Source: Syntrophomonas sp. (GTDB lineage Bacteria > Bacillota > Syntrophomonadia > Syntrophomonadales > Syntrophomonadaceae). From it: a stretch of DNA of 64,000 nucleotides. Positions 1 to 64,000 of the stretch are shown here, in pieces; position 1 is the stretch's first letter, and every line of letters begins with the position of its first letter. The translations under genes were made by a program, and so were the position numbers. The DNA is taken from assembly GCA_016841425.1 (NCBI GenBank), contig JAENZE010000009.1, positions 62,001 through 126,000 on the forward strand, given 5' to 3'. The notes below the pieces were generated by a model, which was not told where the DNA came from, did not search any database, and worked only from the letters and a program-made list of their open reading frames with translations.

Positions 1-1873
1 GTAAGAGTTCGGGTTCAGATGCTCTTATCACCTCGATCGCTTCAGAAGCTTTTACATCTTGACCAAGAAGTATAGCAATATCTCTCTCTACCGCGGGATA
101 TCTGGCGATTTGTTCCATCATTATTTTCTGTCCCTTAAGCATAAACATAGTCTCTACGTCCAGTTCAAAAGCGCATGCTTTATCGGCAATATCAAAATTA
201 TCCAGGACCTGGGGATGAACTTCCCCAATAATTCCAATTTCCTGGTCCTGGCAGATTATACGCGCGGTTCGGCCCGGATGATAACCTGAACCTTCCCATC
301 CTTCAAAAGTATACTCCCTGATCCCCAGTTCCCGGAAGAGAATTTCAATTATACCTTTTAGGTAATAAAAGTCCATGGGTACCTGGTTCCTTAGCCAGTT
401 TAATTCTACTCGCCCGGCTGCTACAGCACCTAATTTAAGTTTTTCATCAGGCAGCCGATCATTTGAAGGATAATATACTGCCCCCATCTCAAAGAAGTTA
501 AGGTTTAGATTGCGACGAGCCATATTTCTACTTACATTTTCCAACAGGCCAGGCAGCAACACGGTCCTCATAACACTCTGATCTTCCGACAGTGGGTTGG
601 CTATCCTGATAACATGGCGCAGGGAGCTTTCAGGAGGCAGCATTATACGATCAAAAAGCTGAGGGCTTATAAAACTATAGTTGATTACCTCATAAAAATA
701 CGAGGCCATCACTTCCTTGATTTGATCCCGAAAACGCTGATAATCAGTAAGCCCTCCACGATTAATTCCCAGGGGGAGAGTATCTGGAACATTATTATAG
801 CCGTATAGTCGTGCCACTTCCTCAATCAAGTCTACTTCCATGGATATATCTGGCCTATAAGTAGGTATTTCTACCGCCAGATACCCCTTTCGGTCCTTCA
901 CATTGAACTTGAGCCTTTCCAGATAATCTTTAATCTGCTTATAGCTCAGTTCTGTACCCAGGAGATAATTCACCCTATCTGGTCGCAGATTAATTATCAA
1001 GGGATCTTTTTGCCCCGGGTATACATCACAAATCCCCTTGACTACCTCAGCACCAGCCAGTTCCTGCATAAGCTGTGCAGCACGATTGACAGCGTAGATA
1101 ACTCCATTAGGATCTACGCCTTTTTCGAAGCGAACTGACGAATCACTTCTTAAGCCTTGTTTTTTCGAAGTCCTTCTAATATTGGTACTGAGAAAATTGG
1201 CTGACTCAATTAAAACATCTCTGGTATCGTTACTTATTTCGGTATTAAATCCACCCATTACTCCTGCCAGGCCTACCGGCTTAATTCCATCCGTAATTAC
1301 CAGACTATCCAGGTCTAGTTCTCTTTCTATCTCATCCAGGGTAACAAGATTTTCCTGGTATTCAGCTTTTCGTACGACTATTTTTTTCTCCTTGCTCAGC
1401 AAATTATAATCAAAGGCATGCAGAGGCTGATTAGTTTCCAACATCACATAGTTGGTTACATCTACTATATTGCTGATGGGACGGATGCCTGATCTGAGCA
1501 GAACGTTCTGCATCCACTCGGGTGACGGTTTAACTTCCACATTCTTCACTAACCTGGCTGTGTATCTGGGACATAAGTCCGGGGCATCTATTTCAACTTT
1601 TATATAGTCAGAAATATTCTCACGATTTTCAGATATCTTTATCTGCGGTATCCTTAAAGGGCAGCCATTTAAAGCTGACACCTCTCGGGCCAGATTTATC
1701 ATGCCCAGACAGTCTCCCCGATTAGGAGTTAAATCAAGCTCCATTATCACATCTGAGCCTGCTTCTTCTACACCTTCTATGGCTATTCCGGCCATGGTCA
1801 GCCTGTGGGCTAACTCTTCTGCAGTCCAATCTATATCGATATATTCTTTTAACCAATTTATTGATACTCCCAT
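1..1873 (-). CDS. pheT: Phenylalanyl-tRNA synthetase beta subunit, partial (C-terminus beyond window)
   Basis: This is the beta chain of the alpha2-beta2 enzyme that charges tRNA-Phe, acting in the cytoplasm. The frame starts at the ATG at 1873 with MGVSINWLKEYIDIDW and carries the conserved LTPNRGDCLG segment near residue 50, then stays open to position 1. About 624 of the roughly 800 codons expected for this family are present; the rest lies outside the window. An AGGAGG ribosome site at 1881-1886 overlaps the stop codon of pheS, leaving 11 bases between the genes, so the two subunits should be made in a coupled way from the T-box-controlled transcript. Identification is from family knowledge and is secure; the missing 3' part cannot be judged. 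Confidence 0.96.
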   Translation of the reverse strand, partial: MGVSINWLKEYIDIDWTAEELAHRLTMAGIAIEGVEEAGSDVIMELDLTPNRGDCLGMINLAREVSALNGCPLRIPQIKISENRENISDYIKVEIDAPDLCPRYTARLVKNVEVKPSPEWMQNVLLRSGIRPISNIVDVTNYVMLETNQPLHAFDYNLLSKEKKIVVRKAEYQENLVTLDEIERELDLDSLVITDGIKPVGLAGVMGGFNTEISNDTRDVLIESANFLSTNIRRTSKKQGLRSDSSVRFEKGVDPNGVIYAVNRAAQLMQELAGAEVVKGICDVYPGQKDPLIINLRPDRVNYLLGTELSYKQIKDYLERLKFNVKDRKGYLAVEIPTYRPDISMEVDLIEEVARLYGYNNVPDTLPLGINRGGLTDYQRFRDQIKEVMASYFYEVINYSFISPQLFDRIMLPPESSLRHVIRIANPLSEDQSVMRTVLLPGLLENVSRNMARRNLNLNFFEMGAVYYPSNDRLPDEKLKLGAVAAGRVELNWLRNQVPMDFYYLKGIIEILFRELGIREYTFEGWEGSGYHPGRTARIICQDQEIGIIGEVHPQVLDNFDIADKACAFELDVETMFMLKGQKIMMEQIARYPAVERDIAILLGQDVKASEAIEVIRASEPELL

Positions 1874-1884
1874 ACCCTAACCTC

Positions 1885-2907
1885 CTAAAACTGCTTTAAG
1901 AATCTCCTGTCATTGTCAAAAAACAGGCGCAGATCGTTGATCCCGTATTTAAGCATGGCTATTCGTTCAATACCCATTCCAAAAGCAAACCCGGTTACCT
2001 TCTCCGGATCATATCCACCGTATTCCAGCACTCGAGGATTTACCATCCCGGCGCCAAGGATCTCCAACCATCCAGTATGTGAACACACCCGGCATCCCTC
2101 ACCTTTACATATAACACAGGATATATCCATTTCTGCACTGGGTTCAGTAAATGGGAAGAAGCTGGGTCTGAAACGCACCTTTAAATCAGCATCGAATATC
2201 TCCCGGGCAAAATGCATTAAGGTCCCTTTAAGATCCGCGAGAGTAATCCTATTATCTAACACCAGTCCCTCTACCTGCTGGAACATTGGTGAGTGGGTTG
2301 CATCATCATCTTTGCGGTATACTTTACCTGGTACGATAATCCGAACCGGAACCTGCGGGGCTAATTTTTCCATGGTGCGAACCTGTACCGGAGATGTATG
2401 AGTCCGTAAAACTATCTCCTCATCTACATAAAAAGTGTCCTGCATATCCCGGGCTGGATGATCCCTGGGGACATTTAGAGCTTCGAAGTTGTAATAATCC
2501 AATTCAATTTCGGGTCCTTCGGCAACATTAAATCCCATTCCCACGAAAATATCTCGGATTTCTTCATAAACCCGGGTGAGGGGATGTTTACTGCCTCTCA
2601 TAAAAGGAAGTCCGGGAAGTGAGACATCGATTTTCTCCATAATCAGGCGCTTCTCCATCTCCTGCTGCTTTAATTCTTCTGTTTTTCTACTGATCATCTC
2701 TTCTAATTGCATTTTTACATTATTAGCAGCCATACCCAGTTCTGCCTTCTCTTGCGGGCTCAAGTCTTTAAGACTTCTCAGCAGGAGAGTCATTTCTCCC
2801 TTTCTACCCAGGGTCTTAACCCTGAGATCGTTCAACTGTTCGATGCTTGTTGCTTCCAACAGCATTTTCTCAGCACGGGTTTTAATTTCACTTAATTTTG
2901 TTAACAT
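1885..2907 (-). CDS. pheS: Phenylalanyl-tRNA synthetase alpha subunit
   Basis: This is the catalytic alpha chain of phenylalanyl-tRNA synthetase. The 340-residue product has the usual N-terminal helical arm (about residues 1-90), then a class II synthetase core with motif 2 around [17 protein letters not shown] and motif 3 [14 protein letters not shown] near the C-terminus. The length is normal for the family. The ATG is preceded by GGGAGG about 11 bases upstream. A T-box leader lies immediately upstream, so expression should rise when uncharged tRNA-Phe accumulates. pheT follows directly. Confidence 0.97.
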
Positions 2908-2937
2908 TGGTTTTTAATCCTCCCTGGCAGAAAATAA

Positions 2938-3178
2938 AAAATGCTTTGATCCCCCTAAGGGACGAAAGCATTGTTTCCGCGGTACCACCCAAATTAATCA
3001 GGCATAATCCGCCTGATTCACTCATTACCTTTAACGGTGGCAACCGGTAAGACCTACTACTATTTCAATCTACTGCTCCCAGGTGAATTCGTCTGCACTT
3101 TTCCCTGGCTGTACTTACAGTCGCTGATACAGCCTCCCTGAAAGGATTAATTACAGCTTACTTGTCCTGTTCATCGCA
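2938..3178 (-). promoter_or_regulatory. T-box leader of pheS-pheT
   Basis: Read on the minus strand, this leader opens with GATGAACAGGACAAGTAAG, a typical T-box 5' end. It holds the hallmark antiterminator T-box GGGTGGTACCGCG (2977-2990) and ends in a terminator hairpin. A UUC triplet at 3085-3087 is a candidate Phe specifier codon, in keeping with the downstream genes. In T-box RNAs uncharged cognate tRNA pairs with both elements and stabilises the antiterminator. I did not fold stem I, so the specifier assignment is an inference. Confidence 0.9.
2940..2972 (-). terminator. T-box regulated terminator before pheS
   Basis: On the minus strand AATGCTTT and AAAGCATT form the outer stem with an inner GTCCC/GGGGGAT helix, followed by a T-rich run. 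It lies just 3' of the T-box sequence and would be the alternative to the antiterminator. Confidence 0.88.
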
Positions 3179-3356
3179 TTTATATTTATTGCGCTTGCTT
3201 ATTGGGTAATAAGCATCTTATACAGAAGATAATAGGCGATGCATCCAGATGTTTCGAATAGCTGCCAGTATATATCAGCTTGAGCTATCATCATGGGTTC
3301 ACCCTCCACTCTCTAAATACGGGAATATTTCGTAGTTCTTACCCCATACTGCAGTA
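3179..3356. other. Intergenic region upstream of the T-box
   Basis: It should hold the pheST promoter, but I could not pick a convincing -35/-10 pair. A short inverted repeat (CTTATT, GGGT loop, AATAAG) lies at 3198-3213. No open frame of note. Confidence 0.4.
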
Positions 3357-4154
3357 CTACGAATAAAAAGAAACACTTCCTCTTTGCTTCCCTGCTTCGT
3401 AAACTATTATACCACAGGCTACACCCGCATTTAAAGAATCAACTGGGGTAATTAATGGAATTTTGAATGAGTGGTCGCAAACGTTTAATATTTTGGGGCT
3501 GACTCCCCTGGCTTCACTACCGATAATTATTATCACTGGCCCTGTAAAGTCAACGTTATCTATATAAATGTCCGCGTTTAGCGAACTGGCCAGAATACGA
3601 TAGCCCTCTTTTTTGAGCCTGACTAATTCTTCCAGCGATATATCGATAAACACCGGCACGTTAAATACCGCCCCCATGCTGGCTCTTACAACCTTGGGGT
3701 TGAACGGGTCAACACAGCCATTGCTGAGCAATACCCCCTGTACCCCGAAAGCCCAGGCTGTACGAAGAATTGTTCCCATATTACCGGGATCCCCGATATG
3801 GTCCAGGAAAAGTAGAAAACCCGGTTTCTGAGTAATGTTATGCAGACCCCATTGCGGAATTCTTGCCACTGCTACAATCCCTTGAGGCGTCTGGGTGTCA
3901 CATATATGTTTCATTATAGAATTATCAATTTTTACCCACTCTACATCCCTGGTTTTTCTAAATTCATCCAGATATTGCTCGGCTGTTTCCCTTTCCACAA
4001 AAACTCTAAGCAGTTCCTGCTGTCCCTTTACGGCTTCGCAAAACAAAGTCCTGCCCTCAATCAGAAACATTTGCTCCCGATGCCTATACTTCTGTTCTTT
4101 TAAACGAGCCGCATTCCTGATTTTTTGATTGTCCCTGGACTTTATTTCCTTCAT
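3357..4154 (-). CDS. TrmH/SpoU-family RNA 2'-O-methyltransferase (YsgA-like)
   Basis: This is a predicted SAM-dependent RNA ribose methyltransferase of the SpoU/TrmH superfamily. The N-terminal third looks like the SpoU substrate-binding domain. The three family motifs are visible: GDPGNMGTILRTA, IIGSEARGVS and IPLITPVDSLNAGVACGI, which build the trefoil-knot SAM pocket. I chose the ATG at 4154 because AAAGGTG lies 8 bases upstream; an earlier in-frame TTG at 4187 has no ribosome site. A gene of this kind next to pheS is the Bacillus ysgA arrangement. The exact rRNA or tRNA target is not readable from the sequence. Confidence 0.88.
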   Translation of the reverse strand: MKEIKSRDNQKIRNAARLKEQKYRHREQMFLIEGRTLFCEAVKGQQELLRVFVERETAEQYLDEFRKTRDVEWVKIDNSIMKHICDTQTPQGIVAVARIPQWGLHNITQKPGFLLFLDHIGDPGNMGTILRTAWAFGVQGVLLSNGCVDPFNPKVVRASMGAVFNVPVFIDISLEELVRLKKEGYRILASSLNADIYIDNVDFTGPVIIIIGSEARGVSPKILNVCDHSFKIPLITPVDSLNAGVACGIIVYEAGKQRGSVSFYS

Positions 4155-4434
4155 ACTTTTGTCACCTTTAATCAATAATTCAATCAAACACTTCTGTATG
4201 ATACAAGTGCAGACGAAAATTGTATGGATGAATGCTTAAGACCGCTTGGGTCCGGCCTTACTTTCTTTCATATAAGTTAGCTAAGGATGCTTTTACGGTA
4301 CTATTAAGAACGCAATTCTGGTTCGCCATGGGCATAAATAGAATAAGAAAGGGTACTTTTAATGGTCACCCATGGTTAGAATAGCATTCCTCCGACCATA
4401 ACCGTGACAATACCGGGAAATTCATTTAATAATT
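4155..4434. other. Intergenic region between ysgA-like gene and rplT terminator
   Basis: No gene seen on either strand. It should contain the promoter of the methyltransferase gene, which I could not place. Confidence 0.4.
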
Positions 4435-4466
4435 AAAAAGTATGGTTTTTGCTTACCATACTTTTT
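4435..4466 (-). terminator. Terminator of the infC-rpmI-rplT operon
   Basis: A 12-bp perfect stem (AAAAAGTATGGT / ACCATACTTTTT) lies 8 bases past the rplT stop and ends in T residues on the minus strand. It is close to symmetric and could work both ways. Confidence 0.85.
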
Positions 4467-4473
4467 GTTGCGA

Positions 4474-4833
4474 CTAGTTGTTTACAGCACTCTTGGCTAG
4501 TTCAGCCAGTTTTGAAAACCCCTGCGGGTCACTTATAGCCAGCTCCGCTAACATCTTTCGGTTAATATCTACTCCGGCTACTTTCAAACCGTGTACCATT
4601 CTGCTGTAGGTGGTGCCGTTGTCTCTAGCAGCTGCATTTATCCTGGCTATCCATAATTTGCGAAAATCCCGCTTTTTTAACTTCCGGTGAATATATGCGT
4701 ATTGACCCGATTTCATTACCTGCTGATTTGCTACCCGGTAAAGTTTGGATTTAGCTCCTCGGTAACCTTTCGCCATTTTCAATATCTTTTTATGTCGTCT
4801 ATGTGTTGTAACGCCGCGTTTTACCCTTGGCAT
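4474..4833 (-). CDS. rplT: 50S ribosomal protein L20
   Basis: Ribosomal protein L20, an early-assembly 23S rRNA-binding protein. The 119-residue basic product begins [19 protein letters not shown] and matches L20 over its whole length, which is standard. It is the last gene of the infC-rpmI-rplT operon and is followed at once by a strong terminator. In Firmicutes L20 represses its own operon by binding the infC leader; a leader with a terminator is present here upstream of infC. Confidence 0.98.
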
Positions 4834-4855
4834 CGTAACTACCTCCCACTATTAT

Positions 4856-5047
4856 TTACTGAATAAGATTAGAAATACGTTTATTTTCCTGTTCACTAAC
4901 CAGGCCAGCTTTACGCAGCTTCCTCTTTCTCTTGGGACTCTTTCCTCCCAAAAGGTGGCTTGCATAAGCTTTTGCTCTCTTTATCTTACCGCTGGCAGTT
5001 TTTTTGAATCTTTTGGCAGCCCCGCGGTGGGTTTTCATTTTAGGCAT
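4856..5047 (-). CDS. rpmI: 50S ribosomal protein L35
   Basis: Ribosomal protein L35, 63 residues, starting [20 protein letters not shown], the family signature. The start at 5047 is set by AAGGAGGAAGAAACGG just upstream and by the normal length; a longer open frame to 5122 is only the overlap with infC. The first 8 bases overlap the infC 3' end, which suggests translational coupling. rplT follows after 22 bases. Confidence 0.98.
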
Positions 5048-5588
5048 CCGTTTCTTCCTCCTTCTTGCTTTTCTCAGGTTCAAGTTTAGGCACCAATATT
5101 GAGACCATGTTTCTTCCCTCAATTTTCGGAAGTTTTTCCACCGAGGAAATATCTGATAACTGCTCGGCCAGTTTTACGCATAAGCGTTCACCCAGTTCAG
5201 GATGAGTAATCTGCCGGCCTCGGAACATAATGGTAACTTTTACTTTGTCTCCGGAAGACAGAAATTTCCTGGCGTTCTTGGCTTTGACCTGGAAATCATG
5301 TTCCTCGATATTAGGCCGCATTTTCACTTCTTTGACCGAAACAATTTTCTGCTTTTTGCGGGATTCCTTTTCCCTTTTACTCTGCTCAAATTTGAATTTA
5401 CCATAATCCATCAAACGACAGACAGGTGGTTTAGCAGATGGGGCTATTTCAACCAGGTCAAGCTGCTTTTGCTCCGCCATTTCAAGGGCTTCTCTCACTG
5501 AAACAATCCCTAGCTGCTCACCTGTTTCGCTGATAAGCCGGACTTCTCGTACTCTAATTTCCTCGTTAACTCTCCAATCCTTGCTGAT
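5040..5588 (-). CDS. infC: Translation initiation factor IF-3 (apparent AUC start)
   Basis: IF-3 binds the 30S subunit and discriminates against poor start codons. The C-terminal domain and the linker ([16 protein letters not shown]) are clear. The conserved N-terminal part ([19 protein letters not shown]) lies upstream of the first GTG at 5498, so the gene must start earlier. No ATG, GTG or TTG is available there. GGAGGTG is followed 8 bases later by ATC (5586-5588) exactly where relatives start, giving 182 residues. Rare start codons on infC are known to allow IF-3 to control itself. The start is my inference; the gene identity is secure. Confidence 0.93.
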
Positions 5589-5604
5589 AAGAAGTTCACC
5601 TCCC

Positions 5605-5762
5605 GAAAAATATAAAAGCGGGCTGCAACAGCCCGCTTCTTTAATCCTAATAATCCTCCAGAATTTATACTACCCGCTAATTAACTCTGGTTGATTTTAA
5701 TCAATACCTTAGCAACTTGCGCTGTAAGGTGAGAAGCCAAGCTCCTGCTTAGTACATTAAGG
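5605..5762 (-). promoter_or_regulatory. L20-type autoregulatory leader of infC-rpmI-rplT
   Basis: About 160 bases of untranslated leader separate the predicted promoter from infC and end in an intrinsic terminator just before the ribosome site. In Firmicutes this position is occupied by the L20 leader, in which L20 binding favours premature termination. I recognise it by position and by the terminator; the L20-binding fold itself was not modelled. Confidence 0.65.
5616..5638 (-). terminator. Attenuator hairpin before infC
   Basis: A perfect 10-bp stem (AAGCGGGCTG / CAGCCCGCTT) with a 3-base loop, followed on the minus strand by TTATATTTTT. It lies within the leader, so it would cut off transcription before infC. 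Confidence 0.85.
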
Positions 5763-5791
5763 AGTATAGCATATATTATTTATCGATGCAA
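5763..5791 (-). promoter_or_regulatory. SigA-type promoter of infC operon
   Basis: On the minus strand TTGCAT (5786-5791), a 17-base spacer and TATACT (5763-5768). It sits against the thrS stop codon and points into the infC leader. Confidence 0.75.
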
Positions 5792-5793
5792 TG

Positions 5794-7704
5794 CTATCTG
5801 TTGAGCTTTTCGTTTATCTCTGTCAGCAGCTGATTCTTAAAATCTTCCAGAGCAGCCGCCCCCAGGTCACCTTCCCGACGATGTCTGACTGACACGGTAC
5901 CAGCTTCTACTTCTTTGTCACCCACAATAAGCAGGTATGGAATCTTCTGCATCTGGCCTTCCCGAATCTTATAGCCCGTCTTTTCACTGCGCAGGTCAGC
6001 CTCCACTCTGATACCTTCCGCTTTCAGATTTTCAAGCACTTGTTTAGCATATTCATGGCTGCGGTCAGTAATAGGCAGCACTCGAACTTGTACCGGTGCT
6101 AACCAGCTTGGGAAAGCCCCCGCAAAATGTTCAGTTAATATACCGATAAACCGCTCGATGCTTCCATAAATAACTCTATGCACCATAACCGGCCGGTGTT
6201 TCTCTCCATCTTCTCCTATATAAGTAAGGTCGAACTTCTCCGGCATCTGGAAATCTAACTGTATGGTACCGCACTGCCAGGTCCTGTCCAGCGAATCCTG
6301 CAGATGAAAGTCTATCTTGGGACCGTAAAAGGCGCCATCCCCCTCATTGATTCGATATTTCATGCCTTTTTCATCCAGGGCTTGTATTAATGCCTTGGTA
6401 GCAATCTCCCACACCTCATCGGAACCCATGGCTTTTTCTGGTTTGGTAGATACTTCGACATGATAAGGAAAACCAAACAAGGTATAGAACCGGTCCACCA
6501 GGTCGATTACCCCCTTTATCTCATCGATAATCTGATCTGGCAGCATAAAAATATGAGCATCATCCTGAGTAAAGGCCCTTACCCGCATAAGTCCGTGCAG
6601 TACCCCGGACATTTCATGCCTGTGTACCAGCCCCATCTCTCCCATTCTCAGGGGCAGATCCCGGTAGCTGTGAATGCTCTGCTTATACACCAGCATCCCC
6701 CCAGGACAGTTCATCGGTTTAATTGAATAATCTCCCTCATCTATCTGCGTAAAATACATATTCTCTTTATAATGATCCCAGTGTCCGGACTCCTCCCACA
6801 ATTGCCGGTTCAGTATGATTGGAGTTCTTATCTCATGATATCCAGCCCGGGTGTGCTCTTCTCGCCAGAATTTTTCAAGTTCATTTCTCAGAATCATACC
6901 CTTGGGTAAGAAAAACGGAAATCCTGGTCCTTCGTCAAGCACTACAAACAGACCCAGTTCTCTTCCTAAACGTCTATGATCACGTCTTTTTGCTTCTTCC
7001 AATTTATGCAGATATTCATCGAGCATACCTTTTTTAGGAAAGGATGTGGCATATATCCTTTGCAGCATCTGATTGGCTTCACTTCCTCGCCAGTATGCTC
7101 CCGCCAAACTCATAAGCTTAATCGCTTTGAGCCGTCCGGTTGAAGGAACATGGGGCCCGGCACAGAGATCAACGAATTCTCCCTGCTGATAAAAGCTTAT
7201 TATCGCATCTTCAGGCAGGTCTTCGATAAGTTCGACTTTATATTGTTCATTCTTGTCCCGGAAAAAATTAATAGCCTCCTCCCGGGATAGCTCTTTTCTT
7301 ACTATCGGATAATCTGCCTTGATTATATTGAGCATCTCTTCTTCGATTGCTTTGAAATCATCCGGGGTAAAAATATGGTCGCTTTCAAAGTCATAATAGA
7401 AACCTTTATCAATCGCCGGACCTATAGCCAATTGAGTACCTGGCCAGAGCCTTTGAACAGCTTGAGCCATAACATGAGATGATGAATGCCGGTAAACTCC
7501 ACGGGCTTCCGGGTTATCAAAGTCCAGGAGTTCCAGGGTTCCATCTTCTGTAACTTGCGCATGAAGATCTGTTAACTGCCCGTTGAATTTGGCCACAACG
7601 GCATTTTTGGCCAGCTTGTTGCTTATGTCCTCAGCAACCTGCAGCAGACTGATACCCTCTGGATATTCTCTCTGGCCGCCATCTTTCAATTTAATTGCCA
7701 CCAT
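5794..7704 (-). CDS. thrS: Threonyl-tRNA synthetase
   Basis: Charges tRNA-Thr and edits mischarged serine. The 636-residue protein has all parts of the family: an N-terminal TGS domain (about 1-62), the editing domain with HSSSHVMAQAV and DLCAGPHVPSTG, a class II catalytic core with KPMNCPGGM and the C-terminal anticodon-binding domain. AGGAGG precedes the ATG. No T-box is seen in the 31-base gap to the DUF445 gene, unlike many Firmicute thrS genes, so it is probably transcribed from further upstream. Confidence 0.98.
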   Translation of the reverse strand: MVAIKLKDGGQREYPEGISLLQVAEDISNKLAKNAVVAKFNGQLTDLHAQVTEDGTLELLDFDNPEARGVYRHSSSHVMAQAVQRLWPGTQLAIGPAIDKGFYYDFESDHIFTPDDFKAIEEEMLNIIKADYPIVRKELSREEAINFFRDKNEQYKVELIEDLPEDAIISFYQQGEFVDLCAGPHVPSTGRLKAIKLMSLAGAYWRGSEANQMLQRIYATSFPKKGMLDEYLHKLEEAKRRDHRRLGRELGLFVVLDEGPGFPFFLPKGMILRNELEKFWREEHTRAGYHEIRTPIILNRQLWEESGHWDHYKENMYFTQIDEGDYSIKPMNCPGGMLVYKQSIHSYRDLPLRMGEMGLVHRHEMSGVLHGLMRVRAFTQDDAHIFMLPDQIIDEIKGVIDLVDRFYTLFGFPYHVEVSTKPEKAMGSDEVWEIATKALIQALDEKGMKYRINEGDGAFYGPKIDFHLQDSLDRTWQCGTIQLDFQMPEKFDLTYIGEDGEKHRPVMVHRVIYGSIERFIGILTEHFAGAFPSWLAPVQVRVLPITDRSHEYAKQVLENLKAEGIRVEADLRSEKTGYKIREGQMQKIPYLLIVGDKEVEAGTVSVRHRREGDLGAAALEDFKNQLLTEINEKLNR

Positions 7705-7735
7705 TTTTATTACCTCCTGAATCTATGCTTTTTGC

Positions 7736-8332
7736 TTAAAGGGGAAATATTAGCAGTATGCAGATCTGTATAATGCCTATCAGGAATCCCAGAACTCCTC
7801 CTAGTATCTCGATAAACTTCAGCTCCGTCGATGATACCTTCCTGACCATATCTTCCAACTGCTGTATATCAAGTTCATTAATCTTGTCCTCCACCATCTT
7901 CTTGATATGGATTTCCTCACTTAAATGAACCTGACTGGCTTTAATCACTTGTTTAATTATCTCTTCCGCTTCCTGGCGCAATACCCGATCTACACTGCTC
8001 CCAACCAAATGAGTGATTCTGCCTGGAACAAAGCCGGGCACGGCACTGGATATACGAGTCCTGATAATATCCATTATCCTGTTCACCAGGGTTTCACGTA
8101 TCTGGGGAGTATCAATCTTCTCGAATATGTCGTCCATTGACAATAGCTGTTCTTCGACAATGGCTCCGATGCTGCGGGCAATATCCATTCGCCGCTTGGG
8201 CAGCAGTCCATACAACTCAAACAGCCAGCAATTCACGGGCTCCCTCGGCCAGAAGAGCAGCTTAATGGCAACTACATTGGTAATATAGCCGATAAAAGCA
8301 CTGATAATCGGAATCGCTATTAACTGATACAT
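7736..8332 (-). CDS. DUF445 family membrane protein
   Basis: The 198-residue protein matches the DUF445 family: an N-terminal membrane helix with AFIGYITNVVAIKLLFWP, then VNCWLFELYGLLPKRRMDIARSIG, a helical middle, and a C-terminal membrane helix (about 178-198). AGGGGA precedes the ATG. It lies 31 bases upstream of thrS and is likely cotranscribed with it. Function is unknown; relatives in spore formers are small envelope proteins, but nothing here assigns a role. Confidence 0.75.
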   Translation of the reverse strand: MYQLIAIPIISAFIGYITNVVAIKLLFWPREPVNCWLFELYGLLPKRRMDIARSIGAIVEEQLLSMDDIFEKIDTPQIRETLVNRIMDIIRTRISSAVPGFVPGRITHLVGSSVDRVLRQEAEEIIKQVIKASQVHLSEEIHIKKMVEDKINELDIQQLEDMVRKVSSTELKFIEILGGVLGFLIGIIQICILLIFPL

Positions 8333-8433
8333 CTTATTCCCCTATTTTTCTATTACGAAAAATATATCAAACTTTGACAATTACCGCAAACTCCTAATGT
8401 GTATTAGATTAACTTATCGCTTAAATAAAAATA

Positions 8434-8453
8434 GTCCCCTGAATACAGGGGAC
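8434..8453 (-). terminator. Terminator downstream of ytxC
   Basis: Perfect stem GTCCCCTG / CAGGGGAC with a 4-base loop, followed on the minus strand by TATTTTTATTT. It separates ytxC from the DUF445-thrS unit. Confidence 0.85.
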
Positions 8454-8476
8454 CACCAAGTAATTAACTAAGTTAA

Positions 8477-9430
8477 TTATTTCCTTTTGCCGCCTGGTTC
8501 TATTTCACATAAATAATGAGAACATTTTTTACAGCCGCTGCAAAACACAATTTTGTCCTCAAATACCTGTTTGATTATTTCTACTGATTCATTGCGGGGT
8601 AGTTCGGATGCATTGTGGATTATTATTCTTCTGGGTGCAATAGATATTAAAATACTTACCAGCAGATCATCCAGGCTTACATCATCGAGGAGTAAATCAT
8701 CCAGGTAATGCTGCATATATTGCTCCTCTATTTTACACCCGGTATGATCCCACAAATAGAACAATCCATTACTTCCCAGCAAAAGATTTACTTCACGAAC
8801 CCGTGGAGCCTGGGTATCAACAAAATATCTTAACAAATTCACAAAATCATTATATTCTTTTTCGTTTTTTAATTCCTCAGCTGCAACCTCTACCGCAAAT
8901 TTAATCTCGGTAAGATAATCCCTCATGCAGAAGTTAATAAATCCCTCAACTATTAGTAATTCATGCTGATTTATATGTTCTAGTATTCGATGAGATATTC
9001 TGTTCTTACGTCCAAAATTCATAAGCAGGTTGAGGCTTTCATTTTCATGGCATCTACGCAGAAAATCACCGGACTTAACATAAAGGGATTGTTTATCATC
9101 TGGACTAGATTTCCGGTACGACTTGATTATTTCTTTCCACAGCAGTCTTGACTCCCAGTCATTGACAATGTGCTCCGCTAGTACTTCCGCCATCTGATGT
9201 TTAAATATATAGATGATGTCTTCGTTTCTAAAGGTACTGTCATTATTGTCATTCCCATGCAATCTGAAGGACAACAGCTTTGATGCCAGCTGTTTGGCCA
9301 GCAGAGGCAAAGAAATAACCTCCACATCCAATACATATCCTCTCTGCTTGATCCACCTTAATCGGTTATCAAGTTCTTGGAGAAAATTATCAGTATTATG
9401 GGCCGTTGCTACCTGAAATTCATAAATCAT
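8477..9430 (-). CDS. ytxC: YtxC-like putative sporulation protein
   Basis: A 317-residue protein resembling the YtxC family of spore-forming Firmicutes. The C-terminal part is the recognisable one, with RRIIIHNASELP followed by a Cys pair region FCSGCKKCSHYLC. I chose the ATG at 9430, which has GGAGG 7 bases upstream; an earlier frame start at 9481 has none. Position upstream of thrS agrees with the Bacillus order. The molecular role is not known; the Cys cluster could bind metal, which is inference. Confidence 0.7.
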   Translation of the reverse strand: MIYEFQVATAHNTDNFLQELDNRLRWIKQRGYVLDVEVISLPLLAKQLASKLLSFRLHGNDNNDSTFRNEDIIYIFKHQMAEVLAEHIVNDWESRLLWKEIIKSYRKSSPDDKQSLYVKSGDFLRRCHENESLNLLMNFGRKNRISHRILEHINQHELLIVEGFINFCMRDYLTEIKFAVEVAAEELKNEKEYNDFVNLLRYFVDTQAPRVREVNLLLGSNGLFYLWDHTGCKIEEQYMQHYLDDLLLDDVSLDDLLVSILISIAPRRIIIHNASELPRNESVEIIKQVFEDKIVFCSGCKKCSHYLCEIEPGGKRK

Positions 9431-9540
9431 AATCGGCCTCCATCGAAAAGTTAATATATTATATGTTTGCCTTAAAATCATTATTCAATCATACAAGCCT
9501 TGAAAATACTGCTATTTCCGGCATTTTTTCAATAAAAAAT

Positions 9541-9559
9541 GCAGGTCCGGCAGACCTGC
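9541..9559 (-). terminator. Terminator downstream of small membrane gene
   Basis: GCAGGTC / GACCTGC stem with a 5-base loop, then ATTTTTTATTG on the minus strand. A longer flanking complementarity (TTTCAATAAA with TTTATTGAAA) could extend it. Confidence 0.75.
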
Positions 9560-9659
9560 GCACAATTTATTGAAATAAGCAGTATTATTTTCAAAAACCT
9601 GCTAAGAAGCAGGGGGAGCTATAAAATATGATGAAGTCCGAAACAAAACCTTCCACTTT

Positions 9660-9842
9660 TCAATGCATTTTATTTGATTTTATCTGATTTATCAAAGTTT
9701 GTATAAAAGCCATAATAATAATTGCCAACCCTAGAAACCATAGTGCAACCGAGATATAAGGGTTAGATTTAACAATTGGAAACAAAAACATGATGCCTAT
9801 TACTAATAGTGCCAATACCATGGTCAACCTGTTTCGGAACAT
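9660..9842 (-). CDS. Small two-helix membrane protein
   Basis: A 60-residue protein with two hydrophobic stretches (about residues 8-24 and 31-51) and a short basic C-terminus ending NQIKSNKMH. GGAAGGAG precedes the ATG and a terminator follows, so it is probably a real single-gene unit. I do not recognise a family. Confidence 0.55.
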   Translation of the reverse strand: MFRNRLTMVLALLVIGIMFLFPIVKSNPYISVALWFLGLAIIIMAFIQTLINQIKSNKMH

Positions 9843-10051
9843 TTTCTGGCTCCTTCCTGGTGCTTAATCTATATCTAAATTATGAAATAGGAAATTAAAA
9901 ATATGATAGCACTAATAAAGAAAAATTCAACAAGAAATTTATGTTCCTGTTAACAGATAGTCTATGACTTACATTTGCAGATTCTACAGGCCTTCTATTT
10001 GTTATTGTTAAGCTGCTCAATGTTGTGCTGATGCCTAATCTCTTGGACACT

Positions 10052-10477
10052 CTATGAAGTCCCCTTGCCGAAGCTCTCTATTAGCCAGTCCTTTATTTCC
10101 TTTCTCACTTTTTCGAATCCGGACAGTATTTCCTCGTCACTGCCCTTAATCGCTGCTGGATCAGTAAAATTGTGATGCAGATATTTCTCCCCCCCGGGCA
10201 TAAATGGACAGTTTTCCCGAGCATTGTCACAGACGGTTACGATACAGTCAAATTCCACTCCAAGATAATCGTCAATACTCTTGGAACCATGGCTGGAGAT
10301 ATCTATTCCTTCCATTTCCATAGCTTTAATGGCAAAGGGATTAACCCGGTAGGGATTGGTCCCAGCACTAAAAACCTCATATTCTTCCCCAAATAATTTT
10401 CTCATAAGCCCTTCCGCCATCTGGGAGCGGGCTGAGTTCTGGGTACAAAGGAATATAATCTTCTTCTTTTCTGACAT
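10052..10477 (-). CDS. arsC: Arsenate reductase, thioredoxin-coupled LMW-phosphatase type
   Basis: Predicted to reduce arsenate to arsenite in the cytoplasm. The 141-residue protein has the CX5R loop CTQNSAR (Cys11) and the redox pair Cys83 and Cys90 in CDNARENC, the three cysteines that define the thioredoxin-coupled ArsC family as distinct from plain phosphatases. I start at the ATG at 10477, which has GGGGAGG 8 bases upstream; a further ATG at 10501 lacks one. No arsR or arsenite exporter gene is adjacent, so it stands alone here. Confidence 0.9.
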   Translation of the reverse strand: MSEKKKIIFLCTQNSARSQMAEGLMRKLFGEEYEVFSAGTNPYRVNPFAIKAMEMEGIDISSHGSKSIDDYLGVEFDCIVTVCDNARENCPFMPGGEKYLHHNFTDPAAIKGSDEEILSGFEKVRKEIKDWLIESFGKGTS

Positions 10478-10721
10478 TTGTACAACCTCCCCAGTGTTCA
10501 TTTATATAGTATGCTCTAAATAAGTAAAGCAAATATTTTCCCAGGGTAAAAATATTGTAAATGCCTGAATTTTGCAGCCGCAGCTTCTCTTCGATTAGCG
10601 GATGGGGTTATCATTATTGTATGCTCAATTTACCATAGTATGGAACATTTTAACGGAAAGGTGTAGAATTTAACATAATGGGTGTAAGGCCTAGAAATCT
10701 GGGGTGAGGAGAGATTGTTTT

Positions 10722-10982
10722 ATGACTTTACACGAGGCTATGATAAAGGTTCTCAGAACCCTTCCAACAAAATCAGCTCCTGCTAAACTTTTGAGTGATG
10801 AGATTAAAAATAACCAACTATATCGTAAAAAAAACGGTAGTTTTGCCGATACTATACAAGTACGAACCCGAGCACTAAATTATCCACAGTATTTTGAATT
10901 CGATGGGACAAACGTTAAACTAATACGAGATCCCTTTAATACTCCGGAGAAAAAAAGACAAAAATTTTGGCCGCCATTTTAA
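10722..10982 (+). CDS. Small HARE-like winged-helix protein
   Basis: An 86-residue protein that fits the pattern of the HARE helix-turn-helix domain: LHEAMIKVLRTLP, then LLSDEIKNNQLYRKKNG, an arginine-rich helix VRTRALNYPQYFEF and a short strand NVKLIRD. HARE domains occur in restriction endonucleases and in chromatin and RNA polymerase delta subunits. The ATG at 10722 has GAGGAG 10 bases upstream; a GTG at 10704 is too close to it. No partner enzyme gene is adjacent. The domain call is by eye. Confidence 0.6.
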   Translation: MTLHEAMIKVLRTLPTKSAPAKLLSDEIKNNQLYRKKNGSFADTIQVRTRALNYPQYFEFDGTNVKLIRDPFNTPEKKRQKFWPPF

Positions 10983-11003
10983 TAAGTCCATTTCTTACTG
11001 TAT

Positions 11004-11300
11004 TTAGTCAGTTATTCCCTTTAACAGTGTGCTATCATTCCATAAAAATACGGCTTGCTGCTCAATATCCCTTTCCCGCATATACTTGGTCCAAGTGCAA
11101 TCACAGTGGGTCCTCTCACTGTGAACTATTTTAGTGGGTGAAATTGAAATACGCCGGTAATATGTCCTGGCACAGCTAGGACATATACACGTACGGGTAC
11201 CGCTATCCTCCCAGTCATACGGCAGAGGGTCAAAAAAGGGAGAGTGTTTATCATGCCTCGCAGAAGCTTGCGCCTCTCCGGTTGAACTTGTCATCATCAT
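11004..11300 (-). CDS. Cys-rich hypothetical protein, possible zinc ribbon
   Basis: A 98-residue protein with CICPSCARTYYRR near residue 40 and a further HCDC near residue 65, a spacing that could bind zinc. AAAGGTGG precedes a run of three ATG codons. It lies convergent to the HARE-like gene with 21 bases between. I do not recognise a family; metal binding is inferred only from the cysteines. Confidence 0.5.
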   Translation of the reverse strand: MMMTSSTGEAQASARHDKHSPFFDPLPYDWEDSGTRTCICPSCARTYYRRISISPTKIVHSERTHCDCTWTKYMRERDIEQQAVFLWNDSTLLKGITD

Positions 11301-11586
11301 CCACCACCTTTCGGTTCTTTTATCTCTTAATCTGAGTGTTCAAGGTATCGTATTTTTCTAGAAGTTAACCGGTGCTAAGTATATTAACCTGCCAGAATTA
11401 GATGACTTGTGCAAAATCAATGACTGCCTTAACTTACCTGTTATTCAAGGGAAAATATTTCAGTCCATGTGTAGGCCTTGGGAAATACATAACATCTGTG
11501 AAACTAGAATAATGGAAAGAACTATCATTCTCCTTAATATGTTCCATAAGGCTTCCTAACTCTCCAGCAAATTACAGGATTCTACT
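11301..11586. other. Intergenic region, nothing clear
   Basis: No convincing open frame or hairpin seen. The upstream signals of the Cys-rich gene should lie here. Confidence 0.3.
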
Positions 11587-11784
11587 CTAATCACCTTCCC
11601 TATCTTGATATTTTAAGGTAAGCTCATTCACTTGCCCTTCCAGGTGCTGCAGCATTCGAGTAACCATAAACACCTGGTCGATACCGGTGATCGGCTGTAA
11701 AACGTCCCTGGTCTTCTGTATCATTTCGATAGCTGCTGCCAACCGGTCAGCTATAATTATTTTGTGTTCACCACTAGCTTCCAA
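11587..11784 (-). CDS. Short hypothetical helical protein (TTG start)
   Basis: A 65-residue, mainly helical product starting at TTG 11784 with GAGG 6 bases upstream. The reading frame is open further upstream to about 11908 without an ATG, GTG or TTG, so it could be the 3' part of a decayed longer gene. It lies just downstream of the decayed XRE gene on the same strand. No family recognised. Confidence 0.35.
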   Translation of the reverse strand: MEASGEHKIIIADRLAAAIEMIQKTRDVLQPITGIDQVFMVTRMLQHLEGQVNELTLKYQDREGD

Positions 11785-11921
11785 ATGGTCCTCGCTTTCC
11801 GCTACCAGAATTGGGGGGAATAAGCCCTCCGGCAGATCGTTCCCTGGACTTTTTAAAACAACAATTTTTCTTAGTGTTACATATGCTTCGTGCCTGTTGG
11901 CAAAGCATCATTAGGTACTCG

Positions 11922-12122
11922 TTACGAGGTCTTGTTGGGTAAAAAAATATCATCTGGATTTTTGTTAAATACAGATGCTATTGCAATTGCCATATCCTAG
12001 ATAACCCTTCTTTTCTTCCTTTCAATCTCCGAATAGAATTGTTTATAAATACCTTTCTTTGATTGTAGCCTGTTCCTGTTAAAACCCTGATTAATCCTTA
12101 GTTCTCGTTAAGCTTCTAACAT
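11922..12122 (-). pseudogene. Decayed XRE-family regulator (two in-frame stops)
   Basis: Read from the ATG at 12122, which has AAGGGG 6 bases upstream, the frame gives MLEA, a stop, RELRINQGF, then YKQFYSEIERKKRRVI, a stop, and DMAIAIASVFNKNPDDIFLP before the natural end at 11922. Apart from the two stop codons this is the layout of a 65-70-residue Cro/C1-type helix-turn-helix protein (recognition helix then the IFLP ending). It points away from the intact XRE gene and shares its operator region. I infer a former divergent regulator pair of which one member has died. Confidence 0.65.
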
Positions 12123-12138
12123 ACAATACCCCTTGTCA

Positions 12139-12180
12139 ACGTTATGCGTACCTCAATATCTATGCTAGTACGCATAACGT
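12139..12180. promoter_or_regulatory. Perfect 13-bp inverted repeat, likely XRE operators
   Basis: ACGTTATGCGTAC (12139-12151) and GTACGCATAACGT (12168-12180) are exact inverse copies 16 bases apart. They are flanked by TTGTCAA on the left and on the right, so a TTGACA -35 lies on the minus strand at 12185-12190. A third partial copy lies in the promoter of the intact XRE gene. Confidence 0.75.
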
Positions 12181-12228
12181 GGTTTGTCAATAAATGTTTC
12201 TGCATTTCGAGGATTTTTTTTCTATTTA

Positions 12229-12257
12229 TTGTAAGTACGCATTTAGCAGACTATAAT
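12229..12257 (+). promoter_or_regulatory. Promoter of XRE gene with operator half-site in spacer
   Basis: TTGTAA (12229-12234), 17-base spacer, TATAAT (12252-12257). The spacer starts with GTACGCAT, matching the half-site of the upstream inverted repeat, so the regulator probably controls its own promoter. Confidence 0.65.
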
Positions 12258-12284
12258 TAATTCAGATATAATGGAGGTTATTAA

Positions 12285-12710
12285 ATGTTCGGAAAGCGTT
12301 TAAAGATATTAAGGGAAAAACATCATTTAAGCCAGCAAGAGTTAGGTAATAAATTATCATTGGCAAAACAAACCATATCTGGATATGAGAATGGAACAAG
12401 AAAACCAGATCAAGATATATTGGTACGTTTTGCCGATTACTTTGAAGTGTCAGTTGATTACCTCTTAGGTAGGACTGATAAACTGCAGGGCAGTATGAAT
12501 TTTGATATAAAGTTCATTGGAATAGATGATGATCCATACCAGAATCTGAAGGAACACTTGGAAGATATTGAGGATGTAGTAAAGCAGGCAGTTGAAGACG
12601 GGATATTTATGCCGGAAGAAATTCCGGAAAAAATTGAATTATTAAAAAGCTTGCTTATGGCTCAAGTAGAGCAGTCCAAAAAGGCAAAAATTAAGAAACA
12701 ACATGAATAG
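12285..12710 (+). CDS. XRE-family transcriptional regulator
   Basis: A 141-residue DNA-binding protein. Residues 4-62 are a classic Cro/C1-type helix-turn-helix (LREKHHLSQQELGNKL, QTISGYENGTRKPDQD, then VSVDYLLGRTD). The C-terminal half is acidic and helical and probably mediates dimer formation. TGGAGG precedes the ATG. Repeated half-sites in and upstream of its promoter suggest negative self-control. Next to it lie a decayed regulator and an IS end, so the segment looks like the remains of a mobile element. Confidence 0.88.
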   Translation: MFGKRLKILREKHHLSQQELGNKLSLAKQTISGYENGTRKPDQDILVRFADYFEVSVDYLLGRTDKLQGSMNFDIKFIGIDDDPYQNLKEHLEDIEDVVKQAVEDGIFMPEEIPEKIELLKSLLMAQVEQSKKAKIKKQHE

Positions 12711-12810
12711 GTCTTTAAACCTGCTATAGTAGTTTTTTTGTATCCACCAAATTTCTTTTTAGGAGGTGAGACGTTAATTTAATATACAAGACATTTAAGG
12801 AGGATAGGGC

Positions 12811-12900
12811 ATGGATAAAAAGTCCAAAGGTGCTCAAGAGATCCTGAAAATCTATTCAGGCCAGAACGGTAAGGTGATCTTGATTGTATCCGGAAAATAA
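12811..12900 (+). CDS. 29-residue small protein with strong ribosome site
   Basis: ATG at 12811 follows TTTAAGGAGG with 7 bases between, a near-ideal ribosome site. The product begins MDKKSKGAQEILKIYSG, ends KVILIVSGK and has a normal stop at 12898. I do not recognise it. The strong start signal is the main support; it could belong to the XRE transcript. Confidence 0.4.
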   Translation: MDKKSKGAQEILKIYSGQNGKVILIVSGK

Positions 12901-13146
12901 CAAACAGAAGCCCTGTCTTCAAAAATCGGAAGTGTATTACTATTATAGTAAAATATGTTATTCAAGGTAAATAGTCCATGAATACCGTTTATTGACAAAT
13001 AATTAAGGTTATATGTCCTATGATGCATATGAACATAAATTCTGAGAGCGTTATTAATTAGCTAATTTTTTCTAATAGCTTATCCTGCGTATTTACCAGT
13101 TGTGGTGTTAACATCCTGCCCAACTAACGCGGCGACTAGTATAATT
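12901..13146. other. Intergenic region, AT-rich, no gene seen
   Basis: No supported open frame. It borders the IS3-type remnant and may contain more of that decayed element, but nothing recognisable remains. Confidence 0.3.
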
Positions 13147-13312
13147 GGAACGCCTCTGTTAAGCAAAAGAGTAAGACGCTATGTCTACAAACTGCCTCCC
13201 ATGACCTACCGTCAGTTGCTCGAAAATGCAGCATAAAAAAGCTGGACCCCGTCATTGACGGAGCCCAGGAAAAGGTTTTGTTTTTTCATCTTGTCTACTT
13301 GACAGGGAGCAG
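13147..13312 (+). mobile_element. Right-end remnant of an IS3-family element
   Basis: In frame from 13147 the sequence reads a short tail ending KLPPMTYRQLLENAA and stop (13234-13236), which resembles the C-terminus of IS150-type OrfB transposases. Beyond it come a hairpin and, at 13291-13312, TTGTCTACTTGACAGGGAGC, which looks like an IS150-group terminal repeat. The rest of the element is gone. Recognition is by pattern and should be checked against an IS collection. Confidence 0.5.
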
Positions 13313-13359
13313 GGATTTATAATTATTACTGCCCATAAAATTTTATCAGAAAGACCTAA

Positions 13360-13381
13360 AAGTCCCGAAATATCGGGACTT
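13360..13381 (-). terminator. Terminator downstream of tRNA-Val
   Basis: Perfect 9-bp stem AAGTCCCGA / TCGGGACTT with a 4-base loop, then TTTTAGG on the minus strand, 15 bases past the tRNA. Confidence 0.8.
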
Positions 13382-13395
13382 CCAGCTGTCTTTTA

Positions 13396-13470
13396 TGGTG
13401 GGCCGTATAAGATTTGAACTTATGACTTCTTCCGTGTCAGGGAAGCACTCTCCCGCTGAGTTAACGGCCC
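13396..13470 (-). tRNA. tRNA-Val (anticodon GAC)
   Basis: The minus strand folds as a cloverleaf: acceptor GGGCCGT with ACGGCCC, anticodon stem CTTCC / GGAAG around loop CTGACAC (anticodon GAC, valine), and a T arm with GTTCAAATC. The CCA end is encoded (13396-13398). Confidence 0.95.
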
Positions 13471-13605
13471 ATTGCGTGTCACTTATTATATAACTAAGGC
13501 AACCGAAAATCAAGACTTGTATTTTTAGATTCTAATGTGCTACTTAGTTAAACAAGTTACCTTTAGAAAAATCAGATAAATTCCCCGCCATAGTCACCAG
13601 ATATC

Positions 13606-14223
13606 CTAATAATAATCATCAATTTCTTGCAATAAGGCTTCTGAACTGACGTATAAAGTAGAACCGATAAATCCTAAAGCCAATAAGCTAAGGCTCATGT
13701 TGATCCATAGTAATTTACGGTTTCTGTTTAGGATAGTTAACTCTATCAAAATTATTAACACAGCAGGAATACTATTCAAAAAAGGGGTTGGTATCATAAT
13801 TAGCGCACTCATGAAAACCACTGCTAATGATGCAAGTCTAATTTCCATTTCGCTAAGCCCACCTGATAGTTTATTATTCAAAAAGCGTTTTTCTAATTTT
13901 TCACATAAGGGTAAGGCTTTTGATTCAATTTTCTTGATAATCTCCTGAGATACCTCCTGTCTGCCAACTGCTTTAGGTACCCACAAATGAGTTCCTCCTA
14001 TTGTACGCTGGAATGACCAAATACAAAGAAGAGCTGCCGGAATAAAGCCTATTCCTGGAGGTAAGGGAATAGTTAATGGTAATGCCATAACAATAAGCAT
14101 CAAGCTAAAACTTTGAGAAGCAAATGCTTTAATTAGATCGTCAATTGTAAGTCTGGATTCTCTGTTTGATATAGTATTGCGAATTGCTTGGCTTGGTGTT
14201 TTATGTTTTAACATCGAATTCAT
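13606..14223 (-). CDS. ExoD-family membrane protein
   Basis: A 205-residue integral membrane protein similar to ExoD (exopolysaccharide synthesis) proteins. It has LTIDDLIKAFASQSFSLMLIVMALP near the N-terminus, the proline-rich LTIPLPPGIGFIPA turn, a soluble loop (about 85-125) and a second membrane block. AAAGGA precedes the ATG. ExoD proteins were tied to exopolysaccharide and alkali tolerance in rhizobia; the role here is unknown. It is a single gene with no polysaccharide cluster around it. Confidence 0.7.
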   Translation of the reverse strand: MNSMLKHKTPSQAIRNTISNRESRLTIDDLIKAFASQSFSLMLIVMALPLTIPLPPGIGFIPAALLCIWSFQRTIGGTHLWVPKAVGRQEVSQEIIKKIESKALPLCEKLEKRFLNNKLSGGLSEMEIRLASLAVVFMSALIMIPTPFLNSIPAVLIILIELTILNRNRKLLWINMSLSLLALGFIGSTLYVSSEALLQEIDDYY

Positions 14224-14473
14224 AAAAATCGATTCCTTTCTCGAATTACCTTGCTGTTAACAATTAGTTTAATTTTATTATTTAGCAAGCTGCAAACGCT
14301 TTTTAGAGTGTCCCTGGCCATCTGCTCCATTACTGTGAAAATCACTCAAGCTCGTTAAGTCCTCTTCTTTTAAAATATCATATTTGAGGGGATTATTAGA
14401 ACTGTAAAATAAGGAATATTGCCAGCTATAAGAAAATAGACATATAAAAACTAAAAATGGGGAGATGAATCAT
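14224..14473. other. Divergent intergenic region exoD / pdaB-like
   Basis: It should hold both promoters. I see no clear -35/-10 pair, as might be expected if the deacetylase gene is read by a sporulation sigma factor. Confidence 0.3.
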
Positions 14474-15208
14474 ATGCCCAAACTTTTTGGTTTTTATCAG
14501 ATACAGCGGCAAGCAAAAATGACCATAATCTGCCTCCTGGCTCTGGTGGTTCTGGGCAGTAGTGTTGCTTATGTGCAGGCCAATTATACTTTAAAACCAA
14601 TTTACGAAGTAAAAACCAATAAGAAAATAGTGGCCCTTACTTTTGATATAAGCTGGGGCAGTAAAACTCCGATGCCAGTTCTGGAAATATTGAAAGAAAA
14701 CGACCTGCAGTGTACGTTTTTTCTTTCTGGACCCTGGGTGAAAGAATATCCTGACATCGTCAGCAGAATCAAAGCAGATGGTCATGAGATTGGCAGCCAT
14801 GGATACCGTCATATTAACTTGAGCAATCTTAGTAAGACTGAAATAAAGGAAGAAATCAGCAAAGCGCACCAGATTATCAAAGAAGAAACTGGTGTGGAAG
14901 CTGCTCTGATCCGCACCCCTAATGGCGACTATAATGATCATGTAATCCAGGCTATCCATGAAAGTGGATATGAGGCTATACAGTGGGGCACAGATTCATT
15001 GGATTGGATGAATCCAGGAGTGAATTCAATCATTGAAAGGGTCTGCCAGAAGGTGCATCCGGGAGACATTATCCTAATGCATGCCAGCGATACCTGTAAG
15101 CAGACTGCAGATGCTCTGCCAGCTATAATAAAAGAATTGAAAGAACAGGGATATAAATTTGTAAGTGTTTCTGAACTCTTGCAGGAAAAAAGTAAAGCTG
15201 GTAAATAA
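14474..15208 (+). CDS. PdaB-like polysaccharide deacetylase (sporulation type)
   Basis: A 244-residue carbohydrate esterase 4 family protein. It has an N-terminal membrane anchor (about 15-36) and the NodB fold outside. The first motif is TFDISWG instead of the usual TFDDG, and the second is HEIGSHGYRH with the two metal-binding histidines. The ISWG variant is what PdaB proteins of spore formers carry; PdaB is needed to keep the spore cortex. The ATG at 14474 is 9 bases after GGGGAG; the ATG at 14465 touches it. Catalytic activity is uncertain because the usual second Asp is missing. Confidence 0.82.
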   Translation: MPKLFGFYQIQRQAKMTIICLLALVVLGSSVAYVQANYTLKPIYEVKTNKKIVALTFDISWGSKTPMPVLEILKENDLQCTFFLSGPWVKEYPDIVSRIKADGHEIGSHGYRHINLSNLSKTEIKEEISKAHQIIKEETGVEAALIRTPNGDYNDHVIQAIHESGYEAIQWGTDSLDWMNPGVNSIIERVCQKVHPGDIILMHASDTCKQTADALPAIIKELKEQGYKFVSVSELLQEKSKAGK

Positions 15209-15233
15209 AAGCTAACATAAGAGGCAGAAAATA

Positions 15234-15272
15234 AAACAAGCCGTTTCAGGCTAATTTCTGAACGGCTTGTTT
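15234..15272 (+). terminator. Bidirectional terminator between convergent genes
   Basis: AAACAAGCCGTTTCAG and CTGAACGGCTTGTTT form a long stem with an 8-base loop. It serves the deacetylase gene and, from the other side, the 27-residue ORF. Confidence 0.82.
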
Positions 15273-15354
15273 AATGTTGGGCAGGCTTCTCTTCTTCTTC
15301 AATATGTTCCAGCCCGATTGATTTCAATATTTCATCAATCAACTTCTTATCCAC
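15271..15354 (-). CDS. 27-residue acidic small protein
   Basis: Starts at GTG 15354 just after AAAGGAGGTGA, one of the best ribosome sites in the window, and reads MDKKLIDEILKSIGLEHIEE, then a short tail to a TAA at 15271. The stop lies at the edge of a terminator hairpin. This is too short for routine gene calling. I do not know its function; a small acidic helix is all that is visible. Confidence 0.5.
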   Translation of the reverse strand: MDKKLIDEILKSIGLEHIEEEEKPAQH

Positions 15355-15464
15355 TTGCTCACCTCCTTTGTACTGAATTACTATACAACTTAATCATAGA
15401 CCTGACAAGTAAAATAATAAGTGGTTTTACGTAAATAAAATGTAAAATCAGACAAAAGTTTTTA

Positions 15465-17033
15465 TTAAAATATATTCTCGTCGAAATCTTTTTGCTCAAC
15501 CTTTTCTAAAGTATTAAGTATTCTTAAAGGTTTCTCAATTGGAAGCGAACTCTTTAGCTCAGAAGATGAAGCGATCCCCATATCCTTGAATTTCCTGGCT
15601 GTGACCAGTACTCTTCCTTCCAGGGAACCGGCCGTCCGATTGTACGATTCTACTGTTCTTTCCAATCCTCGGCGCATATCAATGAAATGCTCAGCCATTA
15701 CCCGGATGCGGTCGTAAAGTTCTTTCCCCAATTCACTTATTATACGGGCATTTTCACCCACCTGCTCCTGTCTCCAGCCATAAGCTACCGAGCGCAGCAG
15801 GGCAATCAGCGTGGTAGGGGTAGCTATTATTACTCGCTGCTCTACCCCGTATTCGATCAACTGAGGCTGATGTTCTAAGGCAGCACTGAAAAAAGACTCC
15901 CCGGGCAGAAATAAAACTGCAAATTCAGGGGTAGGCTCAAATTGTTCCCAATAACTCTTACTTCCCAGACTGCTAACATGGTTTTTTACCTGGCGAGCAT
16001 GATCTTTCAGATGCAGAATTTTCTGCTTTTCATCTGCCGTTTCAACCGCTTCTAAATAGGCCTGCAGGGGTGCTTTAGAATCAATAACTACATTCCTGCC
16101 TCCCGGGAGCCTGATAATCATATCCGGCCGCATCAGCCCGCCCCCATCGGTATTCGTACTGTGCTGTTCGACAAAATCACAATACTCAATCATTCCAGCT
16201 ACTTCGACTACTCGTCTGAGCTGAATTTCTCCCCATCTTCCTCTTGCAGCAGGCGCTCTCAGTGCTTTTACCAGACTGGCAGTCTCACCCTGCAGCTGCG
16301 CCTGAGCTGCAGCCATAGATTTAATCTGTTCATTTAAACCGGCATAAGCCCCGACCCGTTCTTTTTCAATAGTACGTATCTGTTCCTTAACCTGCTGCAG
16401 TGCTTCCTGCAGTGGACTCACTAAATGGTTTATAGCCTCTTGGCGCATTTCAAGTTCTCCCCTGGCTCCTTGCTGATATTTCTCCAGGGTAGTATGAGCC
16501 AACTCCAGGAAGGCTTGGTTATTGCTCTTCAAGGCTTCTGAGGACAGGGCCTGGAAAGACTGGAGCAGATTTTCCCTGGCATCCTGAAGTAAAGCCAGGT
16601 TATCCACAGTTTTTTTCTTTTCCTCTTCCAACCTGCTTTTTAATTCCGCATGCAGGGTATTAAGCCGGGTATTTTCTTCCCTCATGCTGTTCAGGGTTCC
16701 CTTTTGTTCATCAAGCTGTCCTTCAAGAATGCCTAAACGATAATTCTTCTCCTCTGCCGCTGCTCGAGCCTGCTGCTGTTCAGACAACTGCGCTCTCAAT
16801 CCTTCTATCTCACCGTCTAGATGCTCTATTTTATTCCTGGCTTCCAGCAGGTAGGCTTCTTTATCCTCCATCCTTTGCATCCACATTTGTTCTAAAGCGT
16901 TGCTTTCAATTTCACGCTTCTGCTGGTTGGCCTTAATGATACTTCGGGTTAATGGTATCGAAAGGCAGAACCCCAGAACTACGGCAGCTAAAAATATTAC
17001 TGCACTTATCAGGTAATTATCCGTTTTGATCAC
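15465..17033 (-). CDS. rmuC: RmuC family DNA recombination protein
   Basis: A 522-residue protein of the RmuC family, implicated in limiting recombination at inverted repeats. An N-terminal membrane helix (about 9-28) is followed by a long coiled coil (about 35-240) and then the nuclease-fold RmuC domain (about 250-440) with [34 protein letters not shown] and VIDSKAPL. The length is normal. The GTG start has only GGGGA directly before it, so the exact start is uncertain. It is transcribed alone. Confidence 0.93.
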
Positions 17034-17246
17034 TCCCCAACCAGGGCCAGACTGTAAACAAAATCCAGCTGATATCCCTACTTATTACACATTCTCCGAA
17101 ATCCCATCATATCCTGTAATTTATTACTCCAACTCCCACCTGGCAGCGATACCTGAATTTTACAGGATAGCCAGGCTAATCTGGTAAAAAATAATTATTA
17201 TAGTATTTATCGAAAAAATAAACGGTCTACCCAGGGGTAAATTCAC

Positions 17247-17462
17247 ATGAAGGGTGTTTTATATTTGAGTAAGGACGGGGTAATAGCAAGATATATACTG
17301 GCTTTCTGTTTCTTCTTTCTATCCGGATCCCAGATGCTTACCGGAACTGCTGGAGCTATAAGCGGAGTACTGGGCACTGTAGAATTGGGAACCGCCCTGC
17401 TGCGTTATTCACCGATATATGAATTATATGATTTATTCAAAGCCAGCCGCTATCACTTGTGA
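17247..17462 (+). CDS. Small membrane protein, YgaP/DUF2892-like
   Basis: A 71-residue protein with two hydrophobic helices (about 14-30 and 34-50) and a C-terminal stretch ELGTALLRYSPIYELYDLF that resembles the end of YgaP-type transmembrane domains (DUF2892), which end in a similar Tyr-Pro motif. AGGGG lies 9 bases before the ATG. The match is weak because the usual Cys is replaced by Ser. It is convergent with the next gene. Confidence 0.45.
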   Translation: MKGVLYLSKDGVIARYILAFCFFFLSGSQMLTGTAGAISGVLGTVELGTALLRYSPIYELYDLFKASRYHL

Positions 17463-17494
17463 GAACGAATTGAATATTTTTAATAGTACTGCTA

Positions 17495-17890
17495 TTATAT
17501 TTCCACCCACTGTCCATCTTCCATACGATAAGTATCGAACTTATGTTCAGGAATTTTAATGCCCTCCCAGGTTTGCTCAAGGTTAAACTCCAGTTCCTTA
17601 ACAGCCTCAGTTTCATTTTCCTCAATCCGGTATTTATAGGTTATCGGTCCATTGTTGTTTTGGACCGATAGGTAAAATACTTCTCCTGCCTCCCCTTTAT
17701 AGTCCAGAGGAAAATAAATAATGCTGGTATCTTGATTTAAATTGGAATCTGCATGGATTGAGTTCAGAATGTATTCTATGGACAAGGCTTGAACCTGCTT
17801 ATCAATGGCATCATCATTTTCCAAAGTCCCGAAGAAATAAAGAGCTAGAAATACTATGAAAGCTATGTAGAGTATACGGCGATAATTCAT
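17495..17890 (-). CDS. Hypothetical membrane-anchored or secreted protein
   Basis: A 131-residue product with an N-terminal hydrophobic helix (about 5-21), which is a signal anchor or signal peptide without a lipobox, and an outer domain rich in strands ending FDTYRMEDGQWVEI. AGGAGG precedes the ATG with good spacing. I do not recognise a family. It lies 12 bases downstream of the winged-helix ORF and may be cotranscribed with it. Confidence 0.55.
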   Translation of the reverse strand: MNYRRILYIAFIVFLALYFFGTLENDDAIDKQVQALSIEYILNSIHADSNLNQDTSIIYFPLDYKGEAGEVFYLSVQNNNGPITYKYRIEENETEAVKELEFNLEQTWEGIKIPEHKFDTYRMEDGQWVEI

Positions 17891-17902
17891 AAATACCTCC
17901 TG

Positions 17903-18127
17903 CTAACGACGCAAAAATAATCCTGTTTCCATTTTATCTGCCAGGCCTTTTTGGAGCAAATACTGCAGGTGTTTCATAATCATCATCTTAGCATAGAACA
18001 TGGAATATTCACTTACCCCAGCTTGCGGAAAAACCCCGGCTTTTATGATATCGTCTATGCTCCGGGGATGAGATAACAGCTCAAGTATTTTCTTTTCTCT
18101 TTCCAGGGGGATTTTCTTTATCGACAA
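17903..18127 (-). CDS. Stand-alone winged helix like the C-terminus of MBL-fold hydrolases
   Basis: The 74-residue frame reads LEREKKILELLSHPRSIDDI, then YAKMMIMKHLQYLLQKGLA, the pattern of the winged-helix tail found at the C-terminus of many metallo-beta-lactamase-fold hydrolases. The catalytic domain is missing: a perfect hairpin and a different gene lie directly upstream. The TTG start has no ribosome site. It may be a remnant of a truncated gene or a free-standing DNA-binding domain. Confidence 0.4.
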   Translation of the reverse strand: MSIKKIPLEREKKILELLSHPRSIDDIIKAGVFPQAGVSEYSMFYAKMMIMKHLQYLLQKGLADKMETGLFLRR

Positions 18128-18128
18128 T

Positions 18129-18156
18129 CTAAAGCCCGGGCAAACCCGGGCTTTAG
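18129..18156 (-). terminator. Perfect hairpin between two minus-strand genes
   Basis: CTAAAGCCCGGG and CCCGGGCTTTAG pair perfectly around a 4-base loop, 27 bases past the stop of the 135-residue gene. No clear T-run follows on the minus strand, so termination is likely but not certain. Confidence 0.55.
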
Positions 18157-18182
18157 TTAATTATATATCTTATCTACGGTAT

Positions 18183-18590
18183 CTACTCAAGTTTCTCCAT
18201 CACATCAACAATCATGTCAAAGAAATAGTTTATATCTTCTTTATCATTCATCCCTGCTTTAAAACCTACCTCCGGGAATCTACCCGGACTGTTGATTTTT
18301 ACATTAACCATATAAGTAGCCTGATCCATTTCATCTTCGATGTTTTCAATGTCCAGGTCTATATCCTCAAGGTCATAGGAAAGTGAATTATCATTTTCGT
18401 TAAATACCTTTTCAAAAGCCTCCGAGTCGAATTCCTGACCATTATCAATAATCTGAGCTACAATCCACATTACGTCGGTGGCACTCATGTCCAATTCTTC
18501 AGTTAAATGCATAATTTCGTTGGCAACTGGTGTTATTTTTAACAGATCTGATAAATTTACTGGTTCGCCTTTGCCCCATCTCTTCTTCAT
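18183..18590 (-). CDS. Acidic hypothetical protein
   Basis: A 135-residue, strongly acidic soluble protein without a recognised family. A helical N-terminal half (LLKITPVANEIMHLTEELDM) is followed by an Asp/Glu-rich linker near residues 75-90 and a C-terminal part with VNVKINSPGRFPEVGF. GGAGGTGA precedes the ATG. A pair of Spo0A-box-like sequences lies 150 bases upstream, which raises the possibility of sporulation-linked control. Confidence 0.6.
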   Translation of the reverse strand: MKKRWGKGEPVNLSDLLKITPVANEIMHLTEELDMSATDVMWIVAQIIDNGQEFDSEAFEKVFNENDNSLSYDLEDIDLDIENIEDEMDQATYMVNVKINSPGRFPEVGFKAGMNDKEDINYFFDMIVDVMEKLE

Positions 18591-18919
18591 AATCTCACCT
18601 CCGCATCTCGTCTACGCCTTTAAACCAAAATAATAAGCTAAAAGCGATGACATCAACACTACTTAGTACTCTCTCTTATTTGATTATATGTGAATTACTA
18701 TATAAAAAATAGTGATTTTTACTGGGAATCGATTTATTCCTTCGACATTTTTTGACATTTTTCCATTGTGTATATCATGCTTATGGTAGAAAACTATACC
18801 ATGAATAGAAACGCTTTGCAATAGTCCAAGAGAAAATACATTCAAGGCTCTTATATATAGCTTTATTTACTCAAAGCTATGGTCTATTATGTTATATACA
18901 TATCGATTAGGAGTTAATT
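18591..18919. other. Intergenic region with Spo0A-box-like sites
   Basis: AT-rich, no gene. It holds the tandem boxes at 18741-18757 and, reading the minus strand, a TATAAT near 18685 that could be the -10 of the 135-residue gene, with no good -35. Confidence 0.35.
18741..18757 (-). promoter_or_regulatory. Tandem Spo0A-box-like sequence
   Basis: On the minus strand TGTCAAA (18751-18757) and TGTCGAA (18741-18747) lie exactly 10 bases apart. TGTCGAA is the known 0A-box consensus, and a 10-base repeat is the arrangement bound by a Spo0A dimer. AT-rich surroundings raise the chance of coincidence. Confidence 0.45.
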
Positions 18920-19093
18920 ATGAAATTATTCTTAAAGTTGCTGGCATCCCTTTTAGCACTGCTGCTCTTGATAACATCTTATTATGGTTTGGTTAAAGGA
19001 TTTTTCCTTAACACCTCCTTCTGGCTGCTGTATTTATTAATACTGGCAGGTGTTATGTTGAGTATTGCCTATTTAAAAAGACTAAACCATTAA
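18920..19093 (+). CDS. 57-residue two-helix membrane protein
   Basis: ATG at 18920 follows TTAGGAG with a 6-base spacer. The product begins MKLFLKLLASLLALLLLITS, has a second hydrophobic helix (about 33-50) and a basic end KRLNH. Too short for routine gene calling but with a proper start and stop. No family recognised. Confidence 0.55.
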   Translation: MKLFLKLLASLLALLLLITSYYGLVKGFFLNTSFWLLYLLILAGVMLSIAYLKRLNH

Positions 19094-19129
19094 AATAGCA
19101 GCTGTGCAAAACTGTTTTTCCAAGCAGAA

Positions 19130-19417
19130 TTACGCCTGAGAAGATTCTATTTTTTCCCTCCGCTCTTTTCTGATCCTCTCCACATCAGGCTTGATCTGCT
19201 TGCGCAGATCACCCTTACATTCCTTCAAGAACTCTTCCAATTCCGAAGTAGATATCACCGTATCATGGCGCCCCAGCCTTATGTTGAGACAGTCGCTGCC
19301 CTGCAGATAGAAAATCAACTCGGTCTTAACTACCTGCTGACCGTATTCCAGATAAGCGTCTCCTCCGGCCTTATTACGGTCAATATGTCTGAAGTTCTCT
19401 AGTCTTAGCAGTCGCAT
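19130..19417 (-). CDS. Hypothetical protein, basic C-terminal helix
   Basis: A 95-residue soluble protein. The first 60 residues look like beta strands (VVKTELIFYLQGSDCLNIRL) and the tail is a charged helix with KPDVERIRKERREKIE. GAGGGGG precedes the ATG. No family recognised. Convergent with the 57-residue membrane gene. Confidence 0.5.
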   Translation of the reverse strand: MRLLRLENFRHIDRNKAGGDAYLEYGQQVVKTELIFYLQGSDCLNIRLGRHDTVISTSELEEFLKECKGDLRKQIKPDVERIRKERREKIESSQA

Positions 19418-19559
19418 AACCGTCCCCCTCTTTTTATACTATTTCTATATCGTAATTGAGATTACCTTTTCGCCAACTAAATTAGTGGATTTATTTTTTG
19501 ATACTGGTGATTTATACTAATACAAGCATGTTGTTATTTTTAGGGATGAGGTTATAAAA

Positions 19560-20465
19560 TTGAATAAATTCCCAGATTCCATTGTTGGAGCAATTTACAT
19601 ATTTATTTCAGCCTTCGCCTACGCAACCCAGACAACACTTGGGAAATTTGCGTTTTCTGCTGGCCTGACCCCGGAATCTCTTTTGCTGCTGCGCTATATC
19701 CTGACTACCTTATTTCTTACCCCTTACCTGATTTTTAAAAAAACTGCTGTGATTGACAAATCTCCACCGGTCTTGTTACAGGCCTTCCTATTTGCGGCAG
19801 AAGGACTTTTGTTCTTTTATGCCTTGCAGTATCTATCGGCTAGTATAACTGTAGTGGTATTTTTTAGCCATCCGGTTCTGGTAGCCATTCTAGGCTCTAT
19901 AATATTTAAAGATAAACTGCACACCCATTTCATACTGGGATTAATCCTGGCAATAAGCGGAGTGACTATGGTATCCGGATTACTGGGGGGAGCAGTACAA
20001 TTTTCAGCTTTGGGGCTTTTGCTCATAATTGCTGCTGCAGTTGTTTACTCTATATACAGTTTAATAAGCCAGAAAAATGTCCGCACTGTTACCCCACTGG
20101 TAATAACCAATACTCTAGCTGTGGGAAGTATGATCGTATTGCTAGTAGTTTATCATGATATAAGCTTTTTAAGCCGGTTATCCATGGAACAGCTCTTAAT
20201 TGCTTTGGTCATGACCATTCTTAATACTATTCTAGCAGTGGTTTTCTTTTTGAAAGGGGTACAAAAAATGGGGGCTTCACGAGCAACTTTACTGGGAACT
20301 CTCGAACCCGTCCTTGCAATGCTGCTGGCTTTCTCCCTGCTGGGAGAAAGCCTATCCCGGATACAAATGATGGGAGCTTTTATGGTATTCATCAGCATCT
20401 TCCTGGCAGTCTATCCTGCCCGCAATAGCAGCCTTACTTCTACCCATAGTAGTGGTATTACTTAA
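19560..20465 (+). CDS. EamA/DMT-family transporter
   Basis: A 301-residue, ten-helix permease of the drug/metabolite transporter superfamily. Two EamA repeats are visible: one starting GAIYIFISAFAYATQTTLGK and the second starting GLLLIIAAAVVYSIYSLISQ and containing LGTLEPVLAMLLAF. Members export amino acids, metabolites or drugs; the substrate is not predictable here. The TTG start at 19560 has GAGG 8 bases upstream. It is a single-gene unit. Confidence 0.88.
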   Translation: MNKFPDSIVGAIYIFISAFAYATQTTLGKFAFSAGLTPESLLLLRYILTTLFLTPYLIFKKTAVIDKSPPVLLQAFLFAAEGLLFFYALQYLSASITVVVFFSHPVLVAILGSIIFKDKLHTHFILGLILAISGVTMVSGLLGGAVQFSALGLLLIIAAAVVYSIYSLISQKNVRTVTPLVITNTLAVGSMIVLLVVYHDISFLSRLSMEQLLIALVMTILNTILAVVFFLKGVQKMGASRATLLGTLEPVLAMLLAFSLLGESLSRIQMMGAFMVFISIFLAVYPARNSSLTSTHSSGIT

Positions 20466-20699
20466 TTCTGCCTGATAAACATTATAAGGCTGCCTTAACA
20501 TGTCATGCAGCCAATAAGATGCTCAACCTTACTACATTATAAATAAGCGGAATGACCCCTTATTATTGGATAAAACTCTTAATATCTGGTCTATTCTTAG
20601 TAATTGAAAATTTATCTCAACTGGCTTTTTCCAGGGTAACCGTCAAATCCCCGGGCCTTGTGTCCCAGGGATTTTGATCTATAATGATGCACAATACAG
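20466..20699. other. Intergenic region between convergent genes
   Basis: No gene and no strong terminator hairpin seen. Confidence 0.3.
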
Positions 20700-21284
20700 C
20701 TACTGCTCCGCTTCTGTGCTCCAGCCATCATCCAAATCTTCCGCCCACTCAAACTCATGGCACTGGGCACACATGAGCGTGGACTGCTGGTGCATGCTAT
20801 GACATGTATTGCAATCCTGCTCCCCGTTGTGAGAATCGTGGGGATTGGATTGTTCAAAATTGGTTGCTGTTTTGGCATCTTCAAATGTGGCTCCTTTAGG
20901 CGATCCGATTCCTGATGTAGAATGGCAATTTAAGCAAAAATCGTTCGAAAATAACCGTTTATCAAGCGGCTCTTTATAGTCCCCGGTCACAAATTTGATG
21001 CCTTCCTCAGCTTGAATGGCCAGCGTACTTTCGTGGCAATCATGACAAGTTACATCGCCCGCAGCATGTTTATTAGCCAGATAGCTGCTGGATTGCCATG
21101 ATTGATAGTAAGACTCCATGATATGACAGGTTGTGCAAAAAGAGGGACTATCGCTGGCTTTGAGCACATATACTCCGCTTCCAGCCCCTAAGATTACTGC
21201 TGCTCCCAGTATGATAATCAGCAGCCTCTTCTTTTTGGCTATCCTCTTCCAGAACCCGCCTGTTTGACTGCTGTTGTCTTCCAT
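20700..21284 (-). CDS. NapC/NrfH-like multiheme c-type cytochrome (five CxxCH)
   Basis: Predicted membrane-anchored electron-transfer protein facing outward. The 194-residue product has one N-terminal membrane helix (about 21-43), then SDSPSFCTTCHIMESYYQSW, the NapC/NrfH hallmark, and five heme-binding motifs at residues 50-54, 80-84, 117-121, 158-162 and 172-176. Members of this family oxidise menaquinol and hand electrons to a periplasmic reductase. The ATG at 21284 has GGGAGG 8 bases upstream. It is divergent from a Tat-exported flavoprotein reductase, its likely partner. NrfH has four hemes; five is a variation. Confidence 0.88.
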   Translation of the reverse strand: MEDNSSQTGGFWKRIAKKKRLLIIILGAAVILGAGSGVYVLKASDSPSFCTTCHIMESYYQSWQSSSYLANKHAAGDVTCHDCHESTLAIQAEEGIKFVTGDYKEPLDKRLFSNDFCLNCHSTSGIGSPKGATFEDAKTATNFEQSNPHDSHNGEQDCNTCHSMHQQSTLMCAQCHEFEWAEDLDDGWSTEAEQ

Positions 21285-21436
21285 ATTCAAATCCTCCCTC
21301 TCTGTATACTTATACTTTTCCGCATTTGCAGTGCCCCGCATAGTTTTCATTGGACATCTGCACATTGTCGTTTTTATTATACCGATTCATTTACACCCTG
21401 CCCTTAGACAAACCATACAGTTTCTGATATCTCTTT

Positions 21437-21452
21437 TTGGACAGCTGTCTAA
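21437..21452. promoter_or_regulatory. Palindrome in cytochrome/flavoprotein divergent region
   Basis: GACAGCTGTC is a perfect 10-bp palindrome within a 16-bp imperfect one (TTGGACAGCTGTCTAA), 113 bases before the flavoprotein start. It is a candidate operator, perhaps for the PucR-type regulator encoded downstream. Confidence 0.4.
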
Positions 21453-21564
21453 TGAATCAGCTATAAACCAGTGATAAACTTACAGTGTAAAATTTTTTAT
21501 AACAAAAGCAGTCAGAAACAATTGTATTCTACTTTTTTCAAAGACATAGAGAGGAGACAGGAGC

Positions 21565-23244
21565 ATGAGCAATGAGGAAGGGCTGAAAAAGGGAATTACA
21601 CGCAGGTCGTTTATCGGGGGAAGTGCAATGGGGGCTGCTGGAATTGCTGCAGCGAGTTTCTTGCCGGGTTGTTCCCCTAAAGAGTCTAATGAGCAGGGAG
21701 CATCTTCAGGGGAAACCGCAACAGCCGAAAAGGCAGGTTTTATGACTCCGCCTGCACCAATTGCGGACAGTGAAATCAAACAGACTGTTAATGCAGATGT
21801 GGTAGTTGTTGGATGCGGTCTGGCCGGAATGTGCGCAGCTATTTCAGCAGCCCAATCCGGAGCCAAAGTCGCCTTACTGGAAAAACTGGATAGACCTCAG
21901 ACCCGTGGTTTGGAATTAGGTGCTATCGGCAGCAAGCTCCAGAAATCTATTGGCAATGAAATTGATCCGGAAGAGATAACTAATGAACTGATGCGATGGA
22001 ACGGCTGGCGTGGTGACCAGCGTGTCATTAAACAGTGGGTTGACAACAGCGGAGCCGTTTCAGACTGGATGGTTGATATGGCTGCCAGCATGGGATTTCA
22101 GGCAGTTCCACCTTCTGTTGAAGCTCAAACGGAAAAAGGTGCTCCCTTCAAATGTTATGCGACCAATTCAGCGATACTAATCCCCAATGACACAGTATCC
22201 ATGAGCTCAGAAGAAGTACCTTCCCAGGCTACACTGCGCCATGTTCTTAAAGCCAAGATGGCTGAAGCAAAGGTTGATATTTATTACAATACTCCTGGCG
22301 CACAATTAATTCGTGAAGATAATGGTAAAGTTACTGGAATTATCGGCGGAAAAAAAGATGATTATGTAAAGTTCACAGCCCAAAAAGGTGTCATACTCTG
22401 TACCGGCGACTACGGCAACGATAAAGAAATGTTGGAATATTATATTCCTTCGTCTAAAGACATTTATAACACTGTCTATACCGGAGTCCAAAATACCGGA
22501 GACGGACACAAAATGGGTCTCTGGGCTGGAGCAGCTATGGATGATGGCCCTCACTGTCCCATGTACTTTGATCAGGGACTAATCGGCACCAAGTGGGCTG
22601 TATCTGTTGCCCTTACCCGTCAGCCCTGGCTGGGTGTGAATATGAAGGGAGAACGCTTTGCCAATGAAGATTTGCCTTATGCATGGATCTGCAACTCTTT
22701 GAATGGTCAGGGCGGTACAAAATGGGTCATTTGGGATTCAAAGTGGCCTGAGCTCACTGAAAAAATGCATATGATTATCTGTAAAGAGATGGTTCCTCCG
22801 TTTCATATTTCAGAGAAGATCGATGAATTTCTTGAAAAGGATGTTATTTTATCCGCCGATACTATGGACGAGTTGATTACCAAAATGAAAGTTCCCGCTG
22901 ACACATTCAAGGCCACCCTGACCCGCTATAATGAACTGGCCCAGAAAGGCAGGGATGAAGACTTCTACAAACGCGCCGATGCCCTGTATCCTATAGAAGT
23001 GGGTCCATTCTATGCCTGTCAATTAGGAATATCGCTGCTGGTAACCCTGGGTGGTCTTAAAATCAACGACAAAATGGAAGTCTTGAATGATCAAGGGGAG
23101 CCAATTCAAGGTTTATATGCAGCAGGCAACGCATCTGGTAACTTCTTTGCCAACGACTATCCCATCACTGTATCCGGAGTCAGTCATGGCCGTGCCTTTA
23201 CCTTCGGTTATCTTGCCGGAAAGAACGCGGCCTCTATAGGCTGA
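21565..23244 (+). CDS. Tat-exported FAD-dependent fumarate-reductase-type flavoprotein
   Basis: Predicted extracytoplasmic reductase of the FrdA-like FAD-binding superfamily (fumarate, urocanate and related reductases). Residues 11-35 form a Tat signal with RRSFIGG, ending in LPGC (Cys36), so the protein is probably also lipid-anchored. The FAD dinucleotide site is GCGLAG at 83-88, and the C-terminal FAD segment GLYAAGNASGNFFAND is clear. There is no heme domain, so the divergent multiheme cytochrome is the likely electron donor. Its 559-residue length suits a two-domain enzyme. The substrate cannot be read from the sequence. Confidence 0.85.
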   Translation: MSNEEGLKKGITRRSFIGGSAMGAAGIAAASFLPGCSPKESNEQGASSGETATAEKAGFMTPPAPIADSEIKQTVNADVVVVGCGLAGMCAAISAAQSGAKVALLEKLDRPQTRGLELGAIGSKLQKSIGNEIDPEEITNELMRWNGWRGDQRVIKQWVDNSGAVSDWMVDMAASMGFQAVPPSVEAQTEKGAPFKCYATNSAILIPNDTVSMSSEEVPSQATLRHVLKAKMAEAKVDIYYNTPGAQLIREDNGKVTGIIGGKKDDYVKFTAQKGVILCTGDYGNDKEMLEYYIPSSKDIYNTVYTGVQNTGDGHKMGLWAGAAMDDGPHCPMYFDQGLIGTKWAVSVALTRQPWLGVNMKGERFANEDLPYAWICNSLNGQGGTKWVIWDSKWPELTEKMHMIICKEMVPPFHISEKIDEFLEKDVILSADTMDELITKMKVPADTFKATLTRYNELAQKGRDEDFYKRADALYPIEVGPFYACQLGISLLVTLGGLKINDKMEVLNDQGEPIQGLYAAGNASGNFFANDYPITVSGVSHGRAFTFGYLAGKNAASIG

Positions 23245-23271
23245 TATTGGAATAAATAAAATTCTTCTTTT

Positions 23272-23301
23272 GCAGAGAGCCTTGAAAAAAAGGCTCTCTG
23301 C
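23272..23301 (+). terminator. Terminator after flavoprotein gene
   Basis: A 12-bp perfect stem GCAGAGAGCCTT / AAGGCTCTCTGC with a 6-base loop, then TTTGTG. Confidence 0.75.
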
Positions 23302-23365
23302 TTTGTGATTACGCTGTTATTAATGCTAAACTGTTAATGAAAGCATTAATCTGAGGTGAGTAACT

Positions 23366-24571
23366 ATGCCAATACAGCAGGTAAGTTTATATCAATTGTT
23401 GGAAAGGATGCTCAACGAAGGGCTGCCTTTTGTGGCCTCATGCATGGAAAAACAGCTCAAAAGACCGATAATCATTGCAGATGCCATTGGCAGAATACAT
23501 TACCCGGATGAACCAGGAACAGTGACTTCGCTGGATGATTCTTTCCTGCAGATCCCATCCGGATTAAAAGAAGATGAGTATTCTTACGACGAAACCAATC
23601 AAATCCTTTACTACTACATCGGGCAGCAAAGGGCTGGTGCATATATTGTTCTAAAAAACCTTCTTCCATCTATGTTACCGCAGGCACTTTCTGTATGTAA
23701 CAGCGAAATTAAACTGGCTATAAAATACTATTTTAGCAATCTCGATAAGATGAGGGAAAGCCAGACAGCATTTAAAAAAGAATTGGCGGAATACCTGCTA
23801 TTTAAAAGCAATGCTAATATTCGTGACATAATTAAGTTAAGCCACAAAGAGCTGGACCTGAACAAGCCTTACCTGGTTACCATTACCGAAGCAGATCAAG
23901 CCGGAAGTGAAATAGATTGGGAATTCATTTGCTCCCACACCAGCCAGCATCTCAAAAGAATAAGCCTGGAGATCATCCCCATTCCCTGGACAAATTGCAT
24001 GTTAGCCATCTTTCCGGCCAGTTTTAAAAAAGATACTCTGGAAATAGACCCGGAATGGTCCAGGCAGATCTATATTAACAGTTTTAAGTTTAAGGATATA
24101 ATAGGCAATATATCCGACCAAACCATTTCCATCGGTATCGGGCGAATATACCCTTTGTCAGACCTGCATAAGAGCTATTTTGAAGCGCGCATCGCTATTA
24201 CCCTGGCAAGGCTGCTGGGCAAAACGAGTTTTGTTCAAAATTTTGATGAACTGGGTATATTCTCCCTCTTCTTTTCAGAAAACATAGATGTTTTAAAGAA
24301 CTACTGCCAAAAAAACCTGGAAAAGTTGATCGATCAAGACAAAAAAACTGACAGTGAATTAGTATTTACACTAAGACAATTTATGGACCATGGTTTCAAT
24401 CGGAAACTCACAGCAGACAGCCTTTTTGTTCACATTAATACGGTGCATTACCGAATAGCCAAGATTGAACAGATACTTGAGCTCGATCTATCCCAAACCG
24501 AAAACCGGTTAAACCTGTTTGCAGCGGTTAAAACGTATGATTGTCTTCGAATGAATGGTTTCTTGGATTGA
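23366..24571 (+). CDS. PucR/CdaR-type transcriptional regulator
   Basis: A 401-residue regulator. The C-terminus is the PucR-type helix-turn-helix (about 340-395), with FNRKLTADSLFVHINTVHYR and the following IAKIEQILELDLSQ. The middle has the degenerate GGDEF-like region usual in this family (around ISIGIGRIYPLSDLHKSYFE), and the N-terminus is a sensor of unknown ligand. It follows the flavoprotein gene on the same strand with a terminator between. Regulators of this type often sit beside catabolic or reductase genes that they switch on, so control of this module is likely but inferred. Confidence 0.8.
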   Translation: MPIQQVSLYQLLERMLNEGLPFVASCMEKQLKRPIIIADAIGRIHYPDEPGTVTSLDDSFLQIPSGLKEDEYSYDETNQILYYYIGQQRAGAYIVLKNLLPSMLPQALSVCNSEIKLAIKYYFSNLDKMRESQTAFKKELAEYLLFKSNANIRDIIKLSHKELDLNKPYLVTITEADQAGSEIDWEFICSHTSQHLKRISLEIIPIPWTNCMLAIFPASFKKDTLEIDPEWSRQIYINSFKFKDIIGNISDQTISIGIGRIYPLSDLHKSYFEARIAITLARLLGKTSFVQNFDELGIFSLFFSENIDVLKNYCQKNLEKLIDQDKKTDSELVFTLRQFMDHGFNRKLTADSLFVHINTVHYRIAKIEQILELDLSQTENRLNLFAAVKTYDCLRMNGFLD

Positions 24572-24656
24572 TTGCTTACGACGTTTTCGGATGCTTGGTT
24601 TTGAGTTTTCGCTGGGGTTTTAAATAGCAAGACCTTCAGGGGTTCCTGTTCAGGGT

Positions 24657-24956
24657 CTAATACAGCCTTATTTCCATCAGCAATATGCCCTGCTCCCTAA
24701 CCTCAAATTTTGCTTTAGCTCCTTCATCTGCTTCTTCCTCATATATCTCATGCAGGTCACTTATATAGTAACCAGTTTCCTTATCTTCCCCGACAATTGG
24801 AAAAAATACATAACCCTCTGCGTCTTTGCTAACATGAGGATTCTCCTGTATAATGCGTGGTGCTCCAATCCCCATTTCCCCAAATAAATAAACACTAATA
24901 ATTGATTTTTGGCTCTGATTAATTTCGTCAATTAATTTAATCAAACTTACTTCCAC
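24657..24956 (-). CDS. Hypothetical protein
   Basis: A 99-residue acidic soluble protein starting at GTG 24956 with GGAG 8 bases upstream. Visible stretches are SIISVYLFGEMGIGAPRII and YYISDLHEIYEEEADEG. I do not recognise a family. It lies convergent to the PucR-type gene, 85 bases apart. Confidence 0.5.
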   Translation of the reverse strand: MEVSLIKLIDEINQSQKSIISVYLFGEMGIGAPRIIQENPHVSKDAEGYVFFPIVGEDKETGYYISDLHEIYEEEADEGAKAKFEVREQGILLMEIRLY

Positions 24957-25048
24957 CTACCCTGCTCCTTTCCAATAGTATTATTAATATATTACTTCTA
25001 TAGGTTACAGCGCATTACCTGCGGACCACGGCAAACGGCTAAACTCCA

Positions 25049-25846
25049 TTAAATTCTTTTGATTGATGCCTTTACTAATATCTCGAAGATCTCCATGAAG
25101 TGCCGATCATATTGGTACATAACTCCATTACTATTCCATAACCCAGAACCTCTTACCAGAGTATTGCTGCAGTAATTACCTAACCAATCGGATGAGGGGC
25201 CGTCCATCGGTTTTTTGTTAAAATTACTTAACAGGGCAATCGCATTTTGCTCAATGTATTTTGCTATCCTTTCCGGATTACTATCTTCAATGGGAACTAC
25301 CAATACTTCCATGCTGCTAGTTTCTTCACTCACCAGCAATTCCAGCCAGTGTTCTTTCTTCCTGGTGGACGTGTTAGCTTTGTCATTCTCCCAGGTTGTA
25401 CAAGACCTATTAAGTTTGTTCATTATTGCTGTGCCTATATGCTTGCGTAAAACAGATATCCGATGATTGCCTCCTCCTGAATAGACCCCTGCTATATTAC
25501 CTCGATGGGTTAGAATTTGATTGTAGATGGAGTTCTTATCATCGTATTCATAATGACTTTCAACTCTCACTACTCGCTGTACACTCAAATTTTGCCTGCA
25601 TTCCCCTTTTTCATAGAAGAAGCACCAGCCCCTTGCAGGCAGTAAGTTTCTGCTAACCTGACCGATAGCTATCCTATTATCTTCTTGATGCTCATACCAA
25701 TCCAGGAGGCGGTAAAACATATCCAAATCCTTTTTTCTCATACTGGTATTGTTCCTCTCATTTATCTCAAACCAATCATTACTTAGGTAATAATTCGATT
25801 TATTTTTATCATAACTATTTAATCTATAAAATGACAGTTTCCCCAA
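25049..25846 (-). CDS. GIY-YIG-like nuclease family protein
   Basis: A 265-residue protein whose layout resembles stand-alone GIY-YIG family proteins: ARGWCFFYEKGECR, then RVVRVESHYEYD, HRGNIAGVYSGGGNHRISV with LRKHIGTA, and a tail with PSSDWLGNYC and SGLWNSNGV followed by YDRHFMEIFE. These blocks occur in this order in bacterial GIY-YIG-like proteins of unknown target. The TTG start at 25846 has no good ribosome site, so the N-terminus is uncertain; ATG codons at 25741 and 25720 are alternatives. No restriction partner is adjacent. The family call is by eye. Confidence 0.55.
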   Translation of the reverse strand: MGKLSFYRLNSYDKNKSNYYLSNDWFEINERNNTSMRKKDLDMFYRLLDWYEHQEDNRIAIGQVSRNLLPARGWCFFYEKGECRQNLSVQRVVRVESHYEYDDKNSIYNQILTHRGNIAGVYSGGGNHRISVLRKHIGTAIMNKLNRSCTTWENDKANTSTRKKEHWLELLVSEETSSMEVLVVPIEDSNPERIAKYIEQNAIALLSNFNKKPMDGPSSDWLGNYCSNTLVRGSGLWNSNGVMYQYDRHFMEIFEILVKASIKRI

Positions 25847-25997
25847 TAAGTTAACAAAAAAGAAATATTATAAAGGAATTTGTATTCCAGTGCAGAAAAA
25901 ATATTGAAAGCGTAATTCAATGTGTTCACTGTGTCAACATTAATTAATTAAGTTTGGTCATTGAACAGCACAGTTACAGAAAGGTGGCGATTTTATC

Positions 25998-26192
25998 ATG
26001 GATATTCTAGTAGCAGTACTTATAATTATTATCGTTGTTTTGCTGCTGACGAGAGGCAGAGGAAGAAGAGGTGGTAGTGGAGCCGGTTACTATCATCAGG
26101 ATGACCATTACTATGATGATCACGACGACAACTACAATGACAGCAGTGATTGGGGCAGTGACGACTCGAGTGATGGCGGCAGTGATGACTAG
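25998..26192 (+). CDS. Small membrane protein with Asp/Ser-rich tail
   Basis: A 64-residue protein: one N-terminal membrane helix (about 3-18), an Arg/Gly patch TRGRGRRGGSG, then an acidic low-complexity tail of Asp, Tyr, His and Ser. AAGGTGG lies 10 bases before the ATG. It looks like a small envelope or spore-type protein; function unknown. A terminator follows. Confidence 0.5.
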   Translation: MDILVAVLIIIIVVLLLTRGRGRRGGSGAGYYHQDDHYYDDHDDNYNDSSDWGSDDSSDGGSDD

Positions 26193-26247
26193 TATAGTAA
26201 ATGTCTATTTTAGGAATCGTGGGTCCAGCCAATCATAATAGATTTTA

Positions 26248-26287
26248 GAAAAGGGCTGTTGTAAAACAAGTGTTAACAGCCCTTTTC
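26248..26287 (+). terminator. Bidirectional terminator between convergent genes
   Basis: GAAAAGGGCTGTT and AACAGCCCTTTTC form a 13-bp stem with a 14-base loop between the gene ending at 26192 and the gene ending at 26306. Confidence 0.8.
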
Positions 26288-26305
26288 TACCTGGAATTAT
26301 CCGAA

Positions 26306-26773
26306 TCAAATCATCATCTTCACATTCAGTGCTTTGAATGCTACCGCAGCCTGATCACCCACCTTGTAACCAGATTCCCGAAATTTTTGCACGGGCATAA
26401 TTGTAGTCAGCAGGTTATCCCCTATGTTTAAAGTTACCCTGGCCATATAGTCGCCTTCATCAATTTCCACTATACAACCTATCAGACGGTTAACGAGTCC
26501 TTTGTTTGCAGGAAGTTTTGATTTCATTATGGTTGCTACATTTGTTCCTTCTCTGCTGGTTGACTCTTGATCCTCTTGCAGGTATTCATTGAATACTACA
26601 CAATCTTCATCCTTCTGGGTACAATAACTCAGGGACTCACAGGTTTGACATTCTGCAGCAGCTGGCTTTTCGTGCCAGGCAAAATTCTGCATGTACGCGC
26701 TATGTTCTTCCTCGGTACCGGAACAATAACCATAGACTTCACAATTTCTGCATTCAGAATACGAATATTGCAT
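26306..26773 (-). CDS. Cys-rich protein fused to a C-terminal Mop (molbindin) domain
   Basis: The 155-residue protein has two copies of a CxxCx5C motif (CRNCEVYGYC near residue 8 and CQTCESLSYC near residue 42), a linker, and a C-terminal Mop/TOBE-type domain (about 88-155) with NRLIGCIVEIDEGDYMARV and GYKVGDQAAVAFKALNVKM. Mop domains bind molybdate or tungstate as oligomers. The Cys-rich half could bind zinc or a metal cluster. AAGGGGG precedes the ATG, and a long hairpin lies in the leader. The pairing of these two parts is not one I know. A free Mop protein is encoded at 38211-38417. Confidence 0.7.
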   Translation of the reverse strand: MQYSYSECRNCEVYGYCSGTEEEHSAYMQNFAWHEKPAAAECQTCESLSYCTQKDEDCVVFNEYLQEDQESTSREGTNVATIMKSKLPANKGLVNRLIGCIVEIDEGDYMARVTLNIGDNLLTTIMPVQKFRESGYKVGDQAAVAFKALNVKMMI

Positions 26774-26809
26774 TATTTGTTCCCCCTTTAATATAACCCC
26801 TTGAGACTA

Positions 26810-26858
26810 TTGTCGTCTGCCAACCAGACCCCCATCTGGTTGTTATGGCAGCCGACAA
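26810..26858 (-). promoter_or_regulatory. Long leader hairpin upstream of the Cys-rich/Mop gene
   Basis: On the minus strand TTGTCGGCTGCCA pairs with TGGCAGACGACAA (one G-A mismatch), then after a 5-base bulge ACCAGA pairs with TCTGGT around TGGGGG. It ends about 36 bases before the ATG. No T-run follows, so it is not a plain terminator. It may be a regulatory RNA element. Confidence 0.55.
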
Positions 26859-27668
26859 TTATGCTATTTTGATCCCTCCCTTGCCTAATAATCTTATTTC
26901 AACACTAACGCCTGCCATGATGGTCATTTAGACCTGTCTTCCCGGGTATATGGTAAGTATGAAAAATCTATATAACCTACCTTCTCCTTTTTATAGAAAG
27001 CTGTCCACATGTACTCGGCTAGTTGAAATAGTTTATTTTTGTCTGTCCCTCAAACCTATTCCCGCTTACCAGACTTAAATATTCGCTGCAAAACTTCCCT
27101 TTACTTAAGTCTGCAAAGCGGTAATTTAACCTTTGATATTAAATTTATAATTATAACATTTTGCTTTCTATTAGGCTTAGTTTAAATATTAGACATTAAG
27201 GACATCATTCCTTCTACTGTTATTTAATGACCATAATAAATAATTGTGGGAATTGGAAAATTGTCTCAAGATTATATTGATTAGAATGGCTGCAGGATCT
27301 CCAGGCAGGTAATAATTAGCAAGACATTTTATTAAGGTTTACAAAACGTTAGTATTAATTAAATAAAGCTGCTTTACTTTCTGACAAGCGACTGGTTATT
27401 TACAATGTAAATTACCAGTCACATTCATGCACTTATTTCCAATATTATGTACTAAAGAGCAGAAAGGGGCAGAGCCCACTTATTATAAATGACTTCATCG
27501 GAGGCTTGTTCTCCAGTGTAGTCCTCGTATCCCCATTTAATAACTCCTTAAATATTCAGCATCAATTATCCGAATGAATGAATATTGTAAGTTTTTCTGG
27601 TATTTGAGTAACCAAAACACATAGTTTCCATATTATATAACATCAAATAAGAAAGGAGATGATTGTAG
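26859..27668. other. 810-base region without a supported gene
   Basis: AT-rich spacer. On the minus strand a 27-codon stretch near 27465-27545 reads WGYEDYTGEQASDEVIYNKW, which looks protein-like but has no start codon and may be a gene fragment. AAGAAAGGAG just before 27669 is the ribosome site of the next gene. Confidence 0.35.
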
Positions 27669-28301
27669 ATGACCAGCAAGCACTTCCATTATCATCCCTT
27701 GAACAGAATATGCTTCACTCCCAAGAAGGACGCATATATATCAGAATTCTATCCCACCATGAACTTTGGAGACCGCTTTTATCTTTTTGCTAATCAGTTC
27801 CAGGGATGTAATGATGAATATCAGTCTTTGATAAAATTTGATCTCTGCCAGGATGACTGCAGGCAGATTCCACCTAACAGTTTTATCGAAAAGGCTTGTT
27901 TGCGCTTATGGATATATCGTAATGAGGTACCAAGCAACACAACTACTGATCTATGCGCTTATCCCGTAGTTCAAAAATGGACAGAACTGGGAGTCACATG
28001 GGACACCCGACCTAATTTTGATTCTTCCTGGCCTTTCTGCACCTGCATTTCTCCCGGATTTATTAATGACTGGGTAGAGATCGACCTTACTAATTTAGTC
28101 AAGGCATGGTATAAAGGTTATGTAGTAAATGATGGTATTCTGCTAAAATGCGATGAACCTTTTGACAGTCTCTTAGGCTTCTACAGCAGGGAATTTGAAG
28201 ATTCTACCTACTGGCCCCGGCTTTGTGTAACTTATGGAGTCAAATGCTGTGTAGAACAGCACCGTCCTCATCATAATAACTCTGAATGTGCTGAGCCGTA
28301 A
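27669..28301 (+). CDS. DNRLRE-domain protein
   Basis: A 210-residue protein made almost entirely of one DNRLRE (disaggregatase-related) domain: DAYISEFYPTMNFGDRFYLF, SLIKFDL, ACLRLWIYRN, VQKWTELGVTWDTRPNF, WVEIDLTNLVKAWYKG, GILLKCDEP and GFYSREFEDSTYWPRLCVTY. Such domains form beta-sandwich modules in secreted proteins. No signal peptide is visible here. The Cys- and His-rich C-terminus (CCVEQHRPHHNNSEC) could bind metal. AGAAAGGAGATG gives a good ribosome site. A strong terminator follows. Confidence 0.75.
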   Translation: MTSKHFHYHPLNRICFTPKKDAYISEFYPTMNFGDRFYLFANQFQGCNDEYQSLIKFDLCQDDCRQIPPNSFIEKACLRLWIYRNEVPSNTTTDLCAYPVVQKWTELGVTWDTRPNFDSSWPFCTCISPGFINDWVEIDLTNLVKAWYKGYVVNDGILLKCDEPFDSLLGFYSREFEDSTYWPRLCVTYGVKCCVEQHRPHHNNSECAEP

Positions 28302-28323
28302 GGACCCATCCTATACGTGCGTG

Positions 28324-28356
28324 GTGCCGGGTAATATCCCGGCACTGTTTTTTTTG
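28324..28356 (+). terminator. Strong intrinsic terminator
   Basis: Perfect stem GTGCCGGG / CCCGGCAC with a 6-base loop and a run of eight T residues. Confidence 0.92.
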
Positions 28357-28523
28357 ATACCTGAGAATAGGGCTGGACTTCCATGTCTTAGCCGAGAAGG
28401 AGCGATAAATAATTTGGATTTATCTAAATCAGCTTTTATAGTCCAAGAGGTTAAGTTATTTTAATTGAGTTTATTATGATATATTATTAGAACATATTAT
28501 TACAGACAGGATTAGTTGTATTT

Positions 28524-29282
28524 ATGGAAAACAGCAAGGTGAATTTTAATCAGGATAGATTTTCAGCATACCTCAAACCCTGTTCACAAGGTCTTAAGGC
28601 TTCGGTGCCCATTGCAGTAGGTTATATTCCTATTGCAATTACATTTGGCCTGGTAGCAAAATCTTCGGGAATCCCTGATCACATAGCTCTGTTAATGTCA
28701 TTTATAGTTTTTGCAGGAGCAAGCCAATTTGTGGGAGTAAATTTGATAGCCCTGGGTACTAACCCCTGGGAAATTATATTGACAACATTTATTCTTAACC
28801 TTCGTCATTTCTTGATGACTGCTTCCTTGTCTTTGCGTATTGATCCCTCGGTATCCAGAACCTGGCGCTTTCTTATAGCCTTTGGGGTGACCGATGAAAC
28901 TTTTACTGTGGCTTCCTTGCAAAAAGATAAGACTCTTTCCCCCTTCTTTATAACATCTTTGAATATGCTGGCCTTTCTAGCCTGGAATGCAGGTACCTGG
29001 GCCGGTATCTTCCTGGCCTCAGGCCTGCCTGCTTCTCTACAGGCTAGTATGGGCATCGCATTATATGCTATGTTTATAGGTTTACTAGTACCGTCATTAA
29101 AAGAATCCCGACCAATTCTGTTGGTAGTCTTGATTTCTATAGCAATTAACTCTGTGCTATTCTGGATACCGCTCAGTGCAGGCTTATCAGCGGGGTGGCG
29201 GATCATTTTAAGCACTGTATTAGCTGCATTAACAGCAGCCATGATATTTCCCGCTGGAATAGGGGGAGATAAAAATGAATGA
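28524..29282 (+). CDS. azlC: AzlC-type branched-chain amino acid exporter, large subunit
   Basis: A 252-residue membrane protein of the AzlC family, which together with AzlD exports branched-chain amino acids and analogues. The hallmark block is seen: VAVGYIPIAITFG (here PIAVGYIPIAITFGLVAKSS), FAGASQFVGVNLIALGTNPW, then LNLRHFLMTASL. The last 8 bases overlap the start of azlD, so the two are translationally coupled. The ribosome site is weak (AGGATTAG). Confidence 0.9.
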   Translation: MENSKVNFNQDRFSAYLKPCSQGLKASVPIAVGYIPIAITFGLVAKSSGIPDHIALLMSFIVFAGASQFVGVNLIALGTNPWEIILTTFILNLRHFLMTASLSLRIDPSVSRTWRFLIAFGVTDETFTVASLQKDKTLSPFFITSLNMLAFLAWNAGTWAGIFLASGLPASLQASMGIALYAMFIGLLVPSLKESRPILLVVLISIAINSVLFWIPLSAGLSAGWRIILSTVLAALTAAMIFPAGIGGDKNE

Positions 29283-29577
29283 ACTGCTGCTTATCGTAAT
29301 TGGTATGGCCCTGGTAACCTATATACCACGACTAATTCCGCTGCTAATATTGGGGGATAAAAATATGCCCCGTTTCCTGGGAACTTTTCTGCAGTTTGTT
29401 CCTTTTGCGGTATTAGGTGCATTAATATTTCCAGGCATACTCTCTTCCACCGGGGAAATATCATCAGCTGTGGCTGGAGCCATGGCTGCTGTTTTACTCG
29501 CCTGGATGCGCTTGAATATCATGCTGGTGGTTCTGGGGGGGATAGGAGCAGCTTTTATCTGGGCTCTCATTCTATGA
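29275..29577 (+). CDS. azlD: AzlD-type branched-chain amino acid exporter, small subunit
   Basis: A 100-residue membrane protein of the AzlD family, with TYIPRLIPLLIL near residue 15 and FVPFAVLGALIFPGIL. It overlaps azlC by 8 bases, the normal arrangement of the two-part exporter. GGGGGAGA precedes the ATG inside azlC. Confidence 0.88.
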   Translation: MNELLLIVIGMALVTYIPRLIPLLILGDKNMPRFLGTFLQFVPFAVLGALIFPGILSSTGEISSAVAGAMAAVLLAWMRLNIMLVVLGGIGAAFIWALIL

Positions 29578-29598
29578 TTGCTAAAACAGCATTATATA

Positions 29599-30096
29599 TT
29601 AATTCAGTTCATTAGGCATAACAGTATTTGATACCAGCAGCGGATAAAACTTTCTACCACGTTGAAAGCCCAGGCTTACATAATAAGCACGATAGTTGCG
29701 CAGGTAAAGCCTGCAGCATCCACTCAGTTTATATATTTTTATATCGTGATGCCGAAGCAGGTCACCCGCTTCATATATGCGCATTACCAGGTCATGGTCT
29801 GCATATTCTTCTGGCGCTTCTGCTTGCTTTTCTCCCAAAAACCCGCCCTGAATAGACCAGCAGGCCATCCAGGCATCCTTTACCGGAACTAATTTAAGAT
29901 TGTTTTCTCCCTCGGCTATTTGTTCAGCAGGATATGGCATGATTTCAGGAGCAGTTTCAAATTCTAATCCATAACGTAAATCACGCCAGTTCTGGCCTTC
30001 TTTTGTGTTAACCGGTTTTTGTACCACAGTTAAAAACCAGTATACTGCCAGAGCAATAAATCCTAGTAAAATTACACCTATTATGGTTGGCAGCAA
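29599..30096 (-). CDS. DUF4912-like membrane-anchored protein
   Basis: A 165-residue protein with an N-terminal membrane helix (about 5-24) and a soluble domain that resembles DUF4912: KDAWMACWSIQGGFLG, HDLVMRIYEAGDLLR, RLYLRNYRAYYVSLGF and FYPLLVSNTVMPN. The TTG start at 30096 has AAGGAGG upstream. Function unknown. Convergent with azlD. Confidence 0.6.
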   Translation of the reverse strand: MLPTIIGVILLGFIALAVYWFLTVVQKPVNTKEGQNWRDLRYGLEFETAPEIMPYPAEQIAEGENNLKLVPVKDAWMACWSIQGGFLGEKQAEAPEEYADHDLVMRIYEAGDLLRHHDIKIYKLSGCCRLYLRNYRAYYVSLGFQRGRKFYPLLVSNTVMPNELN

Positions 30097-30315
30097 TACA
30101 CAGCCTCCTTATGCCTTTAGGTATTTCATGAAATTAGTATTGCCCGACCATTGTGGTAAAATTAGTTCAGGTCTTAAATAAGGAATGTTAACTTTTACCA
30201 TCAAGTTATTATGAATACATGTTCCCCTGGAATGCACATCTTAAAAAGGAATGTCCTAAATGTTATCTATGAGTCTATATCTAATGGCGAAATTAAAGAA
30301 GGAGATGAAGTTTTA

Positions 30316-30540
30316 ATGAATATTAACCGGGTAGATATGGAAGTTGCAGGCATGAGCTGTAATCACTGCGTACAAACTATCAAAACCGCATTAGAGAAAT
30401 TAGAGGGGGTAGATCAGGTAGAGGTTATTCTGGAATTAGGCCGGGCCAGAATCAAGGGGAAAGATCTGGTACCCGAAAAAATAAACAAGACCATCGAAGA
30501 ATTAGGATTTATACCGGGCTCAATGGATACTAGCTCCTAG
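30316..30540 (+). CDS. Heavy-metal-associated (CopZ-like) protein
   Basis: A 74-residue HMA domain with GMSCNHCVQTIKTALEKLEG, the CxxC metal site that binds copper or similar ions. The length suits a CopZ-like chaperone. I start at ATG 30316, which has AAGGAG 11 bases upstream; a longer frame from 30211 adds a stretch not seen in the family. No CopA ATPase is adjacent. Confidence 0.85.
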   Translation: MNINRVDMEVAGMSCNHCVQTIKTALEKLEGVDQVEVILELGRARIKGKDLVPEKINKTIEELGFIPGSMDTSS

Positions 30541-30651
30541 AATTAATAATAAAAATTTTATTATGAAGATGTCTAACGCCTGACGTTGGATTCGCTTGTT
30601 ATATGGCTCTAGTGGGTCTCCGACTTGCTGGCTTGACCCTGACCATCAAAA

Positions 30652-31041
30652 TTAATCGGCTGTCAGCAGACCGATTACTCTGCTTATAATGACCACCATA
30701 AGACCCAGGATCATCACTGCCAGGTAGATGCTGGCAAATAACCGTTTCCTCACCATATTCTTGGTACTGTAATCTGCTGTTGTTTCATCGTTATCCACCA
30801 GATTCGTTGATTCCTGACCTAAAAGATCAGCAGCTTCATCAAGTTGCCCTGCCGGAACATAGAGGTCTATTCCGGTAGAGGAAATACCCATATAAATTCC
30901 CATGTAGGCTCCTGAACCTTTACTTTTTTCCATTACCGGGATGCCCGCCTCGTTTAATAACGACCTTATCATTCCTGCTTCAATATGATCGCGGACATTA
31001 GCAATTAATTGCCATGAATTATTGCTTTCTTTCCTAACCAT
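30652..31041 (-). CDS. DUF2007-type protein with C-terminal membrane helix
   Basis: A 129-residue protein. Residues 10-75 match DUF2007 (LIANVRDHIEAGMIRSLLNE, GIPVMEKSKG, GIDLYVPAGQLDEAADLL), a putative signal-transducing domain. A C-terminal membrane helix lies at about 103-124. AGGAGG precedes the ATG. Function unknown. Confidence 0.7.
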   Translation of the reverse strand: MVRKESNNSWQLIANVRDHIEAGMIRSLLNEAGIPVMEKSKGSGAYMGIYMGISSTGIDLYVPAGQLDEAADLLGQESTNLVDNDETTADYSTKNMVRKRLFASIYLAVMILGLMVVIISRVIGLLTAD

Positions 31042-31259
31042 AATAACCTCCTAAAACGAATGTTTAATATATTTTAGCATTATATTAGCCTCGTTCAATC
31101 AACCGCTTCTTAAATAAATCGTACAATGATAATTTATCTCAGACGCTTGCTGCTGGTCTATTTTTTAACAATATCTGTAGATTCGTAAAGCCGAGTTTTA
31201 AGATTGTATTCCGTAAATACTATAAAAAATAACAACCCATATCAGGAGGTATATACAGC

Positions 31260-32687
31260 ATGAATAAACAGGATGGTCTTTCAGCCTGGCAGCTTACTAT
31301 GCTGGCTCTGGGTACAGTTGTAGGCGGCTCATTTTTCCTAGGTTCTGCCATTGCTATCAACGCAGCCGGACCAGCTATTCTAATATCATTTATACTGGGT
31401 GGGATGCTGGTTTATTTGATTCTTACCTCTCTATCCGAGATGACTGTTGCTGATCCTCAACCGGGTTCATTCCGAACCTATTCCGAACAGCAGTATGGTC
31501 CGTGGTTAGGATTCATGGTTGGATGGGTTTACTGGACCGGATTAATCCTGGCTATGTCCAGTGAAGCTACTGCAGTTTCACTTTTTTTGCAAGCCTGGAT
31601 ACCCCAGTTTTCGCTGCCATTGATTGCTATACTGGTGGTAGTAGTAGTTACCCTGCTCAACCTGTTGGGTTCAAAAAAACTGAGCAATTTGGAGAGCGGT
31701 CTGGCCGGTATAAAAGTTGCTGCTCTGATCGGCTTTATTTTGCTGGGAGTTGCACTTATCTCAGGTATCTTTCCTAATAGAGCTGCAGTTGGAGTGGGGG
31801 TGCTCCCATCGGAGGCGTTTTTCCCGGCTGGTATAGGAGGCATCGCCGGAAGTATGCTTATAGTTCTTTTTAGTTATGCCGGTTTCGAGATTATTGGCCT
31901 GGCCTCATCGGAAGCCAGGGATCCACATAGAACTGTACGAAGAGCCATAAGATATACTGTCTTTACCCTGGTGGGATTATATGTACTGGTTATTATCGTT
32001 ATGCTCCCATTGATTTCGACCAGCAGCCTTACTGGGGAGATAAGTCCCTTAGTAGCGGCATTGAATATACAGGGATTAGGTATCGCGGCCGATACGGTAA
32101 ATATTGTTTTGATAACTGCTATACTATCAACTATGCTGGCGGCAACCTTTGGACTGGGAAGAATGCTGCGTTCTCTGGCAGATACTGGTAATGCTCCAGC
32201 ATTCTTGATTGATAAAGGTGATATTCCTTTAAAAGGTATCCTCTTCTCTGGAATGGCCATACTGGCAGGGGTAAGTATGGCTTATCTGCTTCCCAGTCAG
32301 ATATACATCTTCCTGGTCAGTTCTGGAGGATTTTCCCTTCTATTTGCTTATCTGGTTATACTGCTTACTCACTATCGTTTTAGGCAGCATAAAGGATGCC
32401 CCCCTTCCGGTCATTGTCAATTACCAGGGTTTCCCTATACATCCTGGTTAGCCATTGTTAGCATTGTAGTAATTATCATTACTATGCCCCTGATACCGGG
32501 ACAAGGTTCGGGTTTACTAGCCGGGTTGCTGCTTTTACTGTTTTATTCCTTGAGTTACTTGATTTTCAAAGCCAGGCCCCTGAGCATAAGAAGCAACTTC
32601 ATATCTGCCAAACTCCTCCTACCTGTTAAAAAAGCTGCCCTGCAGAAAATTACACATGACCAACAGAATAAGCACAAACAGAAATAA
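31260..32687 (+). CDS. APC-family amino acid permease
   Basis: A 475-residue, roughly twelve-helix transporter of the amino acid-polyamine-organocation superfamily. It opens LSAWQLTMLALGTVVGGSFF, the substrate-site helix 1 of the family, and contains FSYAGFEIIGLASSEARDPH in helix 6, typical of amino acid permeases. AGGAGG lies 10 bases before the ATG. The substrate is not evident. Transcribed alone. Confidence 0.88.
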   Translation: MNKQDGLSAWQLTMLALGTVVGGSFFLGSAIAINAAGPAILISFILGGMLVYLILTSLSEMTVADPQPGSFRTYSEQQYGPWLGFMVGWVYWTGLILAMSSEATAVSLFLQAWIPQFSLPLIAILVVVVVTLLNLLGSKKLSNLESGLAGIKVAALIGFILLGVALISGIFPNRAAVGVGVLPSEAFFPAGIGGIAGSMLIVLFSYAGFEIIGLASSEARDPHRTVRRAIRYTVFTLVGLYVLVIIVMLPLISTSSLTGEISPLVAALNIQGLGIAADTVNIVLITAILSTMLAATFGLGRMLRSLADTGNAPAFLIDKGDIPLKGILFSGMAILAGVSMAYLLPSQIYIFLVSSGGFSLLFAYLVILLTHYRFRQHKGCPPSGHCQLPGFPYTSWLAIVSIVVIIITMPLIPGQGSGLLAGLLLLLFYSLSYLIFKARPLSIRSNFISAKLLLPVKKAALQKITHDQQNKHKQK

Positions 32688-32729
32688 CACTCGTCTAATA
32701 TTGCTTCCAGGGGTAATAATTAGAGGAAT

Positions 32730-32817
32730 CCGGGAGTCAACTGTCGAAATGCATCAAAAACTAATGCCATAAAAAGGAATGATGACTCCTGGGACTATTA
32801 GAAAAAACTCTGGATAA
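32730..32817 (+). promoter_or_regulatory. Leader of DUF389 gene: long-range stem and 12-codon leader ORF
   Basis: CCGGGAGTCA (32730-32739) can pair with TGACTCCTGG (32783-32792). AAAAAGG precedes an ATG at 32779 that opens a 12-codon frame ending in TAA at 32815-32817, one base before the TTG used below. The stem would cover the start of this leader ORF. Regulation by leader translation is possible. Confidence 0.35.
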
Positions 32818-32818
32818 G

Positions 32819-34450
32819 TTGGATGATCTGCGTGGCAGTATGACCCGTGAAGAACGCAAAATTACTTATGAGCAGGTTCGATCCGATTCTTCGCCGTCCC
32901 CTTCATTTTATATGCTAGTCTGCATTTCGACCATTATCGCTGCCTATGGTCTGCTGGCAGGGAGTACTGCGGTGGTCATAGGAGCTATGCTGGTGGCTCC
33001 ACTGATGGGACCTATTTTTGGTATTGCTCTGGGTTTGTCAAATGGTGACAAAACATTACTTAAAAGTGCCCTCGTTTCAGAAGTTCTGGGAATTTTGCTG
33101 GCAATCAGTCTTGGTTTCATAATCGGTCTGGTTCCTCTCCGACCTGATTTCGGCACGGAAATCATTTCTCGTACCCAGCCAACCATCTATGATGTTATCA
33201 TTGCCCTGGCATCAGGCCTGGCTGGAGCCTATGCCATTGTACACAAGAAAATAAGTCCGGCCCTGCCAGGGGTAGCTATTGCTACCGCTCTCGTTCCCCC
33301 TCTTGCTACCTGCGGCCTTTGCCTGGCTGCCGGGAATTATGAATGGGCGCTGGGAGCGTTCTTACTGTTTTCGGCCAACCTGGTTGCTATTGAATTTGCT
33401 GCTGCCGCAGTATATGCTATTGCAGGCCTGGTTAGGTTCGAACACCTTAATGGATCTGCCATTTTCACCTTTTTAAGACGTTTTGGTCTAAGCTTTATTA
33501 TCTTACTCGTGATGGCGGTCTTCATGACCCAAACTCTTATCCAAATGGTTAATGAACGTACCCTGGCTGATCAGCTAAAAGCAGTAGTATCCGAACAGGT
33601 AAAATCAACCCTGGGAGCTAGCCTCTCTGAACTTCGTTATGAAAAGCAGGGAGATACGCTGGAGATTATGGCGGTAGTCATGACCCCCAGAGAATTCAGT
33701 GCCAAAAGAGTAGCCGACATTGAAAAAGTTGTACAGCAAGAAGTGAGACCAGACAGCCATCTGATTGTACGCTCGGTGATCTCTAAAGACGCAGACAGAA
33801 ATGGGCAGGTTTTCATCAGTGACGACGAGCAACAGAAACTAAACCAACAGCTGACGCTAAACGAACTTCAGAGTAAGACTATAAAAATATTAAATGAAGA
33901 ATTGAACCAAATCCCTGGAGCTTTAATTGACAATGTAGATATTCAGAATGTTCTTGATGAAAACCCCACTATTATAGTTGAAGTTGATACGCCCACTCCT
34001 ATCTATCCCACCCAGGTATCTCTAATGCAGGGTAAACTAAATGATAACCTGGAGCAATCGGTGCGTTTAATAGTTAGATCAATAACTACCCAGATTGCTG
34101 ATGATACAAGATACCTTTATGAGGAAGAAAATGAACCGCTGGCAGGGGAAGCTCTGGAATTTCATAATAAGCTGGAGGCAGCTATACAAACGCAGCTTTA
34201 TATTCAAAAACCCGCTGGCAAACTGTTGGAGTTCTATTACGGTGAAAAAAATGATGACCTTTTAGTTCTGATCCAGGTTCGGACACCAGATATCATGGGA
34301 CCTGATGATGTAAAACTAATGGAACAAGCCCTGCAGAAACAGATCGACGAGAGAATCAAGGTCATTATTCGCTGCAGTGTAGGTGTAGATGCTTCAGCTG
34401 ATTATTATCTTAAGGGTTATGACGAAAACCTGGCCCAGGCCCTTCAATAA
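32819..34450 (+). CDS. DUF389-family membrane protein
   Basis: A 543-residue protein with the DUF389 membrane block in its first 230 residues: FYMLVCISTIIAAYGLLAGS, VVIGAMLVAPLMGPIFGIAL and PGVAIATALVPPLATCGL. A long soluble C-terminal part holds repeated segments of about 80 residues. The start is unclear: TTG 32819 has no own ribosome site and follows the leader ORF stop, and the same frame is open back to 32785 with leucine-rich codons. Function unknown. A homologous protein without the extended tail is common in bacteria. Confidence 0.8.
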   Translation: MDDLRGSMTREERKITYEQVRSDSSPSPSFYMLVCISTIIAAYGLLAGSTAVVIGAMLVAPLMGPIFGIALGLSNGDKTLLKSALVSEVLGILLAISLGFIIGLVPLRPDFGTEIISRTQPTIYDVIIALASGLAGAYAIVHKKISPALPGVAIATALVPPLATCGLCLAAGNYEWALGAFLLFSANLVAIEFAAAAVYAIAGLVRFEHLNGSAIFTFLRRFGLSFIILLVMAVFMTQTLIQMVNERTLADQLKAVVSEQVKSTLGASLSELRYEKQGDTLEIMAVVMTPREFSAKRVADIEKVVQQEVRPDSHLIVRSVISKDADRNGQVFISDDEQQKLNQQLTLNELQSKTIKILNEELNQIPGALIDNVDIQNVLDENPTIIVEVDTPTPIYPTQVSLMQGKLNDNLEQSVRLIVRSITTQIADDTRYLYEEENEPLAGEALEFHNKLEAAIQTQLYIQKPAGKLLEFYYGEKNDDLLVLIQVRTPDIMGPDDVKLMEQALQKQIDERIKVIIRCSVGVDASADYYLKGYDENLAQALQ

Positions 34451-34534
34451 CATCAAACAGATGAATCTCTCGACCAAGCAGCAGAGCTTATTGGAATTTT
34501 TGATTCTGATGGATGACTTAAGAGGATGTTCCTT

Positions 34535-35386
34535 CTACTCTTCGGTACAATATACTACCGCCAGGGTTCCCGGGCCCACATGTACACCTATTACTGGACC
34601 AATAGGAAAGGCTGGCACTTCTCTATTGTACTGCTGGCTAAGACTTTGGGCCAGGTCACCCGCCCGCTGATAGTCATGGATATGATGTACCAGCAGGTGT
34701 TTTAGCCCGTATTTACTGGCATCTTCTTGTAAGAGATTCATGATACGTTTGAGGGCTGCTTTAGTTCCCCTGACCCTTTCTTTAATATCGGTCATCCCAT
34801 CATTTACATAGAGAATCGGACGTATTTGGAGCAGCGAACCAATCAAAGCTGAAGCCCCGCCTATCCTGCCTCCTCTTATTAAATATTCCAAAGAGGCTGG
34901 AACAAAATAAAATCTAACTCTTTCTCTAATATGCTGAGCTGTCTGCATTACTTCTTCCATCTTCTTGCCTGCTTTAGCAGCTATAGCTGCTTCAATAACC
35001 TGCAGTCCTAATGCCATACAGTTGGTTTTTGAATCCATTATTTCGATGTTGGCGCCCGGGAACTCTTCTAGCAGCATCTTCTTAGCATGAAGAGCAGATT
35101 CATAAGTACCGCTCATTTTTGCGGATATAAATATTCCCAGAACCTCCTCCCCGCGCATAATAATTTCTTTAAAGGTGTCATGGATTATTCCCAAAGATGG
35201 CTGAGAAGACGTTGGGATAACTCCCTCTCGTTTAATTCTTTCGTAGAAATGATCATACTCTACTGCATCTTCTTCAAATGATTCGTCAGGAAAGTTTACG
35301 CTTAGATTTATGATCTTTATATCCAGATCCTCTTTGGTTCCTTCCCCAATGTAGGATGTGCTGTCGGTAACCAGCTTTACAGTCAT
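34535..35386 (-). CDS. DegV family fatty-acid-binding protein
   Basis: A 283-residue DegV-fold protein, a family that binds fatty acids and, in some bacteria, feeds the FakA kinase. Family marks are KLVTDSTSYIG at the start, PTSSQPSLG, SAKMSGTYESA, LEYLIRGGRIGG and the C-terminal GPVIGVHVGPGTLAVVY. The ATG has AGGAGG upstream. A second DegV gene lies 534 bases away on the other strand. No fakA is adjacent. Confidence 0.93.
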   Translation of the reverse strand: MTVKLVTDSTSYIGEGTKEDLDIKIINLSVNFPDESFEEDAVEYDHFYERIKREGVIPTSSQPSLGIIHDTFKEIIMRGEEVLGIFISAKMSGTYESALHAKKMLLEEFPGANIEIMDSKTNCMALGLQVIEAAIAAKAGKKMEEVMQTAQHIRERVRFYFVPASLEYLIRGGRIGGASALIGSLLQIRPILYVNDGMTDIKERVRGTKAALKRIMNLLQEDASKYGLKHLLVHHIHDYQRAGDLAQSLSQQYNREVPAFPIGPVIGVHVGPGTLAVVYCTEE

Positions 35387-35857
35387 AATGATATCCTCCT
35401 CTATTTACTTCTGAGCTAATTCGACACATATAAAGCTTTATTCCTGCATAGTTCTAATATCTTTTTTGACCTTGTTCTTCTTTGGAAAACTCAATAGTGT
35501 TACAGGTAACTAGTATTGCCTTTAGCCTTTTTCTTTTTGTACCGCTTTTATTTTCCGCATAAACGTTACAGCAAGACTTTTTAATTAGAATAACCCTTGA
35601 GATATGTCTACAGTATTTTCCATGTAATTTCTATCCTGTATGACCGGTGTTCCCTGTGATATTATAAAAACATCTACAGTCAATATTGGCTTTCACAACC
35701 AAAAATATCAATTTTTTTGTATTCTTCTCTAATCAGTGTATTATAGGAACTGCTGTAGTAAATAATATCAATAGTTATATTTTGGTAATTATTTATATTA
35801 TCGAGTATACGAAGTCTTAATAATCAAGCTCTTAATATTGTAATATGCATTTATTAG
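35387..35857. other. Divergent intergenic region between two degV genes
   Basis: About 470 AT-rich bases without a supported gene. It must hold both promoters; only a weak candidate at its right end could be placed. Confidence 0.3.
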
Positions 35858-35886
35858 TTTTGTTTTATCTTGTTAAATGCTATACT
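35858..35886 (+). promoter_or_regulatory. Possible promoter of second degV
   Basis: TATACT (35881-35886) is a good -10; TTTTGT 17 bases upstream is a poor -35. Confidence 0.35.
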
Positions 35887-35919
35887 CTTTAAACACATAT
35901 TTTGGATATGGAGGTAAAA

Positions 35920-36750
35920 ATGAGAGTTCAAATAATTACAGATAGTACGTCTTATCTACCGGCTGACGTAATTGAAAAATATAATATTAGGATTATTCCC
36001 TTGAATGTTCATTTTGAGGGTGAAGTATTTAAAGAGGGCACCCGCTACAGTAATAAGGAATATTATGATAAACTAAAGAATTCTTCTGTTTTTCCCAGCA
36101 CTTCCCAACCGTCCTCAGGCGAATTTCTTGAGATTTTTGAAGAGCTTGATTCCGAGCAGGATGCACTGGTAATTCTATTATCCTCCAAAATATCCGGCAC
36201 CTTCCAATCGGCCAATATGGCCCGGGCGATGTTAACTGGAAAAAATGTTAATTTGCACTTGATAGATTCAGAATTTTCAGGCATGGGGCTTGGGTTTCAG
36301 GTAATAGAAGCCTGTGAACTCCTGGATAGGGGAGCCTCCATAGATGAGATCATAGAAAGATTGAATGAGATAAGACAGAAAATGCGCCTTTTCTTCGTAG
36401 TAGAAAACCTGGAGTATCTTGCCCGTGGAGGCCGTATGAGCACTATCAGCTGCAAACTGGGTACTTTAATCCAACTCAAACCTGTTTTAGCCCTGGAGAA
36501 AGGTGAACTGGCTTTATTCCAGAAGGTAAGAACCTTCCCTCGTGCAATGGCTGTTGTAATGGCCGAGTTAGAGAAGGTCAAGGATAATATGAGCAAAATA
36601 TCAATTCTTAATGTAGAACAGCAGGAGAAAGCCAATCAGCTCAAGGAGCAGCTGCAGCAGAAATATAATGTTCCGGTCAGCATATGCGATTTAGGCCCGG
36701 TGGTAGGTTCTCATTTAGGCCCTGGTTCACTAGGTATTGTCTATTATTAA
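35920..36750 (+). CDS. DegV family fatty-acid-binding protein
   Basis: A 276-residue DegV protein with QIITDSTSYLPADV, PSTSQPSSGEF, SSKISGTFQSA, LEYLARGGRMS and GPVVGSHLGPGSLGIVYY. It is clearly a paralog of the neighbour encoded at 34535-35386, but the two differ along their length, so this is not a recent copy. The ATG at 35920 has GGAGG just upstream; an ATG at 35902 lies before it without a site. Confidence 0.93.
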   Translation: MRVQIITDSTSYLPADVIEKYNIRIIPLNVHFEGEVFKEGTRYSNKEYYDKLKNSSVFPSTSQPSSGEFLEIFEELDSEQDALVILLSSKISGTFQSANMARAMLTGKNVNLHLIDSEFSGMGLGFQVIEACELLDRGASIDEIIERLNEIRQKMRLFFVVENLEYLARGGRMSTISCKLGTLIQLKPVLALEKGELALFQKVRTFPRAMAVVMAELEKVKDNMSKISILNVEQQEKANQLKEQLQQKYNVPVSICDLGPVVGSHLGPGSLGIVYY

Positions 36751-36829
36751 AGCTGTATTTTAATAATTATTAATTATCCATATATATTTATCATACAATT
36801 AGATAAATAAATAACCAAGAGAGCCCCAG

Positions 36830-36871
36830 AGCCCCTCCCTTTATCTATTCATGGGAAGGGCTTATCTTTTT
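36830..36871 (+). terminator. Terminator downstream of second degV
   Basis: AGCCCCTCCC and GGGAAGGGCT form a 10-bp stem with one mismatch, followed by TATCTTTTT. Confidence 0.7.
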
Positions 36872-36886
36872 GTAGGAGGGTATTTA

Positions 36887-37423
36887 ATGGATATGCAAAT
36901 ACCACCGTTAGCGGATATTAGACAGAGAGCAGCTTCTATTGCCAGTGAGCATTTTCGAAAAGGCCTTAATTGTGCTGAATCAGTATATAAAGCTATACAG
37001 GATGTGGGATTAGTTGATCTCCCGGCTGAAACTATTGCTCTGGCAACTGCATTCGGCGGAGGCATTGGCCTTCATGGTGATGTTTGTGGAGCTCTAGTAG
37101 GTTTGACTATGGCTGTAAGTGCTGTTCATGGACGCAGACAACCATGGGTAGAAGAATATCGGGATACAATAGATCAGCTATACGGAAATCCTGGCCTATA
37201 CCGCTTCTTTAATCAAATCCCAGAGCAGTTTGAAAAAAACTTCGGGTCTACTACTTGCCAGGAACTTATTAAAGATTATCCAGAATGGTTTGATAGCCAG
37301 AGATTTTGCCGATGTCGGTACATAGTTGAGGAAGCCACAGTTATGGCTGTAGATTTCATTTTTCAGGGAAAGGAAGAGGGGTACTGCCAGGCCTTTGGCA
37401 AAAATATGGCGGGTAAGCAATAG
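36887..37423 (+). CDS. C_GCAxxG_C_C family protein
   Basis: A 178-residue protein of the C_GCAxxG_C_C (redox-associated) family. Conserved features: LNCAESVYKAIQD near the N-terminus, ATAFGGGIGLHGDVCGALVG in the middle, and Cys residues in STTCQELI and FCRCRYIVEEA. The spaced cysteines may carry a metal or redox centre; the reaction is unknown. The ATG at 36887 has AGGAGGG upstream; an earlier ATG at 36851 lies inside a terminator. A close paralog sits in the mutase operon at 54129-54668. Confidence 0.82.
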   Translation: MDMQIPPLADIRQRAASIASEHFRKGLNCAESVYKAIQDVGLVDLPAETIALATAFGGGIGLHGDVCGALVGLTMAVSAVHGRRQPWVEEYRDTIDQLYGNPGLYRFFNQIPEQFEKNFGSTTCQELIKDYPEWFDSQRFCRCRYIVEEATVMAVDFIFQGKEEGYCQAFGKNMAGKQ

Positions 37424-37441
37424 GAGGGGGCGGAAACAATT

Positions 37442-37531
37442 GTGGCCAGAGTTATTCCCATGACAGCAACACCCAGTAAATCCGATTCTGTCTGTAACAA
37501 CACTAAAAAGCTCCAGGTTAGCTCTATGTAA
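37442..37531 (+). CDS. Possible 29-residue small ORF
   Basis: GTG at 37442 lies 11 bases after GGAGGGGG, just past the C_GCAxxG_C_C gene. The frame reads VARVIPMTATPSKSDSV and ends at 37531. Spacing is long and no family is known, so it may not be expressed. Confidence 0.2.
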   Translation: MARVIPMTATPSKSDSVCNNTKKLQVSSM

Positions 37532-37605
37532 AATGAAATTGGTGAATTACTAAAGCTCACGTTATATAGTTACAAACCAGCCTACCAGTTAATTAATCTA
37601 ATAGG

Positions 37606-37646
37606 ATAGAGAGCGTTCCCCTTCATCTTGGGAAACCGCCCTCTAT
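37606..37646 (+). terminator. Hairpin between convergent genes
   Basis: ATAGAGAGCGTTCCC and GGGAAACCGCCCTCTAT pair imperfectly. Position between converging genes supports a terminator; there is no strong T-run. Confidence 0.45.
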
Positions 37647-37688
37647 ATAATCATTAAATATAATTACTAAATAAAACCTCAGGTATTA

Positions 37689-37985
37689 CTACCTGGTTAA
37701 CAATACTGCCAGTAAGGCACTAGCTGCACCGATCAATCCAGTAATGTAGCCTATTTTCTCCCATCCAGACCTATTGATATTCCGTTCCCCTTCCCGATTG
37801 GCATCATTTTTATCCAGACGGCTTTCACAAATATCTATCCTGTCCCTAATTCCATTATAGTCGCGGATTAATGTTTGCATTATCTCTATTTTTATAGACA
37901 CTTCATCTATCTTTTTGTTAGCGTTATCCACTTTTTCCTGCAGCTGCATTATTAGATTCCACTCTCTGTTATCGTCAGTATTCAA
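37689..37985 (-). CDS. XhlA-like small coiled-coil membrane protein
   Basis: A 98-residue protein: helical coiled coil in residues 8-62 (LQEKVDNANKKIDEVSIKIE), a basic patch, and one C-terminal membrane helix (GYITGLIGAASALLAVLL). This layout fits haemolysin XhlA / phage-holin-associated proteins. TTG start at 37985 with AGGAGG 7 bases upstream. No other phage gene is near, so it may be a domesticated leftover or an unrelated protein with the same layout. Confidence 0.5.
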   Translation of the reverse strand: MNTDDNREWNLIMQLQEKVDNANKKIDEVSIKIEIMQTLIRDYNGIRDRIDICESRLDKNDANREGERNINRSGWEKIGYITGLIGAASALLAVLLTR

Positions 37986-38210
37986 TGCTCCACCTCCTGG
38001 AATGTTTTTACAATATTATATGAGTATATGTCATTCGATGTACAATAATAATCGCCCCGACTGTCAAAGGCGCCATATAATGGGAGCAGATTCCATCCTA
38101 AAAATACAGGTTCTTCAGCAGGTATTTTGAATTAACTCCAATATGCTCAGGCAAATAGAATAATGTTTATACTCCTGGTACAACTTATAATCAGGAAGGA
38201 GGGAATTTGG

Positions 38211-38417
38211 ATGAGAATAAGTGATGCCAATAAACTAGTTGGTACAATTATTAAAGTAAAATCGGGGCAGGATATGACTGAAGTTATCCTGGATATCGGA
38301 GATCAAGCCGTTACAGCTACAATCACTTCCGGAGCGGCTAATGATATGAAGCTTAAAGAAGGAGATCAGATTTTCGCTGTTTTCAATTCATCCGATGTAT
38401 CTCTGATAAAAGGATAA
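38211..38417 (+). CDS. Stand-alone Mop-domain (molbindin) protein
   Basis: A 68-residue single Mop domain: MRISDANKLVGTIIKVKSG, then VILDIGDQAVTATITS and LKEGDQIFAVFNSSDVSLIK. Molbindins bind molybdate or tungstate in the cytoplasm as storage or sensing proteins. The first eleven residues differ from the usual MKLSARN opening but keep the position. ATG at 38211 with GGAGG 8 bases upstream. A terminator follows. No mod transporter genes are adjacent. Confidence 0.82.
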   Translation: MRISDANKLVGTIIKVKSGQDMTEVILDIGDQAVTATITSGAANDMKLKEGDQIFAVFNSSDVSLIKG

Positions 38418-38446
38418 CTTGGAAGGATTATTTAGTCTTATAATGT

Positions 38447-38482
38447 AAAAGAGCCGGCATTTATGTTTCTGCCAGCTCTTTT
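38447..38482 (+). terminator. Terminator after molbindin gene
   Basis: AAAAGAGCCGGCA and TGCCAGCTCTTTT pair with one mismatch around a 10-base loop. Confidence 0.82.
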
Positions 38483-38822
38483 ACTTTGGAGGTTTTTGGA
38501 TGAACATTTATGACCTCCCTGTTTTTATTTCATCACCCTCTGAAGCTCTGTCCCTAGTCCTAAAAGGTTAATTTTTCAATTTTAGGGCTACGGCTAACAT
38601 GCTCGTAATAACCCCATTTCTCCTAAAGGTTTTACCTTTTAAAGAACTAAATTTCACTTCCCAGGTGATTTTGACTATTTGTTTTTCTTTAATAACATTT
38701 TATGCAATCAGTCAATATTTGTCAATGAATTTTCAGAAGATTTTGACATCGTGATTGTTTTCTTTTTCTTAATCTGACAGATTCAGTGCAAAGATACTAA
38801 AATCTCCATCCAGAACTTGAGT
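38483..38822. other. Intergenic region, nothing clear
   Basis: AT-rich; no supported gene, repeat or hairpin seen in about 340 bases. Confidence 0.3.
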
Positions 38823-38945
38823 CTATATTTTGGCCAGTATTCGCGCGAATATCCATAATGCAGTTACTGCGGTCATCAGAGTAAATATTGAAACAATTAC
38901 CCCTATCTTATTGTTTTTTATAAAATCTATTAATTTTTTAATCAT
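38823..38945 (-). CDS. 40-residue single-helix membrane protein
   Basis: ATG at 38945 follows AGGTGGG closely. The product is basic at the start (MIKKLIDFIKNNK), then one membrane helix (IGVIVSIFTLMTAVTALWIF) and a short ARILAKI end. Too short for routine calling. It could be a small envelope protein; function unknown. Confidence 0.5.
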   Translation of the reverse strand: MIKKLIDFIKNNKIGVIVSIFTLMTAVTALWIFARILAKI

Positions 38946-39056
38946 AATCCCACCTGCTAAAACATATTGGTTCTAATAAAGTTAGATAACTAATTCTACT
39001 TCGCCCAACAATCTTCCTGCTCAAATATAAAAAGAGGATATCAGCAAACAGATATG

Positions 39057-39094
39057 AAAAACCCTGTTCCTTTATTAAAGAGAACAGGGTTTTT
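39057..39094 (-). terminator. Terminator downstream of 107-residue gene
   Basis: A 13-bp perfect stem AAAAACCCTGTTC / GAACAGGGTTTTT with a 12-base loop. Symmetric, so it could act in both directions. Confidence 0.82.
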
Positions 39095-39158
39095 CAGGAA
39101 GAGTTATGTATACAGAGTATTTGATGAAAGTATTATTTCTTTAATGATCAGTACATGC

Positions 39159-39482
39159 TTAAGCCGCCGGATGCATTTTCTCTATGCCCCTGGTTTCCTG
39201 GTAAAAATGATCTATCCATTGCTGATTAATCTCTTGTATATCCATTGGCACTTGAGGTGTAAGCGGTCCATATAGTAATGAATAAGCAGCAAAATAGGAT
39301 TCAGTCCATTGATCCACAAGCAAATTATCCTGGTGCGTGGGCATAAATGCTTCCAACCAGTCCATATTTGTTTCTTCGAGCATTTTAAATGGATGTAATT
39401 CTATAGCACCATAGATTACTTCCAAAGTATTCAGGTAGTTTACACTCCAATTGTCGATGGTTTTGTCATTTTCTGCAGGCAT
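39159..39482 (-). CDS. Hypothetical protein with two-fold internal repeat
   Basis: A 107-residue protein starting at ATG 39482, preceded by AAGGAGGTG. It repeats a pattern twice: NWSVNYLNTLEVIYGAI then DWLEAFM, and QWTESYFAAYSLLYGPL then QWIDHFY. Trp and Tyr keep the same spacing in both halves. Such Trp-rich helical repeats are unusual; no family recognised. A longer frame to 39602 has no ribosome site. Confidence 0.55.
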   Translation of the reverse strand: MPAENDKTIDNWSVNYLNTLEVIYGAIELHPFKMLEETNMDWLEAFMPTHQDNLLVDQWTESYFAAYSLLYGPLTPQVPMDIQEINQQWIDHFYQETRGIEKMHPAA

Positions 39483-39959
39483 AGCTTTCACCTCCTTGAA
39501 TATTCCGCTGAATAATGAATCTATTCTGAACCAGATGCCATCCTGATTTAATATTTTGATTAGTCCAAAATTGAGTCCAGACCCTACCTGAATATTATGC
39601 AAATACTATGCCAGAAGCGCTTCAGATCGCCAAGATACTATTACCGAAAAAATGCGGCTTAAAATAATTTCGATCTGGAAAACAAAAGGATTTTATGGTT
39701 ATTCCAATTCATATTTGGATCAGCATAATACAATAATGGATCATCTGGTCGATGCTCTGCTTAACACTACCAGGGTAAATTTTTATTCACAGCATTGTAG
39801 TTATTATTGCTTGGATACGTATTTGAATCATTTTTCTTAACCTCTTAATTGTTTTACCATTTAACAGGTTTAATTTTGGAAAGTTCTTTTCATTCGATAT
39901 ACATAGCTGGTATAGCAGCAAGTTTAATTTTGATTAACCAAACAGAAAAATAAACGAAG
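39483..39959. other. Intergenic region, no supported gene
   Basis: About 475 bases. A 62-codon plus-strand frame at 39652-39840 lacks a ribosome site and family likeness. The promoter of the 107-residue gene should lie at the left end. Confidence 0.3.
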
Positions 39960-39982
39960 GAGCCCGGAATAGTTCCAGGCTC
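39960..39982 (-). terminator. Terminator downstream of DUF6125 gene
   Basis: GAGCCCGGAA and TTCCAGGCTC pair with one mismatch around a 3-base loop, about 80 bases past the gene, with a T-rich stretch after it on the minus strand. Confidence 0.55.
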
Positions 39983-40063
39983 TTAAACACGTACATGGAT
40001 TTCAAAGTTGAGTTGCCTTTATTTGTTTCTGGTAAATCTAAGTTTGGTATAACGATCCTTAGA

Positions 40064-40828
40064 TTATGGGGTCTGCTGTTCCTTGTCGGTAAGGGTGAAG
40101 CGCCAGGCACAAAACCATTCATCAGGATGCTTATCTGGTGGGCAGCCGATACATTCTGTCTTTATACGCTGATCTATGGCCCGGGCAAAATAGCTATATT
40201 CAACCAGTCCCGCTGATTTACAGGGATAATCGTCTAACCCTTGACGCTTCCGGGCAGACTGCACCCGACAGTCATTCATTTGAAATACTATGCTGTCAGG
40301 ACTCTCATCAATAATAGATTGTACATTGATCCTTGCATACATCCGGAATTGCAGAGCCTTTTTCAAACCTTCAAGTCCTGCTTGATCCGGGAGATTCAGA
40401 AAGCGTTTTATGGCCCAGGCCTCAAAAGGGGAAAATCTAGTCCAGCAAGAATCGTTACAGCGTTTTGCATCATACATGTCATTGCTGAATTCTACTGCCT
40501 GAAACCAAATACCATCACCAGCCAACCAGTTGTTTCCAAGGTGGGTTAATAATTCCATTATCCTTTCCCGGGGCATATCCAAAAGAGGTTTGGGTACACC
40601 ATCCACCATTTCGAACCCAAAAAATTTGGCCAGCCGGTTCATTTGTATCTGATAGCTTTTTTGATAGGCAGTATCAAGTATATCAAGAGCGCCTTCAAAC
40701 CCCTTCTGATGTTCAACTTCTTTAAACCATAGTACATGGTGTACAATAGTGCGGTGAATCATATCAACAGCCAACCGGGCCAATTCAGTCTGGTTTATCC
40801 CCTCATCCCACGTTTTTACTGTACTCAT
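40064..40828 (-). CDS. DUF6125 family protein
   Basis: A 254-residue soluble protein. The C-terminal half has the family pattern CRVQSARKRQGLDDYPCKS, GLVEYSYFARAID, RIKTECIGCPPDKHPDEWFC, with cysteines that probably bind a metal. An N-terminal helical part begins INQTELARLAVDMIHRTIVH. Relatives occur in anaerobic bacteria of several phyla with no assigned reaction. GGAGGAG precedes the ATG. Confidence 0.65.
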   Translation of the reverse strand: MSTVKTWDEGINQTELARLAVDMIHRTIVHHVLWFKEVEHQKGFEGALDILDTAYQKSYQIQMNRLAKFFGFEMVDGVPKPLLDMPRERIMELLTHLGNNWLAGDGIWFQAVEFSNDMYDAKRCNDSCWTRFSPFEAWAIKRFLNLPDQAGLEGLKKALQFRMYARINVQSIIDESPDSIVFQMNDCRVQSARKRQGLDDYPCKSAGLVEYSYFARAIDQRIKTECIGCPPDKHPDEWFCAWRFTLTDKEQQTP

Positions 40829-41138
40829 ATTTTCTCCTCCTCCATAACTCCATATTTTTTGTCCGGAAATAAAATAACAAGTTCCCGTGTGCTTCGCACC
40901 ACCATTTCTTTAATATTGGGTTGAATGCACAACATATGGATAGTAAATAAATATTGTTGCAAAACTAAAAATATGTGGATAATATTGAATTTTTTAGTAT
41001 TAACAACAGGTTTCTTACAGCAAAATACTGTAGCGCACACAAAAGGTAAGTCTATTAAGAAGAGCAAGAAAAAATAGCAGGCTTAATTTTCGATAAATAT
41101 ACATAAGGCTGGATCCCCGGATCAAAAAAATTCTCCGG
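40829..41138. other. Intergenic region downstream of the B12 uptake operon
   Basis: About 310 bases with no supported gene. No strong terminator hairpin was found after the S-component gene. Confidence 0.3.
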
Positions 41139-41834
41139 CTAAATATATTTTTTGAATCGGCACAGGATAGTATAAAAGGTCCCTGCGAACAGTAGTGAAA
41201 AAACCACATTGCCCACAGCATGAATCCCATCAAACACCAGGCTGGAAGCATATACCGCCAGAAATGTTTTGATGTTCAAAGGATACATAAAAGCTGCCCA
41301 ATGCCAGATATTTATAACCCAGCCATAAAAAAAACCACATAATCCAGCCAGTACAGCAAAACTCAACAGCCTGAACCCTGCTTGTTTAAGCGATAGCATG
41401 GAAGCTAGAGCTCCGCACATTCCCCAGCAGAACATTTGCCAGGGGGTCCAGGGACCCTGTCCAAGAAAGAAATTGGAGACCAGAGCAGCTATAGCACCGA
41501 CCATAAACCCGATTTGAGCACCAAAAACATAACCGGTTATCATTATAATAAATGTAGCCGGTTGGAGGCTGACTATAGCGCTGAAAGCAATTCTGGATAC
41601 GGCTGCCAGAGAAGACATGGTTGCAATTAAGGCAATCATCTTTGAATTCATTTGTTTTTTTTCAAACTGCCAGAAAAAAGCCAGAATCCCCAAAAATACT
41701 ATCAGGGTAGAGAGAAGTGCCCAGTTTAGATTGTATAAAGGGTTTTCTGGTATTATAGTCGCAGACAGAAGCAGTAGAATGATTAGTATACTGAATATAT
41801 ACCTGCTGCGATAAATGAAACTGTTCTTGATCAT
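41139..41834 (-). CDS. ECF transporter S component, probable corrinoid binder
   Basis: A 231-residue integral membrane protein that resembles ECF substrate-capture (S) components: LAAVSRIAFSAIVSLQPATF, ITGYVFGAQIGFMVGAIAAL, SNFFLGQGPWTPWQMFCWGM and a last helix with DGIHAVGNVVFSLLF. Two extra helices precede this core. It is the last gene of a cobalamin-riboswitch operon that also encodes EcfT and a double EcfA, so the substrate is probably a corrinoid; this is inferred from context. The ATG at 41834 lies 4 bases after the stop of the upstream gene; an ATG at 41855 lies inside that gene. Confidence 0.82.
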   Translation of the reverse strand: MIKNSFIYRSRYIFSILIILLLLSATIIPENPLYNLNWALLSTLIVFLGILAFFWQFEKKQMNSKMIALIATMSSLAAVSRIAFSAIVSLQPATFIIMITGYVFGAQIGFMVGAIAALVSNFFLGQGPWTPWQMFCWGMCGALASMLSLKQAGFRLLSFAVLAGLCGFFYGWVINIWHWAAFMYPLNIKTFLAVYASSLVFDGIHAVGNVVFSLLFAGTFYTILCRFKKYI

Positions 41835-41838
41835 TATC

Positions 41839-43383
41839 CTACTGCACCTCTCCATTTATCTTCAATTTATCCCTTAGTTTCATTATGCTATATGCACATT
41901 GAGCCCTGTTCGCGGCAGCTTCCGGGTTAAAATCCGGATATAGCAAGCCGTTCTCGCTGGCAGTTTTCACCAACTCTAAATACCAGTAGGGTCCCGACCC
42001 GGTGGCAGGAGTTTCTATCGGCAAAGTCCTAACCAATATAGCCGCCAACTGAGCTCCAGTAATACTTTGACCGGGGCGAAATTCGCCACCTGGCATACCA
42101 TTAACATATCCCTTTTCGGTGCAGGTCTTTATATAGCTCAAAGCCCAGAAATTTTCAGCCACATCAATAAAACCTGACTCACCACTATATGAACCATTGG
42201 CCAGGTTCATCCCCTTAACCAGCATGGCGGCAAATTCAGCTCGATTCACCGGGTTTTCTGGTCTGAATGTTCCATCCGGGTATCCATTCAGTACATCTGC
42301 TTTTACCAGTTCGCTTATCTGCTGGTAAGCCCAGTAAGCTTCGGGCACATCATTCAATACCAGCCCATTTGCTGGTTCAGGCGGTTGTTTCGCTGAATTA
42401 TTCTCCGGGACACAGGAAATATTGCTTAAAGATTGCAGGGCTGCAGCAGAAGTCTTAATGGGACCCGCAATCACGCCTGGCATATAATAAAAAAGCCCGC
42501 TTTGGTCCTGAAGTCCCAGCAAATGAGTCACAGCATTATTATCCTGTACCGACCAAGCTTCACTTGCAGGTAACTGGCCTGCGGCCAGCAGAGCTTGTAT
42601 TACCGAAGCATCTGTGCTGGCATTAGACTTGGTACCAGCCAGATATCCAGAACTGAAGCCCCCATCCTCTGCCTGACAGGTCTCTAAATAATCTAGACTG
42701 TTTTTAATAACTTCTGAACAACTGGGGTCTTCACCCAATAGTGTTAAAACCTGTATGGCTACCGCTGTATCATCAGCATCGCTGGGTATCCCTTCACACC
42801 ACCCGAAACCTCCATCGTTGTTCTGGCGGTTCATGAGCCATTGCCTGGCCTTCTCCTTATCCGGTATTTCCTGCCCGGCAGAATCAAGAGCCAGAATAGA
42901 CCACATATGCGAATTTATGAAACCCTTTTCACCCTTAAGCACTTGTGCGAATTGTCCGTCTTCTTGTTGAAAAGATAATATACTCTGCACCAGGTTCGTC
43001 CCGTGATATATCATCCCCTGGTCTGCGGATGTTAAAGCCAGCAAGGTGCGGGCATAATCACAAGTGTTATTTAGATCCTCCGGACAGTTATTGAGAAAAT
43101 CTACCGGATTCTTACTGCCTGGAGTCCATTCCCTGGCATTAATATCCTCTCCTGCAGCAGCCAGAGCCATAATAACCCAGCAGGTTACTGATTGGCTGCT
43201 TTCCTGTCCTTCCTTATAAGGAAACCCACCATCCTGGTTCTGAGTAGTGTGCAAATATCTTACCGTCTTTTGTATCTCTGCGGCAAAATTTTCTCCCTGA
43301 GATGCGGATACGCTAACGCAGCTGCTGAAAAATACCAGCACTATGATAAATGCGATAATAATTTTATGTCTTTTTAAAACCAT
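41839..43383 (-). CDS. Secreted alpha/alpha-barrel protein with SLH anchor
   Basis: A 514-residue exported protein. A signal peptide (about 6-27) is followed by prenyltransferase/squalene-cyclase-type repeats (about 35-320) with QNQDGGFPYK, RQNNDGGFGWCEG and CQAEDGGFSSGYLAG, which fold as an alpha/alpha barrel. Three SLH repeats (about 345-510), with GYPDGTFRPENPVNRAEFAA as the clearest, attach it to the cell wall. The barrel is the fold class of the main domain of animal cobalamin carriers. The DxDD motif of true cyclases is not seen. Start at ATG 43383 with GGAGG upstream. Probable corrinoid-binding surface protein, by context. Confidence 0.78.
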   Translation of the reverse strand: MVLKRHKIIIAFIIVLVFFSSCVSVSASQGENFAAEIQKTVRYLHTTQNQDGGFPYKEGQESSQSVTCWVIMALAAAGEDINAREWTPGSKNPVDFLNNCPEDLNNTCDYARTLLALTSADQGMIYHGTNLVQSILSFQQEDGQFAQVLKGEKGFINSHMWSILALDSAGQEIPDKEKARQWLMNRQNNDGGFGWCEGIPSDADDTAVAIQVLTLLGEDPSCSEVIKNSLDYLETCQAEDGGFSSGYLAGTKSNASTDASVIQALLAAGQLPASEAWSVQDNNAVTHLLGLQDQSGLFYYMPGVIAGPIKTSAAALQSLSNISCVPENNSAKQPPEPANGLVLNDVPEAYWAYQQISELVKADVLNGYPDGTFRPENPVNRAEFAAMLVKGMNLANGSYSGESGFIDVAENFWALSYIKTCTEKGYVNGMPGGEFRPGQSITGAQLAAILVRTLPIETPATGSGPYWYLELVKTASENGLLYPDFNPEAAANRAQCAYSIMKLRDKLKINGEVQ

Positions 43384-43400
43384 ATTGTCTTCCCTCCTAA

Positions 43401-45107
43401 TCATAAGGCTGTGACTATCTCTTTACTCTTGATTGAGGTGGTTAGTCCCAGTAAAGCCTTTACCCCTTCATTAACAGTTATCACATCATCAACAATATCG
43501 TTGAACAATTTCGCTATTTGCGGTGAATAGAAAGTGGAGTGCTGAAGAACGTCATACTTGCTTCCCTGTTCTATAATCCCTCCATCAAACATCAGGCAAA
43601 TATCGCGGGCGTATTCAGCGGCAAAATCAACGTCATGGGTTACCATCATCACCGCTGTTCCCTGCCTATTAATCTCCAGCAAAAGCTTACCCAACTCTTC
43701 TTTTAATTGATAATCAAATCCCCTGGTTGGCTCATCCAGCAGAAGCAGCCGTGGTTTGCTTACCAAGACTGTTGCCAGGGCCACCCGCTGCCGTTCCCCG
43801 GTACTTAAATCTCGAGGATTACATTGACTATAAGGCTCTAGATTAAACCTGTTGATTATCTCATCACCGTACCCATCCTCGCTTAAGTCTAAATTCTTCA
43901 TGGTAAATTGAATCTCTTCTCTAACACTGGGCATAAATAAGTAGTCGTTGGGGTCCTGTGATAGATATGCAACTGAACGGGCCATATCCTCTATGGGCAG
44001 TTCCCTGGTGTCTTTTCCTGCGACCTTGATGCTGCCTCGATTGGGCTTTAATAATCCATTAATATTTTTCAGCAGGGTGGTTTTGCCGGCCCCATTCTCC
44101 CCCAGAACCGCAATGAAATCGCCCTCCCGAATCTTAAGATTTACGTTTTTTAGAGCCTCTCCGGTATTAGGATAGGTAAACCAGAGATTTTGAATATCAA
44201 CCAGATTCTCTCTTGAATCTATTTCTGAAATAGCTACTGGATCCAGAGCTGAGTTAAAGCTATTTTGACCCCTGGTCTCAGGGATATAAGAATTAATAAA
44301 CTGACGGCCTTGTTTAACTGTTAGGGGCAGATCCTTAAATCCTGCCCTGGCAAATAACCGGGGCAAAGGAGGCAGGTATGATACGGGGGCTTTTTGCATC
44401 CAAATTCCACTGGATCTATTCCCTGCTTTCAAATCAGCAGATATCCCGCCGTTATCCATGACCAAAATTCTATCCGCCAAATGGCAGCATCTTTCCAGCC
44501 GCTGTTCGATCATTATGATGGTAGTTCCGTTGTCTTCATTCAACCTTCTAATTATGTTGAGCAGTTCTTCAGCAGCAACCGGGTCCAGCTGAGAAGTAGG
44601 CTCATCCAGGAGCAAAACCCCGGGATGCATGGCCAATACTCCTGCCAGAGCTACCTTTTGCTTTTGTCCACCTGATAATTCAGCTACATTACTGTCTAAA
44701 TGTGGAGATAATCCCAGTGAACTGCTCATCTCCATAACCCTTCGTTTCATGAGTTTATCAGGCAGACCCAGATTTTCCAGGCCGAATGCTATTTCCTGCT
44801 CTACGTTCATCATTACTAACTGGCTTTCCGGATTCTGGAATACTATACCCACCTCCTGTACCAGTTGGTGATGACTCATTTGAGCTATCTCTTTGCCATC
44901 CAGAGATATTTTCCCCTGCAAAGTTCCATTATAAAAACCAGGAGCCAGACCTGATATAGTGCGCAGGAGGGTTGACTTTCCACTTCCCGAGTTCCCTACA
45001 ATTAACACAAACTGGCCTTCGAAAATATCGAGATTTATCCTGTTCAAAGCAGGCTTAATAGTATCCGGGTAATAATAACTTAAATCCTGGATTTTAATAT
45101 CGGCCAT
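43401..45107 (-). CDS. ECF transporter energy-coupling ATPase, two fused ABC domains
   Basis: A 568-residue protein holding both ECF ATPases in one chain. Domain 1 (about 1-225) has Walker A GNSGSGKST (38-46), signature LSGGQKQ and LLLDEPTSQLD; domain 2 (about 305-530) has GENGAGKTT (336-344), LSTGERQ and LLLDEPTRGFD. It powers uptake through EcfT and the S component. The ATG at 45107 lies 6 bases after GGGGGTG and overlaps ecfT by 28 bases; a GTG at 45116 is less likely. Confidence 0.9.
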   Translation of the reverse strand: MADIKIQDLSYYYPDTIKPALNRINLDIFEGQFVLIVGNSGSGKSTLLRTISGLAPGFYNGTLQGKISLDGKEIAQMSHHQLVQEVGIVFQNPESQLVMMNVEQEIAFGLENLGLPDKLMKRRVMEMSSSLGLSPHLDSNVAELSGGQKQKVALAGVLAMHPGVLLLDEPTSQLDPVAAEELLNIIRRLNEDNGTTIIMIEQRLERCCHLADRILVMDNGGISADLKAGNRSSGIWMQKAPVSYLPPLPRLFARAGFKDLPLTVKQGRQFINSYIPETRGQNSFNSALDPVAISEIDSRENLVDIQNLWFTYPNTGEALKNVNLKIREGDFIAVLGENGAGKTTLLKNINGLLKPNRGSIKVAGKDTRELPIEDMARSVAYLSQDPNDYLFMPSVREEIQFTMKNLDLSEDGYGDEIINRFNLEPYSQCNPRDLSTGERQRVALATVLVSKPRLLLLDEPTRGFDYQLKEELGKLLLEINRQGTAVMMVTHDVDFAAEYARDICLMFDGGIIEQGSKYDVLQHSTFYSPQIAKLFNDIVDDVITVNEGVKALLGLTTSIKSKEIVTAL

Positions 45108-45994
45108 TTCATCCACCCCCAGTTTAATATTGCAGGGACCAGCAAAGCTAACGCGGTAATAGCTGCTCCAATCAATTCCAGCGGATCAACTTGCTCGAGT
45201 ACGGGATAATAACTAAAGGCAGACCATCCCTTCACTGCTGACCATATTCCAACTGCCATAGCAATTGTCGTCAGAATTAAAATAATGTAATCCCGAGGTC
45301 GCCATAAATCCTTCTCATAACAACTCCTGGGACCACTTCCGTACCCCCTGGCGTACATGGACTCCGCCAGCTGTAAAGATCTTTCCATACAAGACAACAG
45401 CATTATGCTGATAATGGGTATTGAATTTCTGGCCCGCTCCCACCAACTTCCTGTGGCCAGTTTAACTCCCCTACAGCGCTGTATTCCACTGATCCTTTGA
45501 AAATCCTTCATCATCAGTGGAAATAATCGCACTGATAATGTAATGGCAAGAACCGACTTTCCTCCCATTTTGCTGAAAAGCCTTAAAGCTTTATCTGGAT
45601 TTACTGCATAAGTATATAGACAAAATATACTGATGATAACCAGTAGTCGTACACTCATCCCCAGCCCGTAAGCAATAGCTTCCAGGCTTATTTCCAGCGA
45701 TCCAATCAGTGGTATTTCCGGGCCTCTGTATATAATAGTAGTTCCTGCCCTGGCAAACAGAGTATTGATTGCCACTATAAATAAGACCATTACAATACTG
45801 AATTTCATGTAACCTTTCCATTCCGCGAGATTGCCTGCGGCGGCTATGACCACCCAAACCGACATCAATAAAACCAACAGATAAATCGGATGAGAAAATA
45901 CCAAGGCCAGAATAAACACGATTCCAATAAAGGTCATCTGCGTAAATGGATGCAGTTTAAATATAAGATTATCTTTAGAATTATAAGTAAGCAT
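45080..45994 (-). CDS. ECF transporter transmembrane component EcfT
   Basis: A 304-residue membrane protein of the EcfT/CbiQ family. It starts with NSKDNLIFKLHPFTQMTFIG, as EcfT proteins do, and has the coupling helices with the conserved Ala-Arg-Gly in AESMYARGYGSG. A C-terminal extension adds two helices (about 230-290). It bridges the ATPase pair and the S component. Gap to the upstream lipoprotein gene is 19 bases; it overlaps the ATPase gene. Confidence 0.9.
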   Translation of the reverse strand: MLTYNSKDNLIFKLHPFTQMTFIGIVFILALVFSHPIYLLVLLMSVWVVIAAAGNLAEWKGYMKFSIVMVLFIVAINTLFARAGTTIIYRGPEIPLIGSLEISLEAIAYGLGMSVRLLVIISIFCLYTYAVNPDKALRLFSKMGGKSVLAITLSVRLFPLMMKDFQRISGIQRCRGVKLATGSWWERARNSIPIISIMLLSCMERSLQLAESMYARGYGSGPRSCYEKDLWRPRDYIILILTTIAMAVGIWSAVKGWSAFSYYPVLEQVDPLELIGAAITALALLVPAILNWGWMKWPILKSRI

Positions 45995-46013
45995 AACTTC
46001 ATCCCATCTTATT

Positions 46014-47153
46014 CTAATAACAAGGCACAGATATTACTTCATCTGCAGTTATGGCCGCATTATACCTGCCTGCAATCTTACCTGGATTGTTAAGCAGTAT
46101 GTCTAACGCAGCCCGAAAGCCCTGAACATCAGTACCGGATACTAGCCACAATGGGCAAGGATCACCCAGACCATTGCCGGTGGCTGCTATTACTCCAGCA
46201 CTTCCATCAATATCCCTCTTTACCTGACCCTGAATATCCATTAACGCCAGCTTCTTCTCATTAAAATGAATCCCAGTGCCATTACGTTTATAGGCCTGAT
46301 TGAAATCGCTGATAAAAGCGCTATGCTTCAATTCCTCCCACTCACCCAGCACTATTGTAGGTCCCTGACGGTTGGCCAGCAATCCTTCATCAATCTGCAT
46401 TACCCTTATACTGGATACTCCCCTTGCTTTTAAAGCCTTCTCCAATCGGTATCCTTCTTCCAGGTCATCAGTTGGGCACATTATAGTGGTTGATCTTATT
46501 TTACCCTCATAACCATGCAGAAATGGTTCGGGATAGCATCCAACTACTGCCGCGTTGGCAGGCCCTGCTTTCCAGGCATGATAATCCCACCATATTACTT
46601 CACCCGGGCTAATTATGTAATCTGAACCCCCAACATTAGGGCATATACCATTCACATAATAAAACCAGTCCTGCATTTCCCCGCTTAAGCCTCCGCTGGA
46701 ACCCTTAAGTCCATTGATGCTGTCAATAAAGGTTCCTCCATATCTGGTCTCTACCTTCATTTTAGCCTGCAAGAGATCCATGATAGTCCAACTTTCCTGA
46801 ATTTCCACCGTTTCCTGTAATATACCCTGGCCTCCAAAATTCCGGGTTACCAACAGCTTAACCTGCTCAACCGAGTTATTTGCAGTCATGGGCTGCACAT
46901 TATCTCTGCCGGAGTCTTCAGCTGCAGTTTCAACAGCGGACTGGATATTTTCTGTCTCGGTTTCAGGATTCTGCAAGGTGGTTTCCTCTTCTGGAACATT
47001 TGGCTCAGCATCCACTGTTCCCCCACTATCCAGGGCAACCCGCTCCTGCTCATTGAGGGCGGCCGGAGTGCTGTTACTTTTAGTAACAGCACAACCAGCT
47101 AACATTATCATTAGTATTATCAATAGAGTTATGAAACACGTCCTTTTTTTCAT
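46014..47153 (-). CDS. DUF4430 lipoprotein, probable corrinoid-binding
   Basis: A 379-residue lipoprotein: signal peptide with lipobox LAGC near residue 20, a Glu/Thr-rich linker, then a DUF4430 domain (about 95-200) with WTIMDLLQAKMKVETRYGGT, DWFYYVNGICPNVG and GEVIWWDYHAWK. DUF4430 is similar to the small beta domain of transcobalamin and intrinsic factor. The C-terminal 180 residues form a second domain I do not recognise, with PTIVLGEWEEL and GDPCPLWLVSGTDVQGFRAA. ATG at 47153 with GGAGG upstream. It is the likely membrane-side receptor handing ligand to the ECF complex; this is inference. Confidence 0.78.
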   Translation of the reverse strand: MKKRTCFITLLIILMIMLAGCAVTKSNSTPAALNEQERVALDSGGTVDAEPNVPEEETTLQNPETETENIQSAVETAAEDSGRDNVQPMTANNSVEQVKLLVTRNFGGQGILQETVEIQESWTIMDLLQAKMKVETRYGGTFIDSINGLKGSSGGLSGEMQDWFYYVNGICPNVGGSDYIISPGEVIWWDYHAWKAGPANAAVVGCYPEPFLHGYEGKIRSTTIMCPTDDLEEGYRLEKALKARGVSSIRVMQIDEGLLANRQGPTIVLGEWEELKHSAFISDFNQAYKRNGTGIHFNEKKLALMDIQGQVKRDIDGSAGVIAATGNGLGDPCPLWLVSGTDVQGFRAALDILLNNPGKIAGRYNAAITADEVISVPCY

Positions 47154-47195
47154 TCCTGTTCCTCCATGTACTAATAAACGCACTTAAAAACAGCC

Positions 47196-50100
47196 CTATA
47201 GCTCATATCCAGTAACAACCAGGTAATTCAGATATCTGTATACAGTAACTGCAGCTTCCGCCCGGCTGAGCGAATTATGGCCCCGGAAAGTTCCATCCTC
47301 GTATCCGTTCATCAGCTTCGCCTGGCAGGTGAATCTCAAGCCCGCCAAAGCCCAGGTGGGAATTTCGCTTTGATCAGCATAGCTTAATTCTCCTCCGGTT
47401 AAATCGCTCTGAGGCTGCAGCCTCTGCAGAATACTAGCTATCTCATTACGGGTAATCGGCTTATCCGGTCTGAAAGTGGCATCTGGATACCCGCTAATAA
47501 TGCCGCTGGCACAAGCAGTTTCTACCGCATCAGCAAACCAGTCACCCGGTCTTACATCGGTAAAACTCATGCCTGAGTCAGCTGTTGAGGATAGATTCAA
47601 AGCTTTTACCATCAACTGTACGAATTCTGCCCGACTGATATATCTGCCCGGTTCAAAGCCGGTGCCCGTACCCTTTATGATCCCCTGCCCGGCCAAAACC
47701 TCTATTGCCTCTCGTGCCCAATTTATGCCATTGTTAACATCGGGAAAACTGCTCCGGGTTGGAAAATCAACCACAGAGAAGGCAGTAAAATGATCGATCC
47801 TGAATATAATCAGCCCCGTTTCCAGGTCAATAATGGCTGGAATAGGTATCCACTCGTTTTTCCCAGTATCATACCAGGCCGGGCTCAACCTGTCGATGTT
47901 CATGTCTCCAGTAATAGCCATTTGTATACAAATTGTTAAAGGCTGGTTAAACTTGCTGCCATCCGGACCAAATTGGTAAACTGATGAACCTATTCTGAGT
48001 GCAAACTGCTGCGGAATGCTATCCTCCGCTACCTCATCTATAGTGATGACCACAGTCTCTGATACCGCATGGGCTGGTACCAGAACAGCTATTTCCTGCA
48101 GTTCATCTACTATCAGGGTTTCATCCTCATTAACATTTGTTTGTATGAAAACCTGATTGTTATCCAGCTCATTTTGCCGTGCGTTTAGCTGTTCAGCATT
48201 CATTTGTTTATCAGCGTTGATAACTGATGTTTTGCCCTGGAGCTGTTCCAATTGCTCAGAGTACAGGCTAATAATATCTTCTATCGATTGTGCCAAGGGG
48301 CTCATAACAGCTGCTGAAGGAACAATTATACTGCCCCTGAATAAATCATCCCCGGCAGGCCCATCTGAATATGGGTCATAACTATACCACCAGATCACCT
48401 CATCTCCCGGTTCTACTTCACTTTCAAATGCCGATATGGATAAGGGAACATCACTGATCTTACACATCCATCCATTCATATTCTCGTTGCTCTGGCCTTC
48501 AATGTCGGTTACCAATCCAGTGGTATATGACCAGCTCAAGCCGGTGGCATCCAGGGCTCCTACAGCAGTCAGGCCATAGGTATCATCCGGGTCCATGGTG
48601 ACCCGCTGCGGAGAAAACAGAAGTTCACCATCGCTTCCTACTACTGCAATGTATATTTTGATATTGTCATCACTGTCATGGCTGCCACCAGTACTGTCGG
48701 AATTTTCTACCGTAAGCAGTGCTGATCCAGATATACCTCCAAAACCTGCAGTGATACTAGTCATGCCTGCTGCCATACCGGTTGCCAGGCCCTCATTTAT
48801 GCTGGCTATATCGGTATCTTCTGCTGCCCAAGTTGCGCTGGAGGTTACTTCTTCTGTAGTGCCTGCTAAAGTATATGCCTCGGCTGTAAACTGCTGGGCT
48901 TCGCCCTTATCTATAACAGCACTGGAAGGACTCACCTCTAAACCCAGGACATTACCCCTGTTGATAGCTGCTCCCATCTGCAAATATGCATCCAGAACCC
49001 AGGTATTGGCCGCTATATTTTTATAAGTTCCAAACGTACCGTCACTATTTTCGGCCTCATGTAAAAGATAATCTATTGGGCTATTTCCTTCCCCGCTCAC
49101 CCAACTTTCAGGATTAATTCCACGAAGTCCAAGAGTATATACCACTTCCGATGTGTTTACTACCGGATCTTCCCAACTGGCATATTGAAAACTCCCATCA
49201 TCAATCTGACCGGCTGCCAGCCACTCCAATCCTCTTTCTATTGCATCTGACATTTCCTGTTCCTGGTCTCCGGCATATGGTTCAAGATATGTTAAGGCTC
49301 GTATTGCCTCAGCGGTAGTCATCAAGTCATCATATGCCCATGCTCCGCTTACAGAATCCTGTCCTCCCAGTATCAAACTTATCGCCTGATCGGTGTCAAT
49401 CTTATCTATATCTCCGGCTCTGCCCAAAATTTCTAAGGCTGGTATATCACTGAAGGCACTGCTGTCAAAGGAACCGTCCCCACTCGCTGCCTGTCGGTTC
49501 TGCAGTATCTGCAGCAGCTCAGCGGCCTGATCATCTTCTCCCATGCTCCGGGCAGCCAGATACTCTCCTGCTATCCTTTTAGCAGAGGACTGATTAGCTG
49601 TTCCTTCATCGGCTATGCTGCTGTCTGCCAGGCTCATTACCCGGGATGTAAAATCTTCTCTATCATATATCCAGCTGTCCAATTCGGCTCCAGCTGCATC
49701 CAGTATGTAAGCATCATAAGCGCTGAAATTTCCGTAAACCCCATCCACTGCCTGTCCTGCTTGATAAAATCCATAGTTGTTCCTTACCGCTTGTAAGGCC
49801 AGGTCATCTAAATCGCCAGGGCTGGAACTATCTTGTACGGTCACATCAGCAGAATTGCTTGCCTCTTCGTATTCGGCTGTAACTGCTGTCGTTCCTGCTG
49901 CTATACCGGTGGCCAACCCCATATCTATGCTGGCTAAATTAGGATCTTCTACGGTCCAGATGGCATTAGATGTTACATCTTCGGTGGTACCTGCAAAAGT
50001 ATATGCCTCGGCTGTAAACTGCTGGGCTTCGCCCTTATCTATAACAGCACTGGAAGGACTCACCTCTAAACCCAGGACATTACCCCTGTTGATAGCTGCT

Positions 50101-51074
50101 CCCATCTGCAAATATGCATCCAGAACCCAGGTATTGGCCGCTATATTTTTATAAGTTCCAAACGTACCGTCACTATTTTCGGCCTCATGTAAAAGATAAT
50201 CTATTGGGCTATTTCCTTCCCCGCTCACCCAACTTTCAGGATTAATTCCACGAAGTCCAAGAGTATATACCACTTCCGATGTGTTTACTACCGGATCTTC
50301 CCAACTGGCATATTGAAAACTCCCATCATCAATCTGACCGGCTGCCAGCCACTCCAATCCTCTTTCTATTGCATCTGACATTTCCTGTTCCTGGTCTCCG
50401 GCATATGGTTCAAGATATGTTAAGGCTCGTATTGCCTCAGCGGTAGTCATCAAGTCATCATATGCCCATGCTCCGCTTACAGAATCCTGTCCTCCCAGTA
50501 TCAAACTTATCGCCTGATCGGTGTCAATCTTATCTATATCTCCGGCTCTGCCCAAAATTTCTAAGGCTGGTATATCACTGAAGGCACTGCTGTCAAAGGA
50601 ACCGTCCCCACTCGCTGCCTGTCGGTTCTGCAGTATCTGCAGCAGCTCAGCGGCCTGATCATCTTCTCCCATGCTCCGGGCAGCCAGATACTCTCCTGCT
50701 ATCCTTTTAGCAGAGGACTGATTAGCTGTTCCTTCATCGGCTATGCTGCTGTCTGCCAGGCTCATTACCCGGGATGTAAAATCTTCTCTATCATATATCC
50801 AGCTGTCCAATTCGGCTCCAGCTGCATCCAGTATGTAAGCATCATAAGCGCTGAAATTTCCGTAAACCCCATCCACTGCCTGTCCTTCTTGATAAAATCC
50901 ATAGTTGTTCCTTACTGCCTGTAAGGCCAGGTCATCAATATCGCCAGCATCATCGGCCTGGACAAAAGCCGGGTTAATAAAAGGCAGCAATAAACTCACG
51001 ATAAAAACAATAGTCGCCAACCGATTAAATAATGATTGTTTCTTTCCCCTAAACAACCTAATCCCTCCATTCAA
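47196..51074 (-). CDS. Large SLH-anchored protein: two barrel plus Ig-like units and a DUF4430 domain
   Basis: A 1292-residue exported protein. Signal peptide 1-40; then two nearly identical 376-residue units (from about 48 and 424), each an alpha/alpha-barrel region of prenyltransferase-like repeats followed by a BIG2-type Ig domain (VLGLEVSPSSAVIDKGEAQQ). A DUF4430 domain follows (about 810-905; MNGWMCKISDVPLSI, GDEVIWWYSYDPYSDGP), then a helical linker, a beta domain ending FRIDHFTAFSVVDF, and three SLH repeats (about 1105-1290; GYPDATFRPDKPITRNE). Barrel plus DUF4430 matches the layout of intrinsic factor. It is first gene after a cobalamin riboswitch, so it is very likely a surface corrinoid-capture protein. 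Confidence 0.82.
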   Translation of the reverse strand: MNGGIRLFRGKKQSLFNRLATIVFIVSLLLPFINPAFVQADDAGDIDDLALQAVRNNYGFYQEGQAVDGVYGNFSAYDAYILDAAGAELDSWIYDREDFTSRVMSLADSSIADEGTANQSSAKRIAGEYLAARSMGEDDQAAELLQILQNRQAASGDGSFDSSAFSDIPALEILGRAGDIDKIDTDQAISLILGGQDSVSGAWAYDDLMTTAEAIRALTYLEPYAGDQEQEMSDAIERGLEWLAAGQIDDGSFQYASWEDPVVNTSEVVYTLGLRGINPESWVSGEGNSPIDYLLHEAENSDGTFGTYKNIAANTWVLDAYLQMGAAINRGNVLGLEVSPSSAVIDKGEAQQFTAEAYTFAGTTEDVTSNAIWTVEDPNLASIDMGLATGIAAGTTAVTAEYEEASNSADVTVQDSSSPGDLDDLALQAVRNNYGFYQAGQAVDGVYGNFSAYDAYILDAAGAELDSWIYDREDFTSRVMSLADSSIADEGTANQSSAKRIAGEYLAARSMGEDDQAAELLQILQNRQAASGDGSFDSSAFSDIPALEILGRAGDIDKIDTDQAISLILGGQDSVSGAWAYDDLMTTAEAIRALTYLEPYAGDQEQEMSDAIERGLEWLAAGQIDDGSFQYASWEDPVVNTSEVVYTLGLRGINPESWVSGEGNSPIDYLLHEAENSDGTFGTYKNIAANTWVLDAYLQMGAAINRGNVLGLEVSPSSAVIDKGEAQQFTAEAYTLAGTTEEVTSSATWAAEDTDIASINEGLATGMAAGMTSITAGFGGISGSALLTVENSDSTGGSHDSDDNIKIYIAVVGSDGELLFSPQRVTMDPDDTYGLTAVGALDATGLSWSYTTGLVTDIEGQSNENMNGWMCKISDVPLSISAFESEVEPGDEVIWWYSYDPYSDGPAGDDLFRGSIIVPSAAVMSPLAQSIEDIISLYSEQLEQLQGKTSVINADKQMNAEQLNARQNELDNNQVFIQTNVNEDETLIVDELQEIAVLVPAHAVSETVVITIDEVAEDSIPQQFALRIGSSVYQFGPDGSKFNQPLTICIQMAITGDMNIDRLSPAWYDTGKNEWIPIPAIIDLETGLIIFRIDHFTAFSVVDFPTRSSFPDVNNGINWAREAIEVLAGQGIIKGTGTGFEPGRYISRAEFVQLMVKALNLSSTADSGMSFTDVRPGDWFADAVETACASGIISGYPDATFRPDKPITRNEIASILQRLQPQSDLTGGELSYADQSEIPTWALAGLRFTCQAKLMNGYEDGTFRGHNSLSRAEAAVTVYRYLNYLVVTGYEL
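48868..49758 (-). repeat. Copy 2 of an 891-bp exact direct repeat
   Basis: I find no difference from the segment at 49996-50886 when reading them side by side. The offset is 1128 bases (376 codons), so the frame is kept. It covers the second barrel unit of the large SLH protein. Confidence 0.9.
49996..50886 (-). repeat. Copy 1 of the 891-bp exact direct repeat
   Basis: Partner of 48868-49758. The full duplicated unit is longer (1128 bases), but the flanks, including the Ig-like part, have begun to differ. Confidence 0.9.
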
Positions 51075-51199
51075 GTTTACAAAATATGAATACTCAATTG
51101 TTACCAGTTTGTTGCTGGTAATATCAGTCCCATACTCGCTAACCCCGGAGATTTAAACACATAACACAATGTACATGATTTCCATATTTAAAAATAAAT

Positions 51200-51228
51200 G
51201 GAACTCCGTCAGTATATAACGGAGTTCC
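51200..51228 (-). terminator. Riboswitch-controlled terminator
   Basis: A 10-bp perfect stem GGAACTCCGT / ACGGAGTTCC with a 9-base loop, followed by ATTTATTTTT on the minus strand. It lies between the cobalamin aptamer and the large SLH gene. Confidence 0.88.
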
Positions 51229-51257
51229 TCTTGAGAAGGGCATATATCAAGTAATGG

Positions 51258-51445
51258 GAACACTCGCCTATTCCGCGTAGACAACGGTGTTCATTCAGCA
51301 AGCCCCGGTCTCCTGGCTCAGGATCATCATTCCTCCACGCCTTCCCGGACTCCTCATATCCAGTGGCATCTTTGTGGATTCACTTCCCCTTTACAGTGGC
51401 GCGACCACGCCGGATTCTAACCGGCTTCCCGGGTTCCTGCCTAAC
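51258..51445 (-). promoter_or_regulatory. Cobalamin riboswitch
   Basis: On the minus strand the leader carries the conserved cobalamin aptamer pieces in order: GCGCCACTGT (51393-51402) in the core, the B12 box AGCCAGGAGACCGG (51305-51318), and a following hairpin bounded by GAACAC / GTGTTC (51258-51292) that can form the kissing-loop arm. A terminator follows, so B12 binding should stop transcription of the six genes downstream. This directly links the operon to corrinoids. Confidence 0.93.
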
Positions 51446-51467
51446 AAACCTTAATTTAATTGTTTAA

Positions 51468-51495
51468 ACTATAACTCAAGCAAATTATACTGCAA
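51468..51495 (-). promoter_or_regulatory. Candidate promoter of the riboswitch operon
   Basis: TTGCAG (51490-51495), 16-base spacer, TATAGT (51468-51473) on the minus strand, about 20 bases before the aptamer. It touches the stop of the M24 gene. Confidence 0.5.
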
Positions 51496-51496
51496 C

Positions 51497-52702
51497 TCAT
51501 GATGATAGTAAAATATTATCATAAGGAATTACAGTAAGATCGTCTGGCAAAATGGTTATTTTTTCAACTCCTGATTTGGTCACTAACCAGGTGTTTTCTA
51601 TCCCTGCAATCCCCATCCCAGGGATAACAAATTTGGGTTCCAGTGCTATAACCATACCTGCTTCTAATTCAACATTGAAACCTTTAGCAATTACTGGTCT
51701 TTCATCCAGTTCCAGTCCTACTCCATGTCCAACAAACTTAACTCTCTCCGAGCCATAACCCATGAAATTTTGGCTCAGCCCTGCTCTATCAGCAATACCA
51801 ATAGCTCGCTCATACAGGTCACTGGCTACTACCCCTGGTTTAACCTGATCTATAAGCGTTTCCTGGATTTCCAACGCAACTTGGAAAGCATACTTTAACC
51901 TGTGAGGCAAGACCCCTACTACGTATAAGCGGGTTTGATCAATGTTATATCCATCGAATACCCCCACATAATCCAGGTAAACGGGATCATTAATTTGTAT
52001 TCTTCTCTCACCCGGTCCCTGGGGGAAGAATGCTCCCATGCCCATGCCAGCTGTGACTCCGTCGTTAAAACCCGAAATACAACCGTTGGGACCTGACAGA
52101 AAGTGTCCATAAAAAAATTCCTGGTTGAAACCACGCATACGTATGCAGCCCTGGTGTCCATGATCTCTTAAGGCTATTTCGACCCTGGCAGCAATAGCAA
52201 GTTCTGACAACCCCTGCTTTATTAGATCAGGAACATACGAGAAAGCATCGGCCATGCTTTTCCCTGCTTTTTTCATTATTGCTATTTCAAATGGACTCTT
52301 GGTAGCCCTCAAATCTGCAATCCAGTTGCTGGCATCAAGCAATTCGGTTTTAGGAAAGGTTTTTTTCACGCTTAGAAAAGCAGAGACAGGGAGTACATCG
52401 TATTCCAGACCTAATCGCTCTGGCAGCTGCTGACCCAGCTCACCCAGCTTTTCAGGAATATACTTGTAGTTGTTAATCGAAATGATATTCCACGGACATT
52501 CATTAGCTGCCCGGGATATGCTCTTACGACAGAATAACACCGGTTCACCACTGACCGGTATATAAAGCCGGGCGTTCTGCATGGTGCCACTGAAATAATA
52601 CAGGTCAACATTCTGTAGAATTAGTACGGCATCACATTCATCAGCCTTCATCATGTCCTGAAGACCCTTAATGCGCCGGTGCAGTTCCTCTTTGGGTGTC
52701 AT
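51497..52702 (-). CDS. M24 family metallopeptidase (Xaa-Pro aminopeptidase/creatinase type)
   Basis: A 401-residue protein with the creatinase N-terminal domain (about 1-130) and the pita-bread M24 domain. Candidate metal ligands are visible: Asp in YLDYVGVFDGYNIDQTR, His in FVGHGVGLELDE, Glu in VIALEPKF and Glu in GIAGIENTW. Members cleave Xaa-Pro bonds or act on non-peptide substrates such as creatine. It ends the mutase-linked gene run. ATG with GGAAGGAGAAAGGGG upstream. Substrate unknown. Confidence 0.88.
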   Translation of the reverse strand: MTPKEELHRRIKGLQDMMKADECDAVLILQNVDLYYFSGTMQNARLYIPVSGEPVLFCRKSISRAANECPWNIISINNYKYIPEKLGELGQQLPERLGLEYDVLPVSAFLSVKKTFPKTELLDASNWIADLRATKSPFEIAIMKKAGKSMADAFSYVPDLIKQGLSELAIAARVEIALRDHGHQGCIRMRGFNQEFFYGHFLSGPNGCISGFNDGVTAGMGMGAFFPQGPGERRIQINDPVYLDYVGVFDGYNIDQTRLYVVGVLPHRLKYAFQVALEIQETLIDQVKPGVVASDLYERAIGIADRAGLSQNFMGYGSERVKFVGHGVGLELDERPVIAKGFNVELEAGMVIALEPKFVIPGMGIAGIENTWLVTKSGVEKITILPDDLTVIPYDNILLSS

Positions 52703-52794
52703 CCCCTTTCTCCTTCCTGTTACATGCCTAACATTTATACCTATTGATTTAATTTTCTCTTAGGACTGTATCTGTTTCTTCAGAAGGTAAATGC

Positions 52795-52989
52795 TTAATC
52801 TACGGTTTTGACAATCACCTGTATACTCCTGCAGCATTCATCATTTTTAACTATAAAGTGATCGGGTCTTTCCATTAACAAATAATCCCCGCTAGACTCT
52901 ACAATAATATCTTCTTTTGTTAGGTTACCGTCCTTCGGTATAAACAGAGGACGCCCCAATGGAATAATAGCTTCTTTTATAATAGCCAT
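52795..52989 (-). CDS. Small hypothetical protein of the mutase gene run
   Basis: A 64-residue protein starting at ATG 52989 with GGGAGGG upstream; a longer frame to 53013 begins with that ribosome site. It reads AIIPLGRPLFIPKDGNLTKE, then a tail with NDECCRSIQVIVKTVD. No family recognised. It lies between the MtnA-like and M24 genes on the same strand, so a shared pathway role is likely. Confidence 0.55.
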   Translation of the reverse strand: MAIIKEAIIPLGRPLFIPKDGNLTKEDIIVESSGDYLLMERPDHFIVKNDECCRSIQVIVKTVD

Positions 52990-53061
52990 CTGTTCCCTCC
53001 CTCTTATACTCATATCTGCTTACTTATTCCAGTTATCCAGTCATTATATTCCGCTTCGCTT

Positions 53062-54090
53062 CTAAGCCCTTGAAACCCAATATTCATGGATAAAAGCAGG
53101 TATAAACATACCTCTATCAGTAATTATAGCCGTAAGCAACGCGGGTGGAGTAAGATCGAAAGCAGGGTAGAATCCCTGTACTTTTTCCCCGGTAATTTTA
53201 ATACCAGCGCAGTACAGAACTTCGTTTGGATCACGAATTTCGATCGGTATCTCAGACGCATTATTGCATCCTCTATCTGGACCTCCGTATCCAAGGATAT
53301 AAACAGGTATTTCATGATATTGTGCAGACAATGCCAGCTGGAAAGTTCCTACTTTATTGGCGACAGTACCATCTTGAGCTATCCTATCTGCTGCTGTAAA
53401 TACTTTACTGACCATACCCCGAGACATGCAATATGCAGCCATATTGTCGCTAATAAGGGTTACTGGTATTCCCAGCTCTGATACCGACCAGGCAGTTAAC
53501 CTGGCTCCCTGTAAATAAGGCCTGGTTTCAGATGCAATCACTTGTATCCTTTTCTGATTGGCTGCTGCCATATAGAGCATGTGCAGCAGAGCCGGCCCGG
53601 GAAAACAGTGAGTCAGTATAGTATCCCCATCATCCAGTACCTGCTCCGCCCACCTTCCAGTTAATTGTGATCTTTCATTCTGTTTTTGAATTGCCTTGTT
53701 TATACCCTTCAAAATCTGGGCAGACCAGCTCTCCCTATCGTTCAACCCGGTTAAAATTTTATCCAGCAAGGCTTTGAGGTGATGTCCGGTAGGACGAGTA
53801 TTTATCAACCGCTGGTAAGGTGCCTGGAAATATTCCCTGGCATTTCGCATTGATCCGCAATTGTTTTGTTCCAATGCTCTGGCTGCTAAATACAAACCAT
53901 ATCCTGCTGTTATGGCTATATCTCCTGCCCCCTGTACAGCCATATCCTCAATCGCCTGTGCTGCCTGTTCATAATCCGAACACATCAATTCATTTATCTG
54001 GCTCGGAAAAAGCCGCCGATCTATAATTATAAGTTTTTCTTCCCGCAGAAAAACTGTACTTCTTATATCCATTAACAATGGTTGTTTCAA
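53062..54090 (-). CDS. MtnA-like protein (eIF2B-fold sugar-phosphate isomerase family)
   Basis: A protein of about 342 residues similar to methylthioribose-1-phosphate isomerase. Family marks: VQGAGDIAITAGYGLYLAAR, RPTGHHL, the catalytic Cys in ILTHCFPGP, and the catalytic Asp in FTAADRIAQDGTVANKVGTF. Differences such as THCFPGP in place of the usual TxCNxG suggest a different substrate. The start is uncertain: TTG 54090 follows AGGAGG by 12 bases; ATG 54069 and an open frame to 54240 are alternatives. It lies among corrinoid and mutase genes, not with methionine salvage genes. Confidence 0.75.
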   Translation of the reverse strand: MKQPLLMDIRSTVFLREEKLIIIDRRLFPSQINELMCSDYEQAAQAIEDMAVQGAGDIAITAGYGLYLAARALEQNNCGSMRNAREYFQAPYQRLINTRPTGHHLKALLDKILTGLNDRESWSAQILKGINKAIQKQNERSQLTGRWAEQVLDDGDTILTHCFPGPALLHMLYMAAANQKRIQVIASETRPYLQGARLTAWSVSELGIPVTLISDNMAAYCMSRGMVSKVFTAADRIAQDGTVANKVGTFQLALSAQYHEIPVYILGYGGPDRGCNNASEIPIEIRDPNEVLYCAGIKITGEKVQGFYPAFDLTPPALLTAIITDRGMFIPAFIHEYWVSRA

Positions 54091-54128
54091 AGACCTGTTT
54101 AGCCTCCTCATGAGTGGTAATTCAAAGA

Positions 54129-54668
54129 CTATTCTTTTTTGGCCATATTTCTGCCAAAGGGTTGAACAAAGCCTTCCCGATCGCCCTGGTAGATAAATTC
54201 TACAGCCATGGCTGCTGCTTCCACTACCATATTCATACAATTCCGAAAACGGTTTTTATCAAACCATTCCGGATAATCCTTATTCAGGGTTTCACAGTCC
54301 GTAGCTCCATAGGTTTCGGCAAACTTATGCGGAATCTGGTTGATGAATCGATAGCGGCCAGGATTACCATACAATCCATCAATAATTTCATCCATAGTAC
54401 CCTCGGTGGGGTTTCTGCGCCCATGGACTGCCCCCACTCCCATAATAGCTGCAATCAGAGCCCCACAGGTTCCCCCATACAGACCCATGCCGCCTCCAAA
54501 CGGGGTAGCCAGGGCAACCGTTTCGGGCGCAAAGTCTACTAGCCCCACTTCTACCAGAGCTAGATAAACTGACTCTGCACAGTTGGGTCCGCTCTTGAAT
54601 TTGGCCTTGGCCGCTTGGCGAACCCGTTCCTTCATCTCCTCTTCCGGTACTGTTTTAAGTAAATCCAT
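54129..54668 (-). CDS. C_GCAxxG_C_C family protein (mutase operon copy)
   Basis: A 179-residue paralog of the protein encoded at 36887-37423, with PNCAESVYLALVEVG, ATPFGGGMGLYGGTCGALIA, ATDCETLNKDYPEWF and NCMNMVVEAAA. The spaced cysteines suggest a redox or metal centre. It lies between the B12-domain paralog and the MtnA-like gene. GGAGGAG precedes the ATG. Reaction unknown. Confidence 0.82.
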   Translation of the reverse strand: MDLLKTVPEEEMKERVRQAAKAKFKSGPNCAESVYLALVEVGLVDFAPETVALATPFGGGMGLYGGTCGALIAAIMGVGAVHGRRNPTEGTMDEIIDGLYGNPGRYRFINQIPHKFAETYGATDCETLNKDYPEWFDKNRFRNCMNMVVEAAAMAVEFIYQGDREGFVQPFGRNMAKKE

Positions 54669-54707
54669 CAGTTCTCCTCCTTTGGATGGTAGGCAACTAC
54701 TTCCCGG

Positions 54708-55097
54708 TTATAGTTGATTATTAACTGTGTGGTTTATCCATTCTATAATGGATTCTGTACTTGCTGAAGGTGAAAATACCTGGGCTAAAGCACCTGCTTC
54801 TTTAAGGCTTTCTTGATCCTTTATAGGAATCAACCCTTCCGCAAACACGATAGTATTCCCGCAGCCTCTTTCTTCCAGAGCCTGCTTAAGCTCAGGGAAG
54901 ACTGCCATATGGGAACCCCTGTAGGCACTGATTCCAACCACATCAACTGCTTCTTTGTATATTTCTTCTACTATCTCATCCATACTCCTATATAGGCCTG
55001 TGTATATTACCTCCATACCTCCGACTTCCTTAAGTCCTCGGGCTAAAGCTCTTATTTTTTTATTGTGGGAATCTAATCCGACTATTCCCAATAACAC
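54708..55097 (-). CDS. Divergent B12-binding-domain protein, paralog of the mutase small subunit
   Basis: A 129-residue Rossmann-type B12-binding domain, alignable end to end with the mutase small subunit. The corrinoid contacts are altered: DxHxxG reads DSHNKK (His kept), the SxL position reads SAYRGSH, and the GGG before IIP reads AEG. Cobalamin binding may be weakened or changed. GTG 55097 has no clear ribosome site, and the alignment suggests the true start may be a few codons further upstream. It follows meaB by 41 bases. Confidence 0.8.
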   Translation of the reverse strand: MLLGIVGLDSHNKKIRALARGLKEVGGMEVIYTGLYRSMDEIVEEIYKEAVDVVGISAYRGSHMAVFPELKQALEERGCGNTIVFAEGLIPIKDQESLKEAGALAQVFSPSASTESIIEWINHTVNNQL

Positions 55098-55138
55098 CTT
55101 AATTCTGGCTATACAAATACACCTGCCTTCCCTGCTGA

Positions 55139-56098
55139 CTATTTGTTCAGGTATTTTTTAGATATTTCCTCGGCAAGTGAATATGGGTCGGTTTCTTTAC
55201 TCAACAGTTTTTCTACCATGAAGTCGAATTCCCCAGTTGCTGCTAGTTCACTCAATACTGGTTCCAAAATAGCAGCACGAAGGGCATCGTTCATTTCTGT
55301 TATAACCTTGCGAATTGCCCGTTCCTTTAGTTGATGACGTTCAACCAGATGCTTATAGTGTTCGTCGATCTTATCACACAGTTTTTCGACGCTCGCAGCA
55401 AAGGAATGCGGTTCCAGACTGCTCTCTAACATTAATATCGGAGGACGCCAACCATTGGGGAAGTTTCCCGAATTCAGCATATTAAGCGTCTCTTTGTAAA
55501 GCTTTCTGGCTCCATCTTTATCCGCCTTATTGATTACGAAAATATCCGCAATCTCCATTAGTCCAGCTTTAATAGCCTGTACTTCATCTCCCATGCCGGG
55601 GACCAGAACTACTATAACCGTATGAGCATGATTGATGATGTCAACTTCCTGCTGTCCTACGCCAACGGTTTCAACCAGGATTATGTCTTTTCCCATGACA
55701 TCAAGGACATGGATACCATCTCCTACCGCCTTGGAAAGACCTCCCATAGCCCCACGAGTAGCTAAACTCCGAACAAAAACTCCTTTATCCTCGGCATGCC
55801 TGAGCATGCGAATTCTATCACCCAAAAGCGCACCGCCCGTAAAAGGGCTGGTCGGATCTACAGCAAGAACTCCCACAGTTTTCTCTCTCTGACGCATAGT
55901 GAATATTAGTTGATCAGTTATGGTGCTTTTACCTGCTCCCGGTGAACCTGTTATACCTACCACATGAGCTTTACCGGTATAAGGAAAAATATGCTTTATC
56001 GCTTTAGTGGTTTCAGGTATATCGTCTTCAATATTTCTTATGAGGCGGGAGGCCGCACGAATGTCTCCCGCCATAGCTCTTTTGCCTAATTCTTCCAT
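55139..56098 (-). CDS. meaB: Methylmalonyl-CoA mutase-associated GTPase MeaB
   Basis: A 319-residue G3E-family GTPase that guards and loads adenosylcobalamin on the mutase. Walker A is GITGSPGAGKST (about 47-58), followed by DPTSPFTGGALLGDRIRM and the NKAD motif for guanine. Length is normal. It starts 4 bases after the mutase small-subunit stop. Confidence 0.96.
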   Translation of the reverse strand: MEELGKRAMAGDIRAASRLIRNIEDDIPETTKAIKHIFPYTGKAHVVGITGSPGAGKSTITDQLIFTMRQREKTVGVLAVDPTSPFTGGALLGDRIRMLRHAEDKGVFVRSLATRGAMGGLSKAVGDGIHVLDVMGKDIILVETVGVGQQEVDIINHAHTVIVVLVPGMGDEVQAIKAGLMEIADIFVINKADKDGARKLYKETLNMLNSGNFPNGWRPPILMLESSLEPHSFAASVEKLCDKIDEHYKHLVERHQLKERAIRKVITEMNDALRAAILEPVLSELAATGEFDFMVEKLLSKETDPYSLAEEISKKYLNK

Positions 56099-56102
56099 AT
56101 CG

Positions 56103-56507
56103 TCAATCCCTCGGTTTGATGTTTTCGTTTATCCAGTCTACTATGGAATCGAGGGTTGCACCGGGAGTAAAGAGAGCTTTTAGTCCTGCGTCATAAAGAG
56201 GCTGCATATCCTGTTCAGGTATTATTCCGCCGCCAACAACTGTAATGTCGTCAGCGCCCTGTTCCTGAAGCTGCTGGGCTACTGCCGGGAAAAGGTATCT
56301 ATGAGCCCCGGAAAGGCAGCTAAGTCCAACCATGTCCACGTCTTCCTGTATCGCTGCTCCTACTATCTGTTCAGGAGTTTGGTGACAACCGGTGTATATT
56401 ACCTCAAATCCGGCATCACGAAAAGTCCGGGCCAGAACCCTGGCTCCACGGTCATGTCCGTCCAAACCAGGTTTAGCAAGCAGTATACGTATCTTTCTAT
56501 CAGCCAT
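56103..56507 (-). CDS. Methylmalonyl-CoA mutase, B12-binding small subunit
   Basis: A 134-residue cobalamin-binding chain with the intact base-off motif LDGHDRG, SCLSGAH and [11 protein letters not shown]. It pairs with the separate catalytic chain encoded 21 bases upstream; the split form is typical of archaea and some Clostridia. AGGAGG precedes the ATG. Confidence 0.96.
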
Positions 56508-56528
56508 ATTGTAAACCTCCTTTAATTT

Positions 56529-58208
56529 CTAGTACATGCCAGGGTCACGGTATTCGCCGTAGACTTCCCGATATACATCGCAGATTTCCTGGACGCTGCA
56601 GTAACTCTTAACTGCCTCGATACAATAAGGCATGACATTTTCACCTTTCTTGCAGGCGGTTCTAATATCATCGAGACATTCCCTTACTTTGCGGCTGTCA
56701 CGTTTTCTTCTTACCGCATTCAAACGTTCAATTTGCTCCTTTTCAACGGAATCATCAATCTCAAGGAAAGGAATTTCCACATCCTCATCAGTGTTATACT
56801 TGTTGATCCCGATCATAATTTTTTCACCGGAATCTATCTGGCGCTGGTACTTATAGGCAGCATCCGAGATTTCCATTTGCGGGAATCCTTTCTCGATTGC
56901 TTTGACCATACCACCCATATCGTCAATCTTATGAATGTAATCCCAGGCCTTTTCTTCCATTTCGTTGGTCAGGGCTTCTACAAAATAGGATCCAGCCAGC
57001 GGGTCGATAGTATTAACCACTCCAGTTTCCTCAGCAATAATCTGCTGGGTTCTGAGAGCAATCTGTACCGCATGGTCGGAAGGCAGACAGAGTACCTCAT
57101 CCAGAGAATTGGTATGCAGGGACTGGGTACCTCCTAATATAGCTGCCAGAGCTTCGGTTGCAGTTCTGATAACATTATTGTATGGCTGCTGGGCAGTCAG
57201 TGAACATCCAGCAGTCTGAGTATGGAAACGCATCCACCAGGATCTCTCATCTGTGGAACCGTACCTTTCGCGCATGGCCTTGGCCCAGATTCTCCTGGCA
57301 GCACGGAGTTTAGCGATTTCTTCAAAGAAGTCTATATGAGAATTGAAGAAGAAAGATAAGCGGGGAGCAAACTCATCTACATGCAAACCTTTACGGGCAA
57401 TAACATCCTCAACATATTCCATTCCATCCCTCAGGGTAAAGGCTAACTCTTGTACTGCTGTGGCCCCAGCCTCTCTTATATGGTATCCGCTTATACTGAT
57501 GGTGTTCCAGCGAGGAACATACTTGGTTCCAAATTCTACCGTATCACTGATAAGTTTAACCGAGGGTTCCGGGGGACACATCAGCGTCTTCTGGGCAATA
57601 AATTCCTTCAGCATGTCATTCTGAATAGTTCCTCCGATTTTAGTGAGCGGTATGCCTTGAATCTCCGCAGCAGCACAGTACATGGCCCATAAAGCTGTAG
57701 CTGGCGGATTAATAGTCATGGAGGTAGTAATATTAGCTAACGGAATCCCTTTTATCAGAGTAAAAAAATCGTCAATCGTGTCTATGGCTACCCCGCATTT
57801 GCCGCATTCACCTCGGGCTTTAGGAGAGTCGGTGTCATAACCCATAAGCGTCGGAAAATCGAAAGCGGTACTCAAGCCAGTTTGGCCGGAGTTTAAAAGA
57901 TAATGCCAGCGCTGGTTGGTTTCCTCAGCGCTTCCCATACCAGCAAACATCCTAAATGTCCAATATTTCCCACGGTAACCGGTCACCTGGTTGCCTCGCA
58001 GATAAGGATATTGACCAGGATATCCAATATCTTTTTCAAAATCCATGTTTTTGATATCTTCGGGTCCATATAGCCGCTTTATTTCCAAGTCGGACACGGT
58101 AGTCCATTTTTCTTTTTGGTCAGCATGTTTGGCCACCGTCTTTTTAACTTCATCTTCCCATTTTTTACGCATAGTACTTGATTTATCCAATAATTCTTCA
58201 GTAAACAA
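56529..58208 (-). CDS. Methylmalonyl-CoA mutase, catalytic large subunit
   Basis: A 559-residue TIM-barrel chain that interconverts succinyl-CoA and (R)-methylmalonyl-CoA using adenosylcobalamin. Typical segments are YPYLRGNQVTGYRGKYWTFR, LNSGQTGLSTAFDFPTLMGY, TQTAGCSLTAQQPYNNVIRT and HTNSLDEVLCLPSD. The tyrosine and threonine/glutamine pattern of methylmalonyl-type (rather than isobutyryl- or ethylmalonyl-type) mutases seems kept, though I did not align it. The B12-binding domain is in the next gene. Confidence 0.94.
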   Translation of the reverse strand: MFTEELLDKSSTMRKKWEDEVKKTVAKHADQKEKWTTVSDLEIKRLYGPEDIKNMDFEKDIGYPGQYPYLRGNQVTGYRGKYWTFRMFAGMGSAEETNQRWHYLLNSGQTGLSTAFDFPTLMGYDTDSPKARGECGKCGVAIDTIDDFFTLIKGIPLANITTSMTINPPATALWAMYCAAAEIQGIPLTKIGGTIQNDMLKEFIAQKTLMCPPEPSVKLISDTVEFGTKYVPRWNTISISGYHIREAGATAVQELAFTLRDGMEYVEDVIARKGLHVDEFAPRLSFFFNSHIDFFEEIAKLRAARRIWAKAMRERYGSTDERSWWMRFHTQTAGCSLTAQQPYNNVIRTATEALAAILGGTQSLHTNSLDEVLCLPSDHAVQIALRTQQIIAEETGVVNTIDPLAGSYFVEALTNEMEEKAWDYIHKIDDMGGMVKAIEKGFPQMEISDAAYKYQRQIDSGEKIMIGINKYNTDEDVEIPFLEIDDSVEKEQIERLNAVRRKRDSRKVRECLDDIRTACKKGENVMPYCIEAVKSYCSVQEICDVYREVYGEYRDPGMY

Positions 58209-58268
58209 CTATCAATCCCTCCTCAATTAAAAAGCCATTATCACTGTAAGTTAATAAGTAAACAGGTA

Positions 58269-58829
58269 TCAGTACTCAATACCGGCTCTGTCCTTGATAC
58301 CGGCATTATAATGATGTTTTATCTCTCTTACTTCACTGACCATATCAGCCAGCTCTTGTATGCTTTGCGAAGCATATCTGCCTGTTAAAATAAGGTCCAG
58401 CTCCGGGGGCTTGTTTTTAATCATGTCTATTATTTCGTCTTCCGGAACCAGGCAGAAATCTGCAACTACATTGATTTCATCCAGAATGACCATGTCATAA
58501 TCACCACTCTGAATTACTTCTTTTGCTTTGGCAAATCCCTCTTCGGCCAACTCCATATCTACAGTTGCCGGATTATCACGCATAACAAAGCTATCCAGCC
58601 CATATTGGAAAAACGCCAATTCGGGTAAGTATTTCCTCACTGCTACAACTTCACCATATACGCGTCCCTTCATAAACTGAATCATACATACCCGAAGTCC
58701 CTGGCCAGTAGCCCGTAAAGCCTGGCCAAACGCAGATGTCGTCTTGCCTTTGCCATTGCCGGTAATTACCATCACCAGTCCTTTTTTGGGTGATTTTTTT
58801 GCTCCATTATCGACGGGCAAGTTTTTCAT
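58269..58829 (-). CDS. btuR: Cob(I)alamin/cobinamide adenosyltransferase, BtuR/CobO type
   Basis: A 186-residue ATP-binding enzyme that makes adenosylcobalamin, the mutase cofactor. The P-loop GNGKGKTT (24-31) is followed by SAFGQALRATGQGLRVCMIQ, and DYDMVILDEINVV forms the Walker B region. The C-terminal RASRSIQEL-type segment reads GRYASQSIQELADMVSEVRE. It is the first gene of the mutase run. A TATAAT at 58861-58866 on the minus strand may be its -10. Confidence 0.94.
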   Translation of the reverse strand: MKNLPVDNGAKKSPKKGLVMVITGNGKGKTTSAFGQALRATGQGLRVCMIQFMKGRVYGEVVAVRKYLPELAFFQYGLDSFVMRDNPATVDMELAEEGFAKAKEVIQSGDYDMVILDEINVVADFCLVPEDEIIDMIKNKPPELDLILTGRYASQSIQELADMVSEVREIKHHYNAGIKDRAGIEY

Positions 58830-59257
58830 CCCCTTTTCCAGTTAATAATCCAGGTACTTAATTATATATAAATAACGAATCCTGATGGCACACTCTAAAA
58901 GCCATGATATTAGCACTAAAATATCTATAGCATATTAATCCAGCCCGATTCTGCAGGATTATATACCAGATAAAATACACAGGCTATAAAAGACCATCCG
59001 GGGTATCAGTTAACATAATTTGCAATACCCCATTCAGATCGAAACCAATTTAGTTTTCAATATTAAGCGGATTAAGAAAAATAATAATCTTTTCATCGGT
59101 TCCCTAAGAATAGATTCCACACAGGATGCGGCTAGCTTAGTTGTTCCTCTCACACCAGCAACTGCTGAATATGTGCAAATGTATGAACCTTCCAAGCTTG
59201 GCACTTTAAGACCCTGTTTTAGAATCATGTTTGCTTACCTGCCACCCCCTCTCCAAT
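58830..59257. other. Intergenic region upstream of btuR
   Basis: No supported gene. Open frames of 64-79 codons on both strands near 59020-59259 overlap each other and lack ribosome sites. GGGGTAT / ATACCCC (58999-59030) forms a loose inverted repeat. No second cobalamin riboswitch is visible before btuR. Confidence 0.4.
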
Positions 59258-59412
59258 AAAAATGCCCCTGAATGCTAATGCTTCAGGGGCTCAAAGGCTC
59301 TCAACAATAGAAATATACCTAATACTTGAGCTAGTCACTAAATATTTATTTGTTGTGACTATGATTTATTACATAATCCGGAAGTTTTCCTTATGAGTTA
59401 ATGGTTACTTTG
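59258..59412 (-). ncRNA. Candidate small RNA of about 150 bases
   Basis: A promoter-like pair ends at 59419 and an intrinsic terminator lies at 59264-59290, with no open reading frame of note between them. Inside, GGAA/TTCC and GTCAC/GTGAC could form two short hairpins. No gene on this strand starts or ends nearby, so the terminator otherwise has no purpose. Confidence 0.4.
59264..59290 (-). terminator. Orphan intrinsic terminator
   Basis: A 9-bp perfect stem GCCCCTGAA / TTCAGGGGC with a 9-base loop and ATTTTTATT after it on the minus strand. The nearest upstream gene on that strand ends 500 bases away. Confidence 0.82.
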
Positions 59413-59418
59413 TATTCA

Positions 59419-59448
59419 ATATTAAAGGTTAAGCTATTGTTTTTTCAA
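59419..59448 (-). promoter_or_regulatory. Promoter-like sequence of the candidate small RNA
   Basis: TTGAAA (59443-59448), 18-base spacer, TAATAT (59419-59424) on the minus strand. Confidence 0.45.
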
Positions 59449-59806
59449 GAATATTTTGTAGACCAAATATTTATTTTCTGCCTCATTTAGTCATTTCTAG
59501 ATATCATTCGCCATTTATTTGTTGGTTGTTGTCGAATATTCCTTGTTTTTTATGTTTAAGCGGCTTTTTATGCACTTCCTGGCAGTATATGATTTAATAA
59601 ATGGGGGATATTCTATCATGTTTTGCGGCACTCATTGAGAAAGTGAATCTAATATGGTTGTGCCTTAATATAAAAAACACTTAAGATATAGTCAGCTAGA
59701 ATATGACAGTTAAATCTGTTTATGATACAACTTGGAGAGTGCTTTATTAAGCTGGTATAAAAACTCGGGCAGAAGCTTCGTATTTTCAAGGCAATTAATA
59801 TTTTAG
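59449..59806. other. Intergenic region, nothing clear
   Basis: AT-rich, no supported gene or hairpin in about 360 bases. Confidence 0.3.
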
Positions 59807-60595
59807 CTATGAGCCAATGCTGTCTACAGCTCTTATTTCCTCCAAAATTTTCTGACAGATAACCTCATTCCCGGCAACCAGTGAAACTCCTCTTTTTTCA
59901 GGTAAATATACTACTTTTCCACCTGCTTCCTCCAGGATCAATACCCCTGCAGCTACATCCCATGGACTGAGATTCAGTTCCCAATAACCGTCCAGCAAAC
60001 CGGCAGATACATTGGCCAGGTCGTAGGCGGCAGATCCCATTCTTCTTATCCCTCTCACCTGAGGTGTTATCCTGGAAAAATAATTAACGTTGTTATCGGG
60101 GTTTTCTGCCCGATCATAGGGAAAACCAGTGGCCAGCACACTCTCCCGCAACTCCGCCTTACCTCCAACCCTGATCGCATTACCATTGAGATAAGCGCCC
60201 TGCCCCCTGACAGCCTCGAACATTTGGTCTAACACAGGTACATATATAATCCCCAGCCTGGTTTTAGACTGATATTGAAGGGCAATAGACACCGCGAATA
60301 CATGTAACCCCTGAGCATAATTGGTTGTTCCGTCCAGGGGATCGATAACCCACAAATAATTTGAAGCTATATCGTGTTTTCCATATTCCTCTGATAAGAT
60401 AGCATGGTCTGGATATTTATCGCGAATAGCATTCATAAGAAATTCTTCTGACCATCTGTCCATCTCGGTTACCAGGTCTACGCTGCTTGACTTGGTGTTC
60501 AGTACCATATTTTCTCCCAGGTGTTCCTTCTGAATCTTGCCGACTTTCCGAGCCCAGCATTTTACTTCTTTTATTACTTCAATATAATTTATCAT
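59807..60595 (-). CDS. Inositol monophosphatase family protein (SuhB-like)
   Basis: A 262-residue metal-dependent phosphatase of the IMPase family. The metal-site motifs are LSEE (68-70 region), DPLDGT (85-90) and SPWDVAAGVLILEEAGG near the C-terminus. Substrates in this family include inositol phosphate, fructose bisphosphate and PAP; which one applies here is open. The ATG is preceded by GCAGAATTA only, a weak site. Transcribed alone. Confidence 0.88.
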   Translation of the reverse strand: MINYIEVIKEVKCWARKVGKIQKEHLGENMVLNTKSSSVDLVTEMDRWSEEFLMNAIRDKYPDHAILSEEYGKHDIASNYLWVIDPLDGTTNYAQGLHVFAVSIALQYQSKTRLGIIYVPVLDQMFEAVRGQGAYLNGNAIRVGGKAELRESVLATGFPYDRAENPDNNVNYFSRITPQVRGIRRMGSAAYDLANVSAGLLDGYWELNLSPWDVAAGVLILEEAGGKVVYLPEKRGVSLVAGNEVICQKILEEIRAVDSIGS

Positions 60596-61013
60596 TAATT
60601 CTGCATCAGCATACTAATGCGCAGGCATAAATATGCTTCTCCTTTCCATATATTAGCCAATACAACTCAGAGTTCCGATATTTTTTATACCCCAATCAGT
60701 AGCTCCTGACATAGCTTTTTACTTCTTCATCCACAACATTACAGCTCCTCCCTCAATTAGCATAGGGCAGACTGCTCAAACCCAACTATTTCCTTAGCTT
60801 GTAGGGTGTCCATATTGTCCATAGTCATTTATATTAGCGTAGCATATTAAATTTTCTACTATCAAGTTAATTGGAGTAAAGGGTACTTCTTTGCCTTACC
60901 CGCTATTGTAAGAAATAAATGGAAAGAACATATGATATTATAGTAATTAATATTTAGTACGGATTATTATTAATGGCTTAAGACAGTAAGGTAGTAAAGG
61001 AGGATATGATTTT
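60596..61013. other. Divergent intergenic region suhB-like / DUF3160
   Basis: About 420 bases without a supported gene. It must hold both promoters. AAAGGAGG at its right end is the ribosome site of the DUF3160 gene. Confidence 0.3.
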
Positions 61014-63191
61014 ATGAGGCTGTTCAGATCAAAACGCATCCTTGCCGCAGGTGCTGTGTTTCTGCTCTTCGTATTAATAGTGAGCGGTTGTTCAGAATCT
61101 GCTGGGAACAGTAGCGAGGTAAGATTAAGCCAAACAGCAAAGGCTGCTGAATTTGCAGCCTATACTGATTATCCGGTGGATGCTACCCCGGTTGTAGTTC
61201 CCTACCAAATAGCACCGGATTTCAGTAATGTAGATAACATTAACCGCTTTGAATTTTCCCCTCAGGCTAGAGAATTGCTTGTTAAAAATGCCTTTGTGGT
61301 TGTCCCCTTCTGGGGAGAAGAATTTTTTGCTATGTACGAGCCTAACCGTTATGATGGGATTCCCAATTTCATTACTACAGATGCTATGCTGCACAATTAT
61401 CACCTTTTTTTCAACCATCTCCTGGAATCTATGGAAAAAGACAATATGATTCCTGAGATTAAAATTCTCAATGAAGTCATGATAAATGAGACCCTTCAAC
61501 AATACGAAAGTTTAAAGGGAAGCACCTGGGAAAGCGCGGCACGGCGCAATCTAGCCTTCTTTACGGTTGGCAGCGTACTTATGAACCCTCAATTTCAGGT
61601 GCCCGCATCGGTTCAGCAGGAAGTGTCCAGGGAACTGGACTTGATTAACCAGCATCAGCAAATAGCCATATCTCCAATTATGAGTATAGGCCAGTCTGAG
61701 CCAGATGTGTTGGAGGATCTGAAAGAAGACTATACTCAATACATACCCCGCGGTCACTATACTAAATCAGAAGAACTGCAGCAATACTTTCAGACTATGA
61801 TGTGGTACGGCCGCATGACCTTCCGCCTCAAAAACGAGGATGAGACTCGTTCCGCAGTACTTATCTCTCTAGCTCTTAACCAGGGCAGCAACCTGCAGCA
61901 CTGGGAAAAAATATATGAGCCGAGTTGCTTTTTTGTTGGAAAAAGCGATGATTTAGGATATTACCAGTATAATCAGCTCCTGCTTAAAGTGTACGGCAGT
62001 GCCGTTAAAATTAACGATCTCACCGATTCAGTGGATAAATGGGAGCAGTTTTTAGGTGAAGCTCAAGAACTAAGCCCACCGCTCATCAATTCCATCCCCA
62101 TTTTTGATGAAACCCTGCAGCCGGACCGGGAAAATGAAATAAAAGGTTATCGTTTTATGGGGCAGCGATATACTCTGGATGCGGATGTATTTCAGCGCCT
62201 GATATATCGTGAAGTCAAAGAAAATCCGGAAGGTGAGAGAAGAGTGCTGCCCCGAGCCCTGGATATTCCAGCTGCCATGGGCAGCAGTGAAGCCGTCTCC
62301 ATTCTTCAGAATCTGGGAGAGTACAGGTATGAGAATTACCCGGAAAACATGAGTAAAATGCAGTCACATATTACCGCACTAGATAAAAACAGTTGGACGC
62401 AAAACCTGTACTGGAGCTGGCTCTATACTTTAATGCCCTCCACCGGAAATAAACCGGCGGGTTACCCCTCTTTTATGCTCAATCAAGCCTGGGACCGTAA
62501 AGAACTGAATACTTATCTGGGCAGCTGGACCGAGTTAAAGCACGATACCATTCTATATGCCAAGCAGGTGTACGCTGAGATGGGTGGAGGTATTGAAGGC
62601 GAAGTTGATGATCGGGGATATGTTGAGCCAAACCCCGAACTATATGGACGCCTGGCCTCATTGGCAAAAATGACCCGGGAGGGTTTAGACAACCGCCACT
62701 TCTTATCCGATAGAGACCGGGAAAGCCTGGCACGTATGGAAGTACTGGCTCTTGCCTTGAAGGCAATTTCAGAAAAAGAGCTGACCAATACCGCTTTATC
62801 AGAAGAGGATTATGAACTTATACGTACCTTTGGAGGACAACTGGAACATTTCTGGCTGGAAGCTTTGAGAGATGAGAACAGTGATATCCCTCCTAAAGCT
62901 TGGGAAAATCCAGCCGCCTTGATTGCTGATGTAGCTACTGCTCCACCAGATTCAATACTGGAAGAAGGAACCGGTTATATCTCGGAAATTTACGCAATAG
63001 TGCCAGTCGAAGGGAGTCTGCGTATAGCCCGCGGAGGAGTATACTCATATTATGAATTCACCTGGCCAGCAACGGACCGCCTAACCGATCAGAAGTGGCG
63101 GGAAATGCTGCAGAATCAGAAAGCACCTGAAGCGCCCACGTGGACCAGTGTTTTTACTGCTGAAGGTCCCTGTCATTCGGTATTTCCTTAA
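61014..63191 (+). CDS. DUF3160 lipoprotein
   Basis: A 725-residue exported lipoprotein: signal peptide with lipobox IVSGC (Cys26), then a DUF3160 domain over nearly the whole chain, with FVVVPFWGEEFFAMYE, YDGIPNFITTDAMLHNYHLF, MMWYGRMTFRLKNEDE and YRFMGQRYTLDADVFQRLIY. The family is large, secreted and of unknown function. AAAGGAGG precedes the ATG. The next gene begins 12 bases after its stop, so the two form an operon. Confidence 0.82.
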   Translation: MRLFRSKRILAAGAVFLLFVLIVSGCSESAGNSSEVRLSQTAKAAEFAAYTDYPVDATPVVVPYQIAPDFSNVDNINRFEFSPQARELLVKNAFVVVPFWGEEFFAMYEPNRYDGIPNFITTDAMLHNYHLFFNHLLESMEKDNMIPEIKILNEVMINETLQQYESLKGSTWESAARRNLAFFTVGSVLMNPQFQVPASVQQEVSRELDLINQHQQIAISPIMSIGQSEPDVLEDLKEDYTQYIPRGHYTKSEELQQYFQTMMWYGRMTFRLKNEDETRSAVLISLALNQGSNLQHWEKIYEPSCFFVGKSDDLGYYQYNQLLLKVYGSAVKINDLTDSVDKWEQFLGEAQELSPPLINSIPIFDETLQPDRENEIKGYRFMGQRYTLDADVFQRLIYREVKENPEGERRVLPRALDIPAAMGSSEAVSILQNLGEYRYENYPENMSKMQSHITALDKNSWTQNLYWSWLYTLMPSTGNKPAGYPSFMLNQAWDRKELNTYLGSWTELKHDTILYAKQVYAEMGGGIEGEVDDRGYVEPNPELYGRLASLAKMTREGLDNRHFLSDRDRESLARMEVLALALKAISEKELTNTALSEEDYELIRTFGGQLEHFWLEALRDENSDIPPKAWENPAALIADVATAPPDSILEEGTGYISEIYAIVPVEGSLRIARGGVYSYYEFTWPATDRLTDQKWREMLQNQKAPEAPTWTSVFTAEGPCHSVFP

Positions 63192-63203
63192 TGGTGGTAA
63201 TGG

Positions 63204-63818
63204 ATGTCAGGAAAATTGCAGATTAGATTACGCTGGATTTTGATTACCGTACTTATCCTGTTGGCCTTTGTTCTATGGGCTGACAGGATGGGTGCCATTT
63301 TCTTGCTCACCGGAGGCCAGGCGGTACTGACAGAACATCAAGATTTAAATAATAACGGAATTATTGAATGGTATTTTTTAGAAAACTATGGTCTGAGAAT
63401 TATCGAGAATGATGTGGAAGTATGGGCGTCTCCGGCTGAATGGCGAGTGTCTTCCTTTGCCTTTGGTGATACCAACCATGACGATAAAAAAGACCTGCTG
63501 ATTGTGGCTTGGAAAAAAGGAAGTTTTGGAGAAGATAAGCCCTTTTGGGTTAACATGAACGACAAGGAAATACGTTGCCACCTGTTTATATTTAACTTGA
63601 CCGAAGACCAGGTTAAACCGGTATGGATGTCTTCGGCTCTTCACCGACCCATCAACTCCCTGGAGGTACAGGATATCAACCAGGACGGCAAAAACGAGCT
63701 GCTGGTATACGAAGGCAGCTATTCTCTTCCATCCCGCTTTATGAGCCTCGATGCCTCAGAACCCACCCTCTGGCAGTGGCAAGGCTGGGGTTTCTACCTC
63801 CTGGATAATCCCAGATGA
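63204..63818 (+). CDS. Membrane-anchored protein with Asp/Asn-rich (VCBS/dockerin-like) repeats
   Basis: A 204-residue protein with an N-terminal membrane helix (about 10-27) and an outer domain carrying three calcium-loop-like segments: DLNNNGIIEWYFLE, DTNHDDKKDLLIV and DINQDGKNELLVY. These resemble FG-GAP/VCBS or EF-hand-like loops of beta-propeller proteins. It is probably cotranscribed with the DUF3160 gene and may act with it outside the cell. GGTGG lies before the ATG. Confidence 0.62.
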   Translation: MSGKLQIRLRWILITVLILLAFVLWADRMGAIFLLTGGQAVLTEHQDLNNNGIIEWYFLENYGLRIIENDVEVWASPAEWRVSSFAFGDTNHDDKKDLLIVAWKKGSFGEDKPFWVNMNDKEIRCHLFIFNLTEDQVKPVWMSSALHRPINSLEVQDINQDGKNELLVYEGSYSLPSRFMSLDASEPTLWQWQGWGFYLLDNPR

Positions 63819-63943
63819 AACCGGGAACAGTTCAAATTTATTATTATTGTCGGATCGAGTGTATGGGCAGATTTTTTCCCTGCGATAAGTATTTTCTCTA
63901 AAATAAAATATCAGATGATAAGATTTAAGGATATAAAATAAAT

Positions 63944-63967
63944 AGAAGCAGCCGGACGGCAGCTTCT
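63944..63967 (+). terminator. Terminator after the DUF3160 operon
   Basis: AGAAGCAGCC and GGCAGCTTCT pair with one mismatch around GGAC, followed by ATTTGTCTG. Confidence 0.6.
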
Positions 63968-64000
63968 ATTTGTCTGTCTGTGAGCAAAGTAAAGCTGACT

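Follow-up and report, generated by a model that had tools for sequence, protein, structure and literature searches.

Surface proteins that bind vitamin B12 are well studied in Bacteroides. It is, to our knowledge, poorly known how Gram-positive bacteria collect scarce corrinoids on the outer side of the membrane. A stretch of Syntrophomonas DNA of 64,000 nucleotides (the window) raises this question in a concrete form, because it carries a compact operon that a first-pass annotation had read as a surface corrinoid-capture system built like animal intrinsic factor, placed behind a cobalamin riboswitch. Our analysis indicates that the locus is likely to be a corrinoid scavenging operon under cobalamin-riboswitch control, in which a CbrT-type ECF importer is combined with carrier-like capture proteins outside the cell. 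The operon and its leader consist of the following features.

51484..51512, minus strand: promoter-like site TTTACT-17-TATAAT, immediately 5' of the aptamer (consensus match only)
51285..51468, minus strand: cobalamin riboswitch aptamer, RF00174 (90.7 bits, E 3.7e-21, model positions 1-189)
51200..51228, minus strand: intrinsic-terminator-like hairpin of the riboswitch leader (12 pairs), then a T-rich tail
47196..51074, minus strand: gene 1, a predicted secreted wall protein of 1292 aa (Pfam/NCBIfam and our own HMMs)
50091..50918, minus strand: alpha/alpha barrel copy 1, gene 1 residues 53-328
48963..49790, minus strand: alpha/alpha barrel copy 2, gene 1 residues 429-704 (modelled)
48381..48617, minus strand: DUF4430 domain of the wall protein, gene 1 residues 820-898 (Pfam, our own HMMs and model)
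47247..47747, minus strand: three SLH motifs of gene 1, the predicted wall anchor (Pfam and our own HMMs)
46014..47183, minus strand: gene 2, a DUF4430 lipoprotein of 389 aa (lipobox LAGC seen in the sequence)
46572..46859, minus strand: DUF4430 domain of the lipoprotein, gene 2 residues 109-204
46023..46547, minus strand: BcsB-like C-terminal domain of the lipoprotein, gene 2 residues 213-387 (absent in many homologues)
45080..45994, minus strand: gene 3, EcfT transmembrane component, 304 aa
43401..45116, minus strand: gene 4, two fused EcfA ATPases, 571 aa
41839..43404, minus strand: gene 5, an alpha/alpha barrel with three SLH motifs and without DUF4430, 521 aa (Pfam and our own HMMs)
41139..41855, minus strand: gene 6, ECF S component, CbrT homologue, 238 aa

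The leader has the parts expected of a cobalamin-responsive switch. In an Rfam scan of the window, the aptamer matched the cobalamin covariance model over its full length, with a score far above the gathering score of 31.5. The terminator-like hairpin at 51228-51200 reads GGAACTCCGTTATATACTGACGGAGTTCC + ATTTATTTTT, and folding of the leader beat 200 of 200 shuffles (z -3.1). Promoter-like sites, which are consensus matches only, were seen three times in the region against 1.5 expected. Downstream lie six tightly packed genes, all on the minus strand, of which three neighbouring pairs overlap and the remaining gaps are 12 and 19 nt. The first-pass description of a riboswitch with a terminator ahead of six genes is thus borne out, and membership of the RF00174 family, together with riboswitches upstream of the relatives' loci described below, supports the prediction that cobalamin controls the operon.

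Pfam/NCBIfam and our own HMMs likewise confirmed what had been proposed for all six products: the 1292-aa protein, the lipoprotein, EcfT, the fused EcfA pair, the barrel-SLH protein and the S component. Gene 1 has the order barrel-Big_2-barrel-Big_2-DUF4430-conserved unnamed domain-three SLH motifs; the Big_2 domains between its barrels and DUF4430 are an addition to the earlier description. Its two barrel-Big_2 units form a 1128-bp tandem duplication, and the barrel DNA of the copies is 99.8% identical. In one congener, the two barrel copies are 95.7% identical to each other and diverge by about 26% from those of the window species, whereas a third congener has a single copy. This pattern points to repeated duplication or homogenisation within lineages.

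CbrT is a transporter component that was reportedly predicted by Rodionov in 2009. When a profile of the gene 6 S component, built from 26 homologues, was compared with the PDB, it found L. delbrueckii CbrT (6FNP chain A) at E 2.6e-24, and the next match stood at 0.015. The rest of the ECF module is complete, with an EcfT (CbiQ, 6.5e-14) and two EcfA ATPases (TIGR04520 and TIGR04521, two stretches each). ATP-driven transport of cobalamin and cobinamide has been shown for ECF-CbrT of L. delbrueckii (PMC5997447), which this system resembles in its homologous S component, its ECF module and its cobalamin-linked gene context. The homology thus points to a likely class of substrate without recourse to the riboswitch, and it supports the earlier claim that the ECF complex imports a corrinoid, with a CbrT-type cobalamin importer as the assignment by homology. 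The L. delbrueckii transporter draws on a shared ECF module, whereas this operon encodes a dedicated EcfT and a fused EcfA pair; it also differs from the L. delbrueckii system in its riboswitch control and in its two wall-anchored alpha/alpha-barrel proteins.

The operon type is real and widespread: dozens of other bacteria, in Bacillota and beyond, carry it. Lipoprotein homologues were present in 45 of 151 relatives, and a cobalamin riboswitch lay upstream of the lipoprotein gene, within 7 kb and on the same strand, in 35 of 42 relatives' loci (expected, 0.11); six of the seven loci without one were cut by a contig end. We also collected 80 named loci by their CbrT gene, from Syntrophomonas, Moorella, Desulfotomaculum, Clostridium, Bacillus, Paenibacillus, lactobacilli, Dehalococcoidia and others, so the share of DUF4430 among them is not circular. 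Domains were counted on the 66 loci with more than 6 kb of upstream sequence. DUF4430 was found in 65 of these and an alpha/alpha barrel in 60, and 60 had the two together at the locus; barrel and DUF4430 shared one chain in 47, and one of them carried SLH motifs in 23. An Rfam scan of 26 CbrT loci placed a riboswitch upstream in 23, the exceptions being two lactobacilli and locus L093. Riboswitches thus do recur ahead of such clusters in other bacteria, as the survey proposed in the first-pass annotation was meant to determine. Among 299 Bacillota genomes, 91 had both CbrT and DUF4430, five and four had only one of the two, and 199 had neither (p 5.6e-65); this p-value is overstated, as related genomes are not independent, but the pattern nonetheless spans many families. 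An apparent DUF4430-EcfT fusion at locus L074, considered as a Rosetta-stone link, was ruled out because an assembly gap had been read as X.

The annotation had further proposed that DUF4430 resembles the small beta domain of the animal B12 carriers, and both sequence and predicted structure agree with this. A profile built from 75 DUF4430 domains of CbrT loci matched transcobalamin-1/haptocorrin best in the PDB (1.1e-6), followed by 3u7z, a bacterial DUF4430-like structure, transcobalamin-2 (0.005) and intrinsic factor (0.0075). The sole invariant column across all 75 domains is a tryptophan, and haptocorrin and transcobalamin have tryptophan in the aligned column. A profile of the whole lipoprotein returned nothing useful from the PDB, as its matches fell mostly on the low-complexity linker. 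When the lipoprotein was modelled with AlphaFold2 (pLDDT 92.8), its DUF4430 superposed on the haptocorrin beta domain with a Z of 13.9 (2.0 A over 95 residues), and on intrinsic factor, transcobalamin and 5np4, the transcobalamin beta domain on its own with cyanocobalamin bound, with Z of 12.7, 12.6 and 12.3, respectively. The transcobalamin beta domain binds cobalamin by itself, and when the alpha and beta domains are produced apart they come together on cobalamin (PMC5599065). By this precedent a lipoprotein with DUF4430 only could bind a corrinoid, and a carrier split between two chains is plausible.

The alpha/alpha barrels are linked to the carriers by fold and by domain order. A model of barrel 2-Big_2-DUF4430 from gene 1 (pLDDT 92.3, pTM 0.74) was searched over the PDB with Foldseek. 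Ranks 1-8 were rat, human and bovine transcobalamin and haptocorrin (E 6e-10 to 9e-9), chains that share both domains with the model, and intrinsic factor appeared at rank 11. The arrangement of the domains in this model is uncertain (whole-chain superposition rmsd about 15 A). Taken alone, the barrel matched the intrinsic factor alpha domain with a Z of 19.4 (2.9 A over 233 residues) and class II terpene cyclases with a Z of 22. In sequence, too, barrel profiles run against the PDB matched cyclases and no B12 carriers, which marks the barrel as prenyltransferase/cyclase-like; apart from one Pfam near-match, only searches by fold brought up the carriers. None of the window proteins matched the Pfam family Cobalamin_bind (PF01122) at E values up to 1, and 149 Bacillota genomes gave no match over the family's cut-off and two below it. 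By this profile, the window proteins are not members of the family. In one homologue, the barrel matched over residues 6-223, which covers most of the alpha domain, and came close to the cut-off of 25 bits, with 23.6 bits and E 3.1e-5; DUF4430 follows it. One of the two sub-threshold matches falls in a lone barrel-DUF4430-SLH gene that adjoins its own cobalamin riboswitch; the other has a DUF4430 gene on its contig, at a distance of about 3 kb.

The structural comparison with the carriers, which the first-pass annotation had suggested as a check, thus returned a likeness for DUF4430 and for the barrel-DUF4430 pair, and the pair matches nothing in the PDB better than transcobalamin and haptocorrin. 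The two outcomes that this annotation had named as grounds for rejecting it and that the analysis covered, an aptamer failing the covariance model and structures unlike the carriers, did not occur. As in intrinsic factor, haptocorrin and transcobalamin, an alpha/alpha barrel precedes the beta domain in a single chain, with Big_2 between them in gene 1 and directly joined in several homologues (for example, at loci L057, L053 and L067). Gene 1 differs from the animal proteins in this insertion, in its doubled barrels and in falling short of the Cobalamin_bind cut-off. The bacterial proteins are also anchored to the wall or membrane and tied to an importer, and their carrier function is a prediction. 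On architecture and context, the view that they work like the animal B12 carriers is well supported, and we consider it likely that the barrels and DUF4430 bind corrinoids.

The SLH motifs of the two window proteins matched Pfam at 9.3e-33 and 2.5e-25, and the genome encodes a homologue of the pyruvyl transferase CsaB (TIGR03609, 290.6 bits against 213.1), which supports SLH anchoring in this organism. The anchor differs by lineage: SLH motifs are used in Clostridia and Paenibacillus, LPxTA-type C termini in about a dozen Bacillus-like proteins and LPxTG in a few, and the protein at L057 is a plain lipoprotein that consists simply of barrel and DUF4430. That the barrel and DUF4430 are kept while the anchors are exchanged argues that attachment to the surface is part of the function.

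The same features allow other readings. The barrel and DUF4430 proteins could belong to the importer regulon and yet bind wall polysaccharide or protein, as scaffolds or adhesins, leaving only CbrT to handle the vitamin. SLH motifs and Big_2 domains would suit such a role, as would the C-terminal domain of the lipoprotein, whose model resembles BcsB (Z 12.8) and a wall-anchoring domain of a methanogen S-layer (Z 9.9), and a fold by itself is no proof of function. However, the BcsB-like domain is often missing where DUF4430 is retained, DUF4430 occurs almost exclusively alongside CbrT, and it is transcobalamins and haptocorrin that best match the barrel-DUF4430 pair, so we regard this explanation as unlikely. 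It is more improbable still, and the least credible reading, that the barrels are enzymes rather than carriers, either terpene-cyclase-like or acting on the corrinoid or its carrier. Class II terpene cyclases do give the barrel its top structural scores, and the 521-aa protein retains a DxDD-like DADDTA at residues 209-214, but only the third residue of this motif (D211) is invariant and its last Asp is replaced in relatives. Moreover, the gene 1 barrels of the window lack this motif, and the proteins are secreted and wall-anchored. Binding of corrinoids by carrier-like proteins remains our preferred reading. Against it speak the slightly better fit of the barrel to cyclases, the Cobalamin_bind result, the Big_2 domain that parts barrel from DUF4430, and the VVNT of both window barrel copies at a site where VxDT is the rule in relatives.

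What the captured corrinoid would be used for is suggested by a cluster of B12-dependent functions directly 5' of the operon on the same strand, with three other genes between this cluster and the riboswitch.

54708..58829, minus strand: adjacent B12-use cluster
58829-58269, minus strand: CobA-type adenosyltransferase
58208-56529, minus strand: acyl-CoA mutase large subunit
56507-56103, minus strand: acyl-CoA mutase B12-binding subunit
56098-55139, minus strand: MeaB
55097-54708, minus strand: second mutase C-terminal-domain-like (B12-binding-domain-like) protein

Genes for much of the anaerobic cobalamin pathway, CbiB and CobT among them, are also present in the genome, and its two other cobalamin riboswitches lie beside genes for cobalt uptake and corrin synthesis. 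The organism therefore can probably make cobamides and would use the operon for scavenging. Other FecCD permeases are present as well, so uptake through this operon is not its sole option; the idea that the operon is the genome's only source of corrinoids was dropped in view of the synthesis pathway. A related possibility, which we consider real but the less probable case, leaves the mechanism intact and changes the ligand, which would chiefly be a precursor of corrinoids, an incomplete corrinoid or cobamides other than cobalamin, taken up for salvage and remodelling. Cobinamide salvage would be useful to a cell with CbiB, CobT and much of the anaerobic pathway, ECF-CbrT of L. delbrueckii carries cobinamide too (PMC5997447) and haptocorrin binds analogues (PMC5599065), whereas the adjacent mutase cluster requires a complete adenosylcobamide.

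In the mechanism that we propose, low intracellular cobalamin would permit read-through of the leader. In the wall, corrinoid would then be bound by the 1292-aa protein, through its barrels and DUF4430 and anchored by SLH motifs, and by the 521-aa barrel-SLH protein, and the membrane-bound DUF4430 lipoprotein would hold it near the importer. CbrT would take it up, with EcfT and the EcfA pair driving import, and the imported corrinoid could supply other cobamide enzymes as well as the adjacent adenosyltransferase and mutase cluster. Two domains, or two chains, may close over one ligand, by analogy with split transcobalamin, a suggestion for which we see the case as evenly balanced. A directional hand-over from the wall protein to the lipoprotein and on to CbrT is an equally finely poised proposal.

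Parts of this system have been recognized before. Operons of this kind are already named CbrTUV (PMC6722938, PMC6593275), and an L. rhamnosus DUF4430 protein has been listed as an 'additional lipoprotein component of putative cobalamin ECF transporter' (PMC9963975), so that others have linked the DUF4430 lipoprotein to the importer. Annotations now call the barrel partners 'hypothetical' or 'fucose-binding lectin II'. The lectin label is used on a plasmid of L. plantarum, for a barrel that sits between CbrT and DUF4430. Our literature search, mostly outside subscription papers, came upon neither an account of wall-anchored intrinsic-factor-like proteins in Gram-positive bacteria nor a demonstration that these surface proteins bind B12. 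The first-pass view that such a relay is not well described thus holds for its wall-anchored, intrinsic-factor-like part and fails for the ECF importer, which was known, and for the lipoprotein, which was already labelled. The nearest counterpart outside Gram-positives is a functional one. BtuG, a beta-propeller, works with BtuB at the Gram-negative outer membrane. BtuG and BtuH are lipoproteins that bind B12 at the surface of Bacteroides (PMC6143338, PMC8941943) and capture the vitamin ahead of an importer, and the likeness to them is a functional analogy only.

These findings identify a widespread candidate for corrinoid capture in Gram-positive bacteria, present in about a third of the sampled Bacillota genomes and with a precise structural precedent. 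They give DUF4430 a likely, predicted function and point to testable binding proteins, predicted in Bacillus, Paenibacillus, Clostridium and lactobacilli, which bear on the competition for B12 in microbial communities. For the question of how intrinsic factor and transcobalamin arose, they also provide an outgroup from bacteria. We tentatively raise the idea, towards which we lean somewhat less than against it, that the two-domain architecture of the animal B12 carriers was invented long ago at the bacterial cell surface: a barrel and DUF4430, in one chain or split between wall protein and lipoprotein, would close over corrinoids and relay them from wall to membrane into CbrT, and the animal carriers may have descended from such proteins or share an ancestor with them.

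The first gene of the uptake operon (window 47196-51074, minus strand) carries its barrel-Big_2 units as a 1128-bp duplication with near-identical copies. The congener G003 has its own pair of these units, which are 95.7% identical, and genome G001 has the unit in one copy only. This distribution suggests recurrent duplication or gene conversion.

Two other features lie in the window:
54708-58829, same strand as the uptake operon and upstream of it: B12-use genes (adenosyltransferase, acyl-CoA mutase, B12-binding subunits and MeaB)
2955-3183: a T-box leader, which precedes the pheS gene (1885-2907)

Among the loci compared, a tandem pair of cobalamin riboswitch aptamers precedes the surface protein gene at L090:2475-3015 and likewise at L127:1115-1827. 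In genome G105, a solitary barrel-DUF4430-SLH gene (L159:6255-9707) has its own cobalamin riboswitch and lies on a separate contig from the importer operon. Two CbrT-DUF4430 loci (L107 and L137) are on contigs with archaeal MAG labels (Aciduliprofundum and Euryarchaeota), which may reflect transfer or misbinning. On an L. plantarum plasmid (NZ_CP013155.2), the barrel protein gene flanked by CbrT and DUF4430 (L158:9094-10146) is annotated as 'fucose-binding lectin II', which is probably a misannotation.

Follow-up and report, generated by a model that had tools for sequence, protein, structure and literature searches.

The minus-strand gene at 54708-55097 of the window, that is, of the whole 64,000-nucleotide stretch of DNA that was analyzed, encodes a conserved, selected and probably cobalamin-blind B12-domain protein of mutase operons. 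It is a real open reading frame for a paralog with the B12-binding fold. The protein matched TIGR00640 with 87.3 bits (cut-off 57.45, E 8.3e-25) and the Pfam B12-binding profile PF02310 with 52.2 bits (cut-off 32.1), and the PF02310 match together with the Rossmann B12 fold of a predicted model places it among the B12-binding domains. LDSHNKK was found in place of DxHxxG, ISAY in place of SxL and AEG in place of GGG, as the first-pass annotation had read them. Within DSHNKK the axial His is present and the closing Gly is absent, and the tail-pocket motifs SxL and GGG are replaced by SAY and AEG. The profile matches and the motifs support that annotation in describing a B12-domain paralog with altered corrinoid contacts. 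For such degenerate members, the profile label "mutase B12-binding domain" (NCBIfam, Pfam) is probably wrong on function.

Within a predicted isobutyryl-CoA mutase (ICM) operon (cobA, large subunit, small subunit, meaB, paralog) the gene comes fifth, and the host of the operon is a fatty-acid-degrading anaerobe. The features of the locus, in minus-strand order, were as follows.

58269..58829, minus strand: CobA-type corrinoid adenosyltransferase (PF02572, 205.6 bits; slightly below the TIGR00708 and NF004637 cut-offs)
56529..58208, minus strand: mutase large subunit, predicted isobutyryl-CoA mutase (TIGR00641, 764.9 bits; closest PDB entry HcmA, 4r3u_A)
56103..56507, minus strand: canonical mutase small subunit with DGHDRG, SCL and GGG in its sequence (TIGR00640, 166.7 bits)
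55139..56098, minus strand: MeaB G-protein chaperone (TIGR00750, 313.6 bits, cut-off 240.75)
55126..55132, minus strand: putative ribosome-binding site GGGAAGG, 7 nt before ATT 55118, from the sequence
54708..55118, minus strand: degenerate B12-domain paralog (first listed start GTG 55097; likely start ATT 55118)
54129..54668, minus strand: C_GCAxxG_C_C putative redox protein (PF09719, TIGR01909)
53062..54240, minus strand: MtnA/eIF2B-like isomerase (PF01008 and NF004326 above cut-off, TIGR00512 below cut-off)
52795..53013, minus strand: conserved 72-aa protein, from its conservation in relatives
51497..52702, minus strand: M24-family peptidase/creatinase-like protein (PF00557, PF01321; same position in several relatives)

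The nearest solved relative of the large subunit was 2-hydroxyisobutyryl-CoA mutase (HcmA, 4r3u_A). In HMMER alignments its specificity residues were Phe/Ala/Gln (in RMFAG and EFIAQK), compared to Ile/Asp/Gln in 2-hydroxyisobutyryl-CoA mutase and Tyr/Ala/Arg in human methylmalonyl-CoA mutase. We take these positions to include Tyr89 and Arg207 of methylmalonyl-CoA mutase, which presumably determine specificity, and Phe and Gln there to be the isobutyryl-CoA mutase pattern. The operon enzyme carries this Phe and Gln and is predicted to be an isobutyryl-CoA mutase. The genome encodes two mutase large subunits and three small-subunit-like stand-alone B12 domains, two of which are canonical, and the other large subunit has a canonical small subunit of its own. 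With two canonical domains for two large subunits, the paralog is left without a large subunit of its own, in agreement with the earlier proposal that it has no catalytic partner.

Several observations were made on the surroundings of the paralog. The MtnA/eIF2B-like isomerase gene was present in 20 of 24 ICM operon stretches; it was missing from G431 and G062, and contig ends cut G044 and G061. Its listed TTG start overlaps the preceding gene, and the true start is likely later. The isomerase might salvage 5'-deoxyadenosine released upon mutase inactivation; a stronger PF01008 match lies elsewhere in the genome (G000:C15). The 72-aa protein had no family match in Pfam or NCBIfam and was 51-91% identical where present in ICM operons. 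At 47196-51074, also on the minus strand, a 1292-aa S-layer/Big_2/DUF4430 protein contains a large internal duplication with a spacing of 1128 nt and 91% identity over the 300-nt reference copy. The promoter/terminator scan gave no excess over shuffles (15 versus a mean of 17.3, and 7 versus 7.4). A fixed tie of the paralog to the C_GCAxxG gene was rejected, since in the stretches read g4, G030, G031, G032 and G034 have the paralog without a C_GCAxxG gene beside meaB, and G053, G039 and G023 have the C_GCAxxG gene without the paralog.

Eighteen genomes from five families carried the paralog, always directly after meaB; 17 copies were full length and one (G061) was cut by a contig end. In the search of the order, 23 of 63 genomes had a match at E <=1e-5, canonical small subunits being counted too. 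Two of these (G024 and G025) had only the other type of small subunit, and when the neighborhoods were read, the remaining 21 all had an ICM-type operon. The paralog was present in 15 of the 21 (four genomes of g1, four of g4, five of g12, G036 and G061). It was absent from G023, G037, G039, G044, G053 and G062, where the clade profile found no second domain, the absence call in G044 being limited by a locus that ends about 0.8 kb past meaB. These six genomes indicate that the mutase does not generally need the paralog. In the same search, G020, a member of the same genus, had neither an ICM operon match nor the paralog. Three genomes outside the order also had the paralog. Two of them, G431 and G205, came from a phylum sample of 398 genomes, in which 25 newly fetched higher-scoring loci were read for motifs, and the third, G491, came from a further 113 genomes with 19 new loci, of which 11 were read. 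The class search drew on the 63 genomes already in the order search, and all searches were within one phylum. A contig search with the single paralog protein as query gave no match, and one with the paralog alignment gave 7 loci with close orthologs, in Syntrophomonas or Syntrophomonadaceae records.

In the phylogenetic tree, the 17 full-length paralogs formed one clade with a support of 100/99, although the bootstrap of this first tree had not settled; with the motif columns removed, the support was 100/96. A separate clade (100/99) comprised the small subunits of the 21 ICM operons included in the tree. An origin of the paralog by recent tandem duplication of the small-subunit gene was rejected on account of these separate clades, which show the paralog to be an old companion of the operon. 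The paralogs of G029 and G431 (loci L049 and L113) were very similar despite their different families, and this suggests that the ICM operon may have moved horizontally between the two lineages.

Within the clade, the cobalamin contacts are lost in a graded manner. The 44 canonical domains had His, Gly, Leu and Gly at the four contact positions, each in 44 of 44. Six intermediate members (G029, G030, G031, G032, G034 and G205) kept DxHDRG or DxHDKG together with GGG, and His had replaced the Leu of SxL in all six; this Leu64 was absent from 17 of 17 clade members. In the eleven degenerate members, which include that of the window, the closing Gly of DxHxxG was replaced by Lys (4), Arg (4) or Glu (3), so that position 19 was Gly in 44/44 canonical domains and Lys, Arg or Glu in 11/11 degenerate ones. 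The axial His position held Gln (4), Asn (4), Asp (2) or His (1, the window), the Leu of SxL was Tyr (8), His (2) or Ser (1), and the middle Gly of GGG was Glu in eight and Gly in three. The earlier remark that the His is kept holds for the window's genome and the six intermediate members; it does not hold for the genus relatives that carry the gene, 3/3 of which have Gln. Forty-five columns at least 95% conserved among the 44 canonical domains served as reference for contact loss. At 15 of these the canonical residue was found in 20% or less of the eleven degenerate members, although several of the 15 were mild swaps (Arg to Lys, Asp to Glu); nine of them (11, 15-19, 64, 65 and 116) map to the regions of the cobalamin loop, SxL and PG.

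These findings show a loss of contact residues at the sequence level. Among the three options of the first-pass annotation, lost binding fits best, because the closing residue is charged in 11/17 and the axial His is gone in 10/17 full-length clade members. Holding of cobalamin in the His-on mode has most likely been lost in the paralog. The six intermediate members may well bind cobalamin, and the other two options, namely that the paralog is a sensor or carries another corrinoid, are possible. The fewest changes needed on the tree were three for the His with the motif columns in, and four for the His and three for the Gly with these columns out. Since support is weak at the forks on which the placement of G036, G491 and the intermediate groups depends, we propose only tentatively that His and Gly were lost repeatedly and that the His was then regained in the window lineage by one base change. 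Alternatively, the His may simply have been retained there, with more losses elsewhere.

The predicted structure is consistent with a kept B12-domain fold and is silent on ligand binding. The single AlphaFold2 model had a mean pLDDT of 88.4 and a pTM of 0.84, and the lowest 10-residue pLDDT block (67) was at residues 11-20, the former cobalamin loop. Its best PDB match was HcmB, with a Z of 21.9 and an rmsd of 1.4 over 131 residues; Z was 19.5 for 8dpb_D, the cobalamin domain bound to MeaB.

The pairwise dN/dS of the paralog was 0.062-0.162 in all 10 pairs from 10 genomes, compared to 0.007-0.088 in 10 pairs for the small subunit, with dS near saturation in several pairs. The paralog is therefore constrained by purifying selection, but less than the small subunit. 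None of the 17 full-length copies had an internal stop. Strain-specific decay, one of two outcomes that the first-pass annotation had foreseen as overturning its idea, was rejected: 18 genomes have the gene at the same place, and it is under constraint in the 10 pairs drawn from 10 of them. The other outcome, a normal functional mutase subunit, does not fit an ICM operon that already has its true small subunit.

The start of the gene probably is not GTG 55097. No ribosome-binding site was seen there by eye, the first beta strand is conserved upstream, and the codon itself is not conserved, being GTT in G021 and G018 (two of three genus relatives) in a four-member upstream alignment. The frame extends upstream to the ATT at 55118. 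The paralogs of G018 and G019 have an in-frame GTG behind a strong ribosome-binding site. In the window's genome and G021, there is one extra base at the start region, and ATT is the first in-frame candidate. Initiation at AUU, with a one-base shift common to G021, is thus possible from the sequence at 55097-55132.

How the paralog might act is best considered against what is described for MeaB (PMC9974510). MeaB itself binds no cobalamin, the apo cobalamin domain alone raises its phosphate release 25-fold, and the contact consists mainly of one edge strand of the cobalamin domain and five salt bridges (PMC9974510). When these contacts were mapped from alignments and residue ranges rather than coordinates, with the Asp632 and Glu577 contacts outside the comparison, the residues that align to the strand pairing with switch I of MeaB were found to be kept in the degenerate paralogs. 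An acid was also kept at the Asp609 position in 10/11 of them. In contrast, the acid of the Asp634 position, which forms a MeaB salt bridge, was Asp in 44/44 canonical and 6/6 intermediate members, and was Asp in one and Glu in two of the 11 degenerate members. The MeaB face is therefore only partly kept.

With the strand and the Asp609 acid kept and the Asp634 acid mostly lost, a cofactor-free interaction role explains the data best, with both MeaB and the large subunit as candidate partners. We consider it about an even chance that the protein, an old, separately inherited paralog of the B12 subunit, interacts with other proteins of the mutase/MeaB system as a module without cofactor. It travels with the ICM/MeaB operon, and its degenerate branch has lost the closing Gly, the SxL Leu, mostly the lower-ligand His and partly GGG, which the true small subunit kept. 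It would touch MeaB or the large subunit, the most likely partners, in place of or beside the true small subunit, and the contact would tune cofactor loading or the MeaB GTPase. Several points weigh against this explanation: the window paralog still has the His, the intermediates keep the cobalamin loop and GGG, the MeaB face is only partly kept, and six of the 21 ICM-operon genomes of the order do without the gene. In the boldest form of this explanation, the paralog would be a natural cofactor-free mimic of the B12 domain that the metallochaperone MeaB meets as a decoy client or as a regulator of its GTPase, and the clade would still contain the steps between probably cobalamin-competent and probably cobalamin-blind members. 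The loss of the Asp634 acid counts against this form, which we find doubtful.

The Rossmann pocket could instead have been re-used for another ligand, such as a nucleotide, CoA or 5'-deoxyadenosine, of which the paralog would be the sensor or carrier. New conserved polar residues (Lys18 in 11/11, Glu92 in 8/11 and Asn17 in 8/11 degenerate members, Tyr41 in 17/17 of the clade) and the MtnA-like isomerase gene downstream are in line with this, but no ligand motif was recognized and the new residues vary by lineage (Lys, Arg or Glu at position 19; Gly at position 92 in 3/11), and we regard it as unlikely. It also seems quite unlikely that corrinoid is bound weakly or in another mode (base-on, His-off), so that damaged cobalamin could be parked on the paralog or off-loaded to it in passing between mutase, MeaB and CobA. 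The operon has CobA and MeaB, cobalamin loop and GGG persist in 6/17 members, and the window paralog has the His; against these stand the long charged residue at Gly19 in 11/11, the Glu in the GGG loop in 8/11 and the loss of Gly116 in 9/11 degenerate members, swaps that should reshape or fill the nucleotide-tail pocket.

A slowly decaying copy without present function is improbable. The paralog does evolve much faster than the true small subunit (between the window's genome and G021, identity was 72% for the paralog and 99% for the large and small subunits), and these two genomes have no standard in-frame start codon near the ribosome-binding site. The MtnA-like and M24 neighbors, however, evolve at about the paralog's rate, and low dN/dS in 10/10 pairs, 17 full copies free of internal stops and the same place in five families all speak against decay. 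That the mutase could use the paralog as an ordinary second small subunit is hardly credible: the TIGR00640 score is above the cut-off, but a canonical small subunit already lies two genes upstream, the SxL Leu is gone in 17/17 clade members and the closing Gly in 11/17. The cofactor-free interaction role is preferred, and the paralog probably persists because it does something else, for instance assisting the loading machinery or regulating it. A cofactor-free partner of this kind would be a natural tool to split protein recognition by MeaB from cofactor transfer, and the clade offers a graded natural series of cobalamin-contact loss.

The Slip_0757-0760 cluster of Syntrophothermus lipocalidus, described as an isobutyryl-CoA mutase, resembles the window operon in having two mutase domain proteins, an adenosyltransferase and a MeaB-like protein in one cluster (PMC5017805). 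Unlike the window operon, it has no second B12 protein named in the passages of that paper that describe it (PMC5017805). Open-licence PMC titles and abstract openings gave no description of mutase operons with a second, degenerate B12 domain, but their partial coverage does not establish absence from print. The mutase B12 small subunits (HcmB, 4r3u_C; canonical, TIGR00640) are like the paralog in fold, size and operon context, HcmB being 37% identical to it in the structural alignment. The paralog differs from them in its changed DxHxxG, SxL, GGG and PG contacts, in its own clade and in being extra to the true small subunit. The MeMCM cobalamin domain bound to MeaB (8dpb) is alike in fold, in the aligned strand and in the Asp609-position acid, whereas in the paralog the Asp634-position acid is mostly lost, the cobalamin loop is changed, and the domain is a natural stand-alone protein. 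Bacterial methylmalonyl-CoA mutase likewise has an inactive chain, MutA, a mutase paralog that persists although it does not catalyze and presumably serves as a structural partner, but MutA is a whole mutase-type chain and not a lone B12 domain. The pairing of an active with an inactive subunit is common in the bacterial enzymes (PMC9974510).
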